This document shows positions 1 to 64,000 of a stretch of 64,000 bases of DNA, piece by piece. Source of the DNA: Microbacterium dextranolyticum (GTDB lineage: Bacteria > Actinomycetota > Actinomycetes > Actinomycetales > Microbacteriaceae); assembly GCF_016907295.1 (NCBI RefSeq), contig NZ_JAFBBR010000001.1, positions 1,426,001 through 1,490,000 of the forward strand, written 5' to 3'. The notes beneath the pieces were generated by a model, which was not told the origin of the DNA, did no database searches, and worked only from the letters and a program-made list of their open reading frames with translations. The stretch's first letter is position 1; the number at the start of each line of letters is the position of its first letter. A program made the translations under genes and the position numbers.

Positions 1-594
1 GCGGACGTACCAGAGAGTTCCGTTGACGTCGCGGACATGAGTGATGCGAACGCTCACGTACTCGACGATGCCGGTTGCGAGCCCGAGATCGACGACGTCT
101 CCGATGCCGACCTGATCCTCGGCGACGATGAAGATGCCGTTCAGGACGTCTTTGACGATGTTCTGCGCGCCGAAACCGAGGCCGGCGCCGATCGCCGCCG
201 ACAGCAGCGCGAACGAGCCGAGCGCGTTCTGATCGATCGCGTTGACGATGAGCAGGGTCGCGATGATCACGAGGGTGACGTTGACGATGTTCTGCAGGAT
301 CGAGCCGAGCGTCCGGGTGCGCTGCACGACGCGGACGGCGGCCAGCGGCGAACGCTCCAGCGCCTGGGTGTCGTCGACGTTCGCCTTCGACTTCGCACCC
401 GAGACGATCCGGTTCACGACGCGTCGGATGACCAGTCGCAGCACCCACGACGCGATGAACGCACCCACGATGATGCCCGCGATCGCGGCGACTTTGAGTC
501 CGGCTTCGCCGAGCCAGTCGAAGATGCGGTGCCACAGGTCGGAGTCGAAGATCGACGGGTTCGTTTCGCCGTCGGGCGAGGTGAAGTACAGCAT
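1..594 (-). CDS. MscS-family mechanosensitive ion channel (C-terminus outside window)
   Basis: Membrane channel of the small-conductance mechanosensitive family, which opens under hypo-osmotic stress. Seen: about 198 codons starting MLYFTSPDG; a hydrophobic helix at about residues 33-56, a second at about 100-120, and the family's pore-lining TM3 signature GAGLGFGAQNIVKDVLNG followed by the start of the beta domain (GIVEYVSVRITHVRDVNG). The 3' end runs off the left edge. The ATG lies 10 bases after the stop of the upstream response regulator, with AGGA about 8 bases before it, so it is probably the last gene of the ABC/two-component operon. That placement suggests an envelope-stress role (inference). 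Confidence 0.85.
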   Translation of the reverse strand, partial: MLYFTSPDGETNPSIFDSDLWHRIFDWLGEAGLKVAAIAGIIVGAFIASWVLRLVIRRVVNRIVSGAKSKANVDDTQALERSPLAAVRVVQRTRTLGSILQNIVNVTLVIIATLLIVNAIDQNALGSFALLSAAIGAGLGFGAQNIVKDVLNGIFIVAEDQVGIGDVVDLGLATGIVEYVSVRITHVRDVNGTLWYVR

Positions 595-604
595 CTCCTC
601 GATC

Positions 605-1309
605 CTAACGAGCGCCCCTGTGCGTCGCCTCGGACGCCGGGCGGTCGTCGCCCCAGCCGCACCGATGGGCGATGATGACCGCCTGGATGCGGTCGCGGGC
701 GCCCAGTTTGGCGAGGACGCGACCGACATGCGTCTTGACGGTCGTCTCGCCGAGATACAGTTCCGCCGCGATCTCGGCGTTGCCGAGGCCGCGTGCCAGG
801 GCGCGGAAGACGTCGGCCTCGCGCGGAGTGAGAGTCGCGATGCGGGCGAGTTCCTCGCGCGCGGTGGCATCCGGCGCGGCACGCGCGGTCCGACGCGCGA
901 TCACCTCGCGGGTGACGCGGGGAGAGAGCACGGCGTCGCCGCCGGCGACGGCGCGTACAGCGGCGACGAGCGCATGGCGATCCACATCTTTCAGCAGGAA
1001 TCCGCTCGCTCCGGCGTCGAGGGCGGCGAAGGCGTACTCATCGAGGTCGAACGTCGTGAGCACCAGGACCCGGGTGTCGGGGAGTGCGGCGAGGATGTCG
1101 GCGGTGGCGGCGATGCCGTCCACGCGCGGCATCCGAACGTCCATCAGGACGACATCGGGCTGCAGCCGCACGCTCTGCGCGAGGGCATCCTGCCCGTCGC
1201 CGGCTTCGCCGACGATCGCGATGTCGGGTTCGGCGTCGAGAACCATCGCGAATCCCAGACGGATCAACGGTTGGTCGTCGACGAGGAGGACACGGATGGG
1301 TTCGGTCAC
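605..1309 (-). CDS. NarL/FixJ-type two-component response regulator
   Basis: DNA-binding response regulator of 234 residues. Residues 5-120 form a receiver domain with the acidic pair Asp11-Asp12, phospho-acceptor Asp57 (in VVLMDVRMPR) and the conserved Lys in FLLKDV. A LuxR-type helix-turn-helix (LTPREADVFRALARG ... TTVKTHVGRVLAKL) occupies about 165-225. Start GTG (VTEPIRVLLVDDQ) overlaps the kinase stop as GTGA, so the two are translationally coupled. It should act on signals from the kinase upstream; the target is probably its own operon with the ABC transporter (inference from context). Confidence 0.95.
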   Translation of the reverse strand: MTEPIRVLLVDDQPLIRLGFAMVLDAEPDIAIVGEAGDGQDALAQSVRLQPDVVLMDVRMPRVDGIAATADILAALPDTRVLVLTTFDLDEYAFAALDAGASGFLLKDVDRHALVAAVRAVAGGDAVLSPRVTREVIARRTARAAPDATAREELARIATLTPREADVFRALARGLGNAEIAAELYLGETTVKTHVGRVLAKLGARDRIQAVIIAHRCGWGDDRPASEATHRGAR

Positions 1310-2562
1310 GCGGCGCTCTCCGGATCCATGTCGGCGGCGGCGGTCGGGATCTCCAGGCGTACGTGCCAACGCCCGTCGGCGCGCAGCCCGGCACGGGCGG
1401 TGCCGCTGAGGCGCGCAGCCCGTTCGTGCAATCCCCGCAGACCGAAGCCGCCGCCGGACGGCGCGGCGATGACGCCGTCGTTGACGACTTCGACGACGGT
1501 CGCGGTGGATGTCCGCGCGATCGCGACCTCGACGGTGCGCGCCTGCGGCGCGTGCCGCAGCACGTTCGTCAAACCCTCCTGCACGACGCGCGCGACGGCG
1601 AGACGGGCGTGGCGCTCGGTGATGGGCTGGCCCGTCGTGCGGAGGGTCACGGGGAGCCCTGCGCTGCGCGCGGCGGCCACCGCGGAACCGACCGCGTCGG
1701 CGTCGAGGGGCACGAGCGGGGCCTCCGGGTCGGTGTCGTCTCGAAGCACGCCGAGCATCGCCCGCATCTCGTCGAGCGCGCCGCGTGCGGTCGTCGCGAT
1801 GCGCGCGGTCGCGGCACGGCTGCGGTCCGCATCGGACGTGGCGGTCGCGCCCTCCGCGAGCGCGACGACGACCGTCAGCGAGTGCGAGACGACATCGTGC
1901 ATCTCGCGCGCGATGCGCGTGCGTTCCGCGGAGGCGGCGAGCCGGGCGTGATGCTCGCGCTCCTCCCACAGCTGACGCGAGGTGTCGAGGATGGCGGCCA
2001 CGTACCGTTTGCGGTTGCCGATGTTCACCCCCACCAGAGTCGACACCAGAAGGGCGGTGCCGAGCGAGAAGAACGCGTTGAGGGATGCCTGCAGCGACAT
2101 CGCGCCCGTCGACGCCGTCACGAGCGCGGCGGCCGCCGACAGCACGGCGGCCGTGACGGCGGCGAGGATGCCAGTGCGCGAACTGCGGTAGACGGCGACG
2201 GAGTAGGCCGCGACGACGAGGACGACGATGCCGATGCCCCCGCCGGCGGGCATGCCGACGATCGCGCCGATCGCCGCGACCGAGAAGGCCAGCAGGGGGT
2301 GTCGACGGCGCAGCATCAGGCACACGCAAGCGAGAGCCAGGAGGATGACCGTCGCGGGCCGCACCGCGTCCCACGCGGCGTTCGTGCGGGTTCCCACGGG
2401 CGGAGCGAACGTGAGCACCGCGCTCAGAAGCGCGATCAGGGTGTCGGCGAGGCGTGGGTGGCGAGCCCAGAACAGACGGATGACCCCCGGCGGACGAGGC
2501 AGGCGCAGCTCACCCGACGCGGGGTCGGGCGAGCTGCGCGCATCCGGGGAAGGACGGCTCAC
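1306..2562 (-). CDS. NarL-family sensor histidine kinase (HK_3 dimerisation domain)
   Basis: Membrane sensor kinase of 418 residues. The N-terminal half (about residues 38-185) is a cluster of hydrophobic helices with short loops and no large extracellular domain, so the signal is probably sensed in or at the membrane. The phospho-acceptor His222 sits in RIAREMHDVVSHSL, typical of HK_3 kinases paired with LuxR-type regulators. The C-terminal ATPase domain shows an N-box (VVQEGLTNVLRHA) and a glycine box (GGGFGLRGLHERA). Start GTG lies one base after the permease stop. It pairs with the response regulator at 605-1309. Confidence 0.95.
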   Translation of the reverse strand: MSRPSPDARSSPDPASGELRLPRPPGVIRLFWARHPRLADTLIALLSAVLTFAPPVGTRTNAAWDAVRPATVILLALACVCLMLRRRHPLLAFSVAAIGAIVGMPAGGGIGIVVLVVAAYSVAVYRSSRTGILAAVTAAVLSAAAALVTASTGAMSLQASLNAFFSLGTALLVSTLVGVNIGNRKRYVAAILDTSRQLWEEREHHARLAASAERTRIAREMHDVVSHSLTVVVALAEGATATSDADRSRAATARIATTARGALDEMRAMLGVLRDDTDPEAPLVPLDADAVGSAVAAARSAGLPVTLRTTGQPITERHARLAVARVVQEGLTNVLRHAPQARTVEVAIARTSTATVVEVVNDGVIAAPSGGGFGLRGLHERAARLSGTARAGLRADGRWHVRLEIPTAAADMDPESAA

Positions 2563-2563
2563 G

Positions 2564-3379
2564 TCATGCGTCGCGGCGGCGGACTACCGCCCACGAGCCG
2601 AGCAGGAGCACCGCGGGCCACGCGGCGAGGGTCGCGAATCCGCGCCCGATGTGCTCGCCCGCGACTGTCGTGGCGTTCTGAGCGCCGGTCATCGGCAGGT
2701 AGTTGCTGGCATCGACCAGCCACCGCCAGCTGTCGCCGGCGAACGAGAACATGCCGAGGACGACGGGCAGCACGAACAGCACGCCGACCGTCGCTGCGAT
2801 CGCGCCGGCGCCGTTGCGGATGAGGAAGCCGAAACCGAGCCCGAGAAGAGCGAAGGTCGTCATCGCGAACACTCCGGCAAGGAGCGGGACGAGGGACTCG
2901 GATGGGGTGGACCAGTCGATCGGCGTGGCCAGGATGGGAGCGGTCGCGCCGACCGCGATGGCATACGTCAGCGCGGTCGTGAGAGCGATCAGCGCCGTCA
3001 GCACGACCGCTTTGGCCACCAGAACCGTGCCGCGGCGTGGCTCGGCCGCGAACGTCGAGCGGATCATCCCGGTCGAGTACTCGCCGGTGATGGAGATCGC
3101 ACCGAGGATGCCGGCCACGAGCATCGTGAACTGCATCGGCATCACGATCGTCATCACCGGAGCGAACCCGACGGAGAAGTCGCGGGATGCGCTCGCCATC
3201 AGCAACGAGATCCCGACGGAGAGCGCGACGGTGATCGCCAGGGACCACCAGGTCGACCGCAGCGACAGGAGCTTCTGCCACTCGCTGCGGACCACGCGCG
3301 CGAAGCTGAGACGGTACGGCGACGCTGCGCGGGCGGTGCGGGAGGCGAGGGGCGGGGCGGGGGAGGTCGCGGCGCTCAT
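2564..3379 (-). CDS. ABC-2 type transporter permease
   Basis: Integral membrane half of an ABC transporter, 271 residues with about six hydrophobic segments and a cytoplasmic N-terminus (SFARVVRSEWQKLLSLRSTWW, the usual start of ABC-2 permeases of the antibiotic or peptide efflux type). The ATG overlaps the stop of the ATPase gene (ATGA). With the ATPase and the downstream kinase/regulator it forms a stress-sensing transport module like those that answer cell-wall antibiotics. The substrate cannot be read from sequence. Confidence 0.9.
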   Translation of the reverse strand: MSAATSPAPPLASRTARAASPYRLSFARVVRSEWQKLLSLRSTWWSLAITVALSVGISLLMASASRDFSVGFAPVMTIVMPMQFTMLVAGILGAISITGEYSTGMIRSTFAAEPRRGTVLVAKAVVLTALIALTTALTYAIAVGATAPILATPIDWSTPSESLVPLLAGVFAMTTFALLGLGFGFLIRNGAGAIAATVGVLFVLPVVLGMFSFAGDSWRWLVDASNYLPMTGAQNATTVAGEHIGRGFATLAAWPAVLLLGSWAVVRRRDA

Positions 3380-4287
3380 GCGATGTCCTTGCTCTTGTAC
3401 TCGACGGAACCCTCGGTGAGGGCCATGTAGGCCTCTTCGAGGGATCCCGTGCGCGGGGTCAGTTCGTGGAGGGGGATGCCACGATCGGCGGCGATGTCGC
3501 CGATCCGGCTGGCGGGGAGGCCCGCGACGACGAGGGCGCCGCCTCCGGCGTCTCCGACGGTCACGTCGGCGGCACCGAGCGCGGCGGCAAGATCGGCGGC
3601 GCGCGGCGTGCGCACCAGCACCTCGGAGCGGGTCCAGGCGTGCACGAGGTCGGCGAGTGAGGCATCGGCCAGCACGCGGCCGCGTCCCAGCACGATCACG
3701 TGGTCGGCGGTCTGCGACATCTCGCTCATGAGGTGGCTCGAGAGCAGCACCGTGCGGCCTTCGGCGGCGAGGTGGCGGACGAGCTCGCGCACCCAGCGCA
3801 CTCCCTCGGGATCGAGGCCGTTGACCGGCTCGTCCAGGATCAGCGTGCCGGGGTCTCCCAGGAGGGCGGCGGCGATGCCGAGTCGCTGCCCCATGCCGAG
3901 TGAGAACTTGCCGGCGCGCTTGCGGGCGACCGATTCGAGGCCCGTCAGCGCGATGACGTCGTCGACACGTGTGTTCGGGATGCCATGGGTGGCGGCCATG
4001 GCGCGCAGATGAGCCCGTGCGGAACGTCCGGTGTGCACCGCCTTGGCGTCCAGCAGGACGCCGACTTCGGTCAGTGGCGAGCGGCTCCTCGCGTAGGGAT
4101 GCCCGCCCACCGTGACCCGGCCCGCGGTCGGGGCATCCAAGCCCACGATCATCCGCATCGTGGTGGACTTCCCGGCGCCGTTCGGCCCGAGGAATCCGGT
4201 CACCTGACCGGGACGGACCGTGAACGACACATCGTCCACGGCGGTACGCGATCCATATCTCTTCGTGAGGTTCTCAGCGACGATCAT
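3376..4287 (-). CDS. ABC transporter ATP-binding protein
   Basis: ATPase subunit of 303 residues, first gene of the operon. Walker A GPNGAGKST at 34-42, ABC signature FSLGMGQRLGIAAALL, Walker B TLILDEPVNGLDPEG and the switch His in LLSSHLMSEM. The C-terminal 80 residues resemble the accessory region of the CcmA/DrrA-like exporter group. Overlaps the permease by 4 bases. The ATG lies 6 bases after a TAGCGT -10 element, so the mRNA is predicted leaderless. Confidence 0.95.
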   Translation of the reverse strand: MIVAENLTKRYGSRTAVDDVSFTVRPGQVTGFLGPNGAGKSTTMRMIVGLDAPTAGRVTVGGHPYARSRSPLTEVGVLLDAKAVHTGRSARAHLRAMAATHGIPNTRVDDVIALTGLESVARKRAGKFSLGMGQRLGIAAALLGDPGTLILDEPVNGLDPEGVRWVRELVRHLAAEGRTVLLSSHLMSEMSQTADHVIVLGRGRVLADASLADLVHAWTRSEVLVRTPRAADLAAALGAADVTVGDAGGGALVVAGLPASRIGDIAADRGIPLHELTPRTGSLEEAYMALTEGSVEYKSKDIA

Positions 4288-4293
4288 GCTCCG

Positions 4294-4299
4294 ACGCTA
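4294..4299 (-). promoter_or_regulatory. -10 element TAGCGT, leaderless start of ABC/two-component operon
   Basis: TAGCGT on the minus strand followed by exactly 6 bases and then the ATG of the ABC ATPase. No Shine-Dalgarno fits between them, so transcription should start on the A of the start codon. Confidence 0.6.
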
Positions 4300-4338
4300 C
4301 GGGGTCGGTCCCGGTGGGGCATCCTGCCTGAGGATGAG

Positions 4339-4383
4339 ATCGGCCGCGCATCCTGTCGTCCCTCCGGTGGATGCGCGGCCGAT
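4339..4383. terminator. hairpin terminator downstream of pepN
   Basis: Perfect 15-bp inverted repeat (left arm 4339-4353, right arm 4369-4383, 15-base loop) lying after the pepN stop and before the ABC operon promoter. There is no long T tract, as is common for actinobacterial terminators. Confidence 0.7.
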
Positions 4384-4403
4384 TTCGGCTCCGGCGTCGC
4401 GGG

Positions 4404-6962
4404 TCAGCTCTCCCCGTCGCGCTCCTGAACGGACAGAGCACGTTCGACGCCCGCGAGGTTCTCGTTCACGAGGCGACGCAAAGCCGCGGGGGCGTCGGCG
4501 TGCGCGGCCAGCCACCGTCGCGTCGCATCGCGCAGCGCCGTCGAGGCGAGCGGGGCCGGGTACAGGCCGGTGATGAGGTAGTTGGCGATCTGGTACGTGC
4601 GCGACTCCCAGACCGGGAGCAGCATCTCGAAGTAGCGATCGACGAACGCGTCGAGCACGTCCACGCCGGCCGGGTGCACGAAGCCGAGAGCGGCCGAGCG
4701 CACCACGGTGTTCGGGAGGTCGGAGTTCTCGACCAGCGACGCCCACGCGACGCGTTTGGCGTCGACCGTCGGCAGCGCGGCCTTCGCCTGAGCGGCGAAC
4801 TCCCCGCCCTTGGACGTGTTGTCCGCGGCGAGTGCGCTGTCGATCTGCTCGGCCGTCACGAGGCCTCCCGCGGCGAGCGAGACGAGCAGCGTCCACGACA
4901 GATCTGCGTCGATGTCGAGTCCCGCGAGGACGGTCTCGCCGTCGCGGAGCGACCGCACCTGCTCCCAATGCTTCGGAGCGGCGGCGGCCGAGGCGAACGC
5001 GGTCACGAACTGCAGCTGGCTGTCGCTGCCCTGCTCGGCACGCGTCGCCAGCTCCCACAGGCCGTCCGCGACGCGTTCGCGCGCGGCGGTCCGCTTCTCA
5101 GGGGCGACGTACGCGTTTGCGGCGAGCTGGAGCTGCCCGAGCGTGGTGCGAACGGTGGTCGACTCGGTCTCGGAGCCGATGTTGCTCAGCACCAGGTCGA
5201 TGTAGTCCGAGGCCGACGCCTCCGCATCGCGGGTCTGGTCCCACGCGGCGCCCCACACGAGCGATCGCGCGAGCGGGTCGCTGATGCCGGCGAGGTGGTC
5301 GACCGCGGTCGCGAGCGAGCGGGCATCGAGACGGATCTTCGCGTAGGCGAGGTCGTCGTCGTTCAGCAGGATGAGGTCGGGCTGACGCTCGCCGATCAGC
5401 TCGGGAACCTCGGTGAGGTCTCCGTCGACGTCGAGCTCCACGTGATGGGTGCGCACGAGCGACTGGCCCTCCAGGGCGTAGAAGCCGACTCCCAGGCGGT
5501 GCGGACGGATCGTGGGATAGTCGGCCGGCGCCGTCTGCACGATGGCGAAGCGGGAGATGACGCCGTCGTCCCCGACGCGCAGCTCCGGCGCGAGCGTGTT
5601 CACCCCGGCGGTCTCGAGCCACTTCTTCGACCACTCCGACAGCTCGCGCCCGCTGGTGGCTTCGAGCTCCACCAGCAGGTCGCTGAGCTCGGTGTTGCCG
5701 AACGCATGCTTCTGGAAGTACTGCCCGACCCCGGCGAAGAAGGCGTCGATGCCGACCCACGCGGCCAGCTGCTTGAGCACCGACCCGCCCTTGGCGTAGG
5801 TGATGCCGTCGAAGTTGACCTGCACGTCGTCGAGGTCGTTGATCGTCGCGACCACCGGGTGGGTCGACGGCAGCTGGTCCTGGCGATATGCCCAGGTCTT
5901 CTCCATCGCGTTGAAGGTGGTCCAGGCCTCGGTCCACTCCGTGGCCTCGGCCGTCGCGATCGTCGACGCCCACTCGGCGAACGACTCGTTCAGCCAGAGA
6001 TCGTTCCACCACTTCATCGTCACGAGGTCACCGAACCACATGTGGGCCAGTTCGTGCAGGATCGTGACGACGCGGCGTTCCTTGACGGCATCCGTCACCT
6101 TGCTGCGGAACACGTACGTCTCGGTGAACGTGACCGCTCCCGCGTTCTCCATCGCACCCGCATTGAACTCGGGCACGAACAGCTGGTCGTACTTCGCGAA
6201 CGGGTACGGAACCCCGAACTTCTCCTCGTAGTAGGCGAAGCCCTCACGGGTCTTGTCGAAGATGTAGTCGGCGTCGAGGTGCTGCCACAGGCTCTTGCGC
6301 CCGTACACGCCGAGGGGGACGACCCGGCCCGACGCGCTCGTGAGCTCCGAGAAGGTGGACTCGTAGGGTCCGGCGACGATCGCCGTGATGTACGAGGAGA
6401 TGCGCGGGGTCGCCTCGAAAGCCCAGGTCGCCGCGCCGACCGCTGCGGGAACCGGCTCGGGAGTCGGGGAGTTGGAGACGACCTTCCAGGCCTCGGGTGC
6501 CGTGATGGTGAAGGTGAACTCCGCCTTCAGATCGGGCTGTTCGAACACCGCGAAGACGCGCCGGGAATCCGGCACTTCGAACTGCGAATAGAGGTAGACC
6601 TCGCCGTCGACGGGGTCGACGAAGCGGTGCAGGCCTTCGCCGGTGTTCGTGTAGAGGCAGTCGGCGTCGACGATGAGTTCGTTCTGCGCCGCGAGTCCGT
6701 GAAGCGCGATGCGCGAGTCGGCGAACACCGCAGACGGATCGAGAGTCGCGCCGTTGAGGGTGATCTCGTGCACGTCGCGCGCGATCAGGTCGATGAAGGT
6801 CGACCCGCCGTCGACGGCCGCGAAGCGGACGACGGTGCGCGAGCGGAACACCTCGGGACCGGTCGTGAGGTCGAGGGCGATGTCGTAGGTCATCCCCGGC
6901 GAGGGGTCGACGACGGCACGGCGCTCCTGCGCCTCGGTGCGGGTGAGGTTCTGTCCAGGCAC
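4404..6962 (-). CDS. pepN: aminopeptidase N (M1 family)
   Basis: Zinc aminopeptidase of 852 residues, the full length of the family, that removes N-terminal residues from peptides in the cytoplasm. Exopeptidase motif GAMEN at 269-273, zinc-binding HELAH at 303-307 and the third ligand Glu326 in LWLNESFAEW, spaced exactly as in M1 enzymes. The C-terminal half is the helical ERAP1-like domain. The start is GTG (VPGQNLTR) with GGGAG 7 bases upstream. It has its own -10 element inside the stop of the SulP gene and a strong hairpin behind it, so it is monocistronic. Its neighbours match the M. tuberculosis pepN region. Confidence 0.97.
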   Translation of the reverse strand: MPGQNLTRTEAQERRAVVDPSPGMTYDIALDLTTGPEVFRSRTVVRFAAVDGGSTFIDLIARDVHEITLNGATLDPSAVFADSRIALHGLAAQNELIVDADCLYTNTGEGLHRFVDPVDGEVYLYSQFEVPDSRRVFAVFEQPDLKAEFTFTITAPEAWKVVSNSPTPEPVPAAVGAATWAFEATPRISSYITAIVAGPYESTFSELTSASGRVVPLGVYGRKSLWQHLDADYIFDKTREGFAYYEEKFGVPYPFAKYDQLFVPEFNAGAMENAGAVTFTETYVFRSKVTDAVKERRVVTILHELAHMWFGDLVTMKWWNDLWLNESFAEWASTIATAEATEWTEAWTTFNAMEKTWAYRQDQLPSTHPVVATINDLDDVQVNFDGITYAKGGSVLKQLAAWVGIDAFFAGVGQYFQKHAFGNTELSDLLVELEATSGRELSEWSKKWLETAGVNTLAPELRVGDDGVISRFAIVQTAPADYPTIRPHRLGVGFYALEGQSLVRTHHVELDVDGDLTEVPELIGERQPDLILLNDDDLAYAKIRLDARSLATAVDHLAGISDPLARSLVWGAAWDQTRDAEASASDYIDLVLSNIGSETESTTVRTTLGQLQLAANAYVAPEKRTAARERVADGLWELATRAEQGSDSQLQFVTAFASAAAAPKHWEQVRSLRDGETVLAGLDIDADLSWTLLVSLAAGGLVTAEQIDSALAADNTSKGGEFAAQAKAALPTVDAKRVAWASLVENSDLPNTVVRSAALGFVHPAGVDVLDAFVDRYFEMLLPVWESRTYQIANYLITGLYPAPLASTALRDATRRWLAAHADAPAALRRLVNENLAGVERALSVQERDGES

Positions 6963-7031
6963 TGCGATTCTCCCGAGGGTGAGGGTGGGATGCCGCGGAC
7001 CGACGCTGCTGGCGCCGACGGCAACCTGACC

Positions 7032-7037
7032 AGCCTA
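7032..7037 (-). promoter_or_regulatory. -10 element TAGGCT for pepN, overlapping the SulP stop codon
   Basis: The TAG stop codon of the SulP gene forms the first three bases of TAGGCT. Transcription would start near 7025 and give a leader of about 60 bases with a Shine-Dalgarno before the pepN GTG. Confidence 0.45.
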
Positions 7038-8705
7038 CGCGCTCGCCGATTCGCGCCGCACGTGGCGGCGCGCATGGGCGATCGCGGAGGGCAGATCGAT
7101 GAAGAGGTGGTTGTGGTGGCGGAGCGAGCCGAGCACGCCGACGGTCCGGAAAAGCCCCTCGTGACGCGGCTGCACGCCCTTGATGAGGACGGTGACCCCC
7201 CGCCGTTCGAGCGTCTGCACGATGTCGCCGAGCGCGCGAGCGCCGGTCGCATCGACCAGTTCGAGCCGGCTCATGCGCAGGATGACGACCGACACGTCGC
7301 GCACACCGTCGATCTCTGCCGCGACGCGGTCGGCAGCGGCGAAGAACAGCGGACCGCCCAGGCGCAGGATCGCGATGCGCTCGTCTCCCGGCTGAGGCGT
7401 GCCGAGGATCTCGTCGCGTCGCACGGTGGAGGCGCGCGACATCGAGCGCAGCGCGACGACACCGGCGAGCACGACACCGATGATGACGGCGACGATCAGA
7501 TCGAACGAGACGGTGACGACCGCGGTGACGACGAACGCGAGGGCATCCGCACGGGTCGAGCGCATCACCGCGCGCACCGTCCCGGGGTGCACCATCCGCA
7601 CGGCCGTGACCATGAGTACGCCGGAGAGCGCTGCGAGGGGGATCTGGCCGATCGGAGCGGCGATGACGAGGACGACCAGCAGCAGTACGACGGCATGGAC
7701 GATCGCGGCGAGCCGGCTTCGGCCCCCCGAGCGGACGTTGACCGCGGTGCGCGCGATCGCGCCGGTCGCGGGCATGCCGCCGAACAGCGACGAGGCGATC
7801 GAGGCGAGCCCCTGACCCACGAGCTCGCGATCGGGGTCGACGTCGCCGGTGTCGGCGAGTGTCGAGGCGACGCGTGCGGACAGCAGCGACTCGATGGCCG
7901 CAAGGGCAGCGACGGTCGCCGCGGGCGCGACGAGCGCGCCGACCAGAGCGGGATCGAGGTCGGGAAGAAGTGGAGCCGGAAGGGTCGACGGCAGGGCGCC
8001 GATGCGGGCCAGCGGGGCACCCACGACGAGTCCGAGGATCGTCACCACGACGATGCCGACGAGGGAGCCCGGGATCGCGCGGTGCAGGAGCGGTGCGCCG
8101 AGCATGGACGCGGCGACGACGGCGACGGCGCCCAGGGCCCAGAAGGCGTACCCCGCGTCGAGGCGCGCGAAGGACTGGATCGCGGCGACGATCGCGTTGG
8201 ACGAGTGCTCGCTCGCTGCCGCGACGTGCGGGGAGACCAGTGCGGGGATCTGCTGAGCGAAGATGATCACCGCGATCCCGAGGGTGAACCCCTCGATCAC
8301 GGGCCACGGGATGAACGAGACGGCGCGGCCGATGCGCAGGGCCCCGGCGACCACGATGATCACTCCGGCCATCAGTGTCACGGTGACCACCGCCCCCGCG
8401 CCGTGGGCGGCGACGATCGGGACTAGAACCACGACCATCGCGCCGGTCGGCCCCGACACCTGCACGTGCGAGCCCCCGAACACGGCGGCCACGAGACCCG
8501 CGACGATCGCGGTGATCAGCCCGGCTTCAGCGCTGAGACCCGAGCTGACCCCGAAGCCGAGGGCGAGCGGCAAGGCGACGATACCGACGGTGAGGCCCGC
8601 GAGCAGATCGCCGCGCCACGTGCGGCCGACCTGGGCATAGTCCGCCCGGCCCGGAAGAAGCGATCGTGCACGTGAGAGCAGGCGCGTCGTCGCGGTGACG
8701 CTCAC
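7035..8705 (-). CDS. SulP-family inorganic anion transporter with STAS domain
   Basis: Membrane anion transporter of 556 residues. The transmembrane core (about residues 25-420) opens with YAQVGRTWRGDLLAGLTVG and GFGVSSGLSAEAGL, typical of SulP proteins. A cytoplasmic STAS domain (about 440-545; LRMSRLELVDATGARALGDI) closes it. Members carry sulfate, bicarbonate, nitrate or other anions; the substrate here is not determinable. The GTG start overlaps the stop of the ArsR regulator (GTGA), so it is the second gene of a two-gene operon and expression should follow that repressor. Confidence 0.93.
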   Translation of the reverse strand: MSVTATTRLLSRARSLLPGRADYAQVGRTWRGDLLAGLTVGIVALPLALGFGVSSGLSAEAGLITAIVAGLVAAVFGGSHVQVSGPTGAMVVVLVPIVAAHGAGAVVTVTLMAGVIIVVAGALRIGRAVSFIPWPVIEGFTLGIAVIIFAQQIPALVSPHVAAASEHSSNAIVAAIQSFARLDAGYAFWALGAVAVVAASMLGAPLLHRAIPGSLVGIVVVTILGLVVGAPLARIGALPSTLPAPLLPDLDPALVGALVAPAATVAALAAIESLLSARVASTLADTGDVDPDRELVGQGLASIASSLFGGMPATGAIARTAVNVRSGGRSRLAAIVHAVVLLLVVLVIAAPIGQIPLAALSGVLMVTAVRMVHPGTVRAVMRSTRADALAFVVTAVVTVSFDLIVAVIIGVVLAGVVALRSMSRASTVRRDEILGTPQPGDERIAILRLGGPLFFAAADRVAAEIDGVRDVSVVILRMSRLELVDATGARALGDIVQTLERRGVTVLIKGVQPRHEGLFRTVGVLGSLRHHNHLFIDLPSAIAHARRHVRRESASA

Positions 8706-9067
8706 GGGCGCGGGCCGATCGCGGGAAGGGAGTGGGCATCGCGCAGGAGCGCATCATCGGCTTGCAGCACGCTCACCAGCAGCACGCGTGCCGACGCGAG
8801 CAGGTCGGCCACCTTCGGGTCGGCGAGTCGGTAGTACACGTGGCTCGCGCGGCGCTCCGACTCGACCAGCCGGTGCCGGCGCAGAACGGAGAGGTGCTGG
8901 GAGAGGTGGGATGCCTCGAGTCCGGTCTGCGACTGCAGGTCGGCGACCGAGCGCTCTGGCGCCTCGGCGAGCAGTTCCAGGATGCGAATGCGGAAGGGGT
9001 GCGCGAGACCTTTGAAGAGGTTCGCCTTGACCTCGTACAGCGGAAGCTGTCCCTCAGTGAATGGCAT
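8702..9067 (-). CDS. ArsR/SmtB-family transcriptional regulator
   Basis: Winged-helix repressor of 121 residues. The core LFKGLAHPFRIRILELLAEA and recognition helix GLEASHLSQHLSVLRRHRLV are standard for ArsR proteins, followed by the beta-wing VYYRLADPKV. It has no cysteines, so it is not an arsenic- or thiolate-metal sensor of the classical kind. It precedes and is coupled to the SulP transporter gene, and a perfect palindrome covers its -10 element and start codon, so it probably represses itself and the transporter until an anion-related or metabolic signal is bound (inference). Confidence 0.93.
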   Translation of the reverse strand: MPFTEGQLPLYEVKANLFKGLAHPFRIRILELLAEAPERSVADLQSQTGLEASHLSQHLSVLRRHRLVESERRASHVYYRLADPKVADLLASARVLLVSVLQADDALLRDAHSLPAIGPRP

Positions 9068-9081
9068 GATGGAACCATCAT
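9066..9081. promoter_or_regulatory. operator: perfect 16-bp palindrome at the ArsR-SulP promoter
   Basis: ATGATGGA/ACCATCAT-type palindrome (ATGATGG AA CCATCAT on the plus strand) spanning the start codon of the ArsR gene and part of its -10 element. Its size and position fit an autorepressor site. Confidence 0.6.
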
Positions 9082-9082
9082 A
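9077..9082 (-). promoter_or_regulatory. -10 element TATGAT for ArsR-SulP operon
   Basis: TATGAT on the minus strand, 9 bases before the ATG, so the predicted leader is only about 3 bases. It overlaps the 9066-9081 palindrome. Confidence 0.55.
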
Positions 9083-9157
9083 TCGCCGACATCGGCACTG
9101 CCGAGCCCGGAGGCGGTGCGCGGGCTCGCAACGCTCCGCCGCTCGGTGCCGCGCTCA

Positions 9158-9163
9158 TAGGAT
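9158..9163 (+). promoter_or_regulatory. -10 element TAGGAT, leaderless start of rpiB
   Basis: TAGGAT followed by exactly 6 bases and the rpiB ATG at 9170. Confidence 0.6.
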
Positions 9164-9169
9164 GGACGC

Positions 9170-9730
9170 ATGCGCATCCACATCGCGACCGATCACGCGG
9201 GGCTCGAGTTCTCCACGCAGCTGCAGCATCACCTGGCCGAGGCCGGGCACGAGGTCATCGACCACGGTCCGATCGCGTACGACCCGGTCGACGACTACCC
9301 GTCGTTCTGCATTCGAGCCGCGCAGGCCGTGGTCCGCGATCAGGCGGACGGTATCGAGACGCTCGGCGTCGTCTTCGGCGGCTCGGGCAACGGCGAGCAG
9401 ATCGCGGCCAACAAGGTCGAGGGCATCCGCGCCGCGCTGGTGTGGAGCATCGCGACCGCTGAGCTCGCCCGCGAGCACAACGACGCGAACGTGATCTCCA
9501 TCGGCGCGCGCCAGCACACGGTGGAGGAGGCGATCGGATTCATCGACCGCTTCATCGCGACGCCGTTCTCGGGCGAGGAGCGCCATGCGCGGCGCATCGC
9601 GCAGCTCGCGGACTTCGAGCGCGATGGATCGCTGCTCCCCGACCCGCGGGCCGCACGCCCGGGTGCGGACGCTTCCGGCGTGGTCCTCGGCGGCGAGTCC
9701 GCCGAGGCGTTCGACCCTGAAGCCGGCTGA
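9170..9730 (+). CDS. rpiB: ribose-5-phosphate isomerase B
   Basis: Cytoplasmic enzyme that interconverts ribose 5-phosphate and ribulose 5-phosphate in the pentose phosphate pathway; 186 residues. The N-terminus MRIHIATDHAGLEF carries the conserved Asp-His, and GGSGNGEQIAANK carries Glu where the E. coli enzyme has its catalytic Cys, as in M. tuberculosis RpiB. A C-terminal tail of about 35 residues beyond the core is typical of actinobacterial members. Its stop overlaps the nei start by one base (TGATG), so the two form an operon. The mRNA is predicted leaderless. Confidence 0.95.
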   Translation: MRIHIATDHAGLEFSTQLQHHLAEAGHEVIDHGPIAYDPVDDYPSFCIRAAQAVVRDQADGIETLGVVFGGSGNGEQIAANKVEGIRAALVWSIATAELAREHNDANVISIGARQHTVEEAIGFIDRFIATPFSGEERHARRIAQLADFERDGSLLPDPRAARPGADASGVVLGGESAEAFDPEAG

Positions 9731-10737
9731 TGCCCGAGGGTCATTCCGTCCACCGGATCGCCCGCCAGTTCGATCGCAACGTCGTCGGCCATCGCGTCTC
9801 GGCGTCGAGTCCGCAGGGGCGCTTCGCCGACGGGGCGAGTCTGCTCGACGGGCGTGAGGCGACCAGCGTCCGCGCGGTCGGAAAGCAGATGTTCCTGGAG
9901 TTCGACGACGACCTCTGGCTACGCGTGCACCTGGGCATGTACGGGGCGTGGGACTTCTCCGGCGAGATCCTCATCGATCCCACCATCGCCTCGGCGAACG
10001 GGCGGATGGGGCACACCAATCAGCGGGGCACGACTCTCGCCGCGGACGATGTCGTGCTCGACGCGGCGCGGGAGAACTCGCTCTCCTCCATCGGCGCGCC
10101 GCGTGTCGCGCGCGGGCGTGTGCGCATGAGCGAGCAGACGCGCGGACTCGACGAAGACGGTGCGGGGGACTGGCCGCCACCGGTCGTCGGTCAGGTGCGT
10201 CTGCGGCTCTTGACCGATCGGACCTGTGCGGACTTGCGCGGGCCGACGGCCTGCGAGCTGCAGTCGCCCGATCAGGTGCAGGCATCCATCGCGAAACTCG
10301 GCCCGGACCCTCTCGTCGATGATCTCGCCGAGGGCGAGGAGCGCTTCACCTCGGTGGTGCGCCGCAAGCCCACCGCGATCGGTCTACTGCTGATGGACCA
10401 GAGCGTGGTCAGCGGCATCGGCAACGTGTACCGCGCCGAACTGCTCTATCGGGCGCTCCTGGACCCGCACACGCCCGGCAAGCTCGTTCCCGAGGAGGTC
10501 GTCCGATCGATCTGGCGGGACTGGGCGCGGCTGCTGGTCATCGGCGTCGAGACGGGTCAGATGATGACGATGGACGACCTCGACGACGAGGCGTATCGGA
10601 AGGCGATGGCGCATCGCGACGAGCGCCACTGGGTCTACCACCGCGCCGGTCTGCCGTGCCGCGTGTGCGGCACGGAGGTCGTGCTGGAGGAGATGGGTGC
10701 GCGAAAGCTCTACTGGTGCCCGTCGTGCCAGAAATGA
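9730..10737 (+). CDS. Fpg/Nei-family DNA glycosylase/AP lyase
   Basis: Base-excision repair enzyme of 335 residues that removes oxidised bases and nicks the abasic site. The N-terminus MPEGHSVHRIA exposes the catalytic Pro2 and Glu3 after Met removal; helix-two-turn-helix region around GIGNVYRAELLYRA. The C-terminal zinc finger CRVCG...WCPSC has all four cysteines. The MPEGH start and pairing with rpiB resemble M. tuberculosis Nei1 (Rv2464c beside Rv2465c), so endonuclease VIII-like specificity is likelier than Fpg (inference). Confidence 0.92.
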   Translation: MPEGHSVHRIARQFDRNVVGHRVSASSPQGRFADGASLLDGREATSVRAVGKQMFLEFDDDLWLRVHLGMYGAWDFSGEILIDPTIASANGRMGHTNQRGTTLAADDVVLDAARENSLSSIGAPRVARGRVRMSEQTRGLDEDGAGDWPPPVVGQVRLRLLTDRTCADLRGPTACELQSPDQVQASIAKLGPDPLVDDLAEGEERFTSVVRRKPTAIGLLLMDQSVVSGIGNVYRAELLYRALLDPHTPGKLVPEEVVRSIWRDWARLLVIGVETGQMMTMDDLDDEAYRKAMAHRDERHWVYHRAGLPCRVCGTEVVLEEMGARKLYWCPSCQK

Positions 10738-10804
10738 CGCCCGGGCCGGGTTCTAAGGGAGTGCCGGCCGCGCTGAGACCGCAGACACGATGGGAGCGAC
10801 GCCT

Positions 10805-12310
10805 GTGACCGACCAGCTCGCGCAGGGGGAACGCCCTGCCGTCATCGCCGACGCACGGCTGACCGGCGCCGGCCGGCTCGATCCTTTCGGCTCCGACCCG
10901 GTCGACGTGCACCTCGACGATGGCGTCATCGTCGACATCGCTCCGGCCGGCGCGCTCGCACGACGCGGTGCGGTGATCGACGCGGGCGGAGGGTGGGTCG
11001 TCCCCGGCCTCTGGGACCATCACGTCCACACCGTGCAATGGGCCCTGGTCGCGCAGCGCGAGCCGCTCGGCCAGGCCGGATCGGCCGCCGACGCGGCGGC
11101 GCGGATGGCGCATGCGCCTGGCTTGGGAGACGGGCGCCGTGTCGGCGCCGGATTCCGCGACGCGCTGTGGCCGGATGCCCCGTCCCTCTCCCTGCTCGAT
11201 GAGCGCACCGGCGAGATCCCGACGTACCTCATCAACTCCGACGTGCACAGCGTGTGGATGAACACCGCCGCGTTCCGACGTGAGGGCATGACGCTCGATG
11301 CCTCCGGTCTCGTCCGCGAGGAACCGGCGTTCGAGATCTCACGGCGACTGAACGCGGTCGATCCCGCGACAGGCGATCAGTTCGTGGCTCAGGCGCTGGC
11401 CGAGGCCGCCACCCGCGGCATCGTGGGCGTCGTGGACTTCGACATGGCCTGGAACGCCGAGGCCTGGGCGAGACGGCTCGACGCCGGATTCGACACGACC
11501 CGCATCCGTTTCGGGCTGTACCCCGCGCACCTGGACCGTGCCCTCGCCGAAGGACTCGCCTCGGACGATGCGCTCGATCCCGCGGGGCTCGTGCGGGTGG
11601 GCCCGCTCAAGGTGATCACCGATGGGTCGCTCGGCACCCGCACCGCGGCCTGCTCGCATGCCTACCCCGGCGATCCGCGCAACCACGGTGTGCTCACGGT
11701 CGCGCCCGAGGAACTGCTCGACCTGATGACCCGCGCCACCGCGGGAGGTTTGGCGTGCGCGATCCACGCGATCGGCGACGTCGCGAACTCGCATGCTCTG
11801 GACGCGTTCGCCGCGACGGGCGCGGTCGGCACCATCGAGCACGCCCAACTCGTCGCGCACGCCGACATCCCGCGCTTCGCGCGGCTCGGCGTGGGGGCGA
11901 GCGTCCAGCCCGAGCATGCGATCGACGACCGCGACATGACCGACGTGTACTGGGCGGGTCAGACGGCGCTCGCCTATCCTCTGCGTGCGCTCGCCGAGGC
12001 CGGAGCGAACCTGCTGTTCGGCTCGGATGCCCCGGTCGCCGCGCTCGATCCGTGGGCGGCGATGGCCTCGGCGGTGCACCGCACGCGCGACGGCAGAGCG
12101 GCGTGGCATCCGGATCAGGCGATCGATGCCGCCACGGCTCTCGCCGCCTCGACCGCCTCGGGGTCGCTCGCGCGCTCGACCCTGCTGCCCGGCGATGTCG
12201 CCGATCTCGTCGTCGTCGACCGCGACCCGCTCACGGCCGACGAGCCGTCGTTGCGGAAGACCGCCGTGCAGATCACGCTTCTCGGCGGGCGGCTCACGCA
12301 CCTCGCGTGA
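10805..12310 (+). CDS. YtcJ-like metal-dependent amidohydrolase
   Basis: Hydrolase of the amidohydrolase superfamily (amidohydro_3/YtcJ group), about 500 residues. Metal-site motif WDHHVHTVQW near residue 75, the family segment DGSLGTRTAACS, a metal-ligand His in AIHAIGD, and GSDAPVAALDPW near the C-terminus. The GTG at 10805 is preferred because GGGAG lies 8 bases upstream; an in-frame ATG at 10790 has no ribosome site. The natural substrate is unknown. It stands alone between nei and a terminator shared with dps. Confidence 0.88.
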   Translation: MTDQLAQGERPAVIADARLTGAGRLDPFGSDPVDVHLDDGVIVDIAPAGALARRGAVIDAGGGWVVPGLWDHHVHTVQWALVAQREPLGQAGSAADAAARMAHAPGLGDGRRVGAGFRDALWPDAPSLSLLDERTGEIPTYLINSDVHSVWMNTAAFRREGMTLDASGLVREEPAFEISRRLNAVDPATGDQFVAQALAEAATRGIVGVVDFDMAWNAEAWARRLDAGFDTTRIRFGLYPAHLDRALAEGLASDDALDPAGLVRVGPLKVITDGSLGTRTAACSHAYPGDPRNHGVLTVAPEELLDLMTRATAGGLACAIHAIGDVANSHALDAFAATGAVGTIEHAQLVAHADIPRFARLGVGASVQPEHAIDDRDMTDVYWAGQTALAYPLRALAEAGANLLFGSDAPVAALDPWAAMASAVHRTRDGRAAWHPDQAIDAATALAASTASGSLARSTLLPGDVADLVVVDRDPLTADEPSLRKTAVQITLLGGRLTHLA

Positions 12311-12346
12311 GGACGGTCGCGATCCTCTCATGGTCGGGTTGTGCCC

Positions 12347-12398
12347 GTTCCGAGGCGCCGATGCGCGGGTCGCTGGCTGCACGACCCATCATTCGGCG
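12347..12398. repeat. imperfect inverted repeat after the amidohydrolase gene
   Basis: Arms of about 24 bases, each containing GAGGCGCCGA or its complement with GGGTCG on the loop side, start about 37 bases after the amidohydrolase stop. It could be that gene's own terminator, upstream of the shared hairpin at 12446-12481. Confidence 0.45.
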
Positions 12399-12445
12399 CC
12401 TCCGAACGTCGAGGTGAGGCGCCTCGGGCGAAGCCCCGCGAACGC

Positions 12446-12481
12446 ACGGATGCCCCGGACCCTGCGGTCCGAGGCATCCGT
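12446..12481. terminator. bidirectional terminator between amidohydrolase and dps
   Basis: Hairpin with 16-base arms (ACGGATGCC outer part, CGGACC inner part, 4-base loop, one mismatch) between two convergent genes. The outer stem is an inverted pair of GGATGCC/GGCATCC. Confidence 0.75.
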
Positions 12482-12499
12482 CTGATCGATGCGTTGCGC

Positions 12500-12985
12500 T
12501 CAGGCGGCGAGGTGCGCCGAGAGGAACCAACGATCCTTCTCGAGGCCGGCCTTGATCGCGATGGCGACGTCCTGGCTGGTCAGGTCGGTTTCGTCCAGCC
12601 CGTCGATCGCTGCCTGCACGTCGGCGATGACGACGTCCATGTCGGTGACGACGGCGCGGACGATCTCGTCCCACGGGGTGAAGCCGGCGGGGACGGTCGT
12701 GGGCGCAGCCTTCTCGGCGACCGTCGACACACGCGCGTCGATCGGCAGTCCCAGGGCGACGATGCGCTCGGCGGCGAGGTCGGCGAAGCCCTGCGCGTTC
12801 GCGACGACCTGGTCGAGCAGCTCGTGGATGGCGATGAAGTTCGTGCCGCGCACGTTCCAGTGGGCCTGCTTGCCGTTGACGGCCAGCGCCTGGAGGCCGA
12901 GCACGACGGGGGTGAGGAACTGGGCCGTTCCGGCGGAGGCCTCGGGGCCTGCTGCGGTCATCGAGATCGTCTTCGTTTCGGTCAT
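12500..12985 (-). CDS. dps: Dps-family DNA-binding/ferritin-like protein
   Basis: Starvation-induced dodecameric mini-ferritin of 161 residues that binds iron, detoxifies peroxide and can compact DNA. Ferroxidase-centre motifs are visible: the His in KQAHWNVRG and the Asp/Glu set in FADLAAERIVALG. The length fits the family. The N-terminal tail (about 18 residues) is not lysine-rich, so direct DNA binding through it is doubtful. The ATG is preceded by GAGGAGGAT, a strong ribosome site, unlike the leaderless genes around it. Promoter elements lie at 13037-13064. Confidence 0.94.
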   Translation of the reverse strand: MTETKTISMTAAGPEASAGTAQFLTPVVLGLQALAVNGKQAHWNVRGTNFIAIHELLDQVVANAQGFADLAAERIVALGLPIDARVSTVAEKAAPTTVPAGFTPWDEIVRAVVTDMDVVIADVQAAIDGLDETDLTSQDVAIAIKAGLEKDRWFLSAHLAA

Positions 12986-13036
12986 GGTCTGATCCTCCTC
13001 GGTTCCTGCGGGCGTCGTGCACCCGCATCATGTTCA

Positions 13037-13064
13037 ACGGTACTCAGCACGGATTGTTCCGCAA
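13037..13064 (-). promoter_or_regulatory. candidate promoter of dps
   Basis: On the minus strand TTGCGG, a 16-base spacer and TACCGT, giving a leader of about 45 bases that ends in GAGGAGGAT before the ATG. Confidence 0.4.
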
Positions 13065-13093
13065 GCAAGAGAAGGCTCGGCTTAGCGCCGCGC

Positions 13094-13099
13094 TATCGT
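13094..13099 (+). promoter_or_regulatory. -10 element TATCGT, leaderless start of the gamma-CA-like gene
   Basis: TATCGT, exactly 6 bases, then the ATG at 13106. Confidence 0.6.
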
Positions 13100-13105
13100 C
13101 GGGGC

Positions 13106-13645
13106 ATGACGATCGCCGACGATGCCTCGATCCTGTCCGTACGCGGGTTCACTCCGCGCCTCGACCCCACGGCCTTCGTCGCATCGGGTGCCCGGATCGT
13201 CGGAGACGTCGTGCTCGGCGAGGGTGCGAGCGTCTGGTACAACGCCGTCGTGCGCGGCGACGGCGCCTCGATCACACTCGGTGCCGGCAGCAACCTGCAG
13301 GACAACGTGTCGGTGCACGTGGACGCCGACTCGCCGGTCGTCATCGGCGAGAACGTATCGGTCGGACACAACGCCGTCGTGCACGGCTGCACGATCGGCG
13401 ACGGTTCGCTCATCGGGATGGGCAGCGTCGTGCTCTCGGGTGCGCAGATCGGTGCGGGATGCCTCGTCGCCGGTGGCGCGCTCGTGCTCGGCGGCACCGT
13501 GGTGCCCGACGGCTCGCTCGTCGCCGGCGTCCCGGCGAAGGTGCGGCGCCAGCTCACCGACGAGGAGCGGTCGGGCATCCTTCGCAACGCCGAGGTGTAC
13601 CGCGCCCACGCCGCAGCGCACGCCGAGGCATCCGACGCGCGGTGA
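13106..13645 (+). CDS. gamma-carbonic-anhydrase-like hexapeptide-repeat protein
   Basis: Left-handed beta-helix protein of 179 residues built of hexapeptide repeats (GARIVGDVVLGEGASVWYNAVV, then GAGSNLQDNVSVHV...). The Arg in VVRGD, the Asp in LQDNVSVH and the histidines in SVHVD, VGHNAVVHGC are the positions that bind metal in gamma-class carbonic anhydrases and PaaY/YrdA proteins. It could hydrate CO2 or be an acetyl/CoA-thioester enzyme; sequence alone does not settle this. Monocistronic, predicted leaderless. The stop codon sits in the loop of a hairpin (13627-13653). Confidence 0.9.
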   Translation: MTIADDASILSVRGFTPRLDPTAFVASGARIVGDVVLGEGASVWYNAVVRGDGASITLGAGSNLQDNVSVHVDADSPVVIGENVSVGHNAVVHGCTIGDGSLIGMGSVVLSGAQIGAGCLVAGGALVLGGTVVPDGSLVAGVPAKVRRQLTDEERSGILRNAEVYRAHAAAHAEASDAR

Positions 13646-13653
13646 CGGATGCC
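13627..13653 (+). terminator. hairpin spanning the stop codon of the gamma-CA-like gene
   Basis: GGCATCCG (13627-13634) and CGGATGCC (13646-13653) form a perfect 8-bp stem with the TGA stop in the 11-base loop. It is built from the over-represented heptamer pair. Confidence 0.5.
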
Positions 13654-13750
13654 GGCGGGGCAGGCGCCCGCGCACCCGCAGCGACGGTGGCCTCGACTCG
13701 ATCGTTCCCTCGGTGTGAAACCCCGCTGGGGTCCCGCGAGACCGCGATCG

Positions 13751-13789
13751 CGCGTCGAGACCGCCGTTCCGATTCTCGGTCTCGACGCG
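13751..13789. terminator. 13-bp perfect hairpin before tRNA-Gly 3' end
   Basis: CGCGTCGAGACCG (13751-13763) and its exact complement (13777-13789) with a 13-base loop, in the gap between the gamma-CA-like gene and the minus-strand tRNA-Gly. It could terminate either. The rest of 13654-13893 shows no gene. Confidence 0.5.
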
Positions 13790-13893
13790 AGATGCCGGTT
13801 TGGGTGCAGGGGGCCGGCGGAGCCAGGCCCCCGCGCGACCGACGTCGACGAGAAGCCCCGCCGCAGGCCGGGAGGCGTACGACGGGGCAGCGG

Positions 13894-13964
13894 AGGGGAT
13901 GACGGGAATCGAACCCGCGCCATCAGTTTGGAAGACTGAGGCTCTACCATTGAGCTACATCCCC
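13894..13964 (-). tRNA. tRNA-Gly (anticodon TCC)
   Basis: Cloverleaf: 7-bp acceptor GGGGATG/CATCCCC, anticodon loop CTTCCAA with TCC, T arm CGGGTTCGATTCCCG. CCA is not encoded. It is transcribed divergently from tRNA-Pro. Confidence 0.95.
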
Positions 13965-13992
13965 GAGGCCGCGTGGCCGCGGCATCTCGAAG

Positions 13993-14019
13993 AGTCTACT
14001 AGCTCTTGTCGGCTAGACT
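13993..14019. promoter_or_regulatory. divergent -10 elements for tRNA-Gly and tRNA-Pro
   Basis: Minus-strand TAGACT at 13998-13993 points to tRNA-Gly (start expected near 13986) and plus-strand TAGACT at 14014-14019 points to tRNA-Pro (start near 14026). The two form an inverted pair 15 bases apart. No clear -35 elements. Confidence 0.45.
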
Positions 14020-14059
14020 GACCACCGGCCGTAATTCGGCGCTCGCACGCGTGCGCGCC

Positions 14060-14136
14060 CGGGGCGTAGCTCAGCTTGGTAGAGCGCCCGCTTTGGGAGC
14101 GGGAGGCCGCAGGTTCAAATCCTGTCGCCCCGACCA
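14060..14136 (+). tRNA. tRNA-Pro (anticodon TGG)
   Basis: Acceptor CGGGGCG/CGCCCCG, anticodon stem CCCGC/GCGGG with loop TTTGGGA (TGG), T arm CAGGTTCAAATCCTG, encoded CCA at 14134-14136. It lies just upstream of tig and may share its transcript, since the gap to the tig start is only 72 bases. Confidence 0.95.
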
Positions 14137-14208
14137 CCGGCCCCACGAACCCAGACCCAGACCCCGGACGCGCGTCTGCGCGGTCGAATCAGAGGAGAAC
14201 GAACAGGC

Positions 14209-15687
14209 ATGGTCACCAGCACCGTCGAGAAGCTGACCCCCACCCGGGTGAAGCTGCACATCTCGGTCACCCCCGAGGATCTCAAGCCCGCGATCGCGCA
14301 CGCGTACGAGCACATCGCCCAGGACATCCAGATCCCCGGCTTCCGCAAGGGCAAGGTGCCGGCCCCGATCATCGACCAGCGTGTGGGCCGCGGCGCGGTC
14401 ATCGAGCACGCCGTCAGCGAGGGCCTCGACGGGTTCTACCGCGAAGCGGTCACGGCGAACGAGGTGCGCACGGTGGGACGCCCCGCCGCCGAGGTCATCG
14501 AGTGGCCGAACGAGAAGGACTTCTCCGGCGACCTCAAGGTCGAGGTCGAGGTCGACGTCCGCCCCGAGTTCGATCTGCCCGAGCTGTCGGGTCTGACCGT
14601 CACGATCGATCCCGTCGAGACCGACGAGGCCGCGATCGACGCCGAGCTCGACCGTCTGCGCGCCCGCTTCGGCACGCTCGTCACGGTCGACCGTCCGGCC
14701 GCCACGGGCGACTTCGTCGAGCTGAACCTGGTCGCGACGATCGACGGCGCCGAGATCGACCGCGCCGAGGGCGTGTCGTATGAGGTCGGCTCGGGCGAGC
14801 TGCTCGAGGGCATCGACGAGGCGATCGACTCTCTCACCGCCGGTGAGGACACCACCTTCCGCTCGAAGCTGGTCGGCGGCGACCACGCCGGTGACGAGGC
14901 CGAGGTCTCGGTGACCGTCACCGCCGTCAAGGAGCGCGAGCTGCCCGACGCCGACGACGACTTCGCGCAGATGGCGAGCGAGTTCGACACGATCGGCGAG
15001 CTGCGCGACAGCCTCACCGAGCGCGTCTCCGAGCAATCGGTCTTCGTCCAGGGCGCCGCGGCGCGCGACAAGCTCGTCGAGGCTCTCATCGAGGCCGCCG
15101 ACATCCCCGTTCCCGCACAGCTGGTCGAGGACGAGGTGCACACCCACCTCGAGGGCGAGGGTCGCCTCGAGGACGAGGAGCACCGCGCCGAGGTGACCGC
15201 GGCGAGCGAGAAGCAGTTCCGCACGCAGATGATCCTCGACAAGCTGGCCGAGGCGCACGAGGTCCAGGTCTCGCAGGAAGAGCTCACCCAGTACCTCATC
15301 CAGTCGGCTGCGCAGTACGGCATGGCGCCGCAGGAGTTCGTCGACGCGCTGCAGAGCCAGAACCAGCTGCCGCTCATGGTCGGCGAGGTCGCTCGCAACA
15401 AGGCGCTCGCGATCGCTCTGGGCAAGGTCACGGTTCTCGACACGAACGGCAAGGCGGTCGATCTGACCGGTTTCGTCGCGGTCGACGAAGACGACGCCGA
15501 CGACGCTGCTGCTCCCGCCGAGCAGGCACCCGCCGAGGAGGCTGCCGCTGAGGAGGCTCCCGCCGAGGCGAAGCCGGCCAAGAAGCCGGCGGCCCGCAAA
15601 CCCGCCGCCAAGAAGGCCGATGCCGGCGAGGCGTCGGACAAGCCCGCCGCCAAGAAGCCGCGCGCCAAGAAGGCCGACGCCGAGTAA
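14209..15687 (+). CDS. tig: trigger factor (ribosome-associated chaperone/PPIase)
   Basis: Folding chaperone docked at the ribosome exit tunnel; 492 residues. The N-terminal ribosome-binding domain has the signature loop [12 protein letters not shown] (about 44-55), then an FKBP-type prolyl isomerase domain (about 160-245) and the C-terminal chaperone arms to about 430. Beyond the normal family length it carries a tail of about 60 residues rich in Ala, Glu, Pro and then Lys ([13 protein letters not shown]...[11 protein letters not shown]), like histone H1 or HupB tails. Such a tail could bind RNA or DNA (inference). AGAGGAG lies upstream of the ATG. First of the tig-clpP1-clpP2-clpX protein-quality group. 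Confidence 0.97.
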
Positions 15688-15702
15688 TCCTCCGCGTCGA
15701 AT

Positions 15703-15736
15703 CGAAGGGTCGGATGCCACGGCATCCGACCCTTCG
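15703..15736. terminator. strong terminator after tig
   Basis: Perfect 16-bp stem (CGAAGGGTCGGATGCC and complement) with a 2-base loop, 15 bases after the tig stop; the upper stem is GGATGCC/GGCATCC. Confidence 0.8.
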
Positions 15737-15777
15737 TCGTCGATGTGGACGTGCCGGCGCTGCGGCGTCGGACACGC

Positions 15778-15795
15778 ACTCCGCCGACGGCGAAC
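15778..15795. promoter_or_regulatory. ClgR-like operator upstream of clpP1P2
   Basis: ACTCCGCCGACGGCGAAC matches the core CGCYNANRGCGWWS of the published Corynebacterium ClgR consensus (recalled from memory) with one mismatch in the outer 5' part. Its centre is about 36 bases upstream of the -10 element, the place expected for an activator. Confidence 0.55.
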
Positions 15796-15822
15796 ACGGG
15801 CGGGACCGCCTGCGCGCATCGG

Positions 15823-15828
15823 TAGATT
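15823..15828 (+). promoter_or_regulatory. -10 element TAGATT for clpP1P2
   Basis: TAGATT about 34 bases before the ATG at 15862, leaving a leader of about 27 bases that carries CAGGAG. A second candidate, CATAGT, lies at 15835. Confidence 0.4.
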
Positions 15829-15861
15829 CGATGGCATAGTCACCCGAACAGGAGCACACAC

Positions 15862-16461
15862 ATGGCTGGCGAACCACTGGTCGCGACGAGCGTCTTCGAC
15901 AGGCTGCTGCGAGACCGCATCATCTGGTTGGGCTCGGAGGTGCGCGACGAGAACGCGAACGAGATCTGCGCCAAGATCCTTCTCCTCGCCGCGGAGGACT
16001 CCGAGCGCGACATCTACCTCTACGTGAACTCGCCCGGCGGATCGATCACCGCAGGCATGGCGATCTACGACACGATGCAGTTCGTCCCGAACGACATCGT
16101 GACCGTCGGCATCGGCATGGCCGCGTCGATGGGTCAGCTGCTGCTGACCGCCGGCACCAAGGGCAAGCGCTACATCACGCCGAACGCGCGCGTGCTGCTG
16201 CACCAGCCCCACGGCGGTTTCGGCGGCACGGCCAGCGACATCCAGACGCAGGCGCAGCTGATCCTCGACATGAAGAAGCGGCTCGCCGAGATCACGGCGT
16301 CGCAGACGGGCAAGTCCGTCGAGCAGATCAATGCCGATGGCGACCGCGACCGCTGGTTCACCGCGCAGGAAGCCCTCGAGTACGGCTTCGTCGACCACAT
16401 CCGCGAGTCGGCCTCCGACGTCGTGGGCGGCGGCGGCACCGAGACCACCAGCGCGAACTGA
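15862..16461 (+). CDS. clpP1: ATP-dependent Clp protease proteolytic subunit 1
   Basis: Serine peptidase of 199 residues forming one ring of the ClpP chamber. Catalytic Ser89 ([10 protein letters not shown]), His114 (LLHQPHGG) and Asp163 (DRDRWF) are present; INSPGG-type loop VNSPGGS forms the oxyanion strand. Actinobacteria assemble a mixed ClpP1P2 barrel, and clpP2 follows 18 bases later. It works with the ClpX unfoldase encoded downstream and probably ClpC elsewhere. The conserved actinobacterial regulator ClgR probably activates it through the site at 15778-15795. Confidence 0.97.
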
Positions 16462-16479
16462 TCCGAAGGAGAACCACGA

Positions 16480-17157
16480 ATGAACACCCCCGCCTTCGGC
16501 ACCCCGCAGGGACTCGCGCTGCCGGGTCTCATGCCGCAGAGCCGCTACATCCTGCCGCAGTTCGAGGAGCGCACGGCGTACGGCTACAAGCGCCAGGACC
16601 CGTACAACAAGCTGTTCGAAGACCGCGTGATCTTCCTCGGCGTGCAGGTCGACGACGCGTCGGCCGACGACGTCATGGCTCAGCTGCTCGTTCTCGAGTC
16701 GCAGGACCCGGACCGCGACATCATCATGTACATCAACTCGCCCGGTGGCTCGTTCACGGCCATGACCGCGATCTACGACACGATGCAGTACGTGTCGCCC
16801 CAGATTCAGACGGTCGTGCTCGGCCAGGCCGCCTCGGCCGCGTCGGTGCTGCTGGCCGCGGGCGCGCCCGGAAAGCGCCTCGCGCTGCCCAACGCCCGGA
16901 TCCTCATCCACCAGCCCGCCGTCGGCGAGGCCGGTCACGGGCAGGCATCCGACATCGAGATCCAGGCGGCGGAGATCCTCCGCATGCGCACCTGGCTCGA
17001 AGAGACGATGGCGCGGCACACGAACCGCACGCAGGAGCAGGTCAACAAGGACATCGACCGCGACAAGATCCTCTCGGCGAACGAGGCACTCGAGTACGGC
17101 ATCGTCGACCAGGTGCTGACCTCGCGCAAGCGTCAGCCGGCCGCGATCACGTCCTGA
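16480..17157 (+). CDS. clpP2: ATP-dependent Clp protease proteolytic subunit 2
   Basis: Second ClpP subunit, 225 residues. Catalytic Ser119 (GQAASAAS), His144 (ILIHQPAVG) and Asp195 (DIDRDKIL) are all intact. An N-terminal extension of about 35 residues (MNTPAFGTPQGLALPGLMPQ) is likely a propeptide removed on assembly with ClpP1, as in other actinobacteria. AAGGAG stands 9 bases before the ATG. Co-transcribed with clpP1. Confidence 0.97.
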   Translation: MNTPAFGTPQGLALPGLMPQSRYILPQFEERTAYGYKRQDPYNKLFEDRVIFLGVQVDDASADDVMAQLLVLESQDPDRDIIMYINSPGGSFTAMTAIYDTMQYVSPQIQTVVLGQAASAASVLLAAGAPGKRLALPNARILIHQPAVGEAGHGQASDIEIQAAEILRMRTWLEETMARHTNRTQEQVNKDIDRDKILSANEALEYGIVDQVLTSRKRQPAAITS

Positions 17158-17180
17158 TCCGGCACCTCGACACCTGCGGC

Positions 17181-17212
17181 CCCGACGGTCGGACGTTGTT
17201 CCGGCTGTCGGG
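17181..17212 (+). terminator. hairpin after clpP2
   Basis: CCCGACGGTCGG and CCGGCTGTCGGG pair over 12 positions (two G-U), loop 8 bases, 23 bases after the clpP2 stop. Confidence 0.5.
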
Positions 17213-17307
17213 CCCGCGCTGTGAGGGATGAGAGGTCGCACCGACCGGTGGCGCGTCGCACGTCTCCATCCGGCGACTCAATCCGCCGATGTGTCGGTGG
17301 GAGCGGT

Positions 17308-17313
17308 TAGGCT
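17308..17313 (+). promoter_or_regulatory. -10 element TAGGCT for clpX
   Basis: TAGGCT gives a start near 17320 and a leader of about 32 bases ending in GAAGGAGGG, a strong ribosome site, before the clpX ATG. Confidence 0.45.
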
Positions 17314-17351
17314 CGGAGAGCATCCTGAGTGGGACCTGAAGGAGGGGCGTC

Positions 17352-18620
17352 ATGGCTCGGATAGGTGAGAGCGCCGATCTGTTCAAATGTTCCTTCTGCG
17401 GCAAGAGCCAGAAGCAGGTCCAGCAGCTGATCGCCGGTCCCGGCGTATACATCTGCGACGAATGCGTCGAGTTGTGCAACGAGATCATCGAAGAGCGCAT
17501 GGCCGAGTCGGCCGATGGTGCGGTCGCCGAGTTCGACCTGCCCAAGCCCCGCGAGATCTACGCGTTCCTCGAGGAATACGTCGTCGGGCAGGATGCCGCC
17601 AAGAAGGCGCTGTCGGTCGCGGTATACAACCACTACAAGCGCGTCCGCGCGCACGGCACCCTGCAGCCGGCCGAGCAACGCGCCGACGAGGTCGAGATCG
17701 CCAAGAGCAACATCCTGCTGCTCGGCCCCACCGGTTGCGGTAAGACCTACCTCGCGCAGACGCTGGCGAAGCGCCTCAACGTGCCGTTTGCGGTGGCGGA
17801 TGCCACGGCGCTCACCGAGGCCGGATACGTCGGCGAAGACGTCGAGAACATCCTCCTGAAGCTGCTGCAGGCCGCGGACTTCGACGTCAAGCGCGCCGAG
17901 ACCGGCATCATCTACATCGACGAGGTCGACAAGATCGCCCGAAAGGCAGAGAACCCCTCCATCACGAGAGATGTCTCCGGCGAGGGGGTGCAGCAGGCGC
18001 TGCTGAAGATCCTCGAAGGCACCGTCGCCTCGGTGCCGCCGCAGGGCGGGCGCAAGCACCCGCATCAGGAGTTCATCCAGATCGACACGACGAATGTCCT
18101 CTTCATCGTCGCGGGCGCGTTCGCCGGACTCGAAGAGATCATCTCGTCGCGCGTCGGCAAGCACGGTGTCGGGTTCGGCGCGCCGCTGCAGCAGAAGGGC
18201 AAAGAGCTCGACCTGTTCAGCGAGGTCGAGCCGGAGGACCTGCACAAGTTCGGTCTCATCCCCGAGTTCATCGGTCGCCTGCCTGTCGTCACGTCGGTGG
18301 CCCCCCTCGACCAGACGGCGCTCATCGAGATCCTCACCGGGCCGAAGAACGCGTTCGTCAAGCAGTATCAGCGCATGTTCGAGCTCGACGGTGCACAGCT
18401 CGAGTTCGAGGACGATGCGCTGCGCGCCATCGCCGACCTCGCCGTGGCCCGCAAGACCGGAGCCCGAGGGCTGCGGGCGATCCTCGAAGACGTGCTGGGT
18501 CCGATCATGTTCGAGATCCCGTCGCTCGAGGACGTCGCGAAGGTCATCGTCACTCGGGCCGCCGTGACCGACGGCGCAGAGCCCACCCTGGTGCTGGAGC
18601 GCAAGCGCAAGAGCGCCTGA
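17352..18620 (+). CDS. clpX: ClpX ATP-dependent unfoldase, Clp protease ATPase subunit
   Basis: AAA+ unfoldase of 422 residues that feeds tagged or damaged proteins into ClpP1P2. The N-terminal zinc-binding domain has Cys13, Cys16, Cys35 and Cys38 (CSFCG...CDECVELC). Walker A GPTGCGKT, Walker [11 protein letters not shown], and a GFG loop (GVGFGAPLQ) near the ClpP-contacting region. Separated from clpP2 by about 195 bases with a hairpin and its own -10 element, so it can be expressed independently. Confidence 0.98.
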
Positions 18621-18685
18621 TCGCCGTGGCGTGGTGACAGCGCAGCCGGAGATCGCGGTTCCGCGAGGATGTCGGAGGCCCGCGC

Positions 18686-18691
18686 TAGCGT
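18686..18691 (+). promoter_or_regulatory. -10 element TAGCGT, leaderless start of the RibD-like gene
   Basis: TAGCGT, 7 bases, then ATG at 18699. Confidence 0.5.
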
Positions 18692-18698
18692 CCACGGC

Positions 18699-19283
18699 AT
18701 GACGCGCATCATCTTCGACACCGCCGTATCGCTCAACGGCTGGATCGCCGACGAGGGCAATTCGCTGGACTGGCTCCTCTCCCTCGAGGCGCCGATCGAC
18801 GCGGAGGTCGCGTTGTTCCCGGATGCCGACGTGTTGGTGGAGGGGTCGACCACGTACGAGTGGGTTCTCGACCACGAGGACCTTCTCGCCCGCCCTGAGA
18901 GGTGGCGGGCGCTCTACGGTGATCGGCCCATCTATGTCTTCACGACCCGTGAGCTGCCCGTGCCCCGCGGTGCGGACGTGCGGCTGCGGTCCGGCTCCGT
19001 CCTCGACGTGCTGGATGAGATACGCGTGGCGGCAGGTGAGGGGGATGTCTGGGTCGTGGGCGGGGGTGACCTCGCGGGCCAGTTCCTCGACGCCGGGGTG
19101 CTCGATGAGATCGCCGTCTCCATCGCGCCGGTGCTGCTCACCGGCGGTGCGCCGCTGCTCCCGCGTCGGCGGAGTGCTGACGGGCTCCGTCTGCGCTCCG
19201 CGCAGAGCGTGGGTCCGTTTGCCCGACTCGTCTACGAGGTCATCCGGGAGGCGACCGGCGGAGCGTGTCGCACGTCGCCGTGA
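18699..19283 (+). CDS. RibD C-terminal/dihydrofolate-reductase-like protein
   Basis: Oxidoreductase-like protein of 194 residues with the RibD C-terminal fold: N-terminal strand MTRIIFDTAVSLNGWIAD and the nucleotide-binding segment GDVWVVGGGDLAGQFLDAGVLDEI near the middle. The family is related to dihydrofolate reductase and riboflavin reductase; the actual substrate is unknown. The ATG at 18699 is chosen over one 30 bases upstream because a -10 element sits 7 bases before it and homologues begin at this point. Confidence 0.85.
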   Translation: MTRIIFDTAVSLNGWIADEGNSLDWLLSLEAPIDAEVALFPDADVLVEGSTTYEWVLDHEDLLARPERWRALYGDRPIYVFTTRELPVPRGADVRLRSGSVLDVLDEIRVAAGEGDVWVVGGGDLAGQFLDAGVLDEIAVSIAPVLLTGGAPLLPRRRSADGLRLRSAQSVGPFARLVYEVIREATGGACRTSP

Positions 19284-19311
19284 GCGCACAGGGGCGGGCG
19301 CCCACGGCGAC
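19274..19311. terminator. bidirectional hairpin between RibD-like gene and M3 peptidase
   Basis: GTCGCCGTG (19274-19282, overlapping the RibD-like stop) pairs perfectly with CACGGCGAC (19303-19311) between two convergent genes. Confidence 0.45.
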
Positions 19312-19317
19312 GGGCGT

Positions 19318-21369
19318 TCAGTCGCCGAGTCCGCGGCGTTTCAGCAGCGGCGCGATCTCGGCATCCCGCCCGCGGAAGTCGCGGTACGCCTCGAGCGGGT
19401 CTTTCGAGCCGCCGACGCCGAGAAGGCGCTCGCGGAACCGCCGGCCGTTCTCGCGCGTGAGGCCGCCGGTCTCGCCGAACCATTCGACGGTGTCGGCATC
19501 GAGGACCTCGCTCCAGATGTACGAGTAGTAGCCGGCGCTGTACCCGCCCGAGAAGATGTGCTTGAAGTACGTCGACGAGTACCGCGTCGGCACGGCCGGA
19601 TTGTCCAGACCGATGGCCGCCAGTGCGGATGCCTCGAATGCGGCGACGTCATCCACGGCCGCAGCGTCTTCCGCGCTCAGCGAATGCCAGGCCTGATCGA
19701 GCCAGGCCGCGGCGAGGTACTCGCTCGTCGCGAAGCCCTGGTTGAAGGCCTCCGATGCGCGCATCCGCTCGATGACGTCGGTGGGCAGCGCGTCTCCGGT
19801 CTCGATGTGCCTCGCGTAGTTCTCGAGGACCTCGGGCCACATGATCCACATCTCGTTGACCTGGCTCGGGAACTCCACGAAGTCGCGGAAGACGGCGGTC
19901 CCCGAGAAGTGCGGGTACGTCGTGACGGCGAACAGTCCGTGCAGCGCGTGGCCGAACTCGTGGAACAGCGTCGTCACCTCGTCGAGGGTGAGAAGCGTCG
20001 GGCCCGTCGCGGGCCGGGGTACGTTCAGGTTGTTGACGACGACCGGCGCGGTCCCGCGCAGGCGGGACTGCGCGACCAGGGAGTTCATCCAGGCACCACC
20101 CTGCTTCGTGTCGCGGGTGTACAGATCGAGGATGAACAGCCCGAGCGGCGAACCGTCGGCGTTGGATACTTCGAACACGCGCGCATCGGGATGATATGCG
20201 ACAAGATCGGTGCGCTCGTCGAAGGTGATGCCGTACAGCGACGTCGCGGCGAAGAAGACGCCGTCGCGCAGCACGCGCTCGGCCTCGAACCATGGTCGGA
20301 GGGCAGCGGTGTCGATGTCGTAGGTCGCCGCGCGCACCTTCTCGGTGACGTACGCCCAATCGTGCGCCTCGACCGGGAACGGCACCGGTTCGGTGTCGTC
20401 GACGATCTGCTGCAGCGCGGTCTGCTCACGGCGTGCGTTGGCGGCGGCCGGTACGGCGAGCCGTCGGAGCATGGTCTGCACGGCCTCCGGGGTACCCGCG
20501 GTCTCGTCCGAGGTGACGTACGCCGCGTGTGAGGCCGCGCCCAGCAGTTCCGCGCGTTCGGCGCGGAGCCGAACGATCTCGAGCACGGTGTCGCGGTTGT
20601 CGTTCGGTCCGCCCCGTGACGCGCGTGAGCGCGACGCCTCGAGGAGGCGGGCACGGCTGTCGCGTCGGGTGAGGCGGGACAGATAGGGATGTCCGGTGAA
20701 CAGGGTCAGGGTGACGACGTACGCGCCGTCGTGACCGCGATCGGTCGCGGCCTGCGCGGCAGCCGACAGGGCGCCGTCATCCAGCCCGTCGAGCTCGTCG
20801 GCCGTCTCGAACAGCACGGCGAGATCGTTCGTATCGGCGAGCAGGTGCTTCTCGAAGGTGCTGCTGAGGGTCGCGAGTCGCGCGTTGAGGTCGCTGAGTC
20901 GTGCTTTCGCCTCGTCGTCGAGAGCGGCGCCGGCATGCGTCATCTCGCGGAACCGGCGCTCGACGAGGTAGCGGTCCTCGCCGGTGAGGCCGAGCTCGTC
21001 GAGCCGGTCGTGCACGGACTTCACGCGCTGGTAGAGGGCGGCGTCCAGCTGCACCGCGTCGTGATGGGCAGACACCAACGGAGCGAGTCTCTCGTCGATC
21101 TCCTGGATCTCCGGAGTGCCATCGGCCGACGACACGGTGTAGAAGGCGCGCGCAACGCGGTCGAGCAGTTCCCCCGAACGTTCGAGAGCGACCATCGTGT
21201 TCTCGAACGTGGGCATCGACCTCACCCGCGTGATCGCCGCGATCTCTCGGCGCTGCTGCGCGAATGCTTCGTCGAACGCAGGCAGATAGTGCTCGGGGCG
21301 GATGGCCGCATAGTCCGGAAGTGCGTAGGGGAGGGTGGGGGGTGTCAGGAGGGGGTTTTCTGCGGCCAT
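19318..21369 (-). CDS. M3-family metallopeptidase (peptidyl-dipeptidase Dcp-like)
   Basis: Zinc oligopeptidase of 683 residues, the usual length for Dcp/OpdA enzymes, that trims peptides left by proteases. Zinc motif HEFGH at about 468-472 in TLFHEFGHALHGLFAV, and the third-ligand helix in FRDFVEFPSQVNE. The C-terminal segment YYSYIWSEVLDADTVEWF is diagnostic of M3 dipeptidases. It is predicted cytoplasmic (no signal peptide) and could work downstream of ClpXP with PepN. The mRNA is predicted leaderless from TAGGCT at 21376-21381. Confidence 0.95.
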   Translation of the reverse strand: MAAENPLLTPPTLPYALPDYAAIRPEHYLPAFDEAFAQQRREIAAITRVRSMPTFENTMVALERSGELLDRVARAFYTVSSADGTPEIQEIDERLAPLVSAHHDAVQLDAALYQRVKSVHDRLDELGLTGEDRYLVERRFREMTHAGAALDDEAKARLSDLNARLATLSSTFEKHLLADTNDLAVLFETADELDGLDDGALSAAAQAATDRGHDGAYVVTLTLFTGHPYLSRLTRRDSRARLLEASRSRASRGGPNDNRDTVLEIVRLRAERAELLGAASHAAYVTSDETAGTPEAVQTMLRRLAVPAAANARREQTALQQIVDDTEPVPFPVEAHDWAYVTEKVRAATYDIDTAALRPWFEAERVLRDGVFFAATSLYGITFDERTDLVAYHPDARVFEVSNADGSPLGLFILDLYTRDTKQGGAWMNSLVAQSRLRGTAPVVVNNLNVPRPATGPTLLTLDEVTTLFHEFGHALHGLFAVTTYPHFSGTAVFRDFVEFPSQVNEMWIMWPEVLENYARHIETGDALPTDVIERMRASEAFNQGFATSEYLAAAWLDQAWHSLSAEDAAAVDDVAAFEASALAAIGLDNPAVPTRYSSTYFKHIFSGGYSAGYYSYIWSEVLDADTVEWFGETGGLTRENGRRFRERLLGVGGSKDPLEAYRDFRGRDAEIAPLLKRRGLGD

Positions 21370-21375
21370 GCATCC

Positions 21376-21381
21376 AGCCTA
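21376..21381 (-). promoter_or_regulatory. -10 element TAGGCT, leaderless start of the M3 peptidase
   Basis: Minus-strand TAGGCT followed by exactly 6 bases and the ATG at 21369. Confidence 0.6.
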
Positions 21382-21406
21382 GGCCTGAACAATGAAAAGA
21401 AATGCT

Positions 21407-21438
21407 TGCAAAGAATGCGTTGCATAACTATCTTTGCA
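21407..21438. promoter_or_regulatory. candidate operator of the ArsR-MFS pair
   Basis: TGCAAAG (21407-21413) and CTTTGCA (21432-21438) form a 7-bp inverted repeat around a shorter ATGC-GTT-GCAT palindrome (21415-21425). It covers the -10 element and touches the start codon of the regulator. The stretch is unusually AT-rich for this chromosome. Confidence 0.45.
21429..21434 (+). promoter_or_regulatory. -10 element TATCTT, leaderless start of the ArsR-MFS operon
   Basis: TATCTT, exactly 6 bases, then ATG at 21441. Confidence 0.55.
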
Positions 21439-21440
21439 CC

Positions 21441-22061
21441 ATGACATCCCACGACGCCGCTCCGGAGCAGTTCGACTCAGCCCGGCAGGATCGACAGCTC
21501 GACACGGGCGCGCTCCGCGCCCTCGCGCACCCCCTGCGAATCGAGATCTACGACCTTCTCTCGCAGCGCGGACCGCAGACGGCGAGCTCGCTGGCGGCCA
21601 TGACGGGGGAGTCGTCGGGCGCGACGAGTTACCACCTGCGCGAATTGGCCAAGCACGAGCTGATCCGCGAGGTCGACGGACGCGGAACCGGTCGGGAGCG
21701 CTGGTGGGAGCGCCCGACGGGCGGGGTCTCGCTCACCAATCCCGAGGCGCTGAGGACTCCGGCGGGCAAGGCTGCCACACAGCTCGTGATGAGCGAGTTC
21801 CTGACGCGCAGACACCAGCAGCTGATGCGCTATGTGAATGAGGCCCTTCTGTCCGCGGAGGCGCTGGACGAGTCCGAGGCGATGATCGCGACCTCGACGC
21901 TCCGACTGACACGGGAGCAGACCGAGGAGCTTTCGACCGAGCTTCGTGCCCTCATCACGCGCTTCAGCGATCTGTACCGTGACCAGGAGGGCGATGGCGT
22001 GCGGGTCGTCAGCGTCCGTACCGATGTCTTCCCCCTTCCCGAGGGTGGGGTCGGATCATGA
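21441..22061 (+). CDS. ArsR-type helix-turn-helix regulator of the MFS gene
   Basis: Winged-helix regulator of 206 residues: [23 protein letters not shown] leads into the recognition helix region [20 protein letters not shown]-terminal helical domain of about 100 residues ([20 protein letters not shown]...) is longer than in metal-sensing ArsR proteins and resembles regulators of drug or metabolite exporters. The ATG at 21441 fits the leaderless promoter. Its stop overlaps the MFS start (ATGA), so it likely controls that exporter and itself. Confidence 0.88.
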
Positions 22062-23338
22062 GCGCATCGTCGGTGTTGGCCACCGGCTCGGCGCCGACTC
22101 CGCCGAACGAGAGCGCGCGGCGCCCGCTGGGCCGGGGTTTTCGGACGCTCTGGTCGGCGGCCGTGTTCAGCAATCTCGCCGACGGGCTCGGCCGCACCGC
22201 CGTCCCCCTCGTAGCCATCACCCTCACCTCCGATCCCTTCGTCATCTCCGTGCTGACAGCACTCGCGTTCGTGCCGTGGCTGCTGTTCGGTCTGCCGGCC
22301 GGCATGATCGTGGACCGTCTGGACCGGCGCTACGTCATGGCATCCGCCAACGTCATCCGCGGTGGTGTGGCGCTCTGGCTGGCAATCCTCGGTGCCTCGG
22401 GAGAGCTCGCCCTGTGGGCGCTGTTCGTCGGCACGCTGATCTTCGGGCTCGGTGAGACGCTGTTCGACAACGCCACCAATGCCGTGATCCCGGGCGTCGT
22501 CGCTCGCGACCAGCTCGACCGGGCGAACGGCTGGATCCAGGCGGCACAGGGGACGGTCGACAACTTCGTCGCGGCGCCCATCGCCGGTGTGCTGTTCTCC
22601 GTCTCCCTCGCGCTGCCGCTGTGGATCGGGTCGGCCGGCTACCTCGTGCCTGTCGTTCTCGCGGTCCTGCTGCCCCTCTCGGCCGCGCGCTCCGTCAGCA
22701 CGGCGCCCCGATCGTCGACCGATTCCACCTCGCCCGTCAGCACCCGGAGTGCGCTCGCGCATCTGTGGGGTCACCGCTACCTGCGCGCGATGGTGGTGTT
22801 CACCTCGCTCACCGGCAGCGCGCTCTCGTTCGCTCAGGCGGCGCTCGTCCTCTTCTTCGTCGACACGATGGCCGTGCCCGCAGCAGGCATCGGCTTCGTG
22901 ACGGCGGGCATCGGCATCGGAGCTCTGTGCGGCTCGCTCCTCTCGCCCCGCCTCGTCGCACGGTGGGGCCGTGGGCCGGTGATGCTCGCTGCAACATTCA
23001 CCGGCGGCGTCGGAATGCTGCTGACGGGACTGGCGCCCTCGGTGTGGACGGCCGTGCTCACCTTCGCCCTCGCCGCCTGCACAGTCTCGATCTGGAACGT
23101 TCCGTGGGGGAGCCTTCGCCAGCAGATCGTGCCCGCTCAGATGTTCGGCCGCGTCCTCGGCGTGATCCGCACGGTCACGTGGGGGCTGTTCCCCGTCGCG
23201 ACCCTGCTCGGCGGTCTGGTCGCTCGTGTCGACCTGCGGCTGCCGTTCCTCATCGGCGGGGTCGTGACGTCGCTCGTCGCGCTCGCCGGCGCGCGACTAT
23301 TGGTGACGGGCACGCGCCGGGCCGGCGCCGAGCGCTGA
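22058..23338 (+). CDS. MFS transporter (enterobactin/macrolide exporter-like)
   Basis: Twelve-helix major facilitator of 426 residues. It begins [24 protein letters not shown] and carries the motif-A-like loop [17 protein letters not shown] between helices 2 and 3; this group (MFS_3) exports macrolides or siderophores. Coupled to the ArsR gene by a 4-base overlap. It ends 16 bases before the convergent small gene after valS. The transported compound is not known. Confidence 0.9.
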
Positions 23339-23354
23339 GACCGCGAGCGTCTCG

Positions 23355-23603
23355 TCAGGCGAAGTCGTCGTCTTCGTCGTGACGCACCGACACCGAACCA
23401 TCCGCGCCGAGCTCCACGATGACGCCGGTGTCGAGTTCGGCGACCGGCCGGCCTTCGAGGAAGGTCAGCGTCCACCGGGGGCGTGGCTGCCCGAGGTCGT
23501 CGTCCGGGAGGGCGCGGTCCACCGCGGCGATCTGCGGGCGGATCGCCGCGGGCACGGCCGCAGGAGGCTCGTCGCCGCTCGTCCAGCGTGTGCCGAGCTG
23601 CAT
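23355..23603 (-). CDS. small conserved hypothetical protein downstream of valS
   Basis: Predicted protein of 82 residues, MQLGTRWTSGDEPPAAVP..., ending in the very acidic RHDEDDDFA. I do not recognise a named domain. It has a proline/alanine-rich first half and a compact beta-rich second half (RWTLTFLEGRPVAELDTGVIVELGADG). The ATG follows the valS stop with one base between, so it is translated from the valS message. It has no membrane segment and no cysteines. Confidence 0.75.
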   Translation of the reverse strand: MQLGTRWTSGDEPPAAVPAAIRPQIAAVDRALPDDDLGQPRPRWTLTFLEGRPVAELDTGVIVELGADGSVSVRHDEDDDFA

Positions 23604-23604
23604 C

Positions 23605-26190
23605 TCAGGCCTCCGGCGCGAGTTCGACGGAGTCGACCGTGAGGCCGACCGAGCGGGACTCGTCGGTGTGGATCGCGAGCTCAGCGATCCGGCCCACGGC
23701 CTTGAGGTCTCCCTCGGCGACGCGCAGCAGATCGGCGGTCACAGGATCGGCCGTGAGGCTGAGCCGCGCGACGGGCGTCTTCTGCGAGGCCTTCGCCTCG
23801 GTCTTCGCCCGGCGGATGCCGATCAGCGCCTCGCTGGCGACGCTCAGCACGCGCTCGTCGCCCCAGCCGCCGCGAGGGGCGGGCCATTCGGCGGTGTGGA
23901 TGGACCCGTCCTCGAACCACGACCAGGCCTCTTCCGCGGCGAACGCGAGCACGGGCGCGAGGAGGCGCAGGAGCGTCGACAGCGCCAGGCGCAGTGCGAG
24001 GGCGGCAGATGCCTGATCCGCGTCGGTCTGGTTGTACGCGCGCTCCTTGACGAGCTCGAGGTAGTCGTCGCAGAACGTCCAGAAGAACGCCTCGGTGACT
24101 TCCAGCGCCCGCGCGTGGTCGTACGCCTCGAACGCCTTCGTCGCGTCGGCGACCACCCGGTCGAGGGTCGTGAGCATCGCGGCATCCAGTGCGTGGGTCA
24201 CCTCCGCCCCGTCGGGGACGGGGAAGGACAGCACGAACTTCGCCGCGTTCAGCACCTTGATCGCGAGGCGCCGGCCGATCTTCACCTGTGTCGGATTCTG
24301 CGGGTCGAACGCCGCATCCGCCCCGAGCCGGCTGGAGGCCGCCCAGTAGCGCACCGCGTCGGTGCCGTGCTGGTCGAGGATGTCGGCGGGGGTGACGACG
24401 TTGCCCTTCGACTTCGACATCTTCTTGCGGTCGGGGTCGACGATGAAGCCGCTGATGGCGGCGTCGCTCCACGGAGCGCGGCCGTCTTCGAGGGCGGAGC
24501 GCACCATCGTCGAGAAGAGCCAGGTGCGGATGATGTCCTGGCCCTGCGGGCGCAGGTCGAAGGGAGCCACGAGGTTCCACAGCTCGTCGTCGCGCTGCCA
24601 GCCGCCCGCCAACTGCGGGGTGAGGGAAGACGTCGCCCAGGTATCGAAGATGTCCTTCTCGCCCTCGAAGCCGCCGGGAACCCCGCGCTGCGACTCGTCG
24701 AAGCCGGGAGCGGTGTCGGTCGTCGGGTCGACGGGCAGCGCCGCCACATCGGCAGTGATGACGCCGCCCTCGATGCGGTCGCCGTTCTCGTCCAGCGGGT
24801 ACCAGACCGGGATCGGCACGCCGAAGAAGCGCTGGCGGCTGATCAGCCAGTCGCCGGTGAGGCCGTTGGTCCAGTTCTCGTAGCGCACGCGCATGAAGTC
24901 CGGATGCCAGTCCATGCCCTGCCCGAGCTCGATGAGCTTCTCGCGGAACGCGGCATCCCGGGCGCCGTTGCGCAGGTACCACTGCCGCGTCGAGACGATC
25001 TCGAGGGCGCGATCGCCCTTCTCGTAGAACTTCACGGGGTGGCTGAACGGCTTCGACACCTCGAGCAGCTCGCCCGAGGCCTCGAGCAGCTCGACCATCT
25101 TCTTCTTGGCGCTGAAGACCGTGAGTCCGGCGATCTCGGCATAGGCCGCCGTTGCGGCATCCGTCTGGAGGGCGTCCGGCGCCTCGGCGAGGATACGCCC
25201 GTCCTTGCCGAGGATCGTGCGGTTGGGGAGGTCCAGCTCGCGCCACCAGATGATGTCGGTCACGTCGCCGAAGGTGCAGACCATCGCGATGCCCGAGCCC
25301 TTGTCCTGCTGCGCGAGCGGGTGGGCGAGCACCGGCACCTCGACGTCGAAGACGGGCGTGCGCACGGTCGTGCCGAAGTACGGCTGGTAGCGCTCGTCGC
25401 CGGGGTTTGCCACGAGGGCGACGCAGGCGGCGAGCAGCTCGGGTCGCGTCGTCTCGATGTGGATGTCGCCCGAACCATCGGTCTTGTGGAACGCCAGACG
25501 GTGGTACGACGCCTGCTGCTCGCGGTCCTCGAGCTCGGCCTGCGCGATCGCGGAGCGGAAGTCGATGTCCCACAGCGTCGGGGCCATCGCCTGGTAGGCC
25601 TCGCCGCGCTCGAGGTTCCGCAGGAACGCGAGCTGGCTCGTCCGGATCGTGTCATCGGAGATCGTGCGGTAGGTCTGCGTCCAGTCGACCGACAGGCCGA
25701 GCTGGCGGAAGACGTCTTCGAAGGCCTTCTCGTCCTCGATGGTCAGCGCCTCGCACAGCTCGATGAAGTTGCGACGGCTGATCGGCACCTGGTCGGCAGG
25801 CTTCAGGCTCTTGGCATCACCGTGGAACGGCGGCTCGAAGTCGGGGTCGTAGGAAAGCGAGGTGTCGCAGCGCACGCCGTAGTAGTTCTGCACGCGGCGC
25901 TCGGTCGGCAGGCCGTTGTCGTCCCAGCCCATCGGGTAGAACACGGTCTTGCCGCGCATGCGCTCGAAACGGGTCTTCACATCGGTGTGGGTGTAGCTGA
26001 AGACGTGGCCGATGTGGAGGCTGCCCGACGCGGTCGGCGGGGGAGTGTCGACCGAGAAGACACCCGCGCGACCCTTCGCCTTGGCGGCGTCGCGGTCGAA
26101 CAGGTACGTGCCGGCGGCACTCCACGCGGCATCCCACTTCTGCTCGAGGCCTTCCAGGGCGGGCTTGTCGGGAATCTGCGCGTTCGACAT
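23605..26190 (-). CDS. valS: valyl-tRNA synthetase
   Basis: Class I aminoacyl-tRNA synthetase of 861 residues. The HIGH motif is in TASGSLHIGHVFSYTHTD (residues about 50-67) and KMSKSKGN at about 590. The inserted editing domain that deacylates Thr-tRNA lies between. The active-site form PPPTASGS and the absence of a long C-terminal coiled coil place it with the archaeal-like valyl enzymes used by many actinobacteria. The ATG has GGAG four bases upstream; transcription probably starts near 26246. Followed by the 82-residue gene. Confidence 0.97.
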   Translation of the reverse strand: MSNAQIPDKPALEGLEQKWDAAWSAAGTYLFDRDAAKAKGRAGVFSVDTPPPTASGSLHIGHVFSYTHTDVKTRFERMRGKTVFYPMGWDDNGLPTERRVQNYYGVRCDTSLSYDPDFEPPFHGDAKSLKPADQVPISRRNFIELCEALTIEDEKAFEDVFRQLGLSVDWTQTYRTISDDTIRTSQLAFLRNLERGEAYQAMAPTLWDIDFRSAIAQAELEDREQQASYHRLAFHKTDGSGDIHIETTRPELLAACVALVANPGDERYQPYFGTTVRTPVFDVEVPVLAHPLAQQDKGSGIAMVCTFGDVTDIIWWRELDLPNRTILGKDGRILAEAPDALQTDAATAAYAEIAGLTVFSAKKKMVELLEASGELLEVSKPFSHPVKFYEKGDRALEIVSTRQWYLRNGARDAAFREKLIELGQGMDWHPDFMRVRYENWTNGLTGDWLISRQRFFGVPIPVWYPLDENGDRIEGGVITADVAALPVDPTTDTAPGFDESQRGVPGGFEGEKDIFDTWATSSLTPQLAGGWQRDDELWNLVAPFDLRPQGQDIIRTWLFSTMVRSALEDGRAPWSDAAISGFIVDPDRKKMSKSKGNVVTPADILDQHGTDAVRYWAASSRLGADAAFDPQNPTQVKIGRRLAIKVLNAAKFVLSFPVPDGAEVTHALDAAMLTTLDRVVADATKAFEAYDHARALEVTEAFFWTFCDDYLELVKERAYNQTDADQASAALALRLALSTLLRLLAPVLAFAAEEAWSWFEDGSIHTAEWPAPRGGWGDERVLSVASEALIGIRRAKTEAKASQKTPVARLSLTADPVTADLLRVAEGDLKAVGRIAELAIHTDESRSVGLTVDSVELAPEA

Positions 26191-26329
26191 GGGTCTCCTC
26201 GAGCGATATGTGCGGCACCGTGTGAGCGTGCCTGAGTGTGTGGGTGCCCAGAAGTCTACCCGCGCCGCGGCCCTGGGCGCGGCGGATGCCCCGCAGGGCG
26301 GACTGTGTCGTGGGGCGGGTGGTGCGGCG
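26191..26329. other. valS leader and intergenic DNA
   Basis: Holds the valS leader and its -10 element; otherwise I see no gene. The 319-base gap up to the DUF559 gene is completed by the palindromic element at 26330-26409 and about 100 bases without a recognised signal. Confidence 0.4.
26253..26258 (-). promoter_or_regulatory. -10 element TAGACT for valS
   Basis: Minus-strand TAGACT; the start would be near 26246 and the leader about 56 bases, with GGAG before the ATG. No convincing -35. Confidence 0.4.
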
Positions 26330-26409
26330 TCGGATGCCGAGGAGGTGGCGGATTCTGAGGGCGAGATCCCGGCATCGGCTCCTCAGATCGCGTCACTTCC
26401 TCGGCATCC
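26330..26409. repeat. palindromic element copy 1 (upstream of DUF559 gene)
   Basis: Imperfect palindrome with arms of about 30 bases and a 20-base loop. The left arm begins CGGATGCCGAGGAGGTGGCG; the right arm ends TTCCTCGGCATCCG. Its last 32 bases are shared, with a few changes, by copies 2 and 3. Confidence 0.75.
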
Positions 26410-26509
26410 GTCGCACATCGCCTCCTCCACAACAGTCTGTTCTCGGTTGTGGCTCACAGATGTGCCCGCGCCACAGAGCGCCGGGGCGCGTTCGGGCCAC
26501 AGTCGGGTG

Positions 26510-27334
26510 ATGGGCATCGAGCAAGATCTGCGGCGAGCGGGCGGGGTGATGCGCGTGCGTCAGCTGCGCGAGAGCGGTTGGAGTGAGCGCTCGGTGCGCA
26601 CGGCCGTGACGCACGAGCGACTGCTGCGCCCGCGCAAGGGCTGGGTGGCGCTTCCGGACGCGGATGCACACCTCGTCGCGGCCGCGCGAGCCGGCGTCGT
26701 GGTCTCGTGCGTCACTCAGGCCGAGCGCTGGGGGCTGTGGATGCTGCGACCGAGCGAGATCCCGCACGTGGCCGCCCCGCCGCGTTCCGGCGGGGTCCGG
26801 GCTCCCCGCGCGGTCGTGCACTGGGCGGAGCCGGTCGTGCCGCGGCATCCGGACGCCCTCGTCGACGAGATCGAGAACGTCCTGTCGCTCGTGGCGCATT
26901 GCTTGCCCTTCGAAGAGGCGCTGATCGTGTGGGAGTCCGCCCTCGACAAGAAGTTGGTGTCGCTGCCGGCGCTGCGTCGGCTGCCGTTCCGCGGGGCGGC
27001 GCGAGCCGTGTGCGAGCGCGCGAGTCCGTATTCCGGGTCCGGGCTGGAGACCCTCGTCGTCCCGCGCCTGCGATGGATGGGGATTCCGATCACCCCTCAG
27101 GCGTGGATCGCGGGGCACCGCGTCGACTTCCTCATCGGCGATCGACTGGTGCTGCAGATCGACGGCGGCACACACGTCGGTGCGCAGCGCACGAGCGACA
27201 TCGCGCACGATGCCGAGCTCATGCTGCTCGGCTACCACGTCATCCGCGTCGGCTACGCACAGATCGTCGACCGGTGGCACGAGGTGCAGGGCGTCATCAT
27301 GCGCGCCGTCGCCCAAGGGCTGCACCGGGCGTGA
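26510..27334 (+). CDS. DUF559/Vsr-like endonuclease-domain protein with AbiEi-type N-terminus
   Basis: Protein of 274 residues. The N-terminal 55 residues (LRRAGGVMRVRQLRESGWS...LLRPRKGWVAL) look like the winged-helix domain found in AbiEi-type antitoxins. The C-terminal 90 residues (about 185-270) are a DUF559 domain of the PD-(D/E)XK/Vsr fold: HRVDFLIGDRLVLQIDGGTH holds the likely catalytic Asp (about 204) and Asp (about 218), then the family's DAELMLLGYHVIRVGY. The biological role of these proteins is not established. It stands alone, flanked on both sides by copies of one palindrome. The ATG is taken; a GTG one codon earlier is possible. Confidence 0.85.
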   Translation: MGIEQDLRRAGGVMRVRQLRESGWSERSVRTAVTHERLLRPRKGWVALPDADAHLVAAARAGVVVSCVTQAERWGLWMLRPSEIPHVAAPPRSGGVRAPRAVVHWAEPVVPRHPDALVDEIENVLSLVAHCLPFEEALIVWESALDKKLVSLPALRRLPFRGAARAVCERASPYSGSGLETLVVPRLRWMGIPITPQAWIAGHRVDFLIGDRLVLQIDGGTHVGAQRTSDIAHDAELMLLGYHVIRVGYAQIVDRWHEVQGVIMRAVAQGLHRA

Positions 27335-27385
27335 GAAGCGCGCGGTATGTGCGTGGGGCGTGGCGCGGAGGGTGCCCGGGCGTCG

Positions 27386-27465
27386 CCGATCTCGAGGAGA
27401 TGACGCGTCGTGAGGAGCCTCAACCCACATTCCCTCCTCGGAACGCGTCATCTCCGCGGCATCCG
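27386..27465. repeat. palindromic element copy 2 (downstream of DUF559 gene)
   Basis: Begins 51 bases after the DUF559 stop. Arms contain GAGGAGATGACGCGTCGTGAG and a right arm ending TCTCCGCGGCATCCG. The right arm is part of the convergent GNAT coding sequence and supplies its last residues. Confidence 0.75.
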
Positions 27466-28052
27466 CCGCCCGCGTGCCCCGACTTGGACTGCCACGCGGT
27501 GCGCGAGATCGCGAAGGCGAGGTGAGGCATGTCGACACCGCGGTAGTGGGTGACGAAGGTGCGGCGGACGGTCATCCCGAGACGGATGGCGACGTTCATG
27601 GATGCCACGTTCGTCGAGCGCACCTTCGCGTAGACCTCGTCGGTGCCGAGCGTGCGGAACGCCCAGTCGCGACTGGCGGCGGCCGCTTCGACCGCGTAGC
27701 CGTTCCCCCAGTGATCGCGCCGGAACAGGTACCCGACTTCGATCGCCTCGTCATCGTCGATGCGCTGCCGTGTGATGCCGCACTGGCCGATCATCTGTCC
27801 GCTGGAGCGCAGCACGACGGCCCACATGCCGAATCCGTCGCGGCGATAGCTGTCCTGCATCCGGCGGAGCCAGGCGAGCGACTCGTCGTCCGAGAACGCG
27901 CCCTCGTAGGCGACCATCACCTCGGGATCGTGCAGGATCGCCCGGAGCGCGGGGAGGTCTGCGTCGGTCATCTCCCGCAGCGAGAGCCGGTGTGTCTCGA
28001 GAACGGCCGTGTCGGATGCGTCGCCCGGCTCGCCGGGGATGACGGGGGTCAC
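27420..28052 (-). CDS. GNAT-family N-acetyltransferase (RimJ/RimL-like)
   Basis: Acetyltransferase of 210 residues with the Acetyltransf_3 layout: TAVLETHRLSLREMTDADL at the start, acetyl-CoA loop RRDHWGNGYAVEAAAASRDWA, and NVASMNVAIRLGMTVRRTF near the end. Substrate unknown; relatives acetylate ribosomal proteins or small molecules. The GTG start overlaps the pentapeptide gene stop (GTGA). The last 17 or so residues (GGGCRGDDAFRGGNVG) are encoded by palindromic element copy 2, so the natural C-terminus may have been extended. Confidence 0.88.
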   Translation of the reverse strand: MTPVIPGEPGDASDTAVLETHRLSLREMTDADLPALRAILHDPEVMVAYEGAFSDDESLAWLRRMQDSYRRDGFGMWAVVLRSSGQMIGQCGITRQRIDDDEAIEVGYLFRRDHWGNGYAVEAAAASRDWAFRTLGTDEVYAKVRSTNVASMNVAIRLGMTVRRTFVTHYRGVDMPHLAFAISRTAWQSKSGHAGGGCRGDDAFRGGNVG

Positions 28053-28708
28053 TCCGCCACCCGGATGCCGAGAGCCTCGGCCCACGCGGCGGCGTGCCGC
28101 TCGAGCTGACCCGGTGAGAACCAGACCCCTGCGAGAGAGCGTGCGTCCGTGAACGCGAGCGCCTCGAGTCCGCGGAGGTCGAGATGTGTGGTGCGCAGTC
28201 CACGCGTGTCGACGTCGTCGGCGCGGCATCCCTCGAACGAGACCCGGTTCACACGCGCCTCGGGAAGGTCGATCGTGCCGAAGCGGCAGTCGACGAAGCG
28301 GACGTCCTCGATCTCGCCGGACGCGAGGGAGAGATAGTCGATGTGCACGCCGCGGAGCACGACGCTCTCCCACCGGGTGCGCAACCCGTCGATCGAGGCG
28401 ATCCGCCCGCCGGTGATCGCCACGTTCCGCCACCTGCCGTCGCGGGCACCCAGCGCGACGGCGCGCAGATCGTCGATCTCGACGTCGACGAGGCTCGCCC
28501 CGGTCACATCAAGCCGTCCGACGGATGCCGCAGCGATCCGCGCCTCCGCGAGACGGCCGTGCGAGGCATCCACATCGCCGCTCAATCCGATGACCTCGAC
28601 CGCGAGCAGGTCCGCCCGCGGCTCGAGTCCGACGTGCTCCTCGAGGTGATGCGGGATATCGGGCGTGCCGACCCGCGGTGCGGCGGGGAGAACGGGGCGA
28701 GCTGCCAT
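28049..28708 (-). CDS. pentapeptide-repeat protein
   Basis: Protein of 219 residues with degenerate A(D/N)LXX pentapeptide repeats from about residue 55 to 185 (ARIAAASVGRLDVTGASLVDVEIDDLRAV...RFVDCRFGTIDLPEARVNRVSFEGCRAD), which fold into a right-handed quadrilateral beta helix. Some relatives (Qnr/MfpA) mimic DNA and bind gyrase, but most have no known role; nothing here assigns one. First gene of a two-gene operon with the GNAT. Predicted leaderless. Confidence 0.85.
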   Translation of the reverse strand: MAARPVLPAAPRVGTPDIPHHLEEHVGLEPRADLLAVEVIGLSGDVDASHGRLAEARIAAASVGRLDVTGASLVDVEIDDLRAVALGARDGRWRNVAITGGRIASIDGLRTRWESVVLRGVHIDYLSLASGEIEDVRFVDCRFGTIDLPEARVNRVSFEGCRADDVDTRGLRTTHLDLRGLEALAFTDARSLAGVWFSPGQLERHAAAWAEALGIRVAE

Positions 28709-28714
28709 GTCCCG

Positions 28715-28720
28715 AGCCTA
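28715..28720 (-). promoter_or_regulatory. -10 element TAGGCT, leaderless start of pentapeptide/GNAT operon
   Basis: Minus-strand TAGGCT, exactly 6 bases, then the ATG at 28708. Confidence 0.6.
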
Positions 28721-28800
28721 GGTGCGCGTCGGACGAGGCCGGTGCGCCGGGGAGGGATGGAGTGCGTGCGAGAGTGCGTGCCTGCGCTGCGTGAGCGTGT

Positions 28801-28906
28801 GTCGGATGCTGAGGAGGTGTCGGATGCCGAGGAGGTGTCGGATGCTGAGGAGGTGTCGGATGCTGAGGAGGTGTCGGATGCTGAGGAGGTGTCGGATGCC
28901 GAGGAT
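28801..28906. repeat. 18-bp tandem array, about 6 copies
   Basis: Unit GTCGGATGCYGAGGAGGT repeated five times exactly in length plus a sixth shortened copy (28891-28906). The third-position pyrimidine varies C/T. The unit equals the left arm of the palindromic element, so this is an arm amplification within copy 3. Confidence 0.9.
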
Positions 28907-28956
28907 AGAAAACCGGGCGCGGCTCCTCGGATGGCGACATCTCCTCGGCATCCGTC
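28801..28956. repeat. palindromic element copy 3 with amplified left arm
   Basis: The tandem array serves as left arm; the right arm (about 28923-28956) ends CATCTCCTCGGCATCCG and matches the right arms of copies 1 and 2. Non-coding: it lies between the pentapeptide gene and the ileS T-box. Confidence 0.75.
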
Positions 28957-29059
28957 CATCTCGGGCGCGCCACGAGCCCCCCGCGCTCCTCGACCGCGCA
29001 CCTCCGGCGCACCCTGCCCGCGCGCTGGGCCACCCACCCCCAGCCGTCCACAGCCCCGG

Positions 29060-29065
29060 TATGAT
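29060..29065 (+). promoter_or_regulatory. -10 element TATGAT of the ileS T-box transcript
   Basis: TATGAT with a predicted start at A29072, right at the beginning of the conserved T-box leader. Confidence 0.55.
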
Positions 29066-29071
29066 GGGCTG

Positions 29072-29283
29072 ACCAGTATCGATCCGGCCATCACCGGGGA
29101 GCTCGCGGAAGAACGCCCCTCGGGGCCGGTAGAACCGCGCGGGGCAGGCCCGTCACAGCCGTTGCACGAGAGACCGGCCCGGATGCCCGGGGGCGGTAAG
29201 CGGGGTGGTACCGCGGTCGACGCGAAAGCGCAGATCGTCCTCGCAGGAAGCACTGCACACGCACGAGCCCCTGCTGGAGTGAC
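29072..29283 (+). ncRNA. ileS T-box leader (ultrashort stem I, translational type)
   Basis: tRNA-Ile-sensing leader RNA. A short hairpin CCGGCC-ATC-ACCGG carries the Ile codon ATC (29090-29092) as specifier; another ATC lies at 29078. The T-box sequence CGGGGTGGTACCGCG is at 29202-29215, where TGGT pairs with the acceptor end of uncharged tRNA. Ultrashort-stem ileS T-boxes of actinobacteria are known to control translation start rather than termination. That fits here, since no terminator precedes the ATG and the ribosome site GGAG (29276-29279) lies within the leader. Confidence 0.88.
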
Positions 29284-32200
29284 ATGACCTACCCCCGCCC
29301 CTCGACCGCCGCGTCGTCGGAGTCGGCCTTCGGGCCGGCCGCCGATGTCGTCTCGCCGAGCCCCCGCTTTCCCGACATCGAGCGCGAGGTGCTCTCGTTC
29401 TGGGAGCGCGACGACACCTTCCGCGCCTCGATCGCGCAGCGCGACGGCGCTCAGGAGTGGGTGTTCTACGACGGGCCGCCGTTCGCCAACGGCCTGCCGC
29501 ACTACGGGCACCTGCTCACCGGGTACGCGAAGGACCTGTTCCCGCGGTTCCAGACGATGCGCGGCAAGAAAGTCGACCGCGTCTTCGGGTGGGATACGCA
29601 CGGCCTTCCCGCCGAGCTCGAGGCGATGAAGCAGCTCGGCATCACCGAGAAGAGCGAGATCGAAGAGATGGGCATCGGCGTGTTCAACGCCAAAGCCCGC
29701 GAGTCGGTGCTCGAGTACACCCAGCAGTGGCAGGACTACGTCACCCGCCAGGCACGCTGGGTGGACTTCGAGCGCGGCTACAAGACCCTCGACACCGGCT
29801 TCATGGAATCGGTCCTCTGGGCGTTCAAGAGCCTGTGGGACAAGGGCCTCGCCTACGAGGGGCACCGCGTTCTGCCGTACTGCTGGCGCGACGAGACCCC
29901 TCTCTCGAACCACGAGCTGCGCATGGACGACGACGTCTACAAGATGCGGCAGGACCCGTCGGTCACCGTCACGTTCCCGCTCGTCGGCGCGAAGGCCGAG
30001 GCTCTCGGCCTCACCGGAGTCCGCGCCCTCGCCTGGACGACGACCCCCTGGACGCTCCCGACGAACCTCGCGCTCGCCGTCGGGCCCGAGATCGAGTACG
30101 TGGTCGTGCCCGGCGGCCCGAACGGCGCCGCCGACGTCTACGACGACGCGGTCGAAGCCGAGGCGCACCGCTACCTCTTGGCATCCGATCTGCTGGGGAA
30201 CTACGCGAAGGACCTCGGCTACGAGAACGCCGCCGAGGCGGCGGAGGCCGTCGAGCGCACGCTCGTGGGCGCCGATCTCGCCGACGTGCACTACGACCGG
30301 CTCTTCGACTATTACGCGGATGCCGAGGTGTGGAACACCGGCGATGCCTGGCGGATCCTCGTCGACGACTACGTCACCACGACCGACGGCACGGGCATCG
30401 TCCACCAGGCTCCGGCCTACGGTGAAGACGACCAGCGCGTGACGGCGGCCGCGGGCATCCCGCTCATCATGAGCCTCGACGACGGGGGGCGCTTCCTGCC
30501 GCAGGTGTCCGATGTCGCGGGCGAGCTGTGGATGGATGCCAACCGCCCCCTGATCCGTCTGCTGAAGGCGGAAGGACGTCTGCTGCGCGAAGCCTCGTAC
30601 GAGCACTCGTACCCGCACTGCTGGCGCTGCCGTAACCCTCTCATCTACAAGGCGGTCTCCAGCTGGTTCGTGCGCGTCACCGAGATCAAGGACGATCTGC
30701 TCGCGGCCAACGAGCAGATCACCTGGGCGCCGGAGAACGTCAAGCACGGCCAATTCGGCAAGTGGCTCGAGGGCGCGCGCGACTGGTCGATCAGCCGCAA
30801 CCGCTTCTGGGGTTCGCCGATCCCGGTGTGGAAGAGTGACGACCCGGAGTATCCGCGTGTCGACGTGTACGGGTCGCTCGCCGACCTCGAGGCCGACTTC
30901 GGGACCCTTCCCCGCAATGAGGCGGGCGAGGTGGACCTCCACCGCCCGTACATCGACGACCTGACGCGCCCGAACCCCGACGACCCGACCGGGCGCTCCA
31001 CGATGCGCCGCATCGAGGACGTGTTCGACGTGTGGTTCGACTCGGGCTCGATGCCCTACGCGCAGGTGCACTACCCGTTCGAGAACCAGGAATGGTTCGA
31101 CGCGCACGCCCCGGCCGACTTCATCGTCGAGTACATCGGGCAGACGCGCGGCTGGTTCTACGTCATGCACGTGCTCTCGGTGGCACTGTTCGGTCGCCCG
31201 GCGTTCTCGGGCGTCGCGTGCCATGGCATCGTGCTCGGCAGCGACGGGCAGAAGATGTCGAAGTCGCTGCGAAACTACCCGGACGTCAGTGAGGTCTTCG
31301 ACCGCGACGGGTCGGATGCCATGCGCTGGTTCCTCATGGCATCCTCGGTCCTGCGCGGCGGCAACCTCGTCGTCACCGAGGAGGGCATTCGCGCGGGCGT
31401 CCGCGAGTTCCTGCTGCCGCTGTGGAACACGTGGTACTTCTTCGCGACCTACGCCAATGCCGCGGCCGGCCCCGACGGCGCCGGCTACGAGGCCCGCTGG
31501 CGCACCGACTCGACCGACGTGCTCGACCGGTACATCCTCGCGCTCACCGGCGATCTCGTCCGCGACGTCGCCACCGACCTCGAGGCGCTCGACTCGACGA
31601 CCGCCGCCGCACGCCTGCGCGACTTCGCCGAGGCGCTGACGAACTGGTACATCCGCCGCTCGCGGGACCGCTTCTGGGTGGGCGTGGGCTCGGACGAGGC
31701 ATCCACCGAGGCATTCGACACGCTCTACACGGTGCTCGAGACCCTCACCCGCGTCGCCGCGCCGCTGCTTCCCCTCGTCTCCGAGCGGGTCTGGCAGGGG
31801 CTCACCGGCGGACGCAGTGTGCACCTCGAGGACTGGCCCGACGCGGATGCCTTCCCCGCCTCGCCCGAGATCCGCACGGCGATGGACGCTGTCCGCGAGG
31901 TCTCGTCGGTCGCGAACGGCCTCCGGAAGAAGGAGGGCAAGCGCGTGCGCCTGCCCCTCCCGAAGCTCACGGTCGTCGCGACCGATGCGGGCGCCCTGGC
32001 GCAGTTCGACGCGATCCTGCGGGACGAGCTCAACGTCAAGGGCGTCGAGCTCATCGAGTTCACCGGGCAGTCGTACGAGCAGTACGGCGTCGCCGAGCGG
32101 CTCGTCATCAACGCGCGCGCCGCCGGGCCGCGCCTGGGCAAGCGCATCCAGCAGGTCATCCAGGCCGCGAAGGCGGGCAACTGGCGCTGGGAAGACGGCC

Positions 32201-32712
32201 GCGGTTATGTCGTGGAGACCGCCGACGGCGAGGTCGAGATGCTCGAGACCGAGGCATCCACCGATACGGATGCCTCCGGACGCCCCGACGGCGAAGCGCT
32301 CGGCATCCTCTCGCTCCGAGACGGCAGCGGCTTCGTCCTGCTCGATACGACGACGACTCCCGAGCTCGAGGCCGAGGGACTTGCGCGCGACGTGATCCGC
32401 GCCGTGCAGGACACCCGCAAGGCCGCCGATTTCGCCGTCAGCGACCGCATCCGGCTGCAGCTGCTGTTCTCGGCGCACGAGGACGCGGATGCCGTGGCAT
32501 CCGCCTTCGCGGTCGCCGACGTGGCGGGGGAGACCCTCGCGGTCGACTACGCGGTGGTGTCGCCGGACGGCGTGGCCCTCCACGGCGAGGGATCGGTGCT
32601 CGCCTCGGCGCAGACCATCGACGCCGACCACACCGCCGTCGTGGCGGCGGGCACCTATGCCAACGCGGGCGAGTTCACGATCGCCGTGACCCGGATCGGA
32701 GGAGCGGTATGA
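29284..32712 (+). CDS. ileS: isoleucyl-tRNA synthetase
   Basis: Class I synthetase of 1142 residues, about 200 longer than the E. coli enzyme and of the eukaryote-like (IleRS2) kind, which is typically insensitive to mupirocin. HIGH motif variant HYGH in [28 protein letters not shown] at about 656, zinc-type CWRCRNP segment, long anticodon-binding C-terminus. The gene is very rich in GGATGCC/GGCATCC heptamers. It is controlled by the T-box ahead of it and overlaps folC by 4 bases. Confidence 0.97.
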
Positions 32713-34061
32713 GCAACCGCGATCGTGCCGACGCCGTGTACGCGGCGCTGCTGACCCGGCAGGGCGAGCAGTGGGTGCAGCCGCGCGTGGAGCGCACCCG
32801 GCGGGTGCTCGAGCTGCTCGACGATCCGCAGCGCACCTATCGGGTGATCCACGTCACCGGGACCAACGGCAAGACGTCGACGGCGCGGATCGCGGAGTCG
32901 ATCGTGCGCGCCCACGGTCTGCGAACGGGGCTGTTCACGAGCCCGCATCTGGAGCGGTTCACCGAGCGCATCATGATCGACGGCGAGCCCATCGACGACG
33001 CGCTGATCGCGGATGCCTGGAACGAGATCGAGCCGTTCGTCGACCTCGTCGATGCGGAGCTCACGGCCGCGGGCGATGCGCAGCTGACCTTCTTCGAGCT
33101 CCTCACGGTGCTCGCCTTCGTCGCGTTCGCCGATGCCCCCGTCGACGTCGCGGTCGTGGAGGTCGGCATGGGCGGGTCGTGGGATTCGACCAACACCGCC
33201 GACGGTGACGTCGCTGTCTTCGCACCGATCGACATCGACCACGCCGACAAGCTCGGCGAGACGATCGGTGAGATCGCGACCGTGAAGTCGGGGATCATCA
33301 AGGACGGCGCCGCGGCGGTGTCGGCGGTGCAGGATCCGGCGGCGCTCACGGTGCTGCAGCAGGCGTCCGTCGCGTGCGACGCATCGCTCGCGGTCGAGGG
33401 CGATGCGTTCGCCCTCACGTCGCAGCGGCTCGCGGTCGGCGGTCAGCAGATCGGCGTTCGCGGGCTCGCGGGCTCGTACGAAGATCTGTACCTGCCGCTC
33501 TACGGCGCGCACCAGGGTCACAACGCGGCGCTCGCGATCGCGGCGGTCGAATCTCTCATCGGCGCCGGATCACAGCCGATCGCCGGGGACGTGCTCGCGG
33601 ACGGCCTCGCCCAGGTCACCTCGCCCGGGCGACTGCAACTCGTCGGCGTCGCGCCGACCGTGCTGGTCGACAGCGCGCACAACCCGCACGGCGCACGCGC
33701 TCTCGTCGCGGCGCTCGGCGACTCGTTCGATTTCGACGAGTGGGGCGTCGTCCTGGGGGCGTTCGCCGATAAGGACATCGCGGGCATCGTCTCGACCATC
33801 GCACCGGCCGCGACGCATGTGTTCGCGACGGCCCCCGACTCGGAGCGTGCGGCCGAGGCCGACGCGGTGGCCGACCTCGTCGAGGTCACAGGCACCCCCG
33901 TCACCGTGCACCGCGATCTGGCGGAGGCCGCCGAGGCCGCGCGCGCATGGGCCGCGAGCGGGCAGCGGCGAGCGGTGCTGATCGCCGGCAGCGTCCTGCT
34001 CGCCGGTGAGGCACTCCAGCTCGCCGCCGAAGAGGACTGGAAGAGCGGACTGGCGACATGA
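32709..34061 (+). CDS. folC: folylpolyglutamate synthase/dihydrofolate synthase
   Basis: Mur-ligase-fold enzyme of 450 residues that adds glutamate to dihydropteroate and folates. ATP loop [13 protein letters not shown] at about 49-61, [14 protein letters not shown] and the C-terminal [11 protein letters not shown]. The ATG overlaps the ileS stop (ATGA), so folate glutamylation is expressed from the T-box message. In M. tuberculosis folC instead follows valS. Confidence 0.96.
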
Positions 34062-34477
34062 CGGATGCCACGGAGGATGAACCCGCCGCACGCGCGCCGC
34101 GTGTGCGCCGCCGCCGCGGCGCCGCCGAGTCGCTCGCCTCGGTCGTGCTCGGGTTCGAGTCGATCATCGTCTTCCTCGGCGGGCTCGCCGTGTACGGGCT
34201 CGGGGCGCTTCCCGATGCGATCCCCGATGTCTGGGGAATCGTCGGGGGAGTGGCCCTCGCCGTCTTCATGGTCGCGACGACCGCGGTGCTGCGGCACCGG
34301 TGGGGAATCGCGCTCGGGTGGGTGTGGCAGGCGCTGATCGCGCTCGCGGCGTTCCTCGTGCCCGCTCTGGTGATCGTGGCGGTCATTTTCGGTGCCATGT
34401 ACGCGTATGCGACGATCAAGGGCGGAACGCTCGACCGCCGAAACGCGGCCCCCGCCGCACCGAACAACGGAGACTGA
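34058..34477 (+). CDS. DUF4233 membrane protein
   Basis: Protein of 139 residues with a basic cytoplasmic N-terminus (RAPRVRRRRGAAESLA) and about four membrane helices. DUF4233 proteins nearly always follow folC in actinobacteria and have no known role; that position is kept here with a 4-base overlap on either side of the folC stop. It may take part in folate or nucleotide metabolism or simply travel with the operon. Confidence 0.88.
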   Translation: MTDATEDEPAARAPRVRRRRGAAESLASVVLGFESIIVFLGGLAVYGLGALPDAIPDVWGIVGGVALAVFMVATTAVLRHRWGIALGWVWQALIALAAFLVPALVIVAVIFGAMYAYATIKGGTLDRRNAAPAAPNNGD

Positions 34478-34478
34478 C

Positions 34479-34892
34479 ATGCCCACCGAAGAGACCCTCG
34501 TCCTCGTCAAGCCCGACGGAGTCGCGCGCGGCCTCACCGGCGCGATCCTCGCCCGCATCGAGGCGAAGGGATACGCCCTCGTCGACATCAAGCTCGTCGA
34601 GCCCGACCGTGACGTGCTCGAGCAGCACTACGCCGAGCACGCCGGCAAGCCCTTCTACGAGCCGCTCGTCGAGTTCATGATGTCGGGCCCGTCGGTCGCG
34701 ATCCGCCTCGCCGGCAACCGCGTGATCGAGGGCTTCCGCTCGCTCGCCGGCACGACGGACCCGACGACGGCCGCCCCCGGCACGATCCGCGGCGACTTCG
34801 GCCGCGACTGGGGCCTGAAGGTCCAGCAGAACCTCGTGCACGGCAGCGACAGCCCCGAGTCGGCGGCGCGAGAGCTCGCCATCTGGTTCTGA
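34479..34892 (+). CDS. ndk: nucleoside-diphosphate kinase
   Basis: Enzyme of 137 residues that balances nucleoside triphosphates by phosphate transfer through a His. N-terminus TLVLVKPDGVARGLTGAI, active-site His in NLVHGSDSPESAARE. The ATG lies one base after the DUF4233 stop. Last gene of the ileS-folC-DUF4233-ndk operon, ending in two consecutive hairpins. Confidence 0.97.
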   Translation: MPTEETLVLVKPDGVARGLTGAILARIEAKGYALVDIKLVEPDRDVLEQHYAEHAGKPFYEPLVEFMMSGPSVAIRLAGNRVIEGFRSLAGTTDPTTAAPGTIRGDFGRDWGLKVQQNLVHGSDSPESAARELAIWF

Positions 34893-34899
34893 CCTCTGC

Positions 34900-34928
34900 C
34901 GTGTCGCGCCGGTGAGCGGCGCGACACG
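34900..34928. terminator. first hairpin after ndk
   Basis: Perfect 11-bp stem CGTGTCGCGCC with its complement, 7-base loop, 7 bases after the ndk stop. Confidence 0.7.
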
Positions 34929-34935
34929 CACGGAC

Positions 34936-34990
34936 GAGGCGCCGCGAGTCGAGAGGGATGCCACGGCATCCGTCCGACGCTCGGCGCCTC
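34936..34990. terminator. second hairpin after ndk
   Basis: Long stem of about 25 bases per arm (outer GAGGCGCCG, inner GGATGCC/GGCATCC, small bulges) followed by TTCTGT. Lies between the convergent ndk and VKOR-like genes. Confidence 0.6.
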
Positions 34991-35068
34991 TTCTGTGCAT
35001 GCGCGCGGAACGTTGCGCGAGGAGATGCGCGGAGCCCCGCGCGGAGGCGTGTCAGATGACGCCTCGCG

Positions 35069-35686
35069 TCAGAAGATCACGTCGAGCAGCTGCGGCACGG
35101 CGTCGAGCCGCAGCTGGGCGAGCAGCAGGACGAGCGCGTACGTCACGAACGCCATGAGCGGCACCCACGGCGCGAGTCTCGCCCCGACGGCGCGGACGCG
35201 GGGCGAATCCGACACGACACCCGAGCGGAACAGGTGCACGACGACGGCGTAGAACGTCGGGATCGTCACGAGCCACGTGACCATGCACCACGGGCAGAGC
35301 GTGCCGAGCACATAGATGCTCTGGCCGATGAGCCACAGCACGAAACCGAAGGCGAAGGTGATGCCCGCCGCGAACGCCCACCAGAACCAGCGGGCGAATC
35401 GCGCGCCGGCCAGCACGGCGGCGCCGACGACGATGGGCGCTATCCATCCGGTCAGCCCGATGAGGGGGTTCGGAAAGCCGAACACGCTGCCCTGCCACGA
35501 GTTGAGGTTCGCGGTGCACTGCACGACGATGCTGAAATCGCAGGTCGCCCCACCGGCATCGGGGTTCATCAGCGCGTGGAACTTCTCCGTCGTCAGTGCG
35601 AACGCGGCGATCCAGCCGATCAGCCCGGCGACGATGAGCCAGATGGCCAGGGCGGTCGGACGGCTCTCGACGGTGCGGTGGGGCAT
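35069..35686 (-). CDS. vitamin K epoxide reductase (VKOR) family membrane protein
   Basis: Membrane oxidoreductase of 205 residues with about four or five helices. Active-site CPWC (in VLGTLCPWCMVTWL) and the paired loop cysteines (ATCDFSIVVQC) are present. In actinobacteria VKOR reoxidises DsbA-like thiol oxidases and so drives disulfide formation outside the membrane. The ATG at 35686 is chosen because GATAAT stands exactly 6 bases upstream; the frame stays open further upstream without support. Confidence 0.92.
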   Translation of the reverse strand: MPHRTVESRPTALAIWLIVAGLIGWIAAFALTTEKFHALMNPDAGGATCDFSIVVQCTANLNSWQGSVFGFPNPLIGLTGWIAPIVVGAAVLAGARFARWFWWAFAAGITFAFGFVLWLIGQSIYVLGTLCPWCMVTWLVTIPTFYAVVVHLFRSGVVSDSPRVRAVGARLAPWVPLMAFVTYALVLLLAQLRLDAVPQLLDVIF

Positions 35687-35692
35687 GCCGGA

Positions 35693-35698
35693 ATTATC
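35693..35698 (-). promoter_or_regulatory. -10 element GATAAT, leaderless start of the VKOR-like gene
   Basis: Minus-strand GATAAT followed by 6 bases and the ATG at 35686. Confidence 0.5.
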
Positions 35699-35773
35699 CC
35701 ATCGGGCGGCTATGCAGCGGCCGAACGCGGCAGCGATGCGGAATGCCTCCGCACAATATCCGGCCGGAAGTGC

Positions 35774-35779
35774 GATAAT
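35774..35779 (+). promoter_or_regulatory. extended -10 (TGC-GATAAT) for rne
   Basis: TG at the extended position before GATAAT; start expected near 35786. This would leave a leader of about 200 bases, 35786-35983, with short GC-rich hairpins and AAGGAG before the ATG. Confidence 0.45.
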
Positions 35780-35983
35780 GATGCCCGATGACCGCGCGGC
35801 CGCGCCGCGCACGGGTCATCACCGAAGACTTCAGGGCGATGAGCGCCCTTCGCAGTACGAGCCCCGCCGCAGAGCGGGTGAGGCTGCAGACCGTATGAGT
35901 ACGCGGCACCTCCGGACCGGAGCGTCACCGCCAGATTCGCCCGGGCCGGCCCGCGGAGCCGCCCGCAAGGAGTGAGCCAGAGA

Positions 35984-38542
35984 ATGGCCGATGAGCACAA
36001 CGATCACACCGACACCACGCCGACCGCGGAGCAGCCGCTGACGACGGAGACCGCGCCCACCACGGACGAGACGGAGGTCGTCGCCGAGGCGGACGCCCTC
36101 GTCGCGGCCGAGGAGAGCGCCGACACGGCCGCCGTCGCAGACGCGGAGAGCATCGTCGACGACGCGGCGATCACCGAACAGGTCGATGAGGAATCCGTCG
36201 TCGCCGACGCCGAGCAGATCACGGATCAGGCCGCCGAGACCACCCAGGTCGAAGCCCAGCCCGAGGTCGAGGCCGACCCCGTCGTTTCCGAAGAGACAAG
36301 CGCCGTCCGCACAGACGACGCGCCGGTGACGGCTGAGCCGTCGCCTGCGGATGCCGAGGCGGAGACGGACCCGACGGATGCCGCGGATCCGGGCCCCGAG
36401 GGCGCCGTCGCCGAGCCGGCGCCGAAGCCCGAGCCCGTGACGGCGGTGTCCCTCGGCCTGCTGCCGGCGGAGTTCGTGTCGCAGGTGTCGACGCAGCTGA
36501 TGTTCTACGCGCCCGAGATCGTGGCGCTGCCCGCTCGGCCCGGTCGCCCCGTCGAGGACCGCGACGACCAGGCATCCGAGTCGGGATCGAGCGCACGTCG
36601 TCGCAACCGGCGCCGCGGCGCGGCGAGCCCCGCGGAGAACGAGGATCAGCCCGCGGCTCCCGAGCGCGGCGGGCGTCAGCCCCGCCAGCGCGCGGTCGAA
36701 CTCATCACCGAGCCGCAGCGCATCAAGGGCTCGACGCGCCTCGAGGCCAAGAAGCAGCGTCGTCGCGACGGGCGCGAGGCCGGTCGCCGTCGCACCGTCG
36801 TCACCGAGGCCGAGTTCCTCGCCCGCCGTGAGGCCGTCGACCGCGACATGATCGTCCGCTCGAAGAACGGTCGCATCCAGATCGCGGTGCTCGAGGACAA
36901 CGTCCTCGTCGAGCACTACGTCGCCCGCAGTCAGGAGTCCTCGCTCATCGGCAACGTCTACCTCGGTCGCGTGCAGAACGTGCTGCCGTCGATGGAGGCC
37001 GCGTTCGTCGACATCGGACGGGGTCGCAACGCCGTCCTGTATTCCGGCGAGGTCGACTGGGACGCCGTCGAGACCGGCAACCAGCCGCGCCGCATCGAGC
37101 TGGCGCTGAAGTCCGGCGACCGGGTGCTCGTCCAGGTGACGAAGGATCCGGTGGGCCACAAGGGTGCACGCCTGACGAGTCAGATCTCGCTGCCGGGCCG
37201 CTACCTCGTGTACGTGCCGGGCGGGGCGATGAACGGCATCTCCCGCAAGCTCCCCGACACCGAGCGTGCGCGCCTCAAGCGGATCCTCAAGGAGGTGCTG
37301 CCCGAGTCGAGCGGCGTCATCGTCCGCACGGCGGCCGAGGGTGCCACCGAAGACCAGCTGACCCGCGACGTGCAGCGTCTCACCTCGCAGTGGGAGCACA
37401 TCTCCGCACAGGTCCAGTCGCAGCAGGCTCCGGCGCTGCTGCATTCCGAGCCCGACCTGCTGGTCAAGATCGTCCGTGACGTCTTCAACGAGGACTTCTC
37501 GAAGATGCTCATCCAGGGCGAGGACGCGTACCAGACCATCACGTCGTACCTCACCGGTGTCGCCCCCGACCTCCTCGAGCGCATCGAGAAGTACGAGGAC
37601 GATCAGGACCCGTTCGACCGGTTCCGCGTGACCGAGCAGATCGAGAAGGCGCTCGATCGCAAGGTGTGGCTGCCCTCCGGTGGCTCCCTTGTGATCGACC
37701 GCACCGAGGCGATGACCGTCGTCGACGTCAACACCGGCAAGTTCGTCGGCTCGGGCGGCAACCTCGAAGAGACCGTCACGAAGAACAACCTCGAGGCGGC
37801 CGAAGAGATCGTGCGCCAGCTGCGGCTGCGCGATATCGGCGGCATCATCGTCGTCGACTTCATCGACATGGTCCTCGAATCCAACCGCGACCTCGTGCTG
37901 CGCCGGCTCATCGAATGCCTGAGCCGCGATCGCACGAAGCACCAGGTCGCCGAGGTGACCTCCCTCGGCCTCGTGCAGATGACCCGTAAGAAGCTCGGGC
38001 TCGGTCTTCTCGAGACTTTCAGCGAGGCCTGCGACGTCTGCGCGGGACGCGGCGTGGTCGTCCACCACGACCCGGTCGTCAAGCACCGCAGCACCACGCC
38101 GTCGAACGGCTCGTCCGGGGGCCGCCGCTCCCGGGGCGCGTCCGCGCCCTCGTCCGCACCGGCCACCGGGGGCACGCACGTCATCACCGAGGGGGCGAAG
38201 TCCGCTCTCGCGGCGATCGCCGCCTCCACCATCCACCCCACGCCCGAGGAAGCGGCCGCTCCGGTCCTGATCGACCTCGAAGAGCCCGTCGAGCGTCCCA
38301 AGAAGGTGCGTCGCAAGCGCGGCGAGGGATCGCGGTCGACGGCCGCGGCAGATCGTGCCCCGCGCGCGGATGCCGATGCGCCCAAGACCGAGAAGGATCT
38401 GCTTCTGGATTCGGTGCTCAGCGCTCTGCCCGAGCCGAAGGCGCCGGGCCAGGGGCGTGCGCGTCGTCGCGTGACGACGGCGGCCCTCAGCGGCACGCCC
38501 GTGTCGGCTACGCCCGCACCGGAGCCCGACGCGCAGAGCTGA
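35984..38542 (+). CDS. rne: ribonuclease E/G family endoribonuclease
   Basis: Central RNA-processing and mRNA-decay nuclease, 852 residues. An acidic, low-complexity N-terminal extension (about 1-230, rich in Glu, Asp, Ala, Thr) precedes the catalytic core, as in other actinobacterial RNase E. The S1 domain begins at about 319 (SLIGNVYLGRVQNVLPSMEA), metal-binding Asp in VVDVNTGKFVG (about 580) and VVDFIDMV, zinc-link CDVCAGRG (about 682). The basic C-terminal tail is probably an RNA/protein scaffold. ATG 35984 has AAGGAG 11 bases upstream; a GTG 12 bases earlier overlaps that site and is less likely. Confidence 0.95.
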   Translation: MADEHNDHTDTTPTAEQPLTTETAPTTDETEVVAEADALVAAEESADTAAVADAESIVDDAAITEQVDEESVVADAEQITDQAAETTQVEAQPEVEADPVVSEETSAVRTDDAPVTAEPSPADAEAETDPTDAADPGPEGAVAEPAPKPEPVTAVSLGLLPAEFVSQVSTQLMFYAPEIVALPARPGRPVEDRDDQASESGSSARRRNRRRGAASPAENEDQPAAPERGGRQPRQRAVELITEPQRIKGSTRLEAKKQRRRDGREAGRRRTVVTEAEFLARREAVDRDMIVRSKNGRIQIAVLEDNVLVEHYVARSQESSLIGNVYLGRVQNVLPSMEAAFVDIGRGRNAVLYSGEVDWDAVETGNQPRRIELALKSGDRVLVQVTKDPVGHKGARLTSQISLPGRYLVYVPGGAMNGISRKLPDTERARLKRILKEVLPESSGVIVRTAAEGATEDQLTRDVQRLTSQWEHISAQVQSQQAPALLHSEPDLLVKIVRDVFNEDFSKMLIQGEDAYQTITSYLTGVAPDLLERIEKYEDDQDPFDRFRVTEQIEKALDRKVWLPSGGSLVIDRTEAMTVVDVNTGKFVGSGGNLEETVTKNNLEAAEEIVRQLRLRDIGGIIVVDFIDMVLESNRDLVLRRLIECLSRDRTKHQVAEVTSLGLVQMTRKKLGLGLLETFSEACDVCAGRGVVVHHDPVVKHRSTTPSNGSSGGRRSRGASAPSSAPATGGTHVITEGAKSALAAIAASTIHPTPEEAAAPVLIDLEEPVERPKKVRRKRGEGSRSTAAADRAPRADADAPKTEKDLLLDSVLSALPEPKAPGQGRARRRVTTAALSGTPVSATPAPEPDAQS

Positions 38543-38552
38543 TCGACGGAAC

Positions 38553-38604
38553 CGAGCGTCGGAGGGGAAGGCGGCATCCGTGTCGTCTTCCCCTGCGACG
38601 CTCG
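38553..38604. terminator. terminator after rne
   Basis: Inverted repeat with arms CGAGCGTCGGAGGGGAAG and CTTCCCCTGCGACGCTCG (one mismatch) between the convergent rne and DUF4031 genes. Confidence 0.75.
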
Positions 38605-38649
38605 CGCGAGTTCGCGCCGCCATCCGGCGGGTCGTTCTCGGCGTCGGCG

Positions 38650-38922
38650 CTACAGGCCCCTTCGCTCACGTGCGGTCACGCGGAGGCCGGACGCGATGAG
38701 TCGCTTCACCAGCTCGTGTCCGCTCACGCGGACGGCTCCGGCGGTCACGAGACGGTCGATCGAGTCCTCGGGCACGTCGTAGTGATCCCGATCGAACGCG
38801 CGACGCGGGATGCCGGTGACGGCAGCGAACGCATGCAGCTCGTCCAATGAGGCGTCGCTGACCAGATGGGCCCACAGGCGGCCGTGCGCGGGCCAGCGGG
38901 GGTCATCGACCAGGATCGTCAT
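38650..38922 (-). CDS. DUF4031 domain protein
   Basis: Small protein of 90 residues, MTILVDDPRWPAHGRLWAHL, containing the family's conserved WPxHGRLWAHLVSD and FDRDHYDVPE segments. The function of DUF4031 is unknown; the conserved His/Asp/Tyr residues suggest an enzyme or a metal site. Monocistronic and predicted leaderless. Confidence 0.88.
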   Translation of the reverse strand: MTILVDDPRWPAHGRLWAHLVSDASLDELHAFAAVTGIPRRAFDRDHYDVPEDSIDRLVTAGAVRVSGHELVKRLIASGLRVTARERRGL

Positions 38923-38928
38923 GCAGCC

Positions 38929-38934
38929 ATGCTA
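38929..38934 (-). promoter_or_regulatory. -10 element TAGCAT, leaderless start of the DUF4031 gene
   Basis: Minus-strand TAGCAT, exactly 6 bases, then ATG at 38922. Confidence 0.6.
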
Positions 38935-39031
38935 GGGCGGCGCGCCCGACCCGGGGCGGGTGGCGCGGCCCGGTGGCGTCGCAGGTCGAGCGGAGATCGC
39001 GAGCCGTCCGCGACACGCGCGTCGGCTTCTT

Positions 39032-39060
39032 TTGCCTCATGCTCGACCATCCGGTAAAGT
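39032..39060 (+). promoter_or_regulatory. sigma-A-type promoter of rplU-rpmA
   Basis: TTGCCT (39032-39037), 17-base spacer, TAAAGT (39055-39060): the best -35/-10 pair in the window. It leaves a leader of about 150 bases (39067-39216) before rplU, without a gene. Confidence 0.65.
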
Positions 39061-39216
39061 AGTCCCTTGGTGCGTCGTGTCGCAGGCTCGTTTCTGCGGC
39101 GTCCGTCCAGACCCCGCCCCGCCGGCGGGCATCCGCACCGCGACTTTCCCTCAGGGCGTCCGCGCTCGTGGAGGACAACTCGGAGCGCAGAGCTCCACAG
39201 AAGAAACAGGTGTGAA

Positions 39217-39525
39217 GTGGTTTACGCAGTTGTGCGCGCCGGTGGCCGGCAGGAAAAGGTCGAGGTCGGCACGATCGTCGTTCTCGATCGCCAGAAGGCG
39301 AAGGTCGGCGAGAAGCTCGAGCTCCCCGCCGTTCTGTTCGTCGACGGTGAGACCGTGACGACCGACGCCGACAAGCTCGCGAAGGTGACCGTCACCGCCG
39401 AGGTCCTCGGCGAGGAGCGCGGTCCGAAGATCGTGATCCAGAAGTTCAAGAACAAGACCGGTTACAAGAAGCGCCAGGGCCACCGCCAGGACCTCACGCG
39501 CGTCAAGATCACCGGCATCAAGTAA
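39217..39525 (+). CDS. rplU: 50S ribosomal protein L21
   Basis: Structural protein of the large subunit, 102 residues, [20 protein letters not shown] ... [20 protein letters not shown], with the basic KKRQGHRQ tail that binds 23S rRNA. The start is GTG. It begins an operon with rpmA 18 bases downstream. Confidence 0.97.
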
Positions 39526-39543
39526 GACTCGGGAGACGCAGAG

Positions 39544-39801
39544 ATGGCACACAAAAAGGGCGCAAGCTCCACCCGTAACGGTCGTGACTCCAACGCCCAG
39601 CGACTGGGCGTGAAGCGCTTCGGCGGCCAGCAGGTCCTCGCCGGTGAGATCATCGTCCGCCAGCGCGGCACGCACTTCCACCCGGGCGCGAACGTCGGCC
39701 GCGGTGGCGACGACACGCTGTTCGCCCTCGAGGCCGGCGCGGTCGAGTTCGGCACGAAGGGTGGCCGCAAGGTCGTCAACATCGTGGCGGCTGCGGAGTA
39801 A
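39544..39801 (+). CDS. rpmA: 50S ribosomal protein L27
   Basis: Large-subunit protein of 85 residues whose N-terminus ([20 protein letters not shown]) reaches the peptidyl transferase centre. There is no Firmicutes-type cleavable leader. Full length and typical ending ([14 protein letters not shown]). The strong T-tailed terminator at 39845-39881 stands between it and obg, so Obg expression is attenuated relative to the ribosomal proteins. Confidence 0.97.
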
Positions 39802-42257
<2,456 letters not shown>

Positions 42258-42268
42258 TGCGCCGTCGA

Positions 42269-42274
42269 TAGACT
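42269..42274 (+). promoter_or_regulatory. -10 element TAGACT, leaderless start of proA
   Basis: TAGACT, exactly 6 bases, then ATG at 42281. Confidence 0.6.
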
Positions 42275-42280
42275 GACCCC

Positions 42281-43549
42281 ATGACGACCACTGCGACCAC
42301 GGCGACGACCGCCCGCGAACGCATGCAGCGGGCGAAGGATGCCTCCCGCACCGTCGGCCTGCTGAGCGACGCCGACAAGGCCGAGGCGCTGCGCGCGATC
42401 GCGACGGCGCTCGAAGCCGAGACCGCGGCCATCGTCTCCGCCAATGCCGACGACCTGGCCCGCGGGCGCGAGTCCGGGCTGTCGGAAGGGCTCCTCGACC
42501 GGCTCCGCCTGGACGGCGCGCGGGTGGCGGCCCTGGCATCCGCGGTGCGCGACGTCGCCGACCTGCCCGACCCTGTCGGGCGCGTCCTCGACGAGCGCAT
42601 CCTGCCGACCGGCGTCTCGCTGCAGAAGGTGTCGGTGCCGTTCGGTGTCGTCGGCTCGATCTACGAGGCCCGCCCGAACGTCACGGTCGACATCGCCGCG
42701 CTCGCGCTGCGGTCGGGCAATGCCGTCGTCTTGCGCGGCGGGACGGCCGCGCAGTCGAGCAACGCAGCGCTCGTCGAGGTGATGCGCGGTGCCCTCTCGG
42801 CTCGGGGCATCGATCCCGAGGCGATCCAGACCGTCGACGACTTCGGGCGCGACGGCGCGAACGCGCTCATGCAGGCGCGCGGGCTCGTCGACGTGCTCGT
42901 GCCGCGTGGCAGCGCGCAGTTGATCGAGACCGTCGTCACCCAGTCGTCCGTCCCCGTGATCGAGACCGGCGCCGGGGTCGTGCACATCGTGCTCGACACG
43001 ACCGCTCCGCTGGAATGGGCCGAGCAGATCGTCGTGAACGCGAAAGCGCAGCGGCCGAGTGTGTGCAACGCGGTCGAGACGGTGCTCGTGCTGAAGGATG
43101 CCGCGGAGCGCCTGATCCCGCCCGTGTCCGCCGCGCTCGAGAGCGCGGGCGTCACCATCCACGGCGACGAGACCGTGCGCGCGCTCGTGCCCACGGCTGT
43201 TCCCGCCGTCGACGAGGACTGGGCGACCGAGCACATGAGCCTCGACCTGTCGATGCGCGTCGTCGACGACCTCGATGACGCCCTCGAGCACATCCGCCGG
43301 TACTCGACGCATCACACCGAGTCGATCATCACCGCCGACGACGCGCGCGCCGAGAGGTTCCTCGCCGAAGTCGATTCCGCCGTCGTGATGGCCAACGCGT
43401 CGACCCGGTTCACCGATGGTGGCGAGTTCGGGTTCGGTGCCGAAGTCGGGATCTCGACCCAGAAACTGCACGCGCGCGGCCCGATGGGGCTTCCCGAGCT
43501 GACGAGCACGAAGTGGCTCGCCCGCGGCTCCGGGCAGATCCGCGCGTGA
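42281..43549 (+). CDS. proA: gamma-glutamyl phosphate reductase
   Basis: Second proline-pathway enzyme, 422 residues, reducing glutamyl 5-phosphate to the semialdehyde with NADPH. The aldehyde-dehydrogenase-like catalytic Cys lies in QRPSVCNAVETVLV; substrate segment VPFGVVGSIYEARPNVTVD; C-terminal FTDGGEFGFGAEVGISTQKLHARGP (family hallmark, given here in parts). Predicted leaderless, right after proB. Confidence 0.97.
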   Translation: MTTTATTATTARERMQRAKDASRTVGLLSDADKAEALRAIATALEAETAAIVSANADDLARGRESGLSEGLLDRLRLDGARVAALASAVRDVADLPDPVGRVLDERILPTGVSLQKVSVPFGVVGSIYEARPNVTVDIAALALRSGNAVVLRGGTAAQSSNAALVEVMRGALSARGIDPEAIQTVDDFGRDGANALMQARGLVDVLVPRGSAQLIETVVTQSSVPVIETGAGVVHIVLDTTAPLEWAEQIVVNAKAQRPSVCNAVETVLVLKDAAERLIPPVSAALESAGVTIHGDETVRALVPTAVPAVDEDWATEHMSLDLSMRVVDDLDDALEHIRRYSTHHTESIITADDARAERFLAEVDSAVVMANASTRFTDGGEFGFGAEVGISTQKLHARGPMGLPELTSTKWLARGSGQIRA

Positions 43550-43555
43550 ACCGCC

Positions 43556-43561
43556 TAAACT
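43556..43561 (+). promoter_or_regulatory. -10 element TAAACT of the small membrane protein gene
   Basis: TAAACT gives a start near 43568 and a leader of about 22 bases holding ACGGAG before the ATG. Confidence 0.45.
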
Positions 43562-43589
43562 TGACTCACCCGAACCGAACGGAGTCCGC

Positions 43590-43817
43590 ATGACCCTCGC
43601 CACGATCCTCGTCCTCGCCGCAGAGGGAGCGGAGCACCACGGCAACGTCCAGGCGGAGACCTTCATCTTCGGCGCCATCGCCTTCATCGTCTTCATGGCC
43701 CTCGGCCTCGTGACGATGTCGTACCGCAACGTGGCCAACCGCCACGCCCACAAGGCCGAGGCCTATGCGAAGGCGCACCCCGTCGACCAGGCGCAGGTGG
43801 GCCACGGCCATCACTGA
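43590..43817 (+). CDS. small single-pass membrane protein with His-rich tail
   Basis: Predicted protein of 75 residues with one membrane helix (about 25-46, [21 protein letters not shown]) and a cytoplasmic tail rich in Ala, Lys and His that ends VGHGHH. Not recognised by function. Similar small proteins are found between proA and nadD in related genomes (recollection, not checked). The His-rich ends (AEHHGN near the N-terminus too) could bind a metal ion. Confidence 0.75.
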
Positions 43818-43827
43818 GGCCGATTCG

Positions 43828-44424
43828 ATGGTCTCGGCACGCGCGCCTCGCATCGGCGTGATGGGTGGGACGTTCGATCCGATCCACCACGGTCACCTCG
43901 TGGCGGCGAGCGAGGTCGCGCACTCCTTCGATCTCGACGAGGTCGTCTTCGTCCCCACGGGTCTGCCGTGGCAGAAGGACAAGGTCACCGAGGGTGAGCA
44001 CCGCTACCTCATGACGGTGATCGCGACGGCCTCCAACCCGCAGTTCACCGTCAGCCGTGTCGACATCGACCGCGACGGCCCGACGTACACGATCGACACG
44101 CTGCGCGACCTGAAGGCGTCGCGCCCCGACGCCGAGCTGTTCTTCATCACCGGGGCGGATGCCATCACGCAGATCCTCGGCTGGCGCAACCACGACGAGC
44201 TGTGGAGCCTCGCCCACTTCGTCGCCGTGTCACGCCCGGGGCATGTCCTGAGCACCGAAGGACTGCCCAGTGAGGACGTCAGCCAGCTCGAAGTGCCGGC
44301 TCTGGCGATCTCCTCGACGGACTGTCGCGCGAGGGTGCGTGAGGGAAACCCGGTGTGGTACCTCGTTCCCGACGGCGTCGTCCAATACATTGCGAAGCAC
44401 CACCTGTATCGGAGCGAGCCATGA
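43828..44424 (+). CDS. nadD: nicotinate-nucleotide adenylyltransferase
   Basis: NAD-synthesis enzyme of 198 residues that joins nicotinate mononucleotide and ATP. Nucleotidyl-transferase motif [17 protein letters not shown] (residues about 13-29) and C-terminal [13 protein letters not shown] (ISST-type) are intact. ATG 43828 is 10 bases after the upstream stop. The stop overlaps the next start (ATGA). Confidence 0.96.
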
Positions 44425-45488
44425 GCACACCCGAAGAATCCGGATCGCAGCCGCTGACGCGTCGTCAGCTGCGCGAGATGCGCAACACCGCATCGACCCC
44501 GGTCATCACACCCGAAGAGGCCACCGCGGCCAAGGAGGCCGCCGAGGCCGCCGAGGCCGCCGAGCCCATCGTCGCCCCGGCGCCGCCCGCCGCGCAGCCC
44601 GTCGTCGTCGACGAGCCCCCTGTTGCCGCTGACGTCGACCTCGCCGCTCCGGCCCTCACCCGACGCTCGGCGCGTCGCCAGGAGCGTCTGCGCACGGGAT
44701 CCGTGCCCGTGCAGGACGACGGCGCGCACGACCAGCCCGCCGACGCTCACGAACCCGCGGACGCGCCCGTCGACTCGTCGGCGACCGGTGCCGACGAGGC
44801 GCAGGCGACGCCCGAGAGCCTCGTTCACGAGGCCGCCGCCGCGCAGGCGGCTGACGACCTCGCGGCCGCGCAGAGCGAGGCGCCCGACGTCGAGATCCCC
44901 TCCTCCGACGACGAGGTTGCCGCTCCGAACGAGACCGCGCAGCGGACCGAGTCCGTTGAAGCCGAAGCCGACGAATCCGAGCGGCCGCAGGTCGCGTCGA
45001 CGTTCGGCTCGGGCCTGCTCGCGGGGGAGGGCGTGGAGCTGGAGCTCCCGGCATCCTTCGATCAGCTCCTGACGCGTGGATCGGCCGCCACCGGCGCGAT
45101 CGCCGCGTCGAATGCGCTGATCCTCTCGCAGACGCCCGAAACGGGCTCGTTCTCGTCGCCGGTGACGGCGACCGGTGAGGTGCTCATCACGGGAACGTTC
45201 GTCCTGCCCGAGTCGCTCGGCTCCGCCGGCACCACGGCCGGATCGTCCGACGGCAAAGAGATCGACGCGGTGCTCGTCGACGGCGAATTGCCGGCATCGT
45301 CCTCGCCGACGCCGATCGCGGCGAGCTCGGCGATCAGCACCATCAAAAGTGCCGACGACATCATCAAGCCTCCGGCGCCCGAGAAGGGCGGCCGGCTGAT
45401 GCTGGTGTTGGTGATCACCGCGGGGGCGCTCGCTCTCGCACTGACGGGCGCGCTGGTGGCCGCGCTGGTGACAGGAGTCTTCCGATGA
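44421..45488 (+). CDS. tail-anchored low-complexity protein between nadD and rsfS
   Basis: Protein of 355 residues of unknown function. The first 30 residues are basic ([16 protein letters not shown]), followed by some 190 residues of Ala, Glu, Asp and Pro-rich, probably disordered sequence, then a moderately ordered stretch (about 200-320) and one membrane helix near the end ([25 protein letters not shown]) with almost nothing after it. Topology is therefore a large cytoplasmic part held by a C-terminal anchor. Coupled on both sides by ATGA overlaps to nadD and rsfS. Confidence 0.8.
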
Positions 45489-45859
45489 CGGCGACCACGC
45501 GGACGCGCGAGCTGCTCGAGATCGCTGCGGCGGCCGCCGACGGCAAGGGAGCGGAGGATCTCGTCGCATTCGACGTCTCCGAGCCGCTGCCACTGGTCGA
45601 CGCGTTCCTTCTCGCGACCGGCAACAGCGAGCGCAACGTGGCCGCCATCGCCGATGCAGTGGAGGAGGCGATGCTCGAGGAGGGTGTGAACCGTCTGCGC
45701 CGCGAGGGAAAAAGCGAGGCGCGGTGGATCCTGATCGACTTCGGTGACGTCGTCGTGCACGTGTTCCACGAAGAGGAGCGGGCGTTCTACGGTCTCGAGC
45801 GACTGTGGAAGGACTGTCCCGTTCTCCCGGTCGGTGTCACGGCCGACGCGCCCGAGTGA
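45485..45859 (+). CDS. rsfS: ribosomal silencing factor RsfS
   Basis: Protein of 124 residues that binds L14 and blocks subunit joining in starvation. Conserved VAFDVSEPLPLVDAFLLATG, NVAAIADAVEEAMLEEG, WILIDFGDVVVHVFHEEERAFYGLERLW. Standard length; overlaps the upstream gene by 4 bases. Confidence 0.97.
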   Translation: MTATTRTRELLEIAAAAADGKGAEDLVAFDVSEPLPLVDAFLLATGNSERNVAAIADAVEEAMLEEGVNRLRREGKSEARWILIDFGDVVVHVFHEEERAFYGLERLWKDCPVLPVGVTADAPE

Positions 45860-45892
45860 CCGGGCCGATTCGTCGCCCGCGTCGGGATGTAG

Positions 45893-45898
45893 TAGCAT
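45893..45898 (+). promoter_or_regulatory. -10 element TAGCAT for tRNA-Ala
   Basis: TAGCAT about 38 bases before the mature tRNA 5' end; a weak TTCGTC lies 18 bases upstream. Confidence 0.4.
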
Positions 45899-45935
45899 CG
45901 AAGGGTTGCCGCGGAACGGTGACAACCCAAAGATT

Positions 45936-46011
45936 GGGCCTGTGGCGCAGCTGGTAGCGCACCTGCATGGCATGCAGGGGGTCAGGGGTTCGAGTCCCCT
46001 CAGGTCCACCA
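45936..46011 (+). tRNA. tRNA-Ala (anticodon GGC)
   Basis: Acceptor GGGCCTG with CAGGTCC (one G-U), anticodon stem CCTGC/GCAGG with loop ATGGCAT (GGC), T arm GGGGTTCGAGTCCCC, encoded CCA at the 3' end. Confidence 0.96.
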
Positions 46012-46016
46012 AATAG

Positions 46017-46059
46017 CCGCCTGCTCCGAACGATGACATCGTCGGGGGCAGGCGGTTTT
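46017..46059 (+). terminator. T-tailed terminator after tRNA-Ala
   Basis: Stem of about 18 bp (CCGCCTGC outer part, three-base loop region, some mismatches) followed by TTTT. Confidence 0.85.
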
Positions 46060-46417
46060 CGTCTTCTCCGTCCAGGATGCCATTCGATCCTCGCCCGCCG
46101 CGTACAGAGTGAGTACCGCTGCGTCTACCTTTTCTCCTCCATCGTGGAGATCATCCCGCTGGCGGTGTGTCTGGTGGGCGAGCTCGCCGGCTCCGTGTGG
46201 GGTGACCCGGGTTCACGGTGCGCCGGAACCGGCGGCGCAGGCTCCACCCACGGCGATGATCCTCTGAGGTCTGGCGCGCGCACCGCACCCGAACTCCTGG
46301 CTCGGTCGTTCACCTCCTGGCGCCGTTCAGGGCCTGGGCGGCCTGCGCTTTCGCAATCTCCCGGCGCCCGCGCTGCATGCGCACGCTCGGCTGCCAGATT
46401 CTCGTCCGCGCGGTGGG
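46060..46417. other. 358-base region without a supported gene
   Basis: Lies between the tRNA-Ala terminator and the stop of the minus-strand MFS gene. The open frames here are short or are run-on shadows with no recognisable motif or ribosome site. I see no repeat or RNA gene. Confidence 0.4.
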
Positions 46418-47809
46418 TCAGCGGCGCTTCGCCGGCAGGGCGAACGCCGGGATCAATGCCGCGATGCACATCCCGACGGCCCACCAGAACGCGGTGTGGA
46501 AGGCATCCACGGCACCGCGGTCCATCGCGCCCTGCAAGACGACCGCGACGATCGCGGTGCCGAACGAGGCGCCGACCTGCTGCAGGATGCGGGTGTTCAT
46601 CGTCGCGTGCGGGATGCCCTCGCGCGGGACGTCCTGATACGCGCCCGCCATCGCGGGGATCATCAGGGCGCCGATCGCGAAGCCGCGCACGAGGAGGACC
46701 GCCCCCAGCCACCACAGACTGGTGTTCTGGTCCGCGTACGCGAAGGGGACGGTCGCGAGGGCAGCGAGCACGAAGCTGGACGTCGTCACGAGCCGTGCGC
46801 CGAATCGATCGACCAGAGCGCCGACGACGAAGCGGGCGGCGAGAGCTCCGATACCCTGCGGGATCAGCATCAGACCGGCATCCAGCGGGCTCATGCCGCG
46901 GATTTCCTGGAAGGAGAGCGGGAGCAGGAACATCGCCGCGTACAGTACGGCGCCCGAGGTGAACAGGACCGACGAGGCGGTCAGCAGCGACCGCAGTCGC
47001 AACAGGCGGATGTCCACGATCGGGGAGCCGTTGCCCGATCGAGTCGCCCAGAAGCCGAAGGCGACGAGCAGGGCGACACCCGCGGCGAGCGGACCCCACA
47101 CGTCGGGGTGTGCGATGCCGCCGTCTTCGGCGAGTTGAGATAGGCCCCACAACACGCTCGCGAGGCCCGGGGCGAGGAGGAGCAGGCCGACGATGTCGAG
47201 CCGCATTCGTGCCGTGCCGGGGACGGGACGGTCGTCGGGGAGGAATCTCCGCGCGAGGATGAGCCCGACGGCGATGAGCGGCACGTTCACGAGGAACAGC
47301 CAGCGCCAGCTCAGCCAGGTGAGGATGACGCCGCCGACGACGGGACCGAGGATGGGGCCGAGGGCGATCGGCAGGCTGACCGTCGCCATGAGGCGACTCG
47401 TGACCTGGCCGCCGGCCGCCCGCACCGCGAGGGTCTGCATCAGCGGCATGATCAGGCCGCCGCCGAATCCCTGCACGACGCGGAACGCGATCAGGCTTCC
47501 GGCATCCCAGGCGGTCGCGCACAGGATCGATCCGACGACGAAGATCAGGAGCGCCGCGATCCAGACGCGCTTTCCGCCCCAGCGGCTCTCGGCCCAGCCT
47601 GTCAGCGGCACGGCGATGGCCAGCGCGAGCAGGTAGCCGGTGGTGACCCACTGGATCGCGCCGCTGTCGACGTGGAGATCGGCCGACAGTGTGTGGATGG
47701 CCAGGGTCACCATCGTCGAGTCGAGGATCGCCGCGATGCCGCCGACGATCAATGCGGCGATCGCCCGGCGGACCGTCGGGTCCAGCTTCGTTTCGGTGCC
47801 CTGCGCCAT
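46418..47809 (-). CDS. DHA2-family (EmrB/QacA) multidrug MFS transporter
   Basis: Proton-driven drug exporter of 463 residues with about 14 helices. The N-terminal IAAILDSTMVTLAIHTLSADL and motif C-like segments (ALGPILGPVVGGVIL) are typical of EmrB/QacA transporters. The ATG has GGAGG 7 bases upstream. It is divergent from a TetR gene with a palindrome between them, the usual repressor/exporter arrangement. Confidence 0.93.
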   Translation of the reverse strand: MAQGTETKLDPTVRRAIAALIVGGIAAILDSTMVTLAIHTLSADLHVDSGAIQWVTTGYLLALAIAVPLTGWAESRWGGKRVWIAALLIFVVGSILCATAWDAGSLIAFRVVQGFGGGLIMPLMQTLAVRAAGGQVTSRLMATVSLPIALGPILGPVVGGVILTWLSWRWLFLVNVPLIAVGLILARRFLPDDRPVPGTARMRLDIVGLLLLAPGLASVLWGLSQLAEDGGIAHPDVWGPLAAGVALLVAFGFWATRSGNGSPIVDIRLLRLRSLLTASSVLFTSGAVLYAAMFLLPLSFQEIRGMSPLDAGLMLIPQGIGALAARFVVGALVDRFGARLVTTSSFVLAALATVPFAYADQNTSLWWLGAVLLVRGFAIGALMIPAMAGAYQDVPREGIPHATMNTRILQQVGASFGTAIVAVVLQGAMDRGAVDAFHTAFWWAVGMCIAALIPAFALPAKRR

Positions 47810-47832
47810 GTCGCGCCTCCGTAAGAGTCGAA

Positions 47833-47851
47833 TTATTCTCTTGGAGAGTAA
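47833..47851. promoter_or_regulatory. candidate TetR operator between MFS and TetR genes
   Basis: TTATTCTC, 3 bases, GAGAGTAA: inverted repeat with one mismatch in an AT-rich patch, placed between the divergent exporter and regulator. Confidence 0.5.
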
Positions 47852-47880
47852 GCCACCTTGTTAAGGAATGCAATCCTCTC

Positions 47881-47886
47881 TATCGT
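47881..47886 (+). promoter_or_regulatory. -10 element TATCGT of the TetR gene
   Basis: TATCGT, 7 bases, then GTG at 47894; a leaderless start is likely. Confidence 0.45.
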
Positions 47887-47893
47887 GGAGGAC

Positions 47894-48523
47894 GTGTCCG
47901 ACCCCGTCCGCCGCCGTCGCCACGGCGAAGAGCTCGAATCGGCGTTGCTGCAGGCGGCGTGGGACGAGCTCGTCGCGGTCGGCTACGCGAACCTCACGAT
48001 GGAGTCCGTCGCCGTACGGGGGCGGACCGGAGTGGCCGTGCTGTACCGCCGGTGGCCGAACAAGGATGTCCTGGTCATCGCCGCGATCGAGCGTTACCGC
48101 GCATCGCATCCGGTGGAGCTTCCCGACACGGGAACGCTCCGCGGTGACCTCATCGCGCTGCTGAACGGCATGGGGCGCGCCCAGGCGGGCTTCTTCGTGA
48201 TCGCGATGGCCACGGCGCTCAGCGGCCTCCGCACCGAAAGCGGGCTCTCGCTCGCCGAGGTGCGCGAGAAGGTGCTCGGCGATGCTGCGACGGCTCGGAT
48301 GAACAGGATCTACGGGCGTGCGCAGGAGCGCGGCGAGATCGATCTGCGCGTCGTCCCCGCGGGCGTGCTCGCTCTGCCCTTCGACATGGTCCGACACGAC
48401 CTCTTCATGAATCTGAAAGCGGTCGAACCGTCGCGGGTCGAGTTCATCGTGGACGCCCTGTTCCTGCCCCTCGTCGCGCGGTACATGAGCGGCGACGCGG
48501 TCATCAGGCGACGGGGGCGATGA
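47894..48523 (+). CDS. TetR/AcrR-family repressor of the MFS exporter
   Basis: Regulator of 209 residues. The N-terminal helix-turn-helix spans about 12-58 (LESALLQAAWDELVAVGYANLTMESVAVRGRTGVAVLYRRWPNKD, in parts), with a C-terminal ligand-binding domain of TetR_C_11/16 type. The GTG at 47894 is preferred for its distance to TATCGT; a GTG three codons earlier is possible. It probably represses the DHA2 exporter and itself. Its 3' end overlaps the convergent SRAP gene by 20 bases. Confidence 0.9.
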   Translation: MSDPVRRRRHGEELESALLQAAWDELVAVGYANLTMESVAVRGRTGVAVLYRRWPNKDVLVIAAIERYRASHPVELPDTGTLRGDLIALLNGMGRAQAGFFVIAMATALSGLRTESGLSLAEVREKVLGDAATARMNRIYGRAQERGEIDLRVVPAGVLALPFDMVRHDLFMNLKAVEPSRVEFIVDALFLPLVARYMSGDAVIRRRGR

Positions 48524-49214
48524 GCTCCGGTCCGTTGTTGCGGACGTTGCCGACGGCGGCGCCCACCTCGCGCATGCTCAACGAGTCGACGATCTCGGGA
48601 GCGGCGTCGACCGTGGCATCCAACAGGTCGCCCACGTTCTCGGTCGTCGGGTCGAGCCAGACGTCGGCGTAGTCCGCGTCGATGAACAGGGGCATCCGGT
48701 CGTGCACCGAGCCCAGCGCTCCGGTCGCGGCGCGCGTCATGATCGTGAAGCTCAACAGCCACCGCGACGGGTCGTCGTCGCGCTTGGACGGGTCGCGCCA
48801 CCACTCATAGAGGCCGGCGAAGAAGAGCGGCGCGTCGTCGGCGGGGTGGATGAAGTACGGCGTCTTGGCGCCGCCTTCCGTGTGCCATTCGTAGTAGCCG
48901 GATGCCGGGACCACCGCCCGACGGGCGAGGAGGGCCTGCCGGAACATCGGCTTGTCCTCGACGTCTTCGGAGCGCGCATTGATGGCACGGGCGCCGATCG
49001 ATGGATCCTTCGCCCACGCGGGAACCAAGCCCCAGCGTGCCGCCTCGAGTCGACGCGTCGGCGGCTCCGTCTTCGACGAATCCAAGACGATCGCGACACG
49101 GTCGGTCGGGGCGACGTTGTAGGACGGTGCCGGCAGATCGTTTCCGACGAGATCGACCCGGAGGACTCCGACGAGCTCAGATCCGCTCGCGGCAACAACG
49201 AAACGTCCGCACAT
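48504..49214 (-). CDS. SRAP/HMCES-family (YedK-like) abasic-site protein
   Basis: Protein of 236 residues that traps abasic sites in single-stranded DNA by a covalent bond through Cys2 (MCGRFVVAAS). The other conserved pieces are present: WGLVPAWAKDP, INARSEDVEDKP, ASGYYEWHTEG, and the active-site His in GSVHDRMPLF. This is the bacterial homologue of HMCES. Predicted leaderless and monocistronic. Confidence 0.95.
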   Translation of the reverse strand: MCGRFVVAASGSELVGVLRVDLVGNDLPAPSYNVAPTDRVAIVLDSSKTEPPTRRLEAARWGLVPAWAKDPSIGARAINARSEDVEDKPMFRQALLARRAVVPASGYYEWHTEGGAKTPYFIHPADDAPLFFAGLYEWWRDPSKRDDDPSRWLLSFTIMTRAATGALGSVHDRMPLFIDADYADVWLDPTTENVGDLLDATVDAAPEIVDSLSMREVGAAVGNVRNNGPELIAPVA

Positions 49215-49220
49215 GCGGCC

Positions 49221-49226
49221 AGCCTA
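49221..49226 (-). promoter_or_regulatory. -10 element TAGGCT, leaderless start of the SRAP gene
   Basis: Minus-strand TAGGCT, exactly 6 bases, then the ATG at 49214. Confidence 0.6.
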
Positions 49227-49245
49227 CGTGCCGTCGCCGACACGC

Positions 49246-50280
49246 TCAGTCCGATTCGACGACACCCGCTTCATGCAGTCGGTCGAGCAGGCCCGCACCG
49301 TCCGATTCCGACACCCAGGGCACGTCGGCGGCGGCGTGGTCGTTGACGGCGGTGCGCCCTCCGGCGAGCACGGCTTCGGTCGGGGAGAGCCGCCGGATGG
49401 CGACCGCGGTGACGTGCTCGGGGAACTCGTCGGTGAACGCGGTGTAGAGGTCGTCGTCGTGCTGGCCGTCGTCGCCGATCAGCAGCCACTTGATGTGCGG
49501 GAACTCGCGCGCGAGCCGGCGCAGACCGGCCTCTTTGTGCTCGCGTCCGCTGCGGAACCAGCGGTCGTGCGTGGGCCCCCAGTCGGTCAGGAGTAGTGCC
49601 CCCGGCGGGTACAGGTGGCGGCGGAGGAAGCGCTGCAGCGTGGGAGCGACGTTCCACGCTCCCGTGGACAGGTAGATGACGGGCGCGCCGGGATGATCGC
49701 GCACGAGCCGCTCGATCAGGACCGACATGCCGGGCACGGGCTGGCGGGCATGCTCGTCCAGCACGAAAGAGTTCCAGGCCGCGACGAACGGGCGGGGAAG
49801 AGCGGTCACCATCACGGTGTCGTCGACATCGGAGATGACGCCGAAGCGCACCTCGGGGCCGACGATGAACACGCGGGTCTCGAACGGTTCCGAGCCCTCG
49901 ACCGACATCGTCACGGGCTGCCAGCCCGACGCAAGACGCGCGGGCAGCACGGCGTCGACGACGCCCCCGCGGTCGGCTCGCACCTCGTGAGCCGTGCCGT
50001 CGATGGTGACCGTCACACGGGCGAAGCCGACCGGAACCGACGCGAACGAGCGCCATCCGCGGACGCTCGCATACTCGCCGCGGTGACGGGTGGGCAGCGG
50101 CGGAACGATGAGCACGCGGCCGAGCACGCGCACCCAGTCCTCGCCGCCGTAGCCGGGGTACGCGGCGACGCTCGGACGATTGCCGCGGGCGCGAGCGCGC
50201 CGCTCGCGCCAGGTGTTGAAGCGGTAATCGAGACGTGCGATCCACAGCGGCTTCGCGACGGGAGCGGATTCGAGAGGCAT
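49246..50280 (-). CDS. App1-family phosphatase (DUF2183)
   Basis: Protein of 344 residues. The C-terminal two thirds have the phosphatidate-phosphatase App1 domain: ISDVDDTVMVTALP holds the DxDxT nucleophile motif (about 165-175), then VIYLSTGAWNVAPTLQRFL and KWLLIGDDGQHDDDLYT. Yeast App1 removes phosphate from phosphatidic acid; a role in lipid or other phosphoester turnover is likely but not proven. It follows the DedA gene by 5 bases and is probably co-transcribed. Confidence 0.9.
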   Translation of the reverse strand: MPLESAPVAKPLWIARLDYRFNTWRERRARARGNRPSVAAYPGYGGEDWVRVLGRVLIVPPLPTRHRGEYASVRGWRSFASVPVGFARVTVTIDGTAHEVRADRGGVVDAVLPARLASGWQPVTMSVEGSEPFETRVFIVGPEVRFGVISDVDDTVMVTALPRPFVAAWNSFVLDEHARQPVPGMSVLIERLVRDHPGAPVIYLSTGAWNVAPTLQRFLRRHLYPPGALLLTDWGPTHDRWFRSGREHKEAGLRRLAREFPHIKWLLIGDDGQHDDDLYTAFTDEFPEHVTAVAIRRLSPTEAVLAGGRTAVNDHAAADVPWVSESDGAGLLDRLHEAGVVESD

Positions 50281-50285
50281 CCCCC

Positions 50286-50966
50286 TCAGTCTCCCACGCC
50301 ACCCGCCGTCGTGTCGTCCGATGCGGGCTCATCGTCCATGTGACGAGCCTCGCCACGGATCAGCGCCCGCTTGATCAGATACGCCACGATCAGGAACACG
50401 ACGATGATCGCCACGAAGAGGTAGCCCGCCTCATGCAACTGCGACGACAGTTCGCGATACGTTCCCGCAGCGGCGGCTCCCACGCCGACGTAGGCGATCG
50501 CCCAGACGGTGCACGCCGGCGCCGTCCACGCCAGGAATCGGCGATACGAGAACCCGCTCATGCCGACCGTGAGGGGCACGAGCGAGTGCAGCACCGGCAG
50601 AAAGCGCGACAGGAAGATCGCCGGACCGCCGCGGCGACGCAGGTAGAGCTCGGCGCGCACCCAGTTGTGCTCGCCGATGCGCCGACCGACGCGTGAGAAG
50701 CGGATGCGCGGGCCGAGCCATCGACCCAGCCAGAATCCGATGCTCTCGCCGATGAGCGCGCCGACGATGACGACGGCGACGAGCACGACGGCTTCGCCGA
50801 AGGAGCCGACGGCGGTCGACGAGACGATGACCACCGTGTCGCCGGGCACGACGAGACCCACGAGCACGCTGGTCTCCAGCATGATCGCGATGCCGGCGAT
50901 GAGCGTTCGCACGACGGGATCGACGTTCTGCACGGCATCCAGCAGCCACGTCAGGAACTCGTTCAC
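50286..50966 (-). CDS. DedA-family membrane protein
   Basis: Membrane protein of 226 residues with the DedA pattern: GLVVPGDTVVIVSS, GESIGFWLGRWLGPRIRF, and FLSRFLPVLHSLVPLTVGMSGFSYRRF (given in part). DedA proteins are thought to be proton-linked transporters or flippases of lipid carriers and help keep membrane integrity. The GTG start (VNEFLTWLL) is fixed by a -10 element 6 bases upstream. Operon with the App1 phosphatase, which suggests a joint lipid role (inference). Confidence 0.93.
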   Translation of the reverse strand: MNEFLTWLLDAVQNVDPVVRTLIAGIAIMLETSVLVGLVVPGDTVVIVSSTAVGSFGEAVVLVAVVIVGALIGESIGFWLGRWLGPRIRFSRVGRRIGEHNWVRAELYLRRRGGPAIFLSRFLPVLHSLVPLTVGMSGFSYRRFLAWTAPACTVWAIAYVGVGAAAAGTYRELSSQLHEAGYLFVAIIVVFLIVAYLIKRALIRGEARHMDDEPASDDTTAGGVGD

Positions 50967-50972
50967 CGCACC

Positions 50973-51001
50973 AGCGTATGCGGGCGCCCGGGCCGTAGCC
51001 T
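50973..51001. promoter_or_regulatory. back-to-back leaderless promoters of DedA and pabB
   Basis: Minus-strand TACGCT (50978-50973) lies 6 bases before the DedA GTG, and plus-strand TAGCCT (50996-51001) lies 6 bases before the pabB ATG. The two start codons are only about 41 bases apart. Confidence 0.6.
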
Positions 51002-51007
51002 GAGAGG

Positions 51008-52399
51008 ATGCAGGCCCGCCCGACCGCCGTCCGGATCGACTGGATCGACCCGGCAGATCTGTTCCGTGCGGGTCCTGCCCACGAATCGAACGCGTTCTGG
51101 CTCGACGCCGGGCCGGACGCCGCCGAGGGCTGGAGCTGGATGGGCGTCGGCGCCGCGGCATCCCGCGCCCCTCGTGACCTCGCGCTGGCGGGGCGCTCCG
51201 CCGAGCTAGGCGGAGGAGACGACGGCGTGCCGGGTGGCTTCGCCGGCGGCTGGGTGGGGTGGATCGGCTACGACGGGGGAACCGGCGCCGTGGGCGCCCC
51301 GGCGCAGATGGATGCGGACGCGCCGGACGAGGCGGGAATCGACGCTCGGAGCCTCATCGCCTTCGACCATATGCGGCGCGAGGCATGGATCATCGCGCCG
51401 GAGGCAGATCTCGCCGACGCGCGGCGCGAGGTCGACCGGTGGCGCCAGCAGGCGGGGGACCAACCGCCCTTCCGTGACCTGGATGCCACGGACATCCGGG
51501 TCTCGTCGGCGAGGCACACGCCGGCCGTGTACGCCGCGCTGATCGCCCGTTGTCGCGAGGCGATCCGTGCGGGGGATGCGTATCAGCTGTGCCTCACCAC
51601 GCGGTTCGAGGTCGCGCGCGACGAGCCCATCGACCCGGTCGAGGCGTATCTGCGCCTGAGGCGAGCCCTCCCTGCGCACCACGGCGGATGGGTGCGGGTG
51701 GGGGAGCATGCGCTGCTGAGCTCGAGCCCCGAGCGTTTTCTGCGCGTCGCCCAAGGCGTCGTGCGCACCCATCCGATCAAGGGTACGAGGCCGCGATCGC
51801 ACGACCCGGTGCCGGATGCTGCGGCCGCCGCTGCACTCGTCGCGAGCGAAAAGGAGCGGGCCGAGAACGTCATGATCGTCGACCTCATGCGCAACGACCT
51901 GCAGCGGGTGTGCGAGCCCGGAAGCGTCGCCGCCGAGCGCCTGCTCGAGGTCGAGTCGTATTCGGCGGTCCATCAGCTGGTGAGCACCGTCGCCGGGCGC
52001 CTGCGCCCCGGGTGCACGGTGGGCGATCTGCTCGATGCGACCTTTCCCGCCGGCAGCATGACCGGTGCGCCGAAACGGTCGGCGATGACGATCCTGCACG
52101 ACCTCGAGAGCGCGCCGCGCGGAGTCTATGCGGGATGCTTCGGCTGGATCGGCTCGGACGGCGCTCTGGATCTCGCCATGACGATCCGCTCGATCGTCGT
52201 CCACCCCCGCGGCGCGTACGTCGGGGCCGGCGGGGGCATCACGTGGCTGTCGGAGGCCGAGGACGAGCTCGCCGAGGTCGCCGTCAAGGCGCGCGGTCCG
52301 CTCGCCGCGCTCGGTGCGGCCCTCCCGGCTGGGTGGGCGGGCCTGCGCGGCGCGGACGCATCCGCGGCGGTCGAAAGCGCGCTTCCGCCGGTCCGGTAA
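51008..52399 (+). CDS. pabB: aminodeoxychorismate synthase component I (chorismate-binding)
   Basis: Enzyme of 463 residues that aminates chorismate for folate synthesis. Chorismate-binding domain fills about 180-440: YQLCLTTRFEV, SSSPERFLRV, HPIKGTRPR (the Lys is a mark of PabB rather than anthranilate synthase), GSMTGAPKRSAM and CFGWIGSDGALDLAMTIR. No glutaminase partner is next to it. Predicted leaderless. Its TAA stop forms part of the leuS -10 element. Confidence 0.9.
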   Translation: MQARPTAVRIDWIDPADLFRAGPAHESNAFWLDAGPDAAEGWSWMGVGAAASRAPRDLALAGRSAELGGGDDGVPGGFAGGWVGWIGYDGGTGAVGAPAQMDADAPDEAGIDARSLIAFDHMRREAWIIAPEADLADARREVDRWRQQAGDQPPFRDLDATDIRVSSARHTPAVYAALIARCREAIRAGDAYQLCLTTRFEVARDEPIDPVEAYLRLRRALPAHHGGWVRVGEHALLSSSPERFLRVAQGVVRTHPIKGTRPRSHDPVPDAAAAAALVASEKERAENVMIVDLMRNDLQRVCEPGSVAAERLLEVESYSAVHQLVSTVAGRLRPGCTVGDLLDATFPAGSMTGAPKRSAMTILHDLESAPRGVYAGCFGWIGSDGALDLAMTIRSIVVHPRGAYVGAGGGITWLSEAEDELAEVAVKARGPLAALGAALPAGWAGLRGADASAAVESALPPVR

Positions 52400-52402
52400 C
52401 CT
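52397..52402 (+). promoter_or_regulatory. -10 element TAACCT for leuS, overlapping the pabB stop
   Basis: TAACCT begins with the pabB TAA stop codon; start near 52409 and a leader of about 39 bases. Confidence 0.4.
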
Positions 52403-52447
52403 GGAAAGACGCGCCTGCGCGTTCCCGAACCCCACGATTGGTGACCC

Positions 52448-55024
<2,577 letters not shown>

Positions 55025-55043
55025 CCCGGATCATCGCGCGACG

Positions 55044-55077
55044 TCGCCGGGGAGGGCCCTTGGGCCCTCCCCGGCGA
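55044..55077. terminator. terminator after leuS
   Basis: Perfect 16-bp stem TCGCCGGGGAGGGCCC with its complement and a 2-base loop, 20 bases after the leuS stop. Confidence 0.8.
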
Positions 55078-55151
55078 TGCTGTTTCGGGATCTGTCCACG
55101 GATCCCGGACGGCCCGTCGGCGGGTATCGAGCGCCCTGACAGGGTGTCGGT

Positions 55152-55763
55152 GTGACCGGAGCGACGATCGACAAGCCCGCACGGCGGCGCCTCGGCGTGG
55201 GCGCCGCGATCATCCTCGTGCTCGTGCTCGCGGCCGTCTCGGTCGTCATCGGCATCGTCCGCTCGGCGGGCGCCACCGGATCCGCGGGGGAGCGGATCGC
55301 GCTGGCGACCGGCGCGCCACAGCTGCCGGCCGTCTACGTGCACGTGTACGGCGCCGTCGTGCATCCGGGCCTGTATCGGTTGGACGAGGGTGCACGGGTG
55401 GTCGATGTGATCGCAGCGGCGGGCGGTCTGACGCCCGAGGCCGATCGCACCGCGGTGAACCTCGCGCGCCGCCTGACCGACGGCGAGCAGCTGCGGCTGC
55501 CGGCGGTCGGCGAAGCGCCCGGCTCCGGAACGGTCGGCGCGTCGGGAGCGCCGCCCGGCATCGCCTCGGACGGCCGGGTGAACCTCAACACCGCCGACGT
55601 GGCGGCTCTGGACACCCTGCCCCGCATCGGTCCCGCGCTCGCGCAGCGGATCGTCCAGTGGCGCGAGGACAACGGCGCGTTCACGAGCGTCGACGATCTG
55701 CTGTCGGTGCCGGGGATCGGCGACAAGATGCTCGACGGCTTGCGCGACCTGGTGACGGTGTGA
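55152..55763 (+). CDS. comEA: ComEA-family DNA-binding protein
   Basis: Membrane-anchored double-strand DNA receptor of the natural-transformation machinery; 203 residues. N-terminal membrane helix (about 13-37), an SLBB domain (VYVHVYGAVVHPGLYRLDEG...LRLPA, about 60-125), then paired helix-hairpin-helix motifs at the C-terminus (VNLNTADVAALDTLPRIGPALAQRI and SVDDLLSVPGIGDKMLDGL, in parts) that bind DNA. The start is GTG. Overlaps comEC. Confidence 0.94.
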   Translation: MTGATIDKPARRRLGVGAAIILVLVLAAVSVVIGIVRSAGATGSAGERIALATGAPQLPAVYVHVYGAVVHPGLYRLDEGARVVDVIAAAGGLTPEADRTAVNLARRLTDGEQLRLPAVGEAPGSGTVGASGAPPGIASDGRVNLNTADVAALDTLPRIGPALAQRIVQWREDNGAFTSVDDLLSVPGIGDKMLDGLRDLVTV

Positions 55764-58117
55764 GCGTCGCATCCACGACGTCGGCGGGCGCAGCGCCCAG
55801 GGGAGGGAGTCTGCGCCGCGCGCGTCGTCGCGATGCGCGTCTTGTCCCGGTGGCGGCGGGAGTCTGGCTGGTGGCAGCACTGATGATCCTCGCGCCTGCC
55901 TGCGCGGGCACCGTGGCAGTCGCGCTCTGGATCGCGGCCGTGGCGGCGCTGGCGCTCGCGCTGCGCGCCGGCACGCCGCACCCGCGTGCCGCGGCTGCTC
56001 TCGTCGCCGTCGTCCTGGCCGCGTCTGCGGCCGCGGCGACGCAGGTCGCGGCCGCGCAACCGGCACGGGAGGCGGCGGCCTCGCTCCCCGTCGACGGAGG
56101 ACGAGCCCTCGTCGTCGAGGGCGTGGCGGTGGGCAAGATCGAGCGCGGCGGCGACGGGAGGCGCTTCGATGCTCTGATGGATGTCGCGCGCCTCGGCACG
56201 CGCGCGGATGCGGAGTGGGAGGGAACCTCGATTCCAGTGCTCGTTCGCGCGAGCGCGGTTCCCGCGGCACTCGACCTGGGCGCGCGCGTGCGCGTTCGCG
56301 GCACGGCGTGGCGGCCGGACGCCGGAGACCGCGCCGTGCTGGTGGTCGACGCCGCGGAGGTCGAGGTGATCGACCCGCCGAGCGGGGTGTTCGCCGTGGC
56401 ATCCGCGCTCCGCCGTGGCCTGCTCGACCGGGCCGTCGGCCTCCCGGCTCCCGGTGGCGGGCTCATCGCCGGGCTCGCCGTCGGCGACACGAGCGCCGTG
56501 ACGCCAGAGCTCGATGGGGCCATGAAGGCGTCGTCGCTGTCGCATCTCACGGCGGTCAGCGGGGCGAACTGTGCGCTCGTCGTCGCGCTGGCCTTCGGCG
56601 GGGCGGCGCTGTGCCGGGTGCGGCGGGCCGTGCGGGTGCTGGTCGGGCTCGCGGCGCTCACGGGATTCGTCGTGCTGGTCTCTCCGGAGCCCAGCGTCGT
56701 GCGTGCGGCGGCGATGGCGGCGATCGCCATGCTGGGTCTGCTGCTGGGCCGGCCCGGCGCCGGCCTGTCGTTGCTGACGACCGCTGTCGTCGTGCTGTTG
56801 ATCGCAGACCCCTGGCTCGCGCTGTCGCTCGGATTCGCGCTGTCGACTGCGGCGACGGGCGCGCTGCTGGTCGGCGCCGGACCCCTCGCCGACGGGATGG
56901 CACGGTGGATGCCCCGCCCGCTCGCCCTCGGGATCTCCGTTCCGCTGGCGGCGCAGCTGGCCTGTGGCCCGCTGATCGTGCTGATCTCGCCGCAGGTGTC
57001 GCTCTACGGTGTGCTGGCGAACGTGGTCGCGGCGCCGGCCGCGCCGGTCGGCACCGTGCTGGGCCTCGCGGCCTGCCTCGCCGCCGGGGTCCCCGCCCTC
57101 GGCGCGGGGCTGACGGCGCTCGCGTGGCTGCCGGCCGCGTGGATCGCGGCGACGGCGACCATGATCTCGGCGGTCCCCGGCAACGCGATCCCGTGGCCCG
57201 AAGGTCCGGGCGGCCTCGTGGTTCTCGCCGTCGTCGGTGCGGCCACAGCCGCCCTCATCGTCCGTACCCGTCCGCTGCTGCGCGTGTCGGGGGCGGTGTT
57301 CCTGACGGGCGCTGTCGTCATCGTGGTCGGAACGGGCCCGGTCGCCGACATCGTCGAGCGGTCCCGAATGCCCGCCGACTGGGCGATCGCCGCGTGCGAC
57401 ATCGGGCAAGGCGATGCCGTGCTCATCCGCTCCGGCGGAACGGTCGCCCTCGTCGACACCGGTCCCGATCCGGTGGCGCTGACGCGCTGCCTCCAGCAGC
57501 TGTCGATAGACAGGATCGATCTGCTGGTGCTGACCCACTTCGACCATGATCACGATGGAGGAACGCCTGCCGTCGTCGGGCGCGTGGACGTCGTGCTCCA
57601 CGGTCCGACGGCGGCACCCGACGACGAGCGCACACTGCGACGACTCGACGAGGGCGGTGCGCGACTCGTGCGGACGGTCGCCGGGATGTCGGGCGCGCTC
57701 GGCGACGCCCACTGGCGCGCGCTCTGGCCGCAGAACGGAACACCCGCGGGGAACGACGGCAGCGTCGTCGTCGAGGTGACAGGCGGCGACGTGCCGAGCT
57801 CGCTGTTCCTGGGCGACCTGTCCGCGCGCGGGCAGAAGACCATGGCGGCCCGATCGTCGCTGCGCACCTCCTACGTCGTCGTCAAGGTCGCCCACCACGG
57901 CAGCGCGGATCAGGATCCCGGCCTCTACGCGCGCATCTCACCCGCTGTCGCGCTCGTATCGGTGGGGGAGAACACCTACGGCCACCCGCGCCCCGAAACG
58001 CTGGATATGCTCACCCGGCTCGGTGCGCGCATCGATCGCACGGACGAGGAAGGCCTCGTGGTGCTGTGGGCGGATGCCGACGCGCTACGGATCTGGCATG
58101 AGCGAACACCGCCGTGA
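55760..58117 (+). CDS. comEC: ComEC/Rec2 competence DNA channel
   Basis: Polytopic membrane protein of 785 residues that carries single-stranded DNA into the cell. The central competence domain (about 230-500; LSHLTAVSGANCALVVAL is its hallmark) is followed by a metallo-beta-lactamase-like domain (about 530-785; DIGQGDAVLI, THFDHDHDGG, VKVAHHGSADQDPG). The HxHxD-like metal ligands are intact. The GTG start overlaps the comEA stop (GTGA). With comEA it is the only uptake gene pair visible here; whether the strain is competent is not known. Confidence 0.94.
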   Translation: MSVASTTSAGAAPRGGSLRRARRRDARLVPVAAGVWLVAALMILAPACAGTVAVALWIAAVAALALALRAGTPHPRAAAALVAVVLAASAAAATQVAAAQPAREAAASLPVDGGRALVVEGVAVGKIERGGDGRRFDALMDVARLGTRADAEWEGTSIPVLVRASAVPAALDLGARVRVRGTAWRPDAGDRAVLVVDAAEVEVIDPPSGVFAVASALRRGLLDRAVGLPAPGGGLIAGLAVGDTSAVTPELDGAMKASSLSHLTAVSGANCALVVALAFGGAALCRVRRAVRVLVGLAALTGFVVLVSPEPSVVRAAAMAAIAMLGLLLGRPGAGLSLLTTAVVVLLIADPWLALSLGFALSTAATGALLVGAGPLADGMARWMPRPLALGISVPLAAQLACGPLIVLISPQVSLYGVLANVVAAPAAPVGTVLGLAACLAAGVPALGAGLTALAWLPAAWIAATATMISAVPGNAIPWPEGPGGLVVLAVVGAATAALIVRTRPLLRVSGAVFLTGAVVIVVGTGPVADIVERSRMPADWAIAACDIGQGDAVLIRSGGTVALVDTGPDPVALTRCLQQLSIDRIDLLVLTHFDHDHDGGTPAVVGRVDVVLHGPTAAPDDERTLRRLDEGGARLVRTVAGMSGALGDAHWRALWPQNGTPAGNDGSVVVEVTGGDVPSSLFLGDLSARGQKTMAARSSLRTSYVVVKVAHHGSADQDPGLYARISPAVALVSVGENTYGHPRPETLDMLTRLGARIDRTDEEGLVVLWADADALRIWHERTPP

Positions 58118-58144
58118 TGTCTCGGCACGATCGATCGCCCGTTA

Positions 58145-58158
58145 GCGGACATGTCCGC
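58145..58158. promoter_or_regulatory. perfect 14-bp palindrome upstream of the permease remnant
   Basis: GCGGACATGTCCGC lies about 63 bases before the permease start codon and could be a leftover or live operator of a dimeric regulator. Confidence 0.4.
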
Positions 58159-58220
58159 AAGAGGAGCTGGGCGTCTCGCCGGCTGCTCATCACAATCGTG
58201 ACTGTCAGAAGGAGTTCTCG

Positions 58221-58790
58221 ATGTCGGACGGTGGACGCGTCGATCAGGTCATGCCCGCCCTACCCCGGGCCCGGAGAGCGTGGAGCTGAAGCGCACGCTG
58301 GGCGGCTTCCAGGTCTTCGCCGTCTCGTTCGCCTTCAGCTCCGTCGCCGTCGGCGTCTTCGCCACCGATGGTGAGATGCTGCAGACCGCGGGGCCGGTGG
58401 GGATCTGGCTCTGGATCGCCGCCGCGGTGGGTCAGATCCTCGTGGCGTTGGTGGTGGCGCAGTTCGCCGCGCGGATCGCCCCGAGCGGCTCCTCATTCCA
58501 ATGGGCGTCGCGTCTGGCGAACCCCCGCGTCGGCTGGCTCTTCGGATGGCTGAGCTTCTGGTACCTCGCGATCACGGCGGTCATTCTCGCCAACGCTCTG
58601 GTCAGCCAGGCCCTCATGCCTCTTCTCGGCATCCCGGTGAGTGAGGGCACCGCCCGCGTCCTGACGTCGGCACGGTCTACTTCCTCTGGCTTCTCCGCCT
58701 CCGCCCGAGCGCATTGCGCGACAACGAGGGCGGGGGTCTCGTCCAGGGCATCGCGCCGACCTCGTCGCCGCACGGAGGTCGGGTGTCTCA
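58221..58790 (+). pseudogene. decayed APC-family amino-acid permease
   Basis: Remnant of a permease normally about 480-520 residues long. AGAAGGAG sits before the ATG at 58221; the frame (MSDGGRVDQV) is then broken by a frameshift near 58240-58255, because the permease sequence PGPESVELKRTLGGFQVFAV continues in another frame. About 125 residues with four membrane helices are legible to near 58650. After that only a short C-terminal-looking piece (TVYFLWLLRLRPSALRDN) in a third frame remains, so the middle of the gene is deleted. Confidence 0.8.
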
Positions 58791-58799
58791 CGCGCTCGA

Positions 58800-58805
58800 T
58801 AGGCT
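58800..58805 (+). promoter_or_regulatory. -10 element TAGGCT, leaderless start of holA
   Basis: TAGGCT, exactly 6 bases, then the ATG at 58812. Confidence 0.6.
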
Positions 58806-58811
58806 TGTTGT

Positions 58812-59861
58812 ATGCCGCCTGCTGACCGTCGCCCCGCATCTCGCGGGGGAGCACGCGCGGCAGCGTCCGTCATCCCGCAGATCTCGTGGCGTTCTCCGCA
58901 GCCGGCGCCGATCGTGCTCGTCTCGGGTCCTGAAGAGGTGTGCGCGGAGCGCGCGATCGCCGGCATCCGTGACTACCTGCGCGCCGAGGACGACAGCCTC
59001 GAGGTGTCGGATCTGCGCGCCGACGATTACGCCGCGGGGAGCCTTCTCGGCCTCACGTCGCCGTCGCTGTTCGGCGAGCCGCGCCTCGTGCGCGTCTCGG
59101 GTGTCGAGAAGTGCTCCGACGCGTTCCTGAGCGAGGCGATCGCCTATCTCGACGCCCCCCAGGACGGCGCGACGGTCGTGCTGCGCCATACCGGAGCGAG
59201 CGTCCGGGGCAAGAAGCTGCTCGATGCGATCCGCGCCGGCACCGGCGGCGGCGTCGAGATCGCGTGCGCTGCCGTCAAGCGCGATTCCGACCGGTTCGAC
59301 TTCGCCGCCGGGGAGTTCCAGGCCGCGCACAAGCGGATCGCACCGATCGCGCTGCGCGCTTTGGTCGGGGCGTTCTCGGACGACCTGACGGAGCTCGCCG
59401 CGGCATGCCAGCAGCTCATCGCCGACGTTCCCGGAGACATCACCGAGCAGATCGTCGAGCGCTACTACGGCGGCCGGGTGGAGACCTCGGCGTTCACCGT
59501 CGCCGACACCGCCATCGCCGGACGGTACGGCGACGCGCTCGTCGCGCTGCGTCACGCGCTGGCCAGCGGCGCCGATCCCGTTCCGCTGGTCGCGGCGATC
59601 GCCTCGAAGCTGCGGACCATGGCGCGGGTCGCGGGCTCGCGTGAGCCGGCGCGCGCCCTCGCGACGCGGCTCGGGATGAAGGACTGGCAGGTCGACCGCG
59701 CGCGTCGGGATCTCACCGGCTGGAACGAGACCTCACTCGGGATTGCGATCCAGGCCGCTGCGCGCGCCGACGCCGAGGTCAAGGGTGCCTCGCGCGACCC
59801 GGTGTTTGCCGTTGAGCGACTCGTCACCGTCATCGCCACTCGGGAACCCTTCGGCGCCTGA
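58812..59861 (+). CDS. holA: DNA polymerase III delta subunit
   Basis: Clamp-loader subunit of 349 residues that opens the beta sliding clamp. The N-terminal AAA+-like domain begins IVLVSGPEEVCAERAIAGIRDY, the clamp-contact region lies at DDYAAGSLLGLTSPSLFGEPRLVRVS (in part), and the C-terminal collar domain (about 215-345) carries LTELAAACQQLIA and VPLVAAIASKLRTM. Weakly conserved family, but length and its place before rpsT agree with M. tuberculosis Rv2413c. Predicted leaderless. Confidence 0.93.
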   Translation: MPPADRRPASRGGARAAASVIPQISWRSPQPAPIVLVSGPEEVCAERAIAGIRDYLRAEDDSLEVSDLRADDYAAGSLLGLTSPSLFGEPRLVRVSGVEKCSDAFLSEAIAYLDAPQDGATVVLRHTGASVRGKKLLDAIRAGTGGGVEIACAAVKRDSDRFDFAAGEFQAAHKRIAPIALRALVGAFSDDLTELAAACQQLIADVPGDITEQIVERYYGGRVETSAFTVADTAIAGRYGDALVALRHALASGADPVPLVAAIASKLRTMARVAGSREPARALATRLGMKDWQVDRARRDLTGWNETSLGIAIQAAARADAEVKGASRDPVFAVERLVTVIATREPFGA

Positions 59862-59979
59862 CTCGCTGATCGGTCGAGCACGGCGCCGCCGCCCCCCCCG
59901 AGATATCGGAGGGTGGGGTCGTCTTTCGTACTCACGGCGTCGCCGTGGTCACGCGATCGCCCGACGAGGCCCGCGCACG

Positions 59980-60013
59980 ACGAAGGCCCGCCCCTGAGGG
60001 GACGGGCCTTCGT
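59980..60013. terminator. bidirectional terminator between holA and rpsT
   Basis: ACGAAGGCCCG and complement (16-base arms, one mismatch, 2-base loop) between the convergent genes. Confidence 0.8.
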
Positions 60014-60035
60014 ACGAGTCTCGGTGAGAGGAGGC

Positions 60036-60296
60036 TCAGAGAGCGGCGACCTGCTTCGCGATCGACGACTTGCGGTTCGCGGCCTGGTTCTCGTGGATGA
60101 CGCCCTTGCTCACGGCCTTGTCGAGCTTCTTGGACGCCTTGACGAGGGCCTTCTCGGCAGCGGCCTTGTCGCCGGCGGCGATGGCCTCGCGGGTGCGGCG
60201 CACCTCGGTCTTCAGCTCGCTCTTGACGGCCTTGTTGCGCTCGCGCGCCTTCTCGTTGGTCTTGTTGCGCTTGATCTGCGACTTGATGTTCGCCAC
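60036..60296 (-). CDS. rpsT: 30S ribosomal protein S20
   Basis: Small-subunit protein of 86 residues that folds as a three-helix bundle on 16S r[23 protein letters not shown] at the start and [13 protein letters not shown] at the end. The start is GTG. Full length. The leader of about 100 bases holds a GGCGCC-rich hairpin. Confidence 0.97.
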
Positions 60297-60403
60297 GTTC
60301 GACGGCTCTTTCGTTCGGAGTTTTCGATGGATGTGCCGGTGTGGCGGTAGAGGGGCGCCTCCGGCGGCGCCTGAGGTGGGACCCAGACGCAAGCCAAGGA
60401 CCG

Positions 60404-60409
60404 AGTCTA
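60404..60409 (-). promoter_or_regulatory. -10 element TAGACT for rpsT
   Basis: Minus-strand TAGACT directly after the hydrolase stop; predicted leader about 100 bases. No good -35. Confidence 0.35.
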
Positions 60410-61177
60410 TCAGGTCCCCGCTGTCGACCCGGAATCGACGGGGTCGGTGGGGGAGCGCCGCGGTGCGGCATCCATCGTCGCCAGAGCGAGGTCGAGCACG
60501 GCGTTGAAGACCCGCGGACGCATGGCGGTGACCAGATGCGAGGTCCGCGGGACGACGATCAGCTCGGCCTGCGGGACCAGAGAAACGAACAGCTTCTCGT
60601 TGACGCGCAGCTGGTCGTACTGCCCGTTGACGAACCACGTCGGCACGTCGATGCGGCGGAGCGCGGCGAGCAGGTCCAGCACCGAGAGGCTCCGCAGCGC
60701 CGTGTCCTGCGCATCGTAGGCGTAGCCTCCGGCCCCGAAATCCTCGCGGGTCTCCAGGGGAAGGGTGCGGTCGAGGACCCACTCGGCGATCGCGGAGCCG
60801 CGACCCGGCAGGCGGTCGAAGCCCCCCGCGAGCGCGCGATACGTGGCCAGCGCGAGGCCCCGGGGGATCGCGGTGCACGACGCGGCGATGAACGCGTCGA
60901 CGGGAGGACGCGCGTCCTGCCCCATGTACGCGGTCGAGACGAGCCCGCCCATCGAATGCCCGACGAGCAGCACCGGCCCCGCCTCCGCGGCGCGGCGGAC
61001 GGCGTCGTCGATCGTGGCGAAGGCGCCCTCCAGGGTGAAGGTCTCGCCCATCCGCGTGCCGTGCCCGGGAAGGTCGACCGCGACGGCAGGGATGCCTCGG
61101 GCGGACAGGTGCTCCACCTGCGCGCGCCACATCGTGGCGGAGGTCCGGATGCCGTGCACCATCACCACTGTCGTCAC
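60410..61177 (-). CDS. alpha/beta-hydrolase fold protein
   Basis: Hydrolase of 255 residues. N-terminal [17 protein letters not shown] supplies the oxyanion-hole His-Gly, nucleophile elbow GHSMGG (Ser at about 95), late acid Asp in [10 protein letters not shown] and His in [11 protein letters not shown] complete the triad. Substrate unknown (esterase or lactonase-like). The start is GTG, fixed by TAGGCT 6 bases before it; predicted leaderless. Confidence 0.92.
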
Positions 61178-61183
61178 GATGCC

Positions 61184-61189
61184 AGCCTA
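61184..61189 (-). promoter_or_regulatory. -10 element TAGGCT, leaderless start of the hydrolase
   Basis: Minus-strand TAGGCT, exactly 6 bases, then the GTG at 61177. Confidence 0.6.
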
Positions 61190-61236
61190 GACAGTGCGAG
61201 ATCTCCGCCCACCTCGTGCACGTGACCGTGCTGTGG

Positions 61237-61287
61237 TGCGCGAAAGGCCCCGGCGCCCGCCGAAGCGGGGCCGGGGCCTCGTGCGCG
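61237..61287. terminator. terminator after the nuclease/nucleotidase gene
   Basis: Inverted repeat GCGCGAAAGGCCCCGGC with GCCGGGGCCTCGTGCGC (central mismatches) just downstream of the minus-strand gene ending at 61293. Confidence 0.7.
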
Positions 61288-61292
61288 ATCGA

Positions 61293-64000
61293 TCAGCCGA
61301 TACGGGTGCGGCGACGTGTCATCGCGAGCACCAGGCCGGCGGCCAGGAGGAACGCGCCGCCCAGCGCCAGGCTCCAGGGGAGCTCGGCACCGGTCGTGGC
61401 GAGGGTGCCCTCGCCCACGACCTGGAGCGGCAGGTTCACCAGCACCCGTCCGTCCGCGCCCAGCACGATGAGGTGGTGGGTTCCCGTGGCGAGGGTGCGG
61501 GGAACGTTCACCGTGAACGTGACCGTGCCGTTCGCGTCCGCTGCCGGAATGCCGGTGATCACGATCGGGTCGCTGTTGAGCGTCGCGGCGACCTGCTCGT
61601 ATGCGGCGAGACCCGTGAGGGTGACGGTGAACGACGACCCGCGCTCGATGCGGTTGCCCGAACCGAGTCCCGAGGTCGACACGCCGACCGTGGAACCACC
61701 GGTCGAGGGCAGCGTGCCCGACGGGTTCGGCGACGGGACCCCCGTCGGTGCACCGGTGGGAGCGCCGGTCGGCGACGTGCTCGAGGACGGATCCGGCGTC
61801 GTTCCGGTCACGAGCTTCGCCCGGCCGAGCGCCGACGGTGCGATCGGCGTGATCGCCTTCGCGTACGCGAGCGTGGCGTCCAGGTCCACCTGACCGGTGT
61901 CGGTGCGGTCGGTGCCCTGCGCGAACGGCGTGAAGCCGTCGCCGCCGTTGGCCAGGAACGAGTTCGTGACCACCGTGAACGTGTCGGTATCGGCGATCTT
62001 CGTGCCGTTCAGCGACATCGACACGATGCGACCCGAGCGCGACGCGGTCTGGCCGGCCGGGGGAGCATCCTCGGTGTACTCGTAGGTGAAGCCCTGCGAG
62101 ACGCCCAGGTGAAGCTTCGGGCGGTCGCCCGTCGCCTGCCACTGGCGCGTGAGGATGTCCTTGAGCTGAGCACCCGTGAGCGTGACCGTCACCAGGGTGT
62201 TGGCGAAGGGCTGCACGTCGGCGATCTGCTTGTAGGTCACCGTCCCGTCGCCGGTGCGGATGAGGTCGGCCCGCAGCCCGCCCGGGTTCATCAGCGCGAT
62301 CTGCGCCTTCTTGCCCGCATAGGCCGGGTTCGTGCTCGTGGCCCACAGATAGATGTCGGCGACCGTGTTGCCCATCGTCGACTCCACGCCCCGGTCGGAG
62401 CCGCGCGTGCCGCCGCGAAGGATGTCGGCGGTGATCTTGCCGACCGGCTGCGCGCCGATCACGTTCGCGGTCGCGGCGAAGCCGGCCACGAGCGCTGCGA
62501 CATCCGCATCCGCGGGGTACGCCTTGGCGAGCGGCGACGTCGAGCCCGCGATCGAGACGAGCTCGTGCGCCTGCGTGTCGTACGTGATCGAGAGCTGACC
62601 GAGCGCCTTGCCGTACTCGGACGCCTGGATGACCGGGCGCAGCTTTCCGGTCGAGGCGACTTGCACCTTGCACGCGTAGGTCTGGTGCGTGTGCGCCGAG
62701 ACGATGGCGTCGATGCTCGCCGAGGCGCCGCGGACGAGGGTCCCGAAGTCCGACGGGTCGGTCGCGACGGCGTCGCAGTTGTTCGACACCGACGAGCCGG
62801 AGTGCGTCAGCAGCACCGTGACATCGGCGAGGTGGCCCTTGGCGATCGTCGCGGCGACACGGTTGGCCGCCTCGAGCTGGTCACCGAAGTCGATGTCCTC
62901 GATGCCCTTGGGGTCGACCATCCGCGCCGTGTCCGTCGTCACGGTGCCGATGAAGGCGACGCGCACGCCGTCGATCGTCTTGATCGTGTACTCCTGCAGC
63001 GCAGGGGTCTTCGTGCCCTTCTTGTAGACGTTCGCGCCCAGCGCGTAGGGCGAACCTGCCGCGATCTGCTCGGGGGTCGCGCTCGCCGGATCGGTGTTGC
63101 CGCCGAAGCGGGGGATCACGCGCTTCGTCAGATCGGCGAAGCCGCGGTCGAACTCGTGGTTGCCGACCGCCGAGACTTCCAGTCCCGCAGCCTTCAGCGA
63201 GTCGATCGTGGGCGAGTCCTGCTGGATCAGCGAGGTGAAGGTGGAGGCCCCGATGTTGTCGCCAGCCGAGACCAGCAGCGTGTTCGGGTTCTTCGCCTTC
63301 TTGGCCTTCACGGCGCCCGCGAGCACGGCAGCACCGGCTTCGCCCTGGCTGCCTGCTTCGATACGACCGTGGAAGTCGTTGATCGTCAGGATGTCGATCG
63401 TCGTCGGAACGGCGGTGCGTGCCGAGAGGCCGACCTTCAGCGGGTCGTGGTCGCTCGAGCGGTACGGACCGTCCTGCCAGAACAGCGTGCCGTGGTTGTT
63501 GTAGCGGCTGTACTCGAGGGCGACCGACTCACCGGAGTTGATGTTCCACACGTCTCCGCCGGTGACACGCTTCTGCGCTGCCGCGTTGTACAGCACGTGG
63601 TCGAGCGAACCGGACAGGCCGTCGAACGAGTAGGTCGACCGCCCGACCTTCAGCGCCGATTCGGCGTCGACGTAGCCGGCGTCGTAGAGCACCTGCAGCG
63701 GGTCCTCGTGGGTGTACGAATTGAAGTCGCCGACCAGGATCGTCGCTTCGTCCGACGTGGTGATCGAGGACACCCAGTCACGCAATGCCGCGGCCTGCGC
63801 GATGCGAGCCGGGTTCCACGCGCCCTGCCCGTCCTTCTGGTCGGCTTGCGCGCCCGAAGCGCCGCTCGAGCTCTTGGACTTGAAGTGGTTCACCACGAAC
63901 AGGAACGGCGCACCGCCCGCCGTCGGGGCGAACCTCTGCGCGATCGGCTCGCGGGCGTTGCCGAACGCCTGACCCGATGCCGACTGCGTGCCCAGTGCGA
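61293..64000 (-). CDS. cell-wall-anchored extracellular nuclease/5'-nucleotidase (N-terminus outside window)
   Basis: C-terminal 902 codons of a large secreted enzyme. Endonuclease/exonuclease/phosphatase part at the left (FLFVVNHFKSKS, ILVGDFNSYT, YRSSDHDPLKVG), like ExeM/NucH nucleases. Then a complete 5'-nucleotidase: ILTINDFHGRIEAG, LLVSAGDNIGAS, SAVGNHEFDRG, SAHTHQTYAC, and the C-terminal substrate domain (MNPGGLRADLI, NGGDGFTPF). A Pro/Thr/Gly linker, an Ig-like module and the sorting signal LATTG-membrane helix-RRRTR follow. It would digest external DNA or nucleotides to nucleosides and phosphate. 5' end off the right edge. Confidence 0.93.
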   Translation of the reverse strand, partial: ALGTQSASGQAFGNAREPIAQRFAPTAGGAPFLFVVNHFKSKSSSGASGAQADQKDGQGAWNPARIAQAAALRDWVSSITTSDEATILVGDFNSYTHEDPLQVLYDAGYVDAESALKVGRSTYSFDGLSGSLDHVLYNAAAQKRVTGGDVWNINSGESVALEYSRYNNHGTLFWQDGPYRSSDHDPLKVGLSARTAVPTTIDILTINDFHGRIEAGSQGEAGAAVLAGAVKAKKAKNPNTLLVSAGDNIGASTFTSLIQQDSPTIDSLKAAGLEVSAVGNHEFDRGFADLTKRVIPRFGGNTDPASATPEQIAAGSPYALGANVYKKGTKTPALQEYTIKTIDGVRVAFIGTVTTDTARMVDPKGIEDIDFGDQLEAANRVAATIAKGHLADVTVLLTHSGSSVSNNCDAVATDPSDFGTLVRGASASIDAIVSAHTHQTYACKVQVASTGKLRPVIQASEYGKALGQLSITYDTQAHELVSIAGSTSPLAKAYPADADVAALVAGFAATANVIGAQPVGKITADILRGGTRGSDRGVESTMGNTVADIYLWATSTNPAYAGKKAQIALMNPGGLRADLIRTGDGTVTYKQIADVQPFANTLVTVTLTGAQLKDILTRQWQATGDRPKLHLGVSQGFTYEYTEDAPPAGQTASRSGRIVSMSLNGTKIADTDTFTVVTNSFLANGGDGFTPFAQGTDRTDTGQVDLDATLAYAKAITPIAPSALGRAKLVTGTTPDPSSSTSPTGAPTGAPTGVPSPNPSGTLPSTGGSTVGVSTSGLGSGNRIERGSSFTVTLTGLAAYEQVAATLNSDPIVITGIPAADANGTVTFTVNVPRTLATGTHHLIVLGADGRVLVNLPLQVVGEGTLATTGAELPWSLALGGAFLLAAGLVLAMTRRRTRIG

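Follow-up and report, generated by a model that had tools for sequence, protein, structure and literature searches.

The window, a stretch of 64,000 nt of the Microbacterium dextranolyticum genome, contains a nuclease gene on the plus strand (26510..27334), standing free between valS and a GNAT gene. Identified by sequence, valS is the divergent upstream neighbour, and the GNAT gene and a pentapeptide-repeat-like gene are the two downstream neighbours. The nuclease gene encodes a protein of 274 amino acids, composed of an AbiEi-antitoxin-like part (residues 1-175) and a Vsr/I-Bth0305I-type nuclease (DUF559, residues 174-271). In a Pfam scan of three neighbourhood proteins at the locus the product matched DUF559 (PF04480) with 26.4 bits, above the cut-off of 20.6; the protein has no transposase domain in Pfam and no match in NCBIfam. 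Taking into account only the Foldseek and VIA matches to AbiEi, Vsr, I-Bth0305I and 3hrl, we assigned to residues 1-175 the fold of AbiEi (6y8q), including its N-terminal winged helix, and to the nuclease part a Vsr/I-Bth0305I-type (PD-(D/E)XK-type) fold in which the acidic and His positions are conserved. Active-site-type residues were also conserved in the sequence comparison, and dN/dS values of 0.17-0.27 against three relatives point to purifying selection on the protein. The first-pass annotation had regarded this DUF559 gene as lone, but the genome of 3.18 Mb encodes eight of them. In G018, the corresponding gene beside valS is broken up over two frames.

Each part of the protein resembles a known system. 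The antitoxins of the type IV AbiEi toxin-antitoxin systems share the fold of residues 1-175 (6y8q) (PMC7319586), whereas here this fold is fused to a nuclease and an AbiEii (DUF1814) toxin gene is not found among the neighbours at the window locus (valS, GNAT and the pentapeptide-repeat-like gene). The EDxHD homing endonuclease I-Bth0305I and Vsr, the mismatch repair endonuclease that has a DNA cytosine methyltransferase as its partner, have the same Vsr-like catalytic fold with the conserved acidic and His positions, while the gene studied here is free-standing, outside an intron, intein or split gene, and is bracketed by palindromes. In PADLOC-DB the N-terminal part matched AbiEi weakly, with a best E value of 4e-4. 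These matches, together with the nuclease fold of the other part, would fit a defence or addiction device, in which the nuclease, kept inactive on the palindromes or using them to recognise self, would attack incoming DNA when released. Such a device is improbable in our judgement, as no defence family other than AbiEi was matched in PADLOC-DB and none of the neighbouring genes is a known partner.

Palindrome A (26322..26416), an imperfect inverted repeat of ~95 nt, lies in the gap that separates the nuclease gene from the divergent valS upstream of it, and carries a GAGG(AG) motif twice per arm, 18 bp apart. Its downstream partner, palindrome B (27377..27471), also covers the 3′ end of a minus-strand open frame with the GNAT acetyltransferase domain, and palindrome C (28801..28956) stands alone, with the pentapeptide-repeat-like gene on one side and ileS on the other. 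The three align over 95 columns with a mean column identity of 81%. They lie where the first-pass annotation had reported three imperfect palindromes, and the bracketing of the DUF559 gene that it described also holds, with 100 bases separating its palindrome A from the gene and 51 bases separating the gene from B. Palindrome C had been described as an imperfect palindrome; its left arm proved to be an array of an 18-bp unit of the TGTCGGATGCTGAGGAGG type (28801..28905, plus strand). In Rfam the palindromes matched just microRNA-precursor models, far below the cut-offs. CGTC, the tag of another palindrome superfamily, is present in all three. Rickettsial palindromic elements are likewise palindromes located in coding linkers and between genes; we know of no enzyme gene flanked by them.

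All three palindromes are predicted to fold strongly as RNA. Folding energies were -66.1 kcal/mol (z -7.7) for the region of A (26322-26416), -66.9 kcal/mol (z -4.8) for that of B (27366-27485), -57.9 kcal/mol (z -6.8) for a part of C (28866-28960) and -95.3 kcal/mol (z -7.5) for the full C (28790-28965), and none of 200 shuffles folded as well as the first three of these regions. The 13-mer TCCTCGGCATCCG, with up to two mismatches, occurs 35 times in the window versus 6.6 expected; since many of its matches lie elsewhere in the window, a hairpin model built from A, B and C provided the better test. Applied to the whole genome, this model reported five places at E <= 0.002, three of which are the palindromes of the window, and 24 rows up to E 10 with both strands counted. 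Two of the five places have no DUF559 gene nearby, and the window-type palindrome was found beside none of the other seven DUF559 genes. That it lies near only one of the eight is explained by the other DUF559 genes carrying palindromes of other sequence. The clustering at DUF559 genes envisaged in the first-pass annotation is seen across the genus and in other Actinomycetes, but not for the window-type palindrome within this genome.

To describe the flanks of DUF559 genes more broadly, we compared the palindromes to the left and to the right of each gene. At 90 sampled Microbacterium loci, left-right similarity was 33.1, compared with 11.8 between loci and 11.2 at control genes (n=30), and the maximum among 2000 permuted means was 14.05. 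The own partner was the best flank match in 64 of the 90 loci. Palindromes scoring above the 95% level of the control flanks were present in 105 of 180 DUF559 flanks, in 3 of 60 control flanks and in 1 of 180 shuffled ones, and at 18 of the 90 loci neither flank held a palindrome above threshold. A second set of 78 named loci gave 34.2 versus 12.0, although four of the six Agromyces loci in it did not score best with their own partner flank; the named loci (80, with L326 and L330 left out for a short flank, and L320 and L321 kept despite a stop inside the aligned gene) overlap the genomes of the other locus set, and the sets are not independent. The left-right score exceeded the best of the 30 controls at 76/90 and 59/78 loci, respectively, and did not exceed it at 14/90 and 19/78. 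Sixty extra loci were chosen by hand, non-randomly, among the matches listed. Outside the genus, 20 loci from other genera (L384 was left out for a short flank) showed a left-right similarity of 24.9 versus 11.3, and the pattern recurred in 14 of them.

Within the M. dextranolyticum genome, five other DUF559 genes have their own, different, left-right matching palindromes (L039, L040, L041, L044 and L045, with scores of 24, 22, 28, 17 and 41, respectively; control maximum 16.5), while the DUF559 genes at L046 (16.0) and L043 (10.5) stay below the control maximum. The identity between left and right copies reaches as much as 100% (at L276), and other loci carry unrelated sequence. This combination of identity within a locus and unrelatedness between loci argues against the palindromes being ordinary transcription terminators or chance GC-rich hairpins, a highly unlikely reading despite their strong folding and the further hairpins in the window that score above the same level: palindrome A is located between divergent genes, where no transcript ends, and control flanks and shuffled sequences are mostly devoid of such palindromes. 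The rank correlation between protein and palindrome sequence, computed with duplicate loci and orthologous flanks included, was 0.17 for residues 11-60, 0.29 for residues 61-160 and 0.16 for the nuclease, values that do not bring out the link expected for the DNA-binding region; the top bins of this comparison are not interpreted. Palindrome pairs were also seen bracketing genes without a DUF559 match, in G113 (a membrane-protein-like frame), G134 (another frame) and G085 (a dnaE-like frame, with the palindromes 2.7 kb apart); these may mark places where a nuclease gene once stood, or the palindromes may be adjacent by chance.

The palindromes of different loci, although unrelated in sequence, share one build. 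An internal repeat of 18/19 bp was found in 137 of 185 strong palindromes, compared with 13 in shuffled sequences; considering the two sets apart, it was present in 78/106 and 59/79 palindromes, and the 185 include overlaps between the sets. Of the 27 pairs of the stem, 24 showed changes on both sides in an alignment of 63 sites, each entered with a single strand; this count leans towards structure, as the alignment was fitted to the structure of the model and its sources were picked by their match to the model.

We next turn to copies away from the nuclease genes. With 23 query palindromes, 19 chosen from loci with a left-right match and four from this genome, we obtained 130 distinct sites among the matches listed, 110 of them in the genome of the query's origin. 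Among these listed sites, 75 of the 130 are away from DUF559 genes; 61 of the 75 are in the query's home genome and 14 match a palindrome from another genome. A DUF559 homologue was found in none of the 70 regions that cover all 75 dispersed sites (one region ended early at a contig end), while all five positive controls were found. Per genome and family, dispersed copies numbered from at least 0 to at least 12 among the matches listed. Together, the left-right matching and the home-genome bias tie each palindrome class to its own enzyme gene, with putative recognition by the enzyme.

Solo copies also differ between relatives, as the empty sites suggested by the first-pass annotation would imply. 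Palindrome C is absent from the gap between the pentapeptide-repeat-like gene and ileS in 4/4 relatives examined, and another solo palindrome is missing at the orthologous site in 8/8 relatives. The flanks of five solo palindromes were sought in relatives, and an unambiguous empty site emerged for only one of the five. A clean target-site duplication was not seen; the sole candidate, GCCTCCCGCCG / GCCTGCCCGCCG, contains an indel and is located in GC-rich DNA. Of the features of an insertion sequence, the repeats are present, a single imperfect candidate duplication was seen, and the protein has no Pfam transposase domain.

AbiEi and Rv2827c bind paired inverted repeats (PMC7319586), which raises the possibility that the palindromes are operators, through which the AbiEi-like part represses its own gene from inverted repeats in the promoter as these two proteins do; the dispersed copies would then be other regulated sites or decoys, and no movement would be involved. 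As a full account we find this rather unlikely. The palindrome recurs on the far side of the gene, past its 3′ end, which is no place that calls for an operator, 75 of the 130 sites among the matches listed have no DUF559 homologue near, and solo copies come and go between relatives; matching repeats downstream and dispersed also set the locus apart from AbiEi. An operator role and the reading that we favour below, of a nuclease with its own mobile palindromes, can be true together.

The layout, as the first-pass annotation had noted, is REP-like, and the left-right matching, the locus-specific sequence, the dispersed copies and the empty sites lend support to this view. REP elements are described in PMC8266576 as widespread bacterial repeats tied to TnpA-REP/RAYT transposases, with the way they spread still open, and PMC3686654 reports copy numbers from tens to more than a thousand per genome. 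From what these two sources describe, REPtrons resemble the present loci in that palindromes flank the enzyme gene, further ones of that type are scattered in the genome, and palindrome classes are tied to a cognate enzyme (PMC8266576; PMC3686654). The enzymes differ, being a HuH tyrosine transposase in REPtrons and here a winged helix joined to a nuclease of the PD-(D/E)XK type (Vsr/I-Bth0305I). Furthermore, here there are several enzyme genes per genome, each with different palindromes; fewer copies were seen among the matches listed, where the dispersed ones per genome and family reach at least 12; and the palindromes are longer (about 60-95 nt), each arm containing a motif that recurs at a spacing of 18-19 bp. 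TIRtrons, as far as described in PMC3733652, also consist of a gene decorated by its own inverted repeats, possibly a repeat family, but these non-REP repeats go with a tyrosine transposase rather than a nuclease.

Could the palindromes be REPs that an ordinary RAYT transposase spreads and that gather beside DUF559 genes by accident? Their layout and hairpin form do resemble REPs, but we regard this as hardly credible. The REP transposase domain (HuH tyrosine, Y1_Tnp, PF01797) was absent from all 12 genomes searched, while the same search found it in E. coli, and the absence of RAYT-type transposases implies that a different enzyme family is involved, as had been proposed from the sequence of the window. 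The palindrome sequence follows the DUF559 locus. Also, the foot of the REP hairpin has GTAG, which lies within 12 nt of an end in 0/185 strong palindromes, and neither GTAG nor CTAC occurs in the three palindromes of the window.

Taken together, we consider it probable that the window locus represents a system widespread in Actinomycetes, in which a stand-alone nuclease and its own cognate family of mobile palindromes form a non-homologous analogue of REP/RAYT. The N-terminal part would bind the mirrored motifs, spaced 18-19 bp, of its own palindrome, and the nuclease would nick or cut DNA at the palindrome so bound or at its target, or next to either. In the course of repair or replication, the palindrome may then be copied to a new site, occasionally as part of the whole palindrome-gene-palindrome block. 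Under this scheme, in which we infer movement of the palindromes by the nuclease, the palindromes would act as non-autonomous elements and the gene block as their autonomous form.

A broader proposal, to which we give even chances, is that nuclease-driven palindromic mobile elements form a family that spans the class Actinomycetes. An AbiEi-like winged helix joined to a homing-endonuclease-type Vsr nuclease would recognise paired motifs spaced 18-19 bp and spread its own palindrome; new specificities would arise gene by gene, leading to several orthogonal nuclease-palindrome pairs per genome. The REP strategy would then have been invented a second time, independently. In the literature searched, with most subscription journals outside its scope, we found no title or abstract linking DUF559 or AbiEi-nuclease genes with palindromes; two papers contain DUF559 together with a word for palindromes. 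If true, the REP strategy would have evolved twice, once with an unrelated enzyme that has palindromes of its own, and biochemistry would be offered many enzyme-site pairs of differing specificity. The proposal would also point to a role for some of the DUF559 proteins and explain the numerous hairpins in Microbacterium and other Actinomycetes.

The first-pass annotation had located correctly the three imperfect palindromes of the window, A (26322..26416), B (27377..27471) and C (28801..28956). All three fold much more strongly than shuffled sequence and are built alike: the outer stem carries GGATGCCGAGGAG or a slightly altered version of it, and a small internal loop separates it from the inner stem, in which a second GAGG(AG) lies 18 bases inward with its mirror copy on the opposite arm. 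The left arm of C is an array expanded from the 18-bp unit. Between A and B, the gene at 26510..27334 (plus strand) encodes a 274-residue DUF559 protein. Palindrome B (27377-27471) includes the stop codon of a GNAT-domain open frame (27420-28433, minus strand), whose final residues it thus encodes. Across the window, TCCTCGGCATCCG-like sites were over-represented (35 with at most two mismatches, 6.6 expected), most of them outside A, B and C. The leader upstream of ileS (29060-29260) is strongly conserved in five species and looks T-box-like by eye; Rfam did not list a T-box there at its gathering score.

In the 3.18 Mb, single-contig genome, a hairpin model of the A/B/C type identified five places at E ≤ 0.002: A, B and C in the window, 2946873 and 814948. 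The genome encodes eight DUF559 genes, and five of the others have their own left-right matching palindromes, which differ from one another. As for the two distant copies, that at 814945-815039 (L055 1501-1595) lies within the coding linker of a gene that appeared ATPase-like by eye; a copy in the linker of the same gene was found in G138 (L358), making two species in all, and the linker is variable in five other relatives. The copy at 2946873 (L052 1501-1595) overlaps the C-terminal tail of a frame named by eye as enoyl-CoA-hydratase-like.

The bracket layout extends across the genus. The window model matched in 75 of 149 Microbacterium genomes at E ≤ 0.01. Several matches were paired at a spacing of about 1.04-1.08 kb; in genomes other than this one, five of the pairs enclose a homologue of the window gene (65-82% protein identity), which in G018 is split over two frames. 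When the search started from the gene, the same layout was seen at DUF559 genes whose flanking palindromes differ greatly in sequence. Three pairs (L103, L105 and L106) enclose other frames, with no DUF559 match. We examined 320 bases on each side of 90 DUF559 genes of the genus (the 30 top-scoring, with one from each genome, and 60 hand-picked among the matches listed), using 30 genus glyoxalase genes (PF00903) as controls. The median best palindrome score was 16.6 for DUF559 flanks, 10.1 for control flanks and 10.0 for shuffled flanks, and the controls' 95% level was exceeded by 105 of 180, 3 of 60 and 1 of 180 flanks, respectively; 33 of the 90 loci passed on both sides, 39 on one and 18 on neither. 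A stronger test, which presupposes no palindromes, is the similarity between the left and right flanks of one gene. It averaged 33.1 within a locus, 11.8 between different loci and 11.2 for glyoxalase genes (largest 16.5, a value exceeded at 76 of the 90 loci). The own right flank was the best among all 90 in 64 cases, and the largest mean in 2000 permutations of the pairing was 14.05. In a set of named public genomes that overlaps the first and includes Microbacterium hominis, M. oleivorans, M. testaceum and Agromyces (78 of 80 loci, two with short flanks being excluded), the values were 34.2 within a locus and 12.0 between different loci; the own partner was best in 46 of 78 and the control maximum was exceeded in 59 of 78, with Agromyces contributing an own best partner in only two of six loci. 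A search of 197 genomes of the class found a homologue at the search threshold in 27, 21 of them outside the genus. Twenty loci from other genera (21 found, one excluded) scored 24.9 against 11.3 for different loci, the own partner being best in 14; 11 of the 20 exceeded the 99% level for different loci.

The motifs vary by locus (e.g., GAGGAG, GCGGGGATCTGCC, CTGAGGTTGCGC, TTGGGCGGAG, CAGGTCAACCG, GATCGTACTGACC) and the build recurs: in 137 of 185 strong palindromes the best internal direct repeat is offset by 18 or 19 bases, against 13 of 185 shuffled sequences and 5 of the 60 best control palindromes. Where the left-right score was at least 25 (104 loci), the median distance from the end of the upstream repeat to the aligned gene start is 135 bases, and that from the aligned gene end to the start of the downstream repeat is 29 bases. 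Over 63 sites of the GAGGAG family, changes on both sides are seen at 24 of 27 pairs, so symmetry has been kept despite sequence drift; in an alignment that had been fitted to the structure, covariation amounted to 216 cells, and none of 300 shuffles gave more than 83. These two-sided changes could reflect selection or, equally, copying between arms.

Many copies lie away from the genes. Searching 23 query palindromes, each against all 19 source genomes, gave at least 150 matches, representing at least 130 distinct sites. Among the matches listed, 110 of 130 sites were in the home genome of the query; 55 had a listed DUF559 gene within 1.5 kb and the other 75 did not (61 of these in the home genome, 14 in another). 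A profile of the 23 proteins, which recovered five of five positive controls, detected no DUF559 homologue in the 70 regions covering all 75 of these distant sites. Dispersed sites per genome and family, among the matches listed, ranged from at least 0 to at least 12 (maximum in G109).

The position of the gene varies between genomes, and one recurring place is upstream of valS. There, palindrome-gene-palindrome is present in G000, G081, G138, G080 and G018 (with the gene broken in the last), and neither element in G048 and G082. G037 has a palindrome and a gene fragment (residues 1-92), G046 a worn solo palindrome with, by eye, apparent first codons of the gene, and G056 and G085 a solo palindrome with no gene match within the 1.5 kb examined. 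Palindrome C is absent from the corresponding gap in G081, G080, G138 and G018. For five solo palindromes in G138, we looked for the flanking sequences in eight relatives. Both flanks could be recovered for one of them, which separates a stop codon from a tRNA gene; all eight relatives lack about 140 bases there, comprising the palindrome and the sequence around it. GCCTCCCGCCG and GCCTGCCCGCCG at its ends are a possible target duplication, on which we do not rely. Another of the five is situated in a coding linker, itself variable among relatives, and the remaining three gave no clean empty site. For one solo palindrome of G138 (L112), the right flank recurs next to a DUF559 paralogue in the genome that contains the window (1375525-1376395); one site may therefore hold a solo copy or a gene block, depending on the species.

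Paired inverted repeats are bound by AbiEi and Rv2827c (PMC7319586), and each arm of the palindromes here holds the motif twice, the two arms mirroring each other. Once at the palindrome, the homing-endonuclease-fold nuclease could introduce a nick or a break, either at that site or at a target, and the palindrome would then be copied during repair. We infer every step of this route, which is most likely how the system works; as proposed, it would explain why the gene is bracketed, why left and right match, and why dispersed copies and solo sites exist. The system may well also include autoregulation through palindrome A.

REPtrons have the same layout, and REP sequences likewise track their enzyme (PMC8266576; PMC3686654; PMC3733652). 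The earlier proposal of the same layout with a different enzyme family held: the enzyme here belongs to a nuclease family, and REP transposase was absent from all 12 genomes searched. In contrast to REPtrons, one genome here carries several enzyme genes, GTAG tags are missing (0 of 185 strong palindromes) and the palindromes are of different build. Because of these differences we regard the system as an analogue of REPtrons and not a member. A full-text literature search, with subscription papers outside its scope, found no published description of it, and we know of no family that pairs such an enzyme with such a DNA element. Judged on strategy alone, the system would count as a variation on REP; since no family known to us or found combines this enzyme and DNA element, we count it as new in kind.
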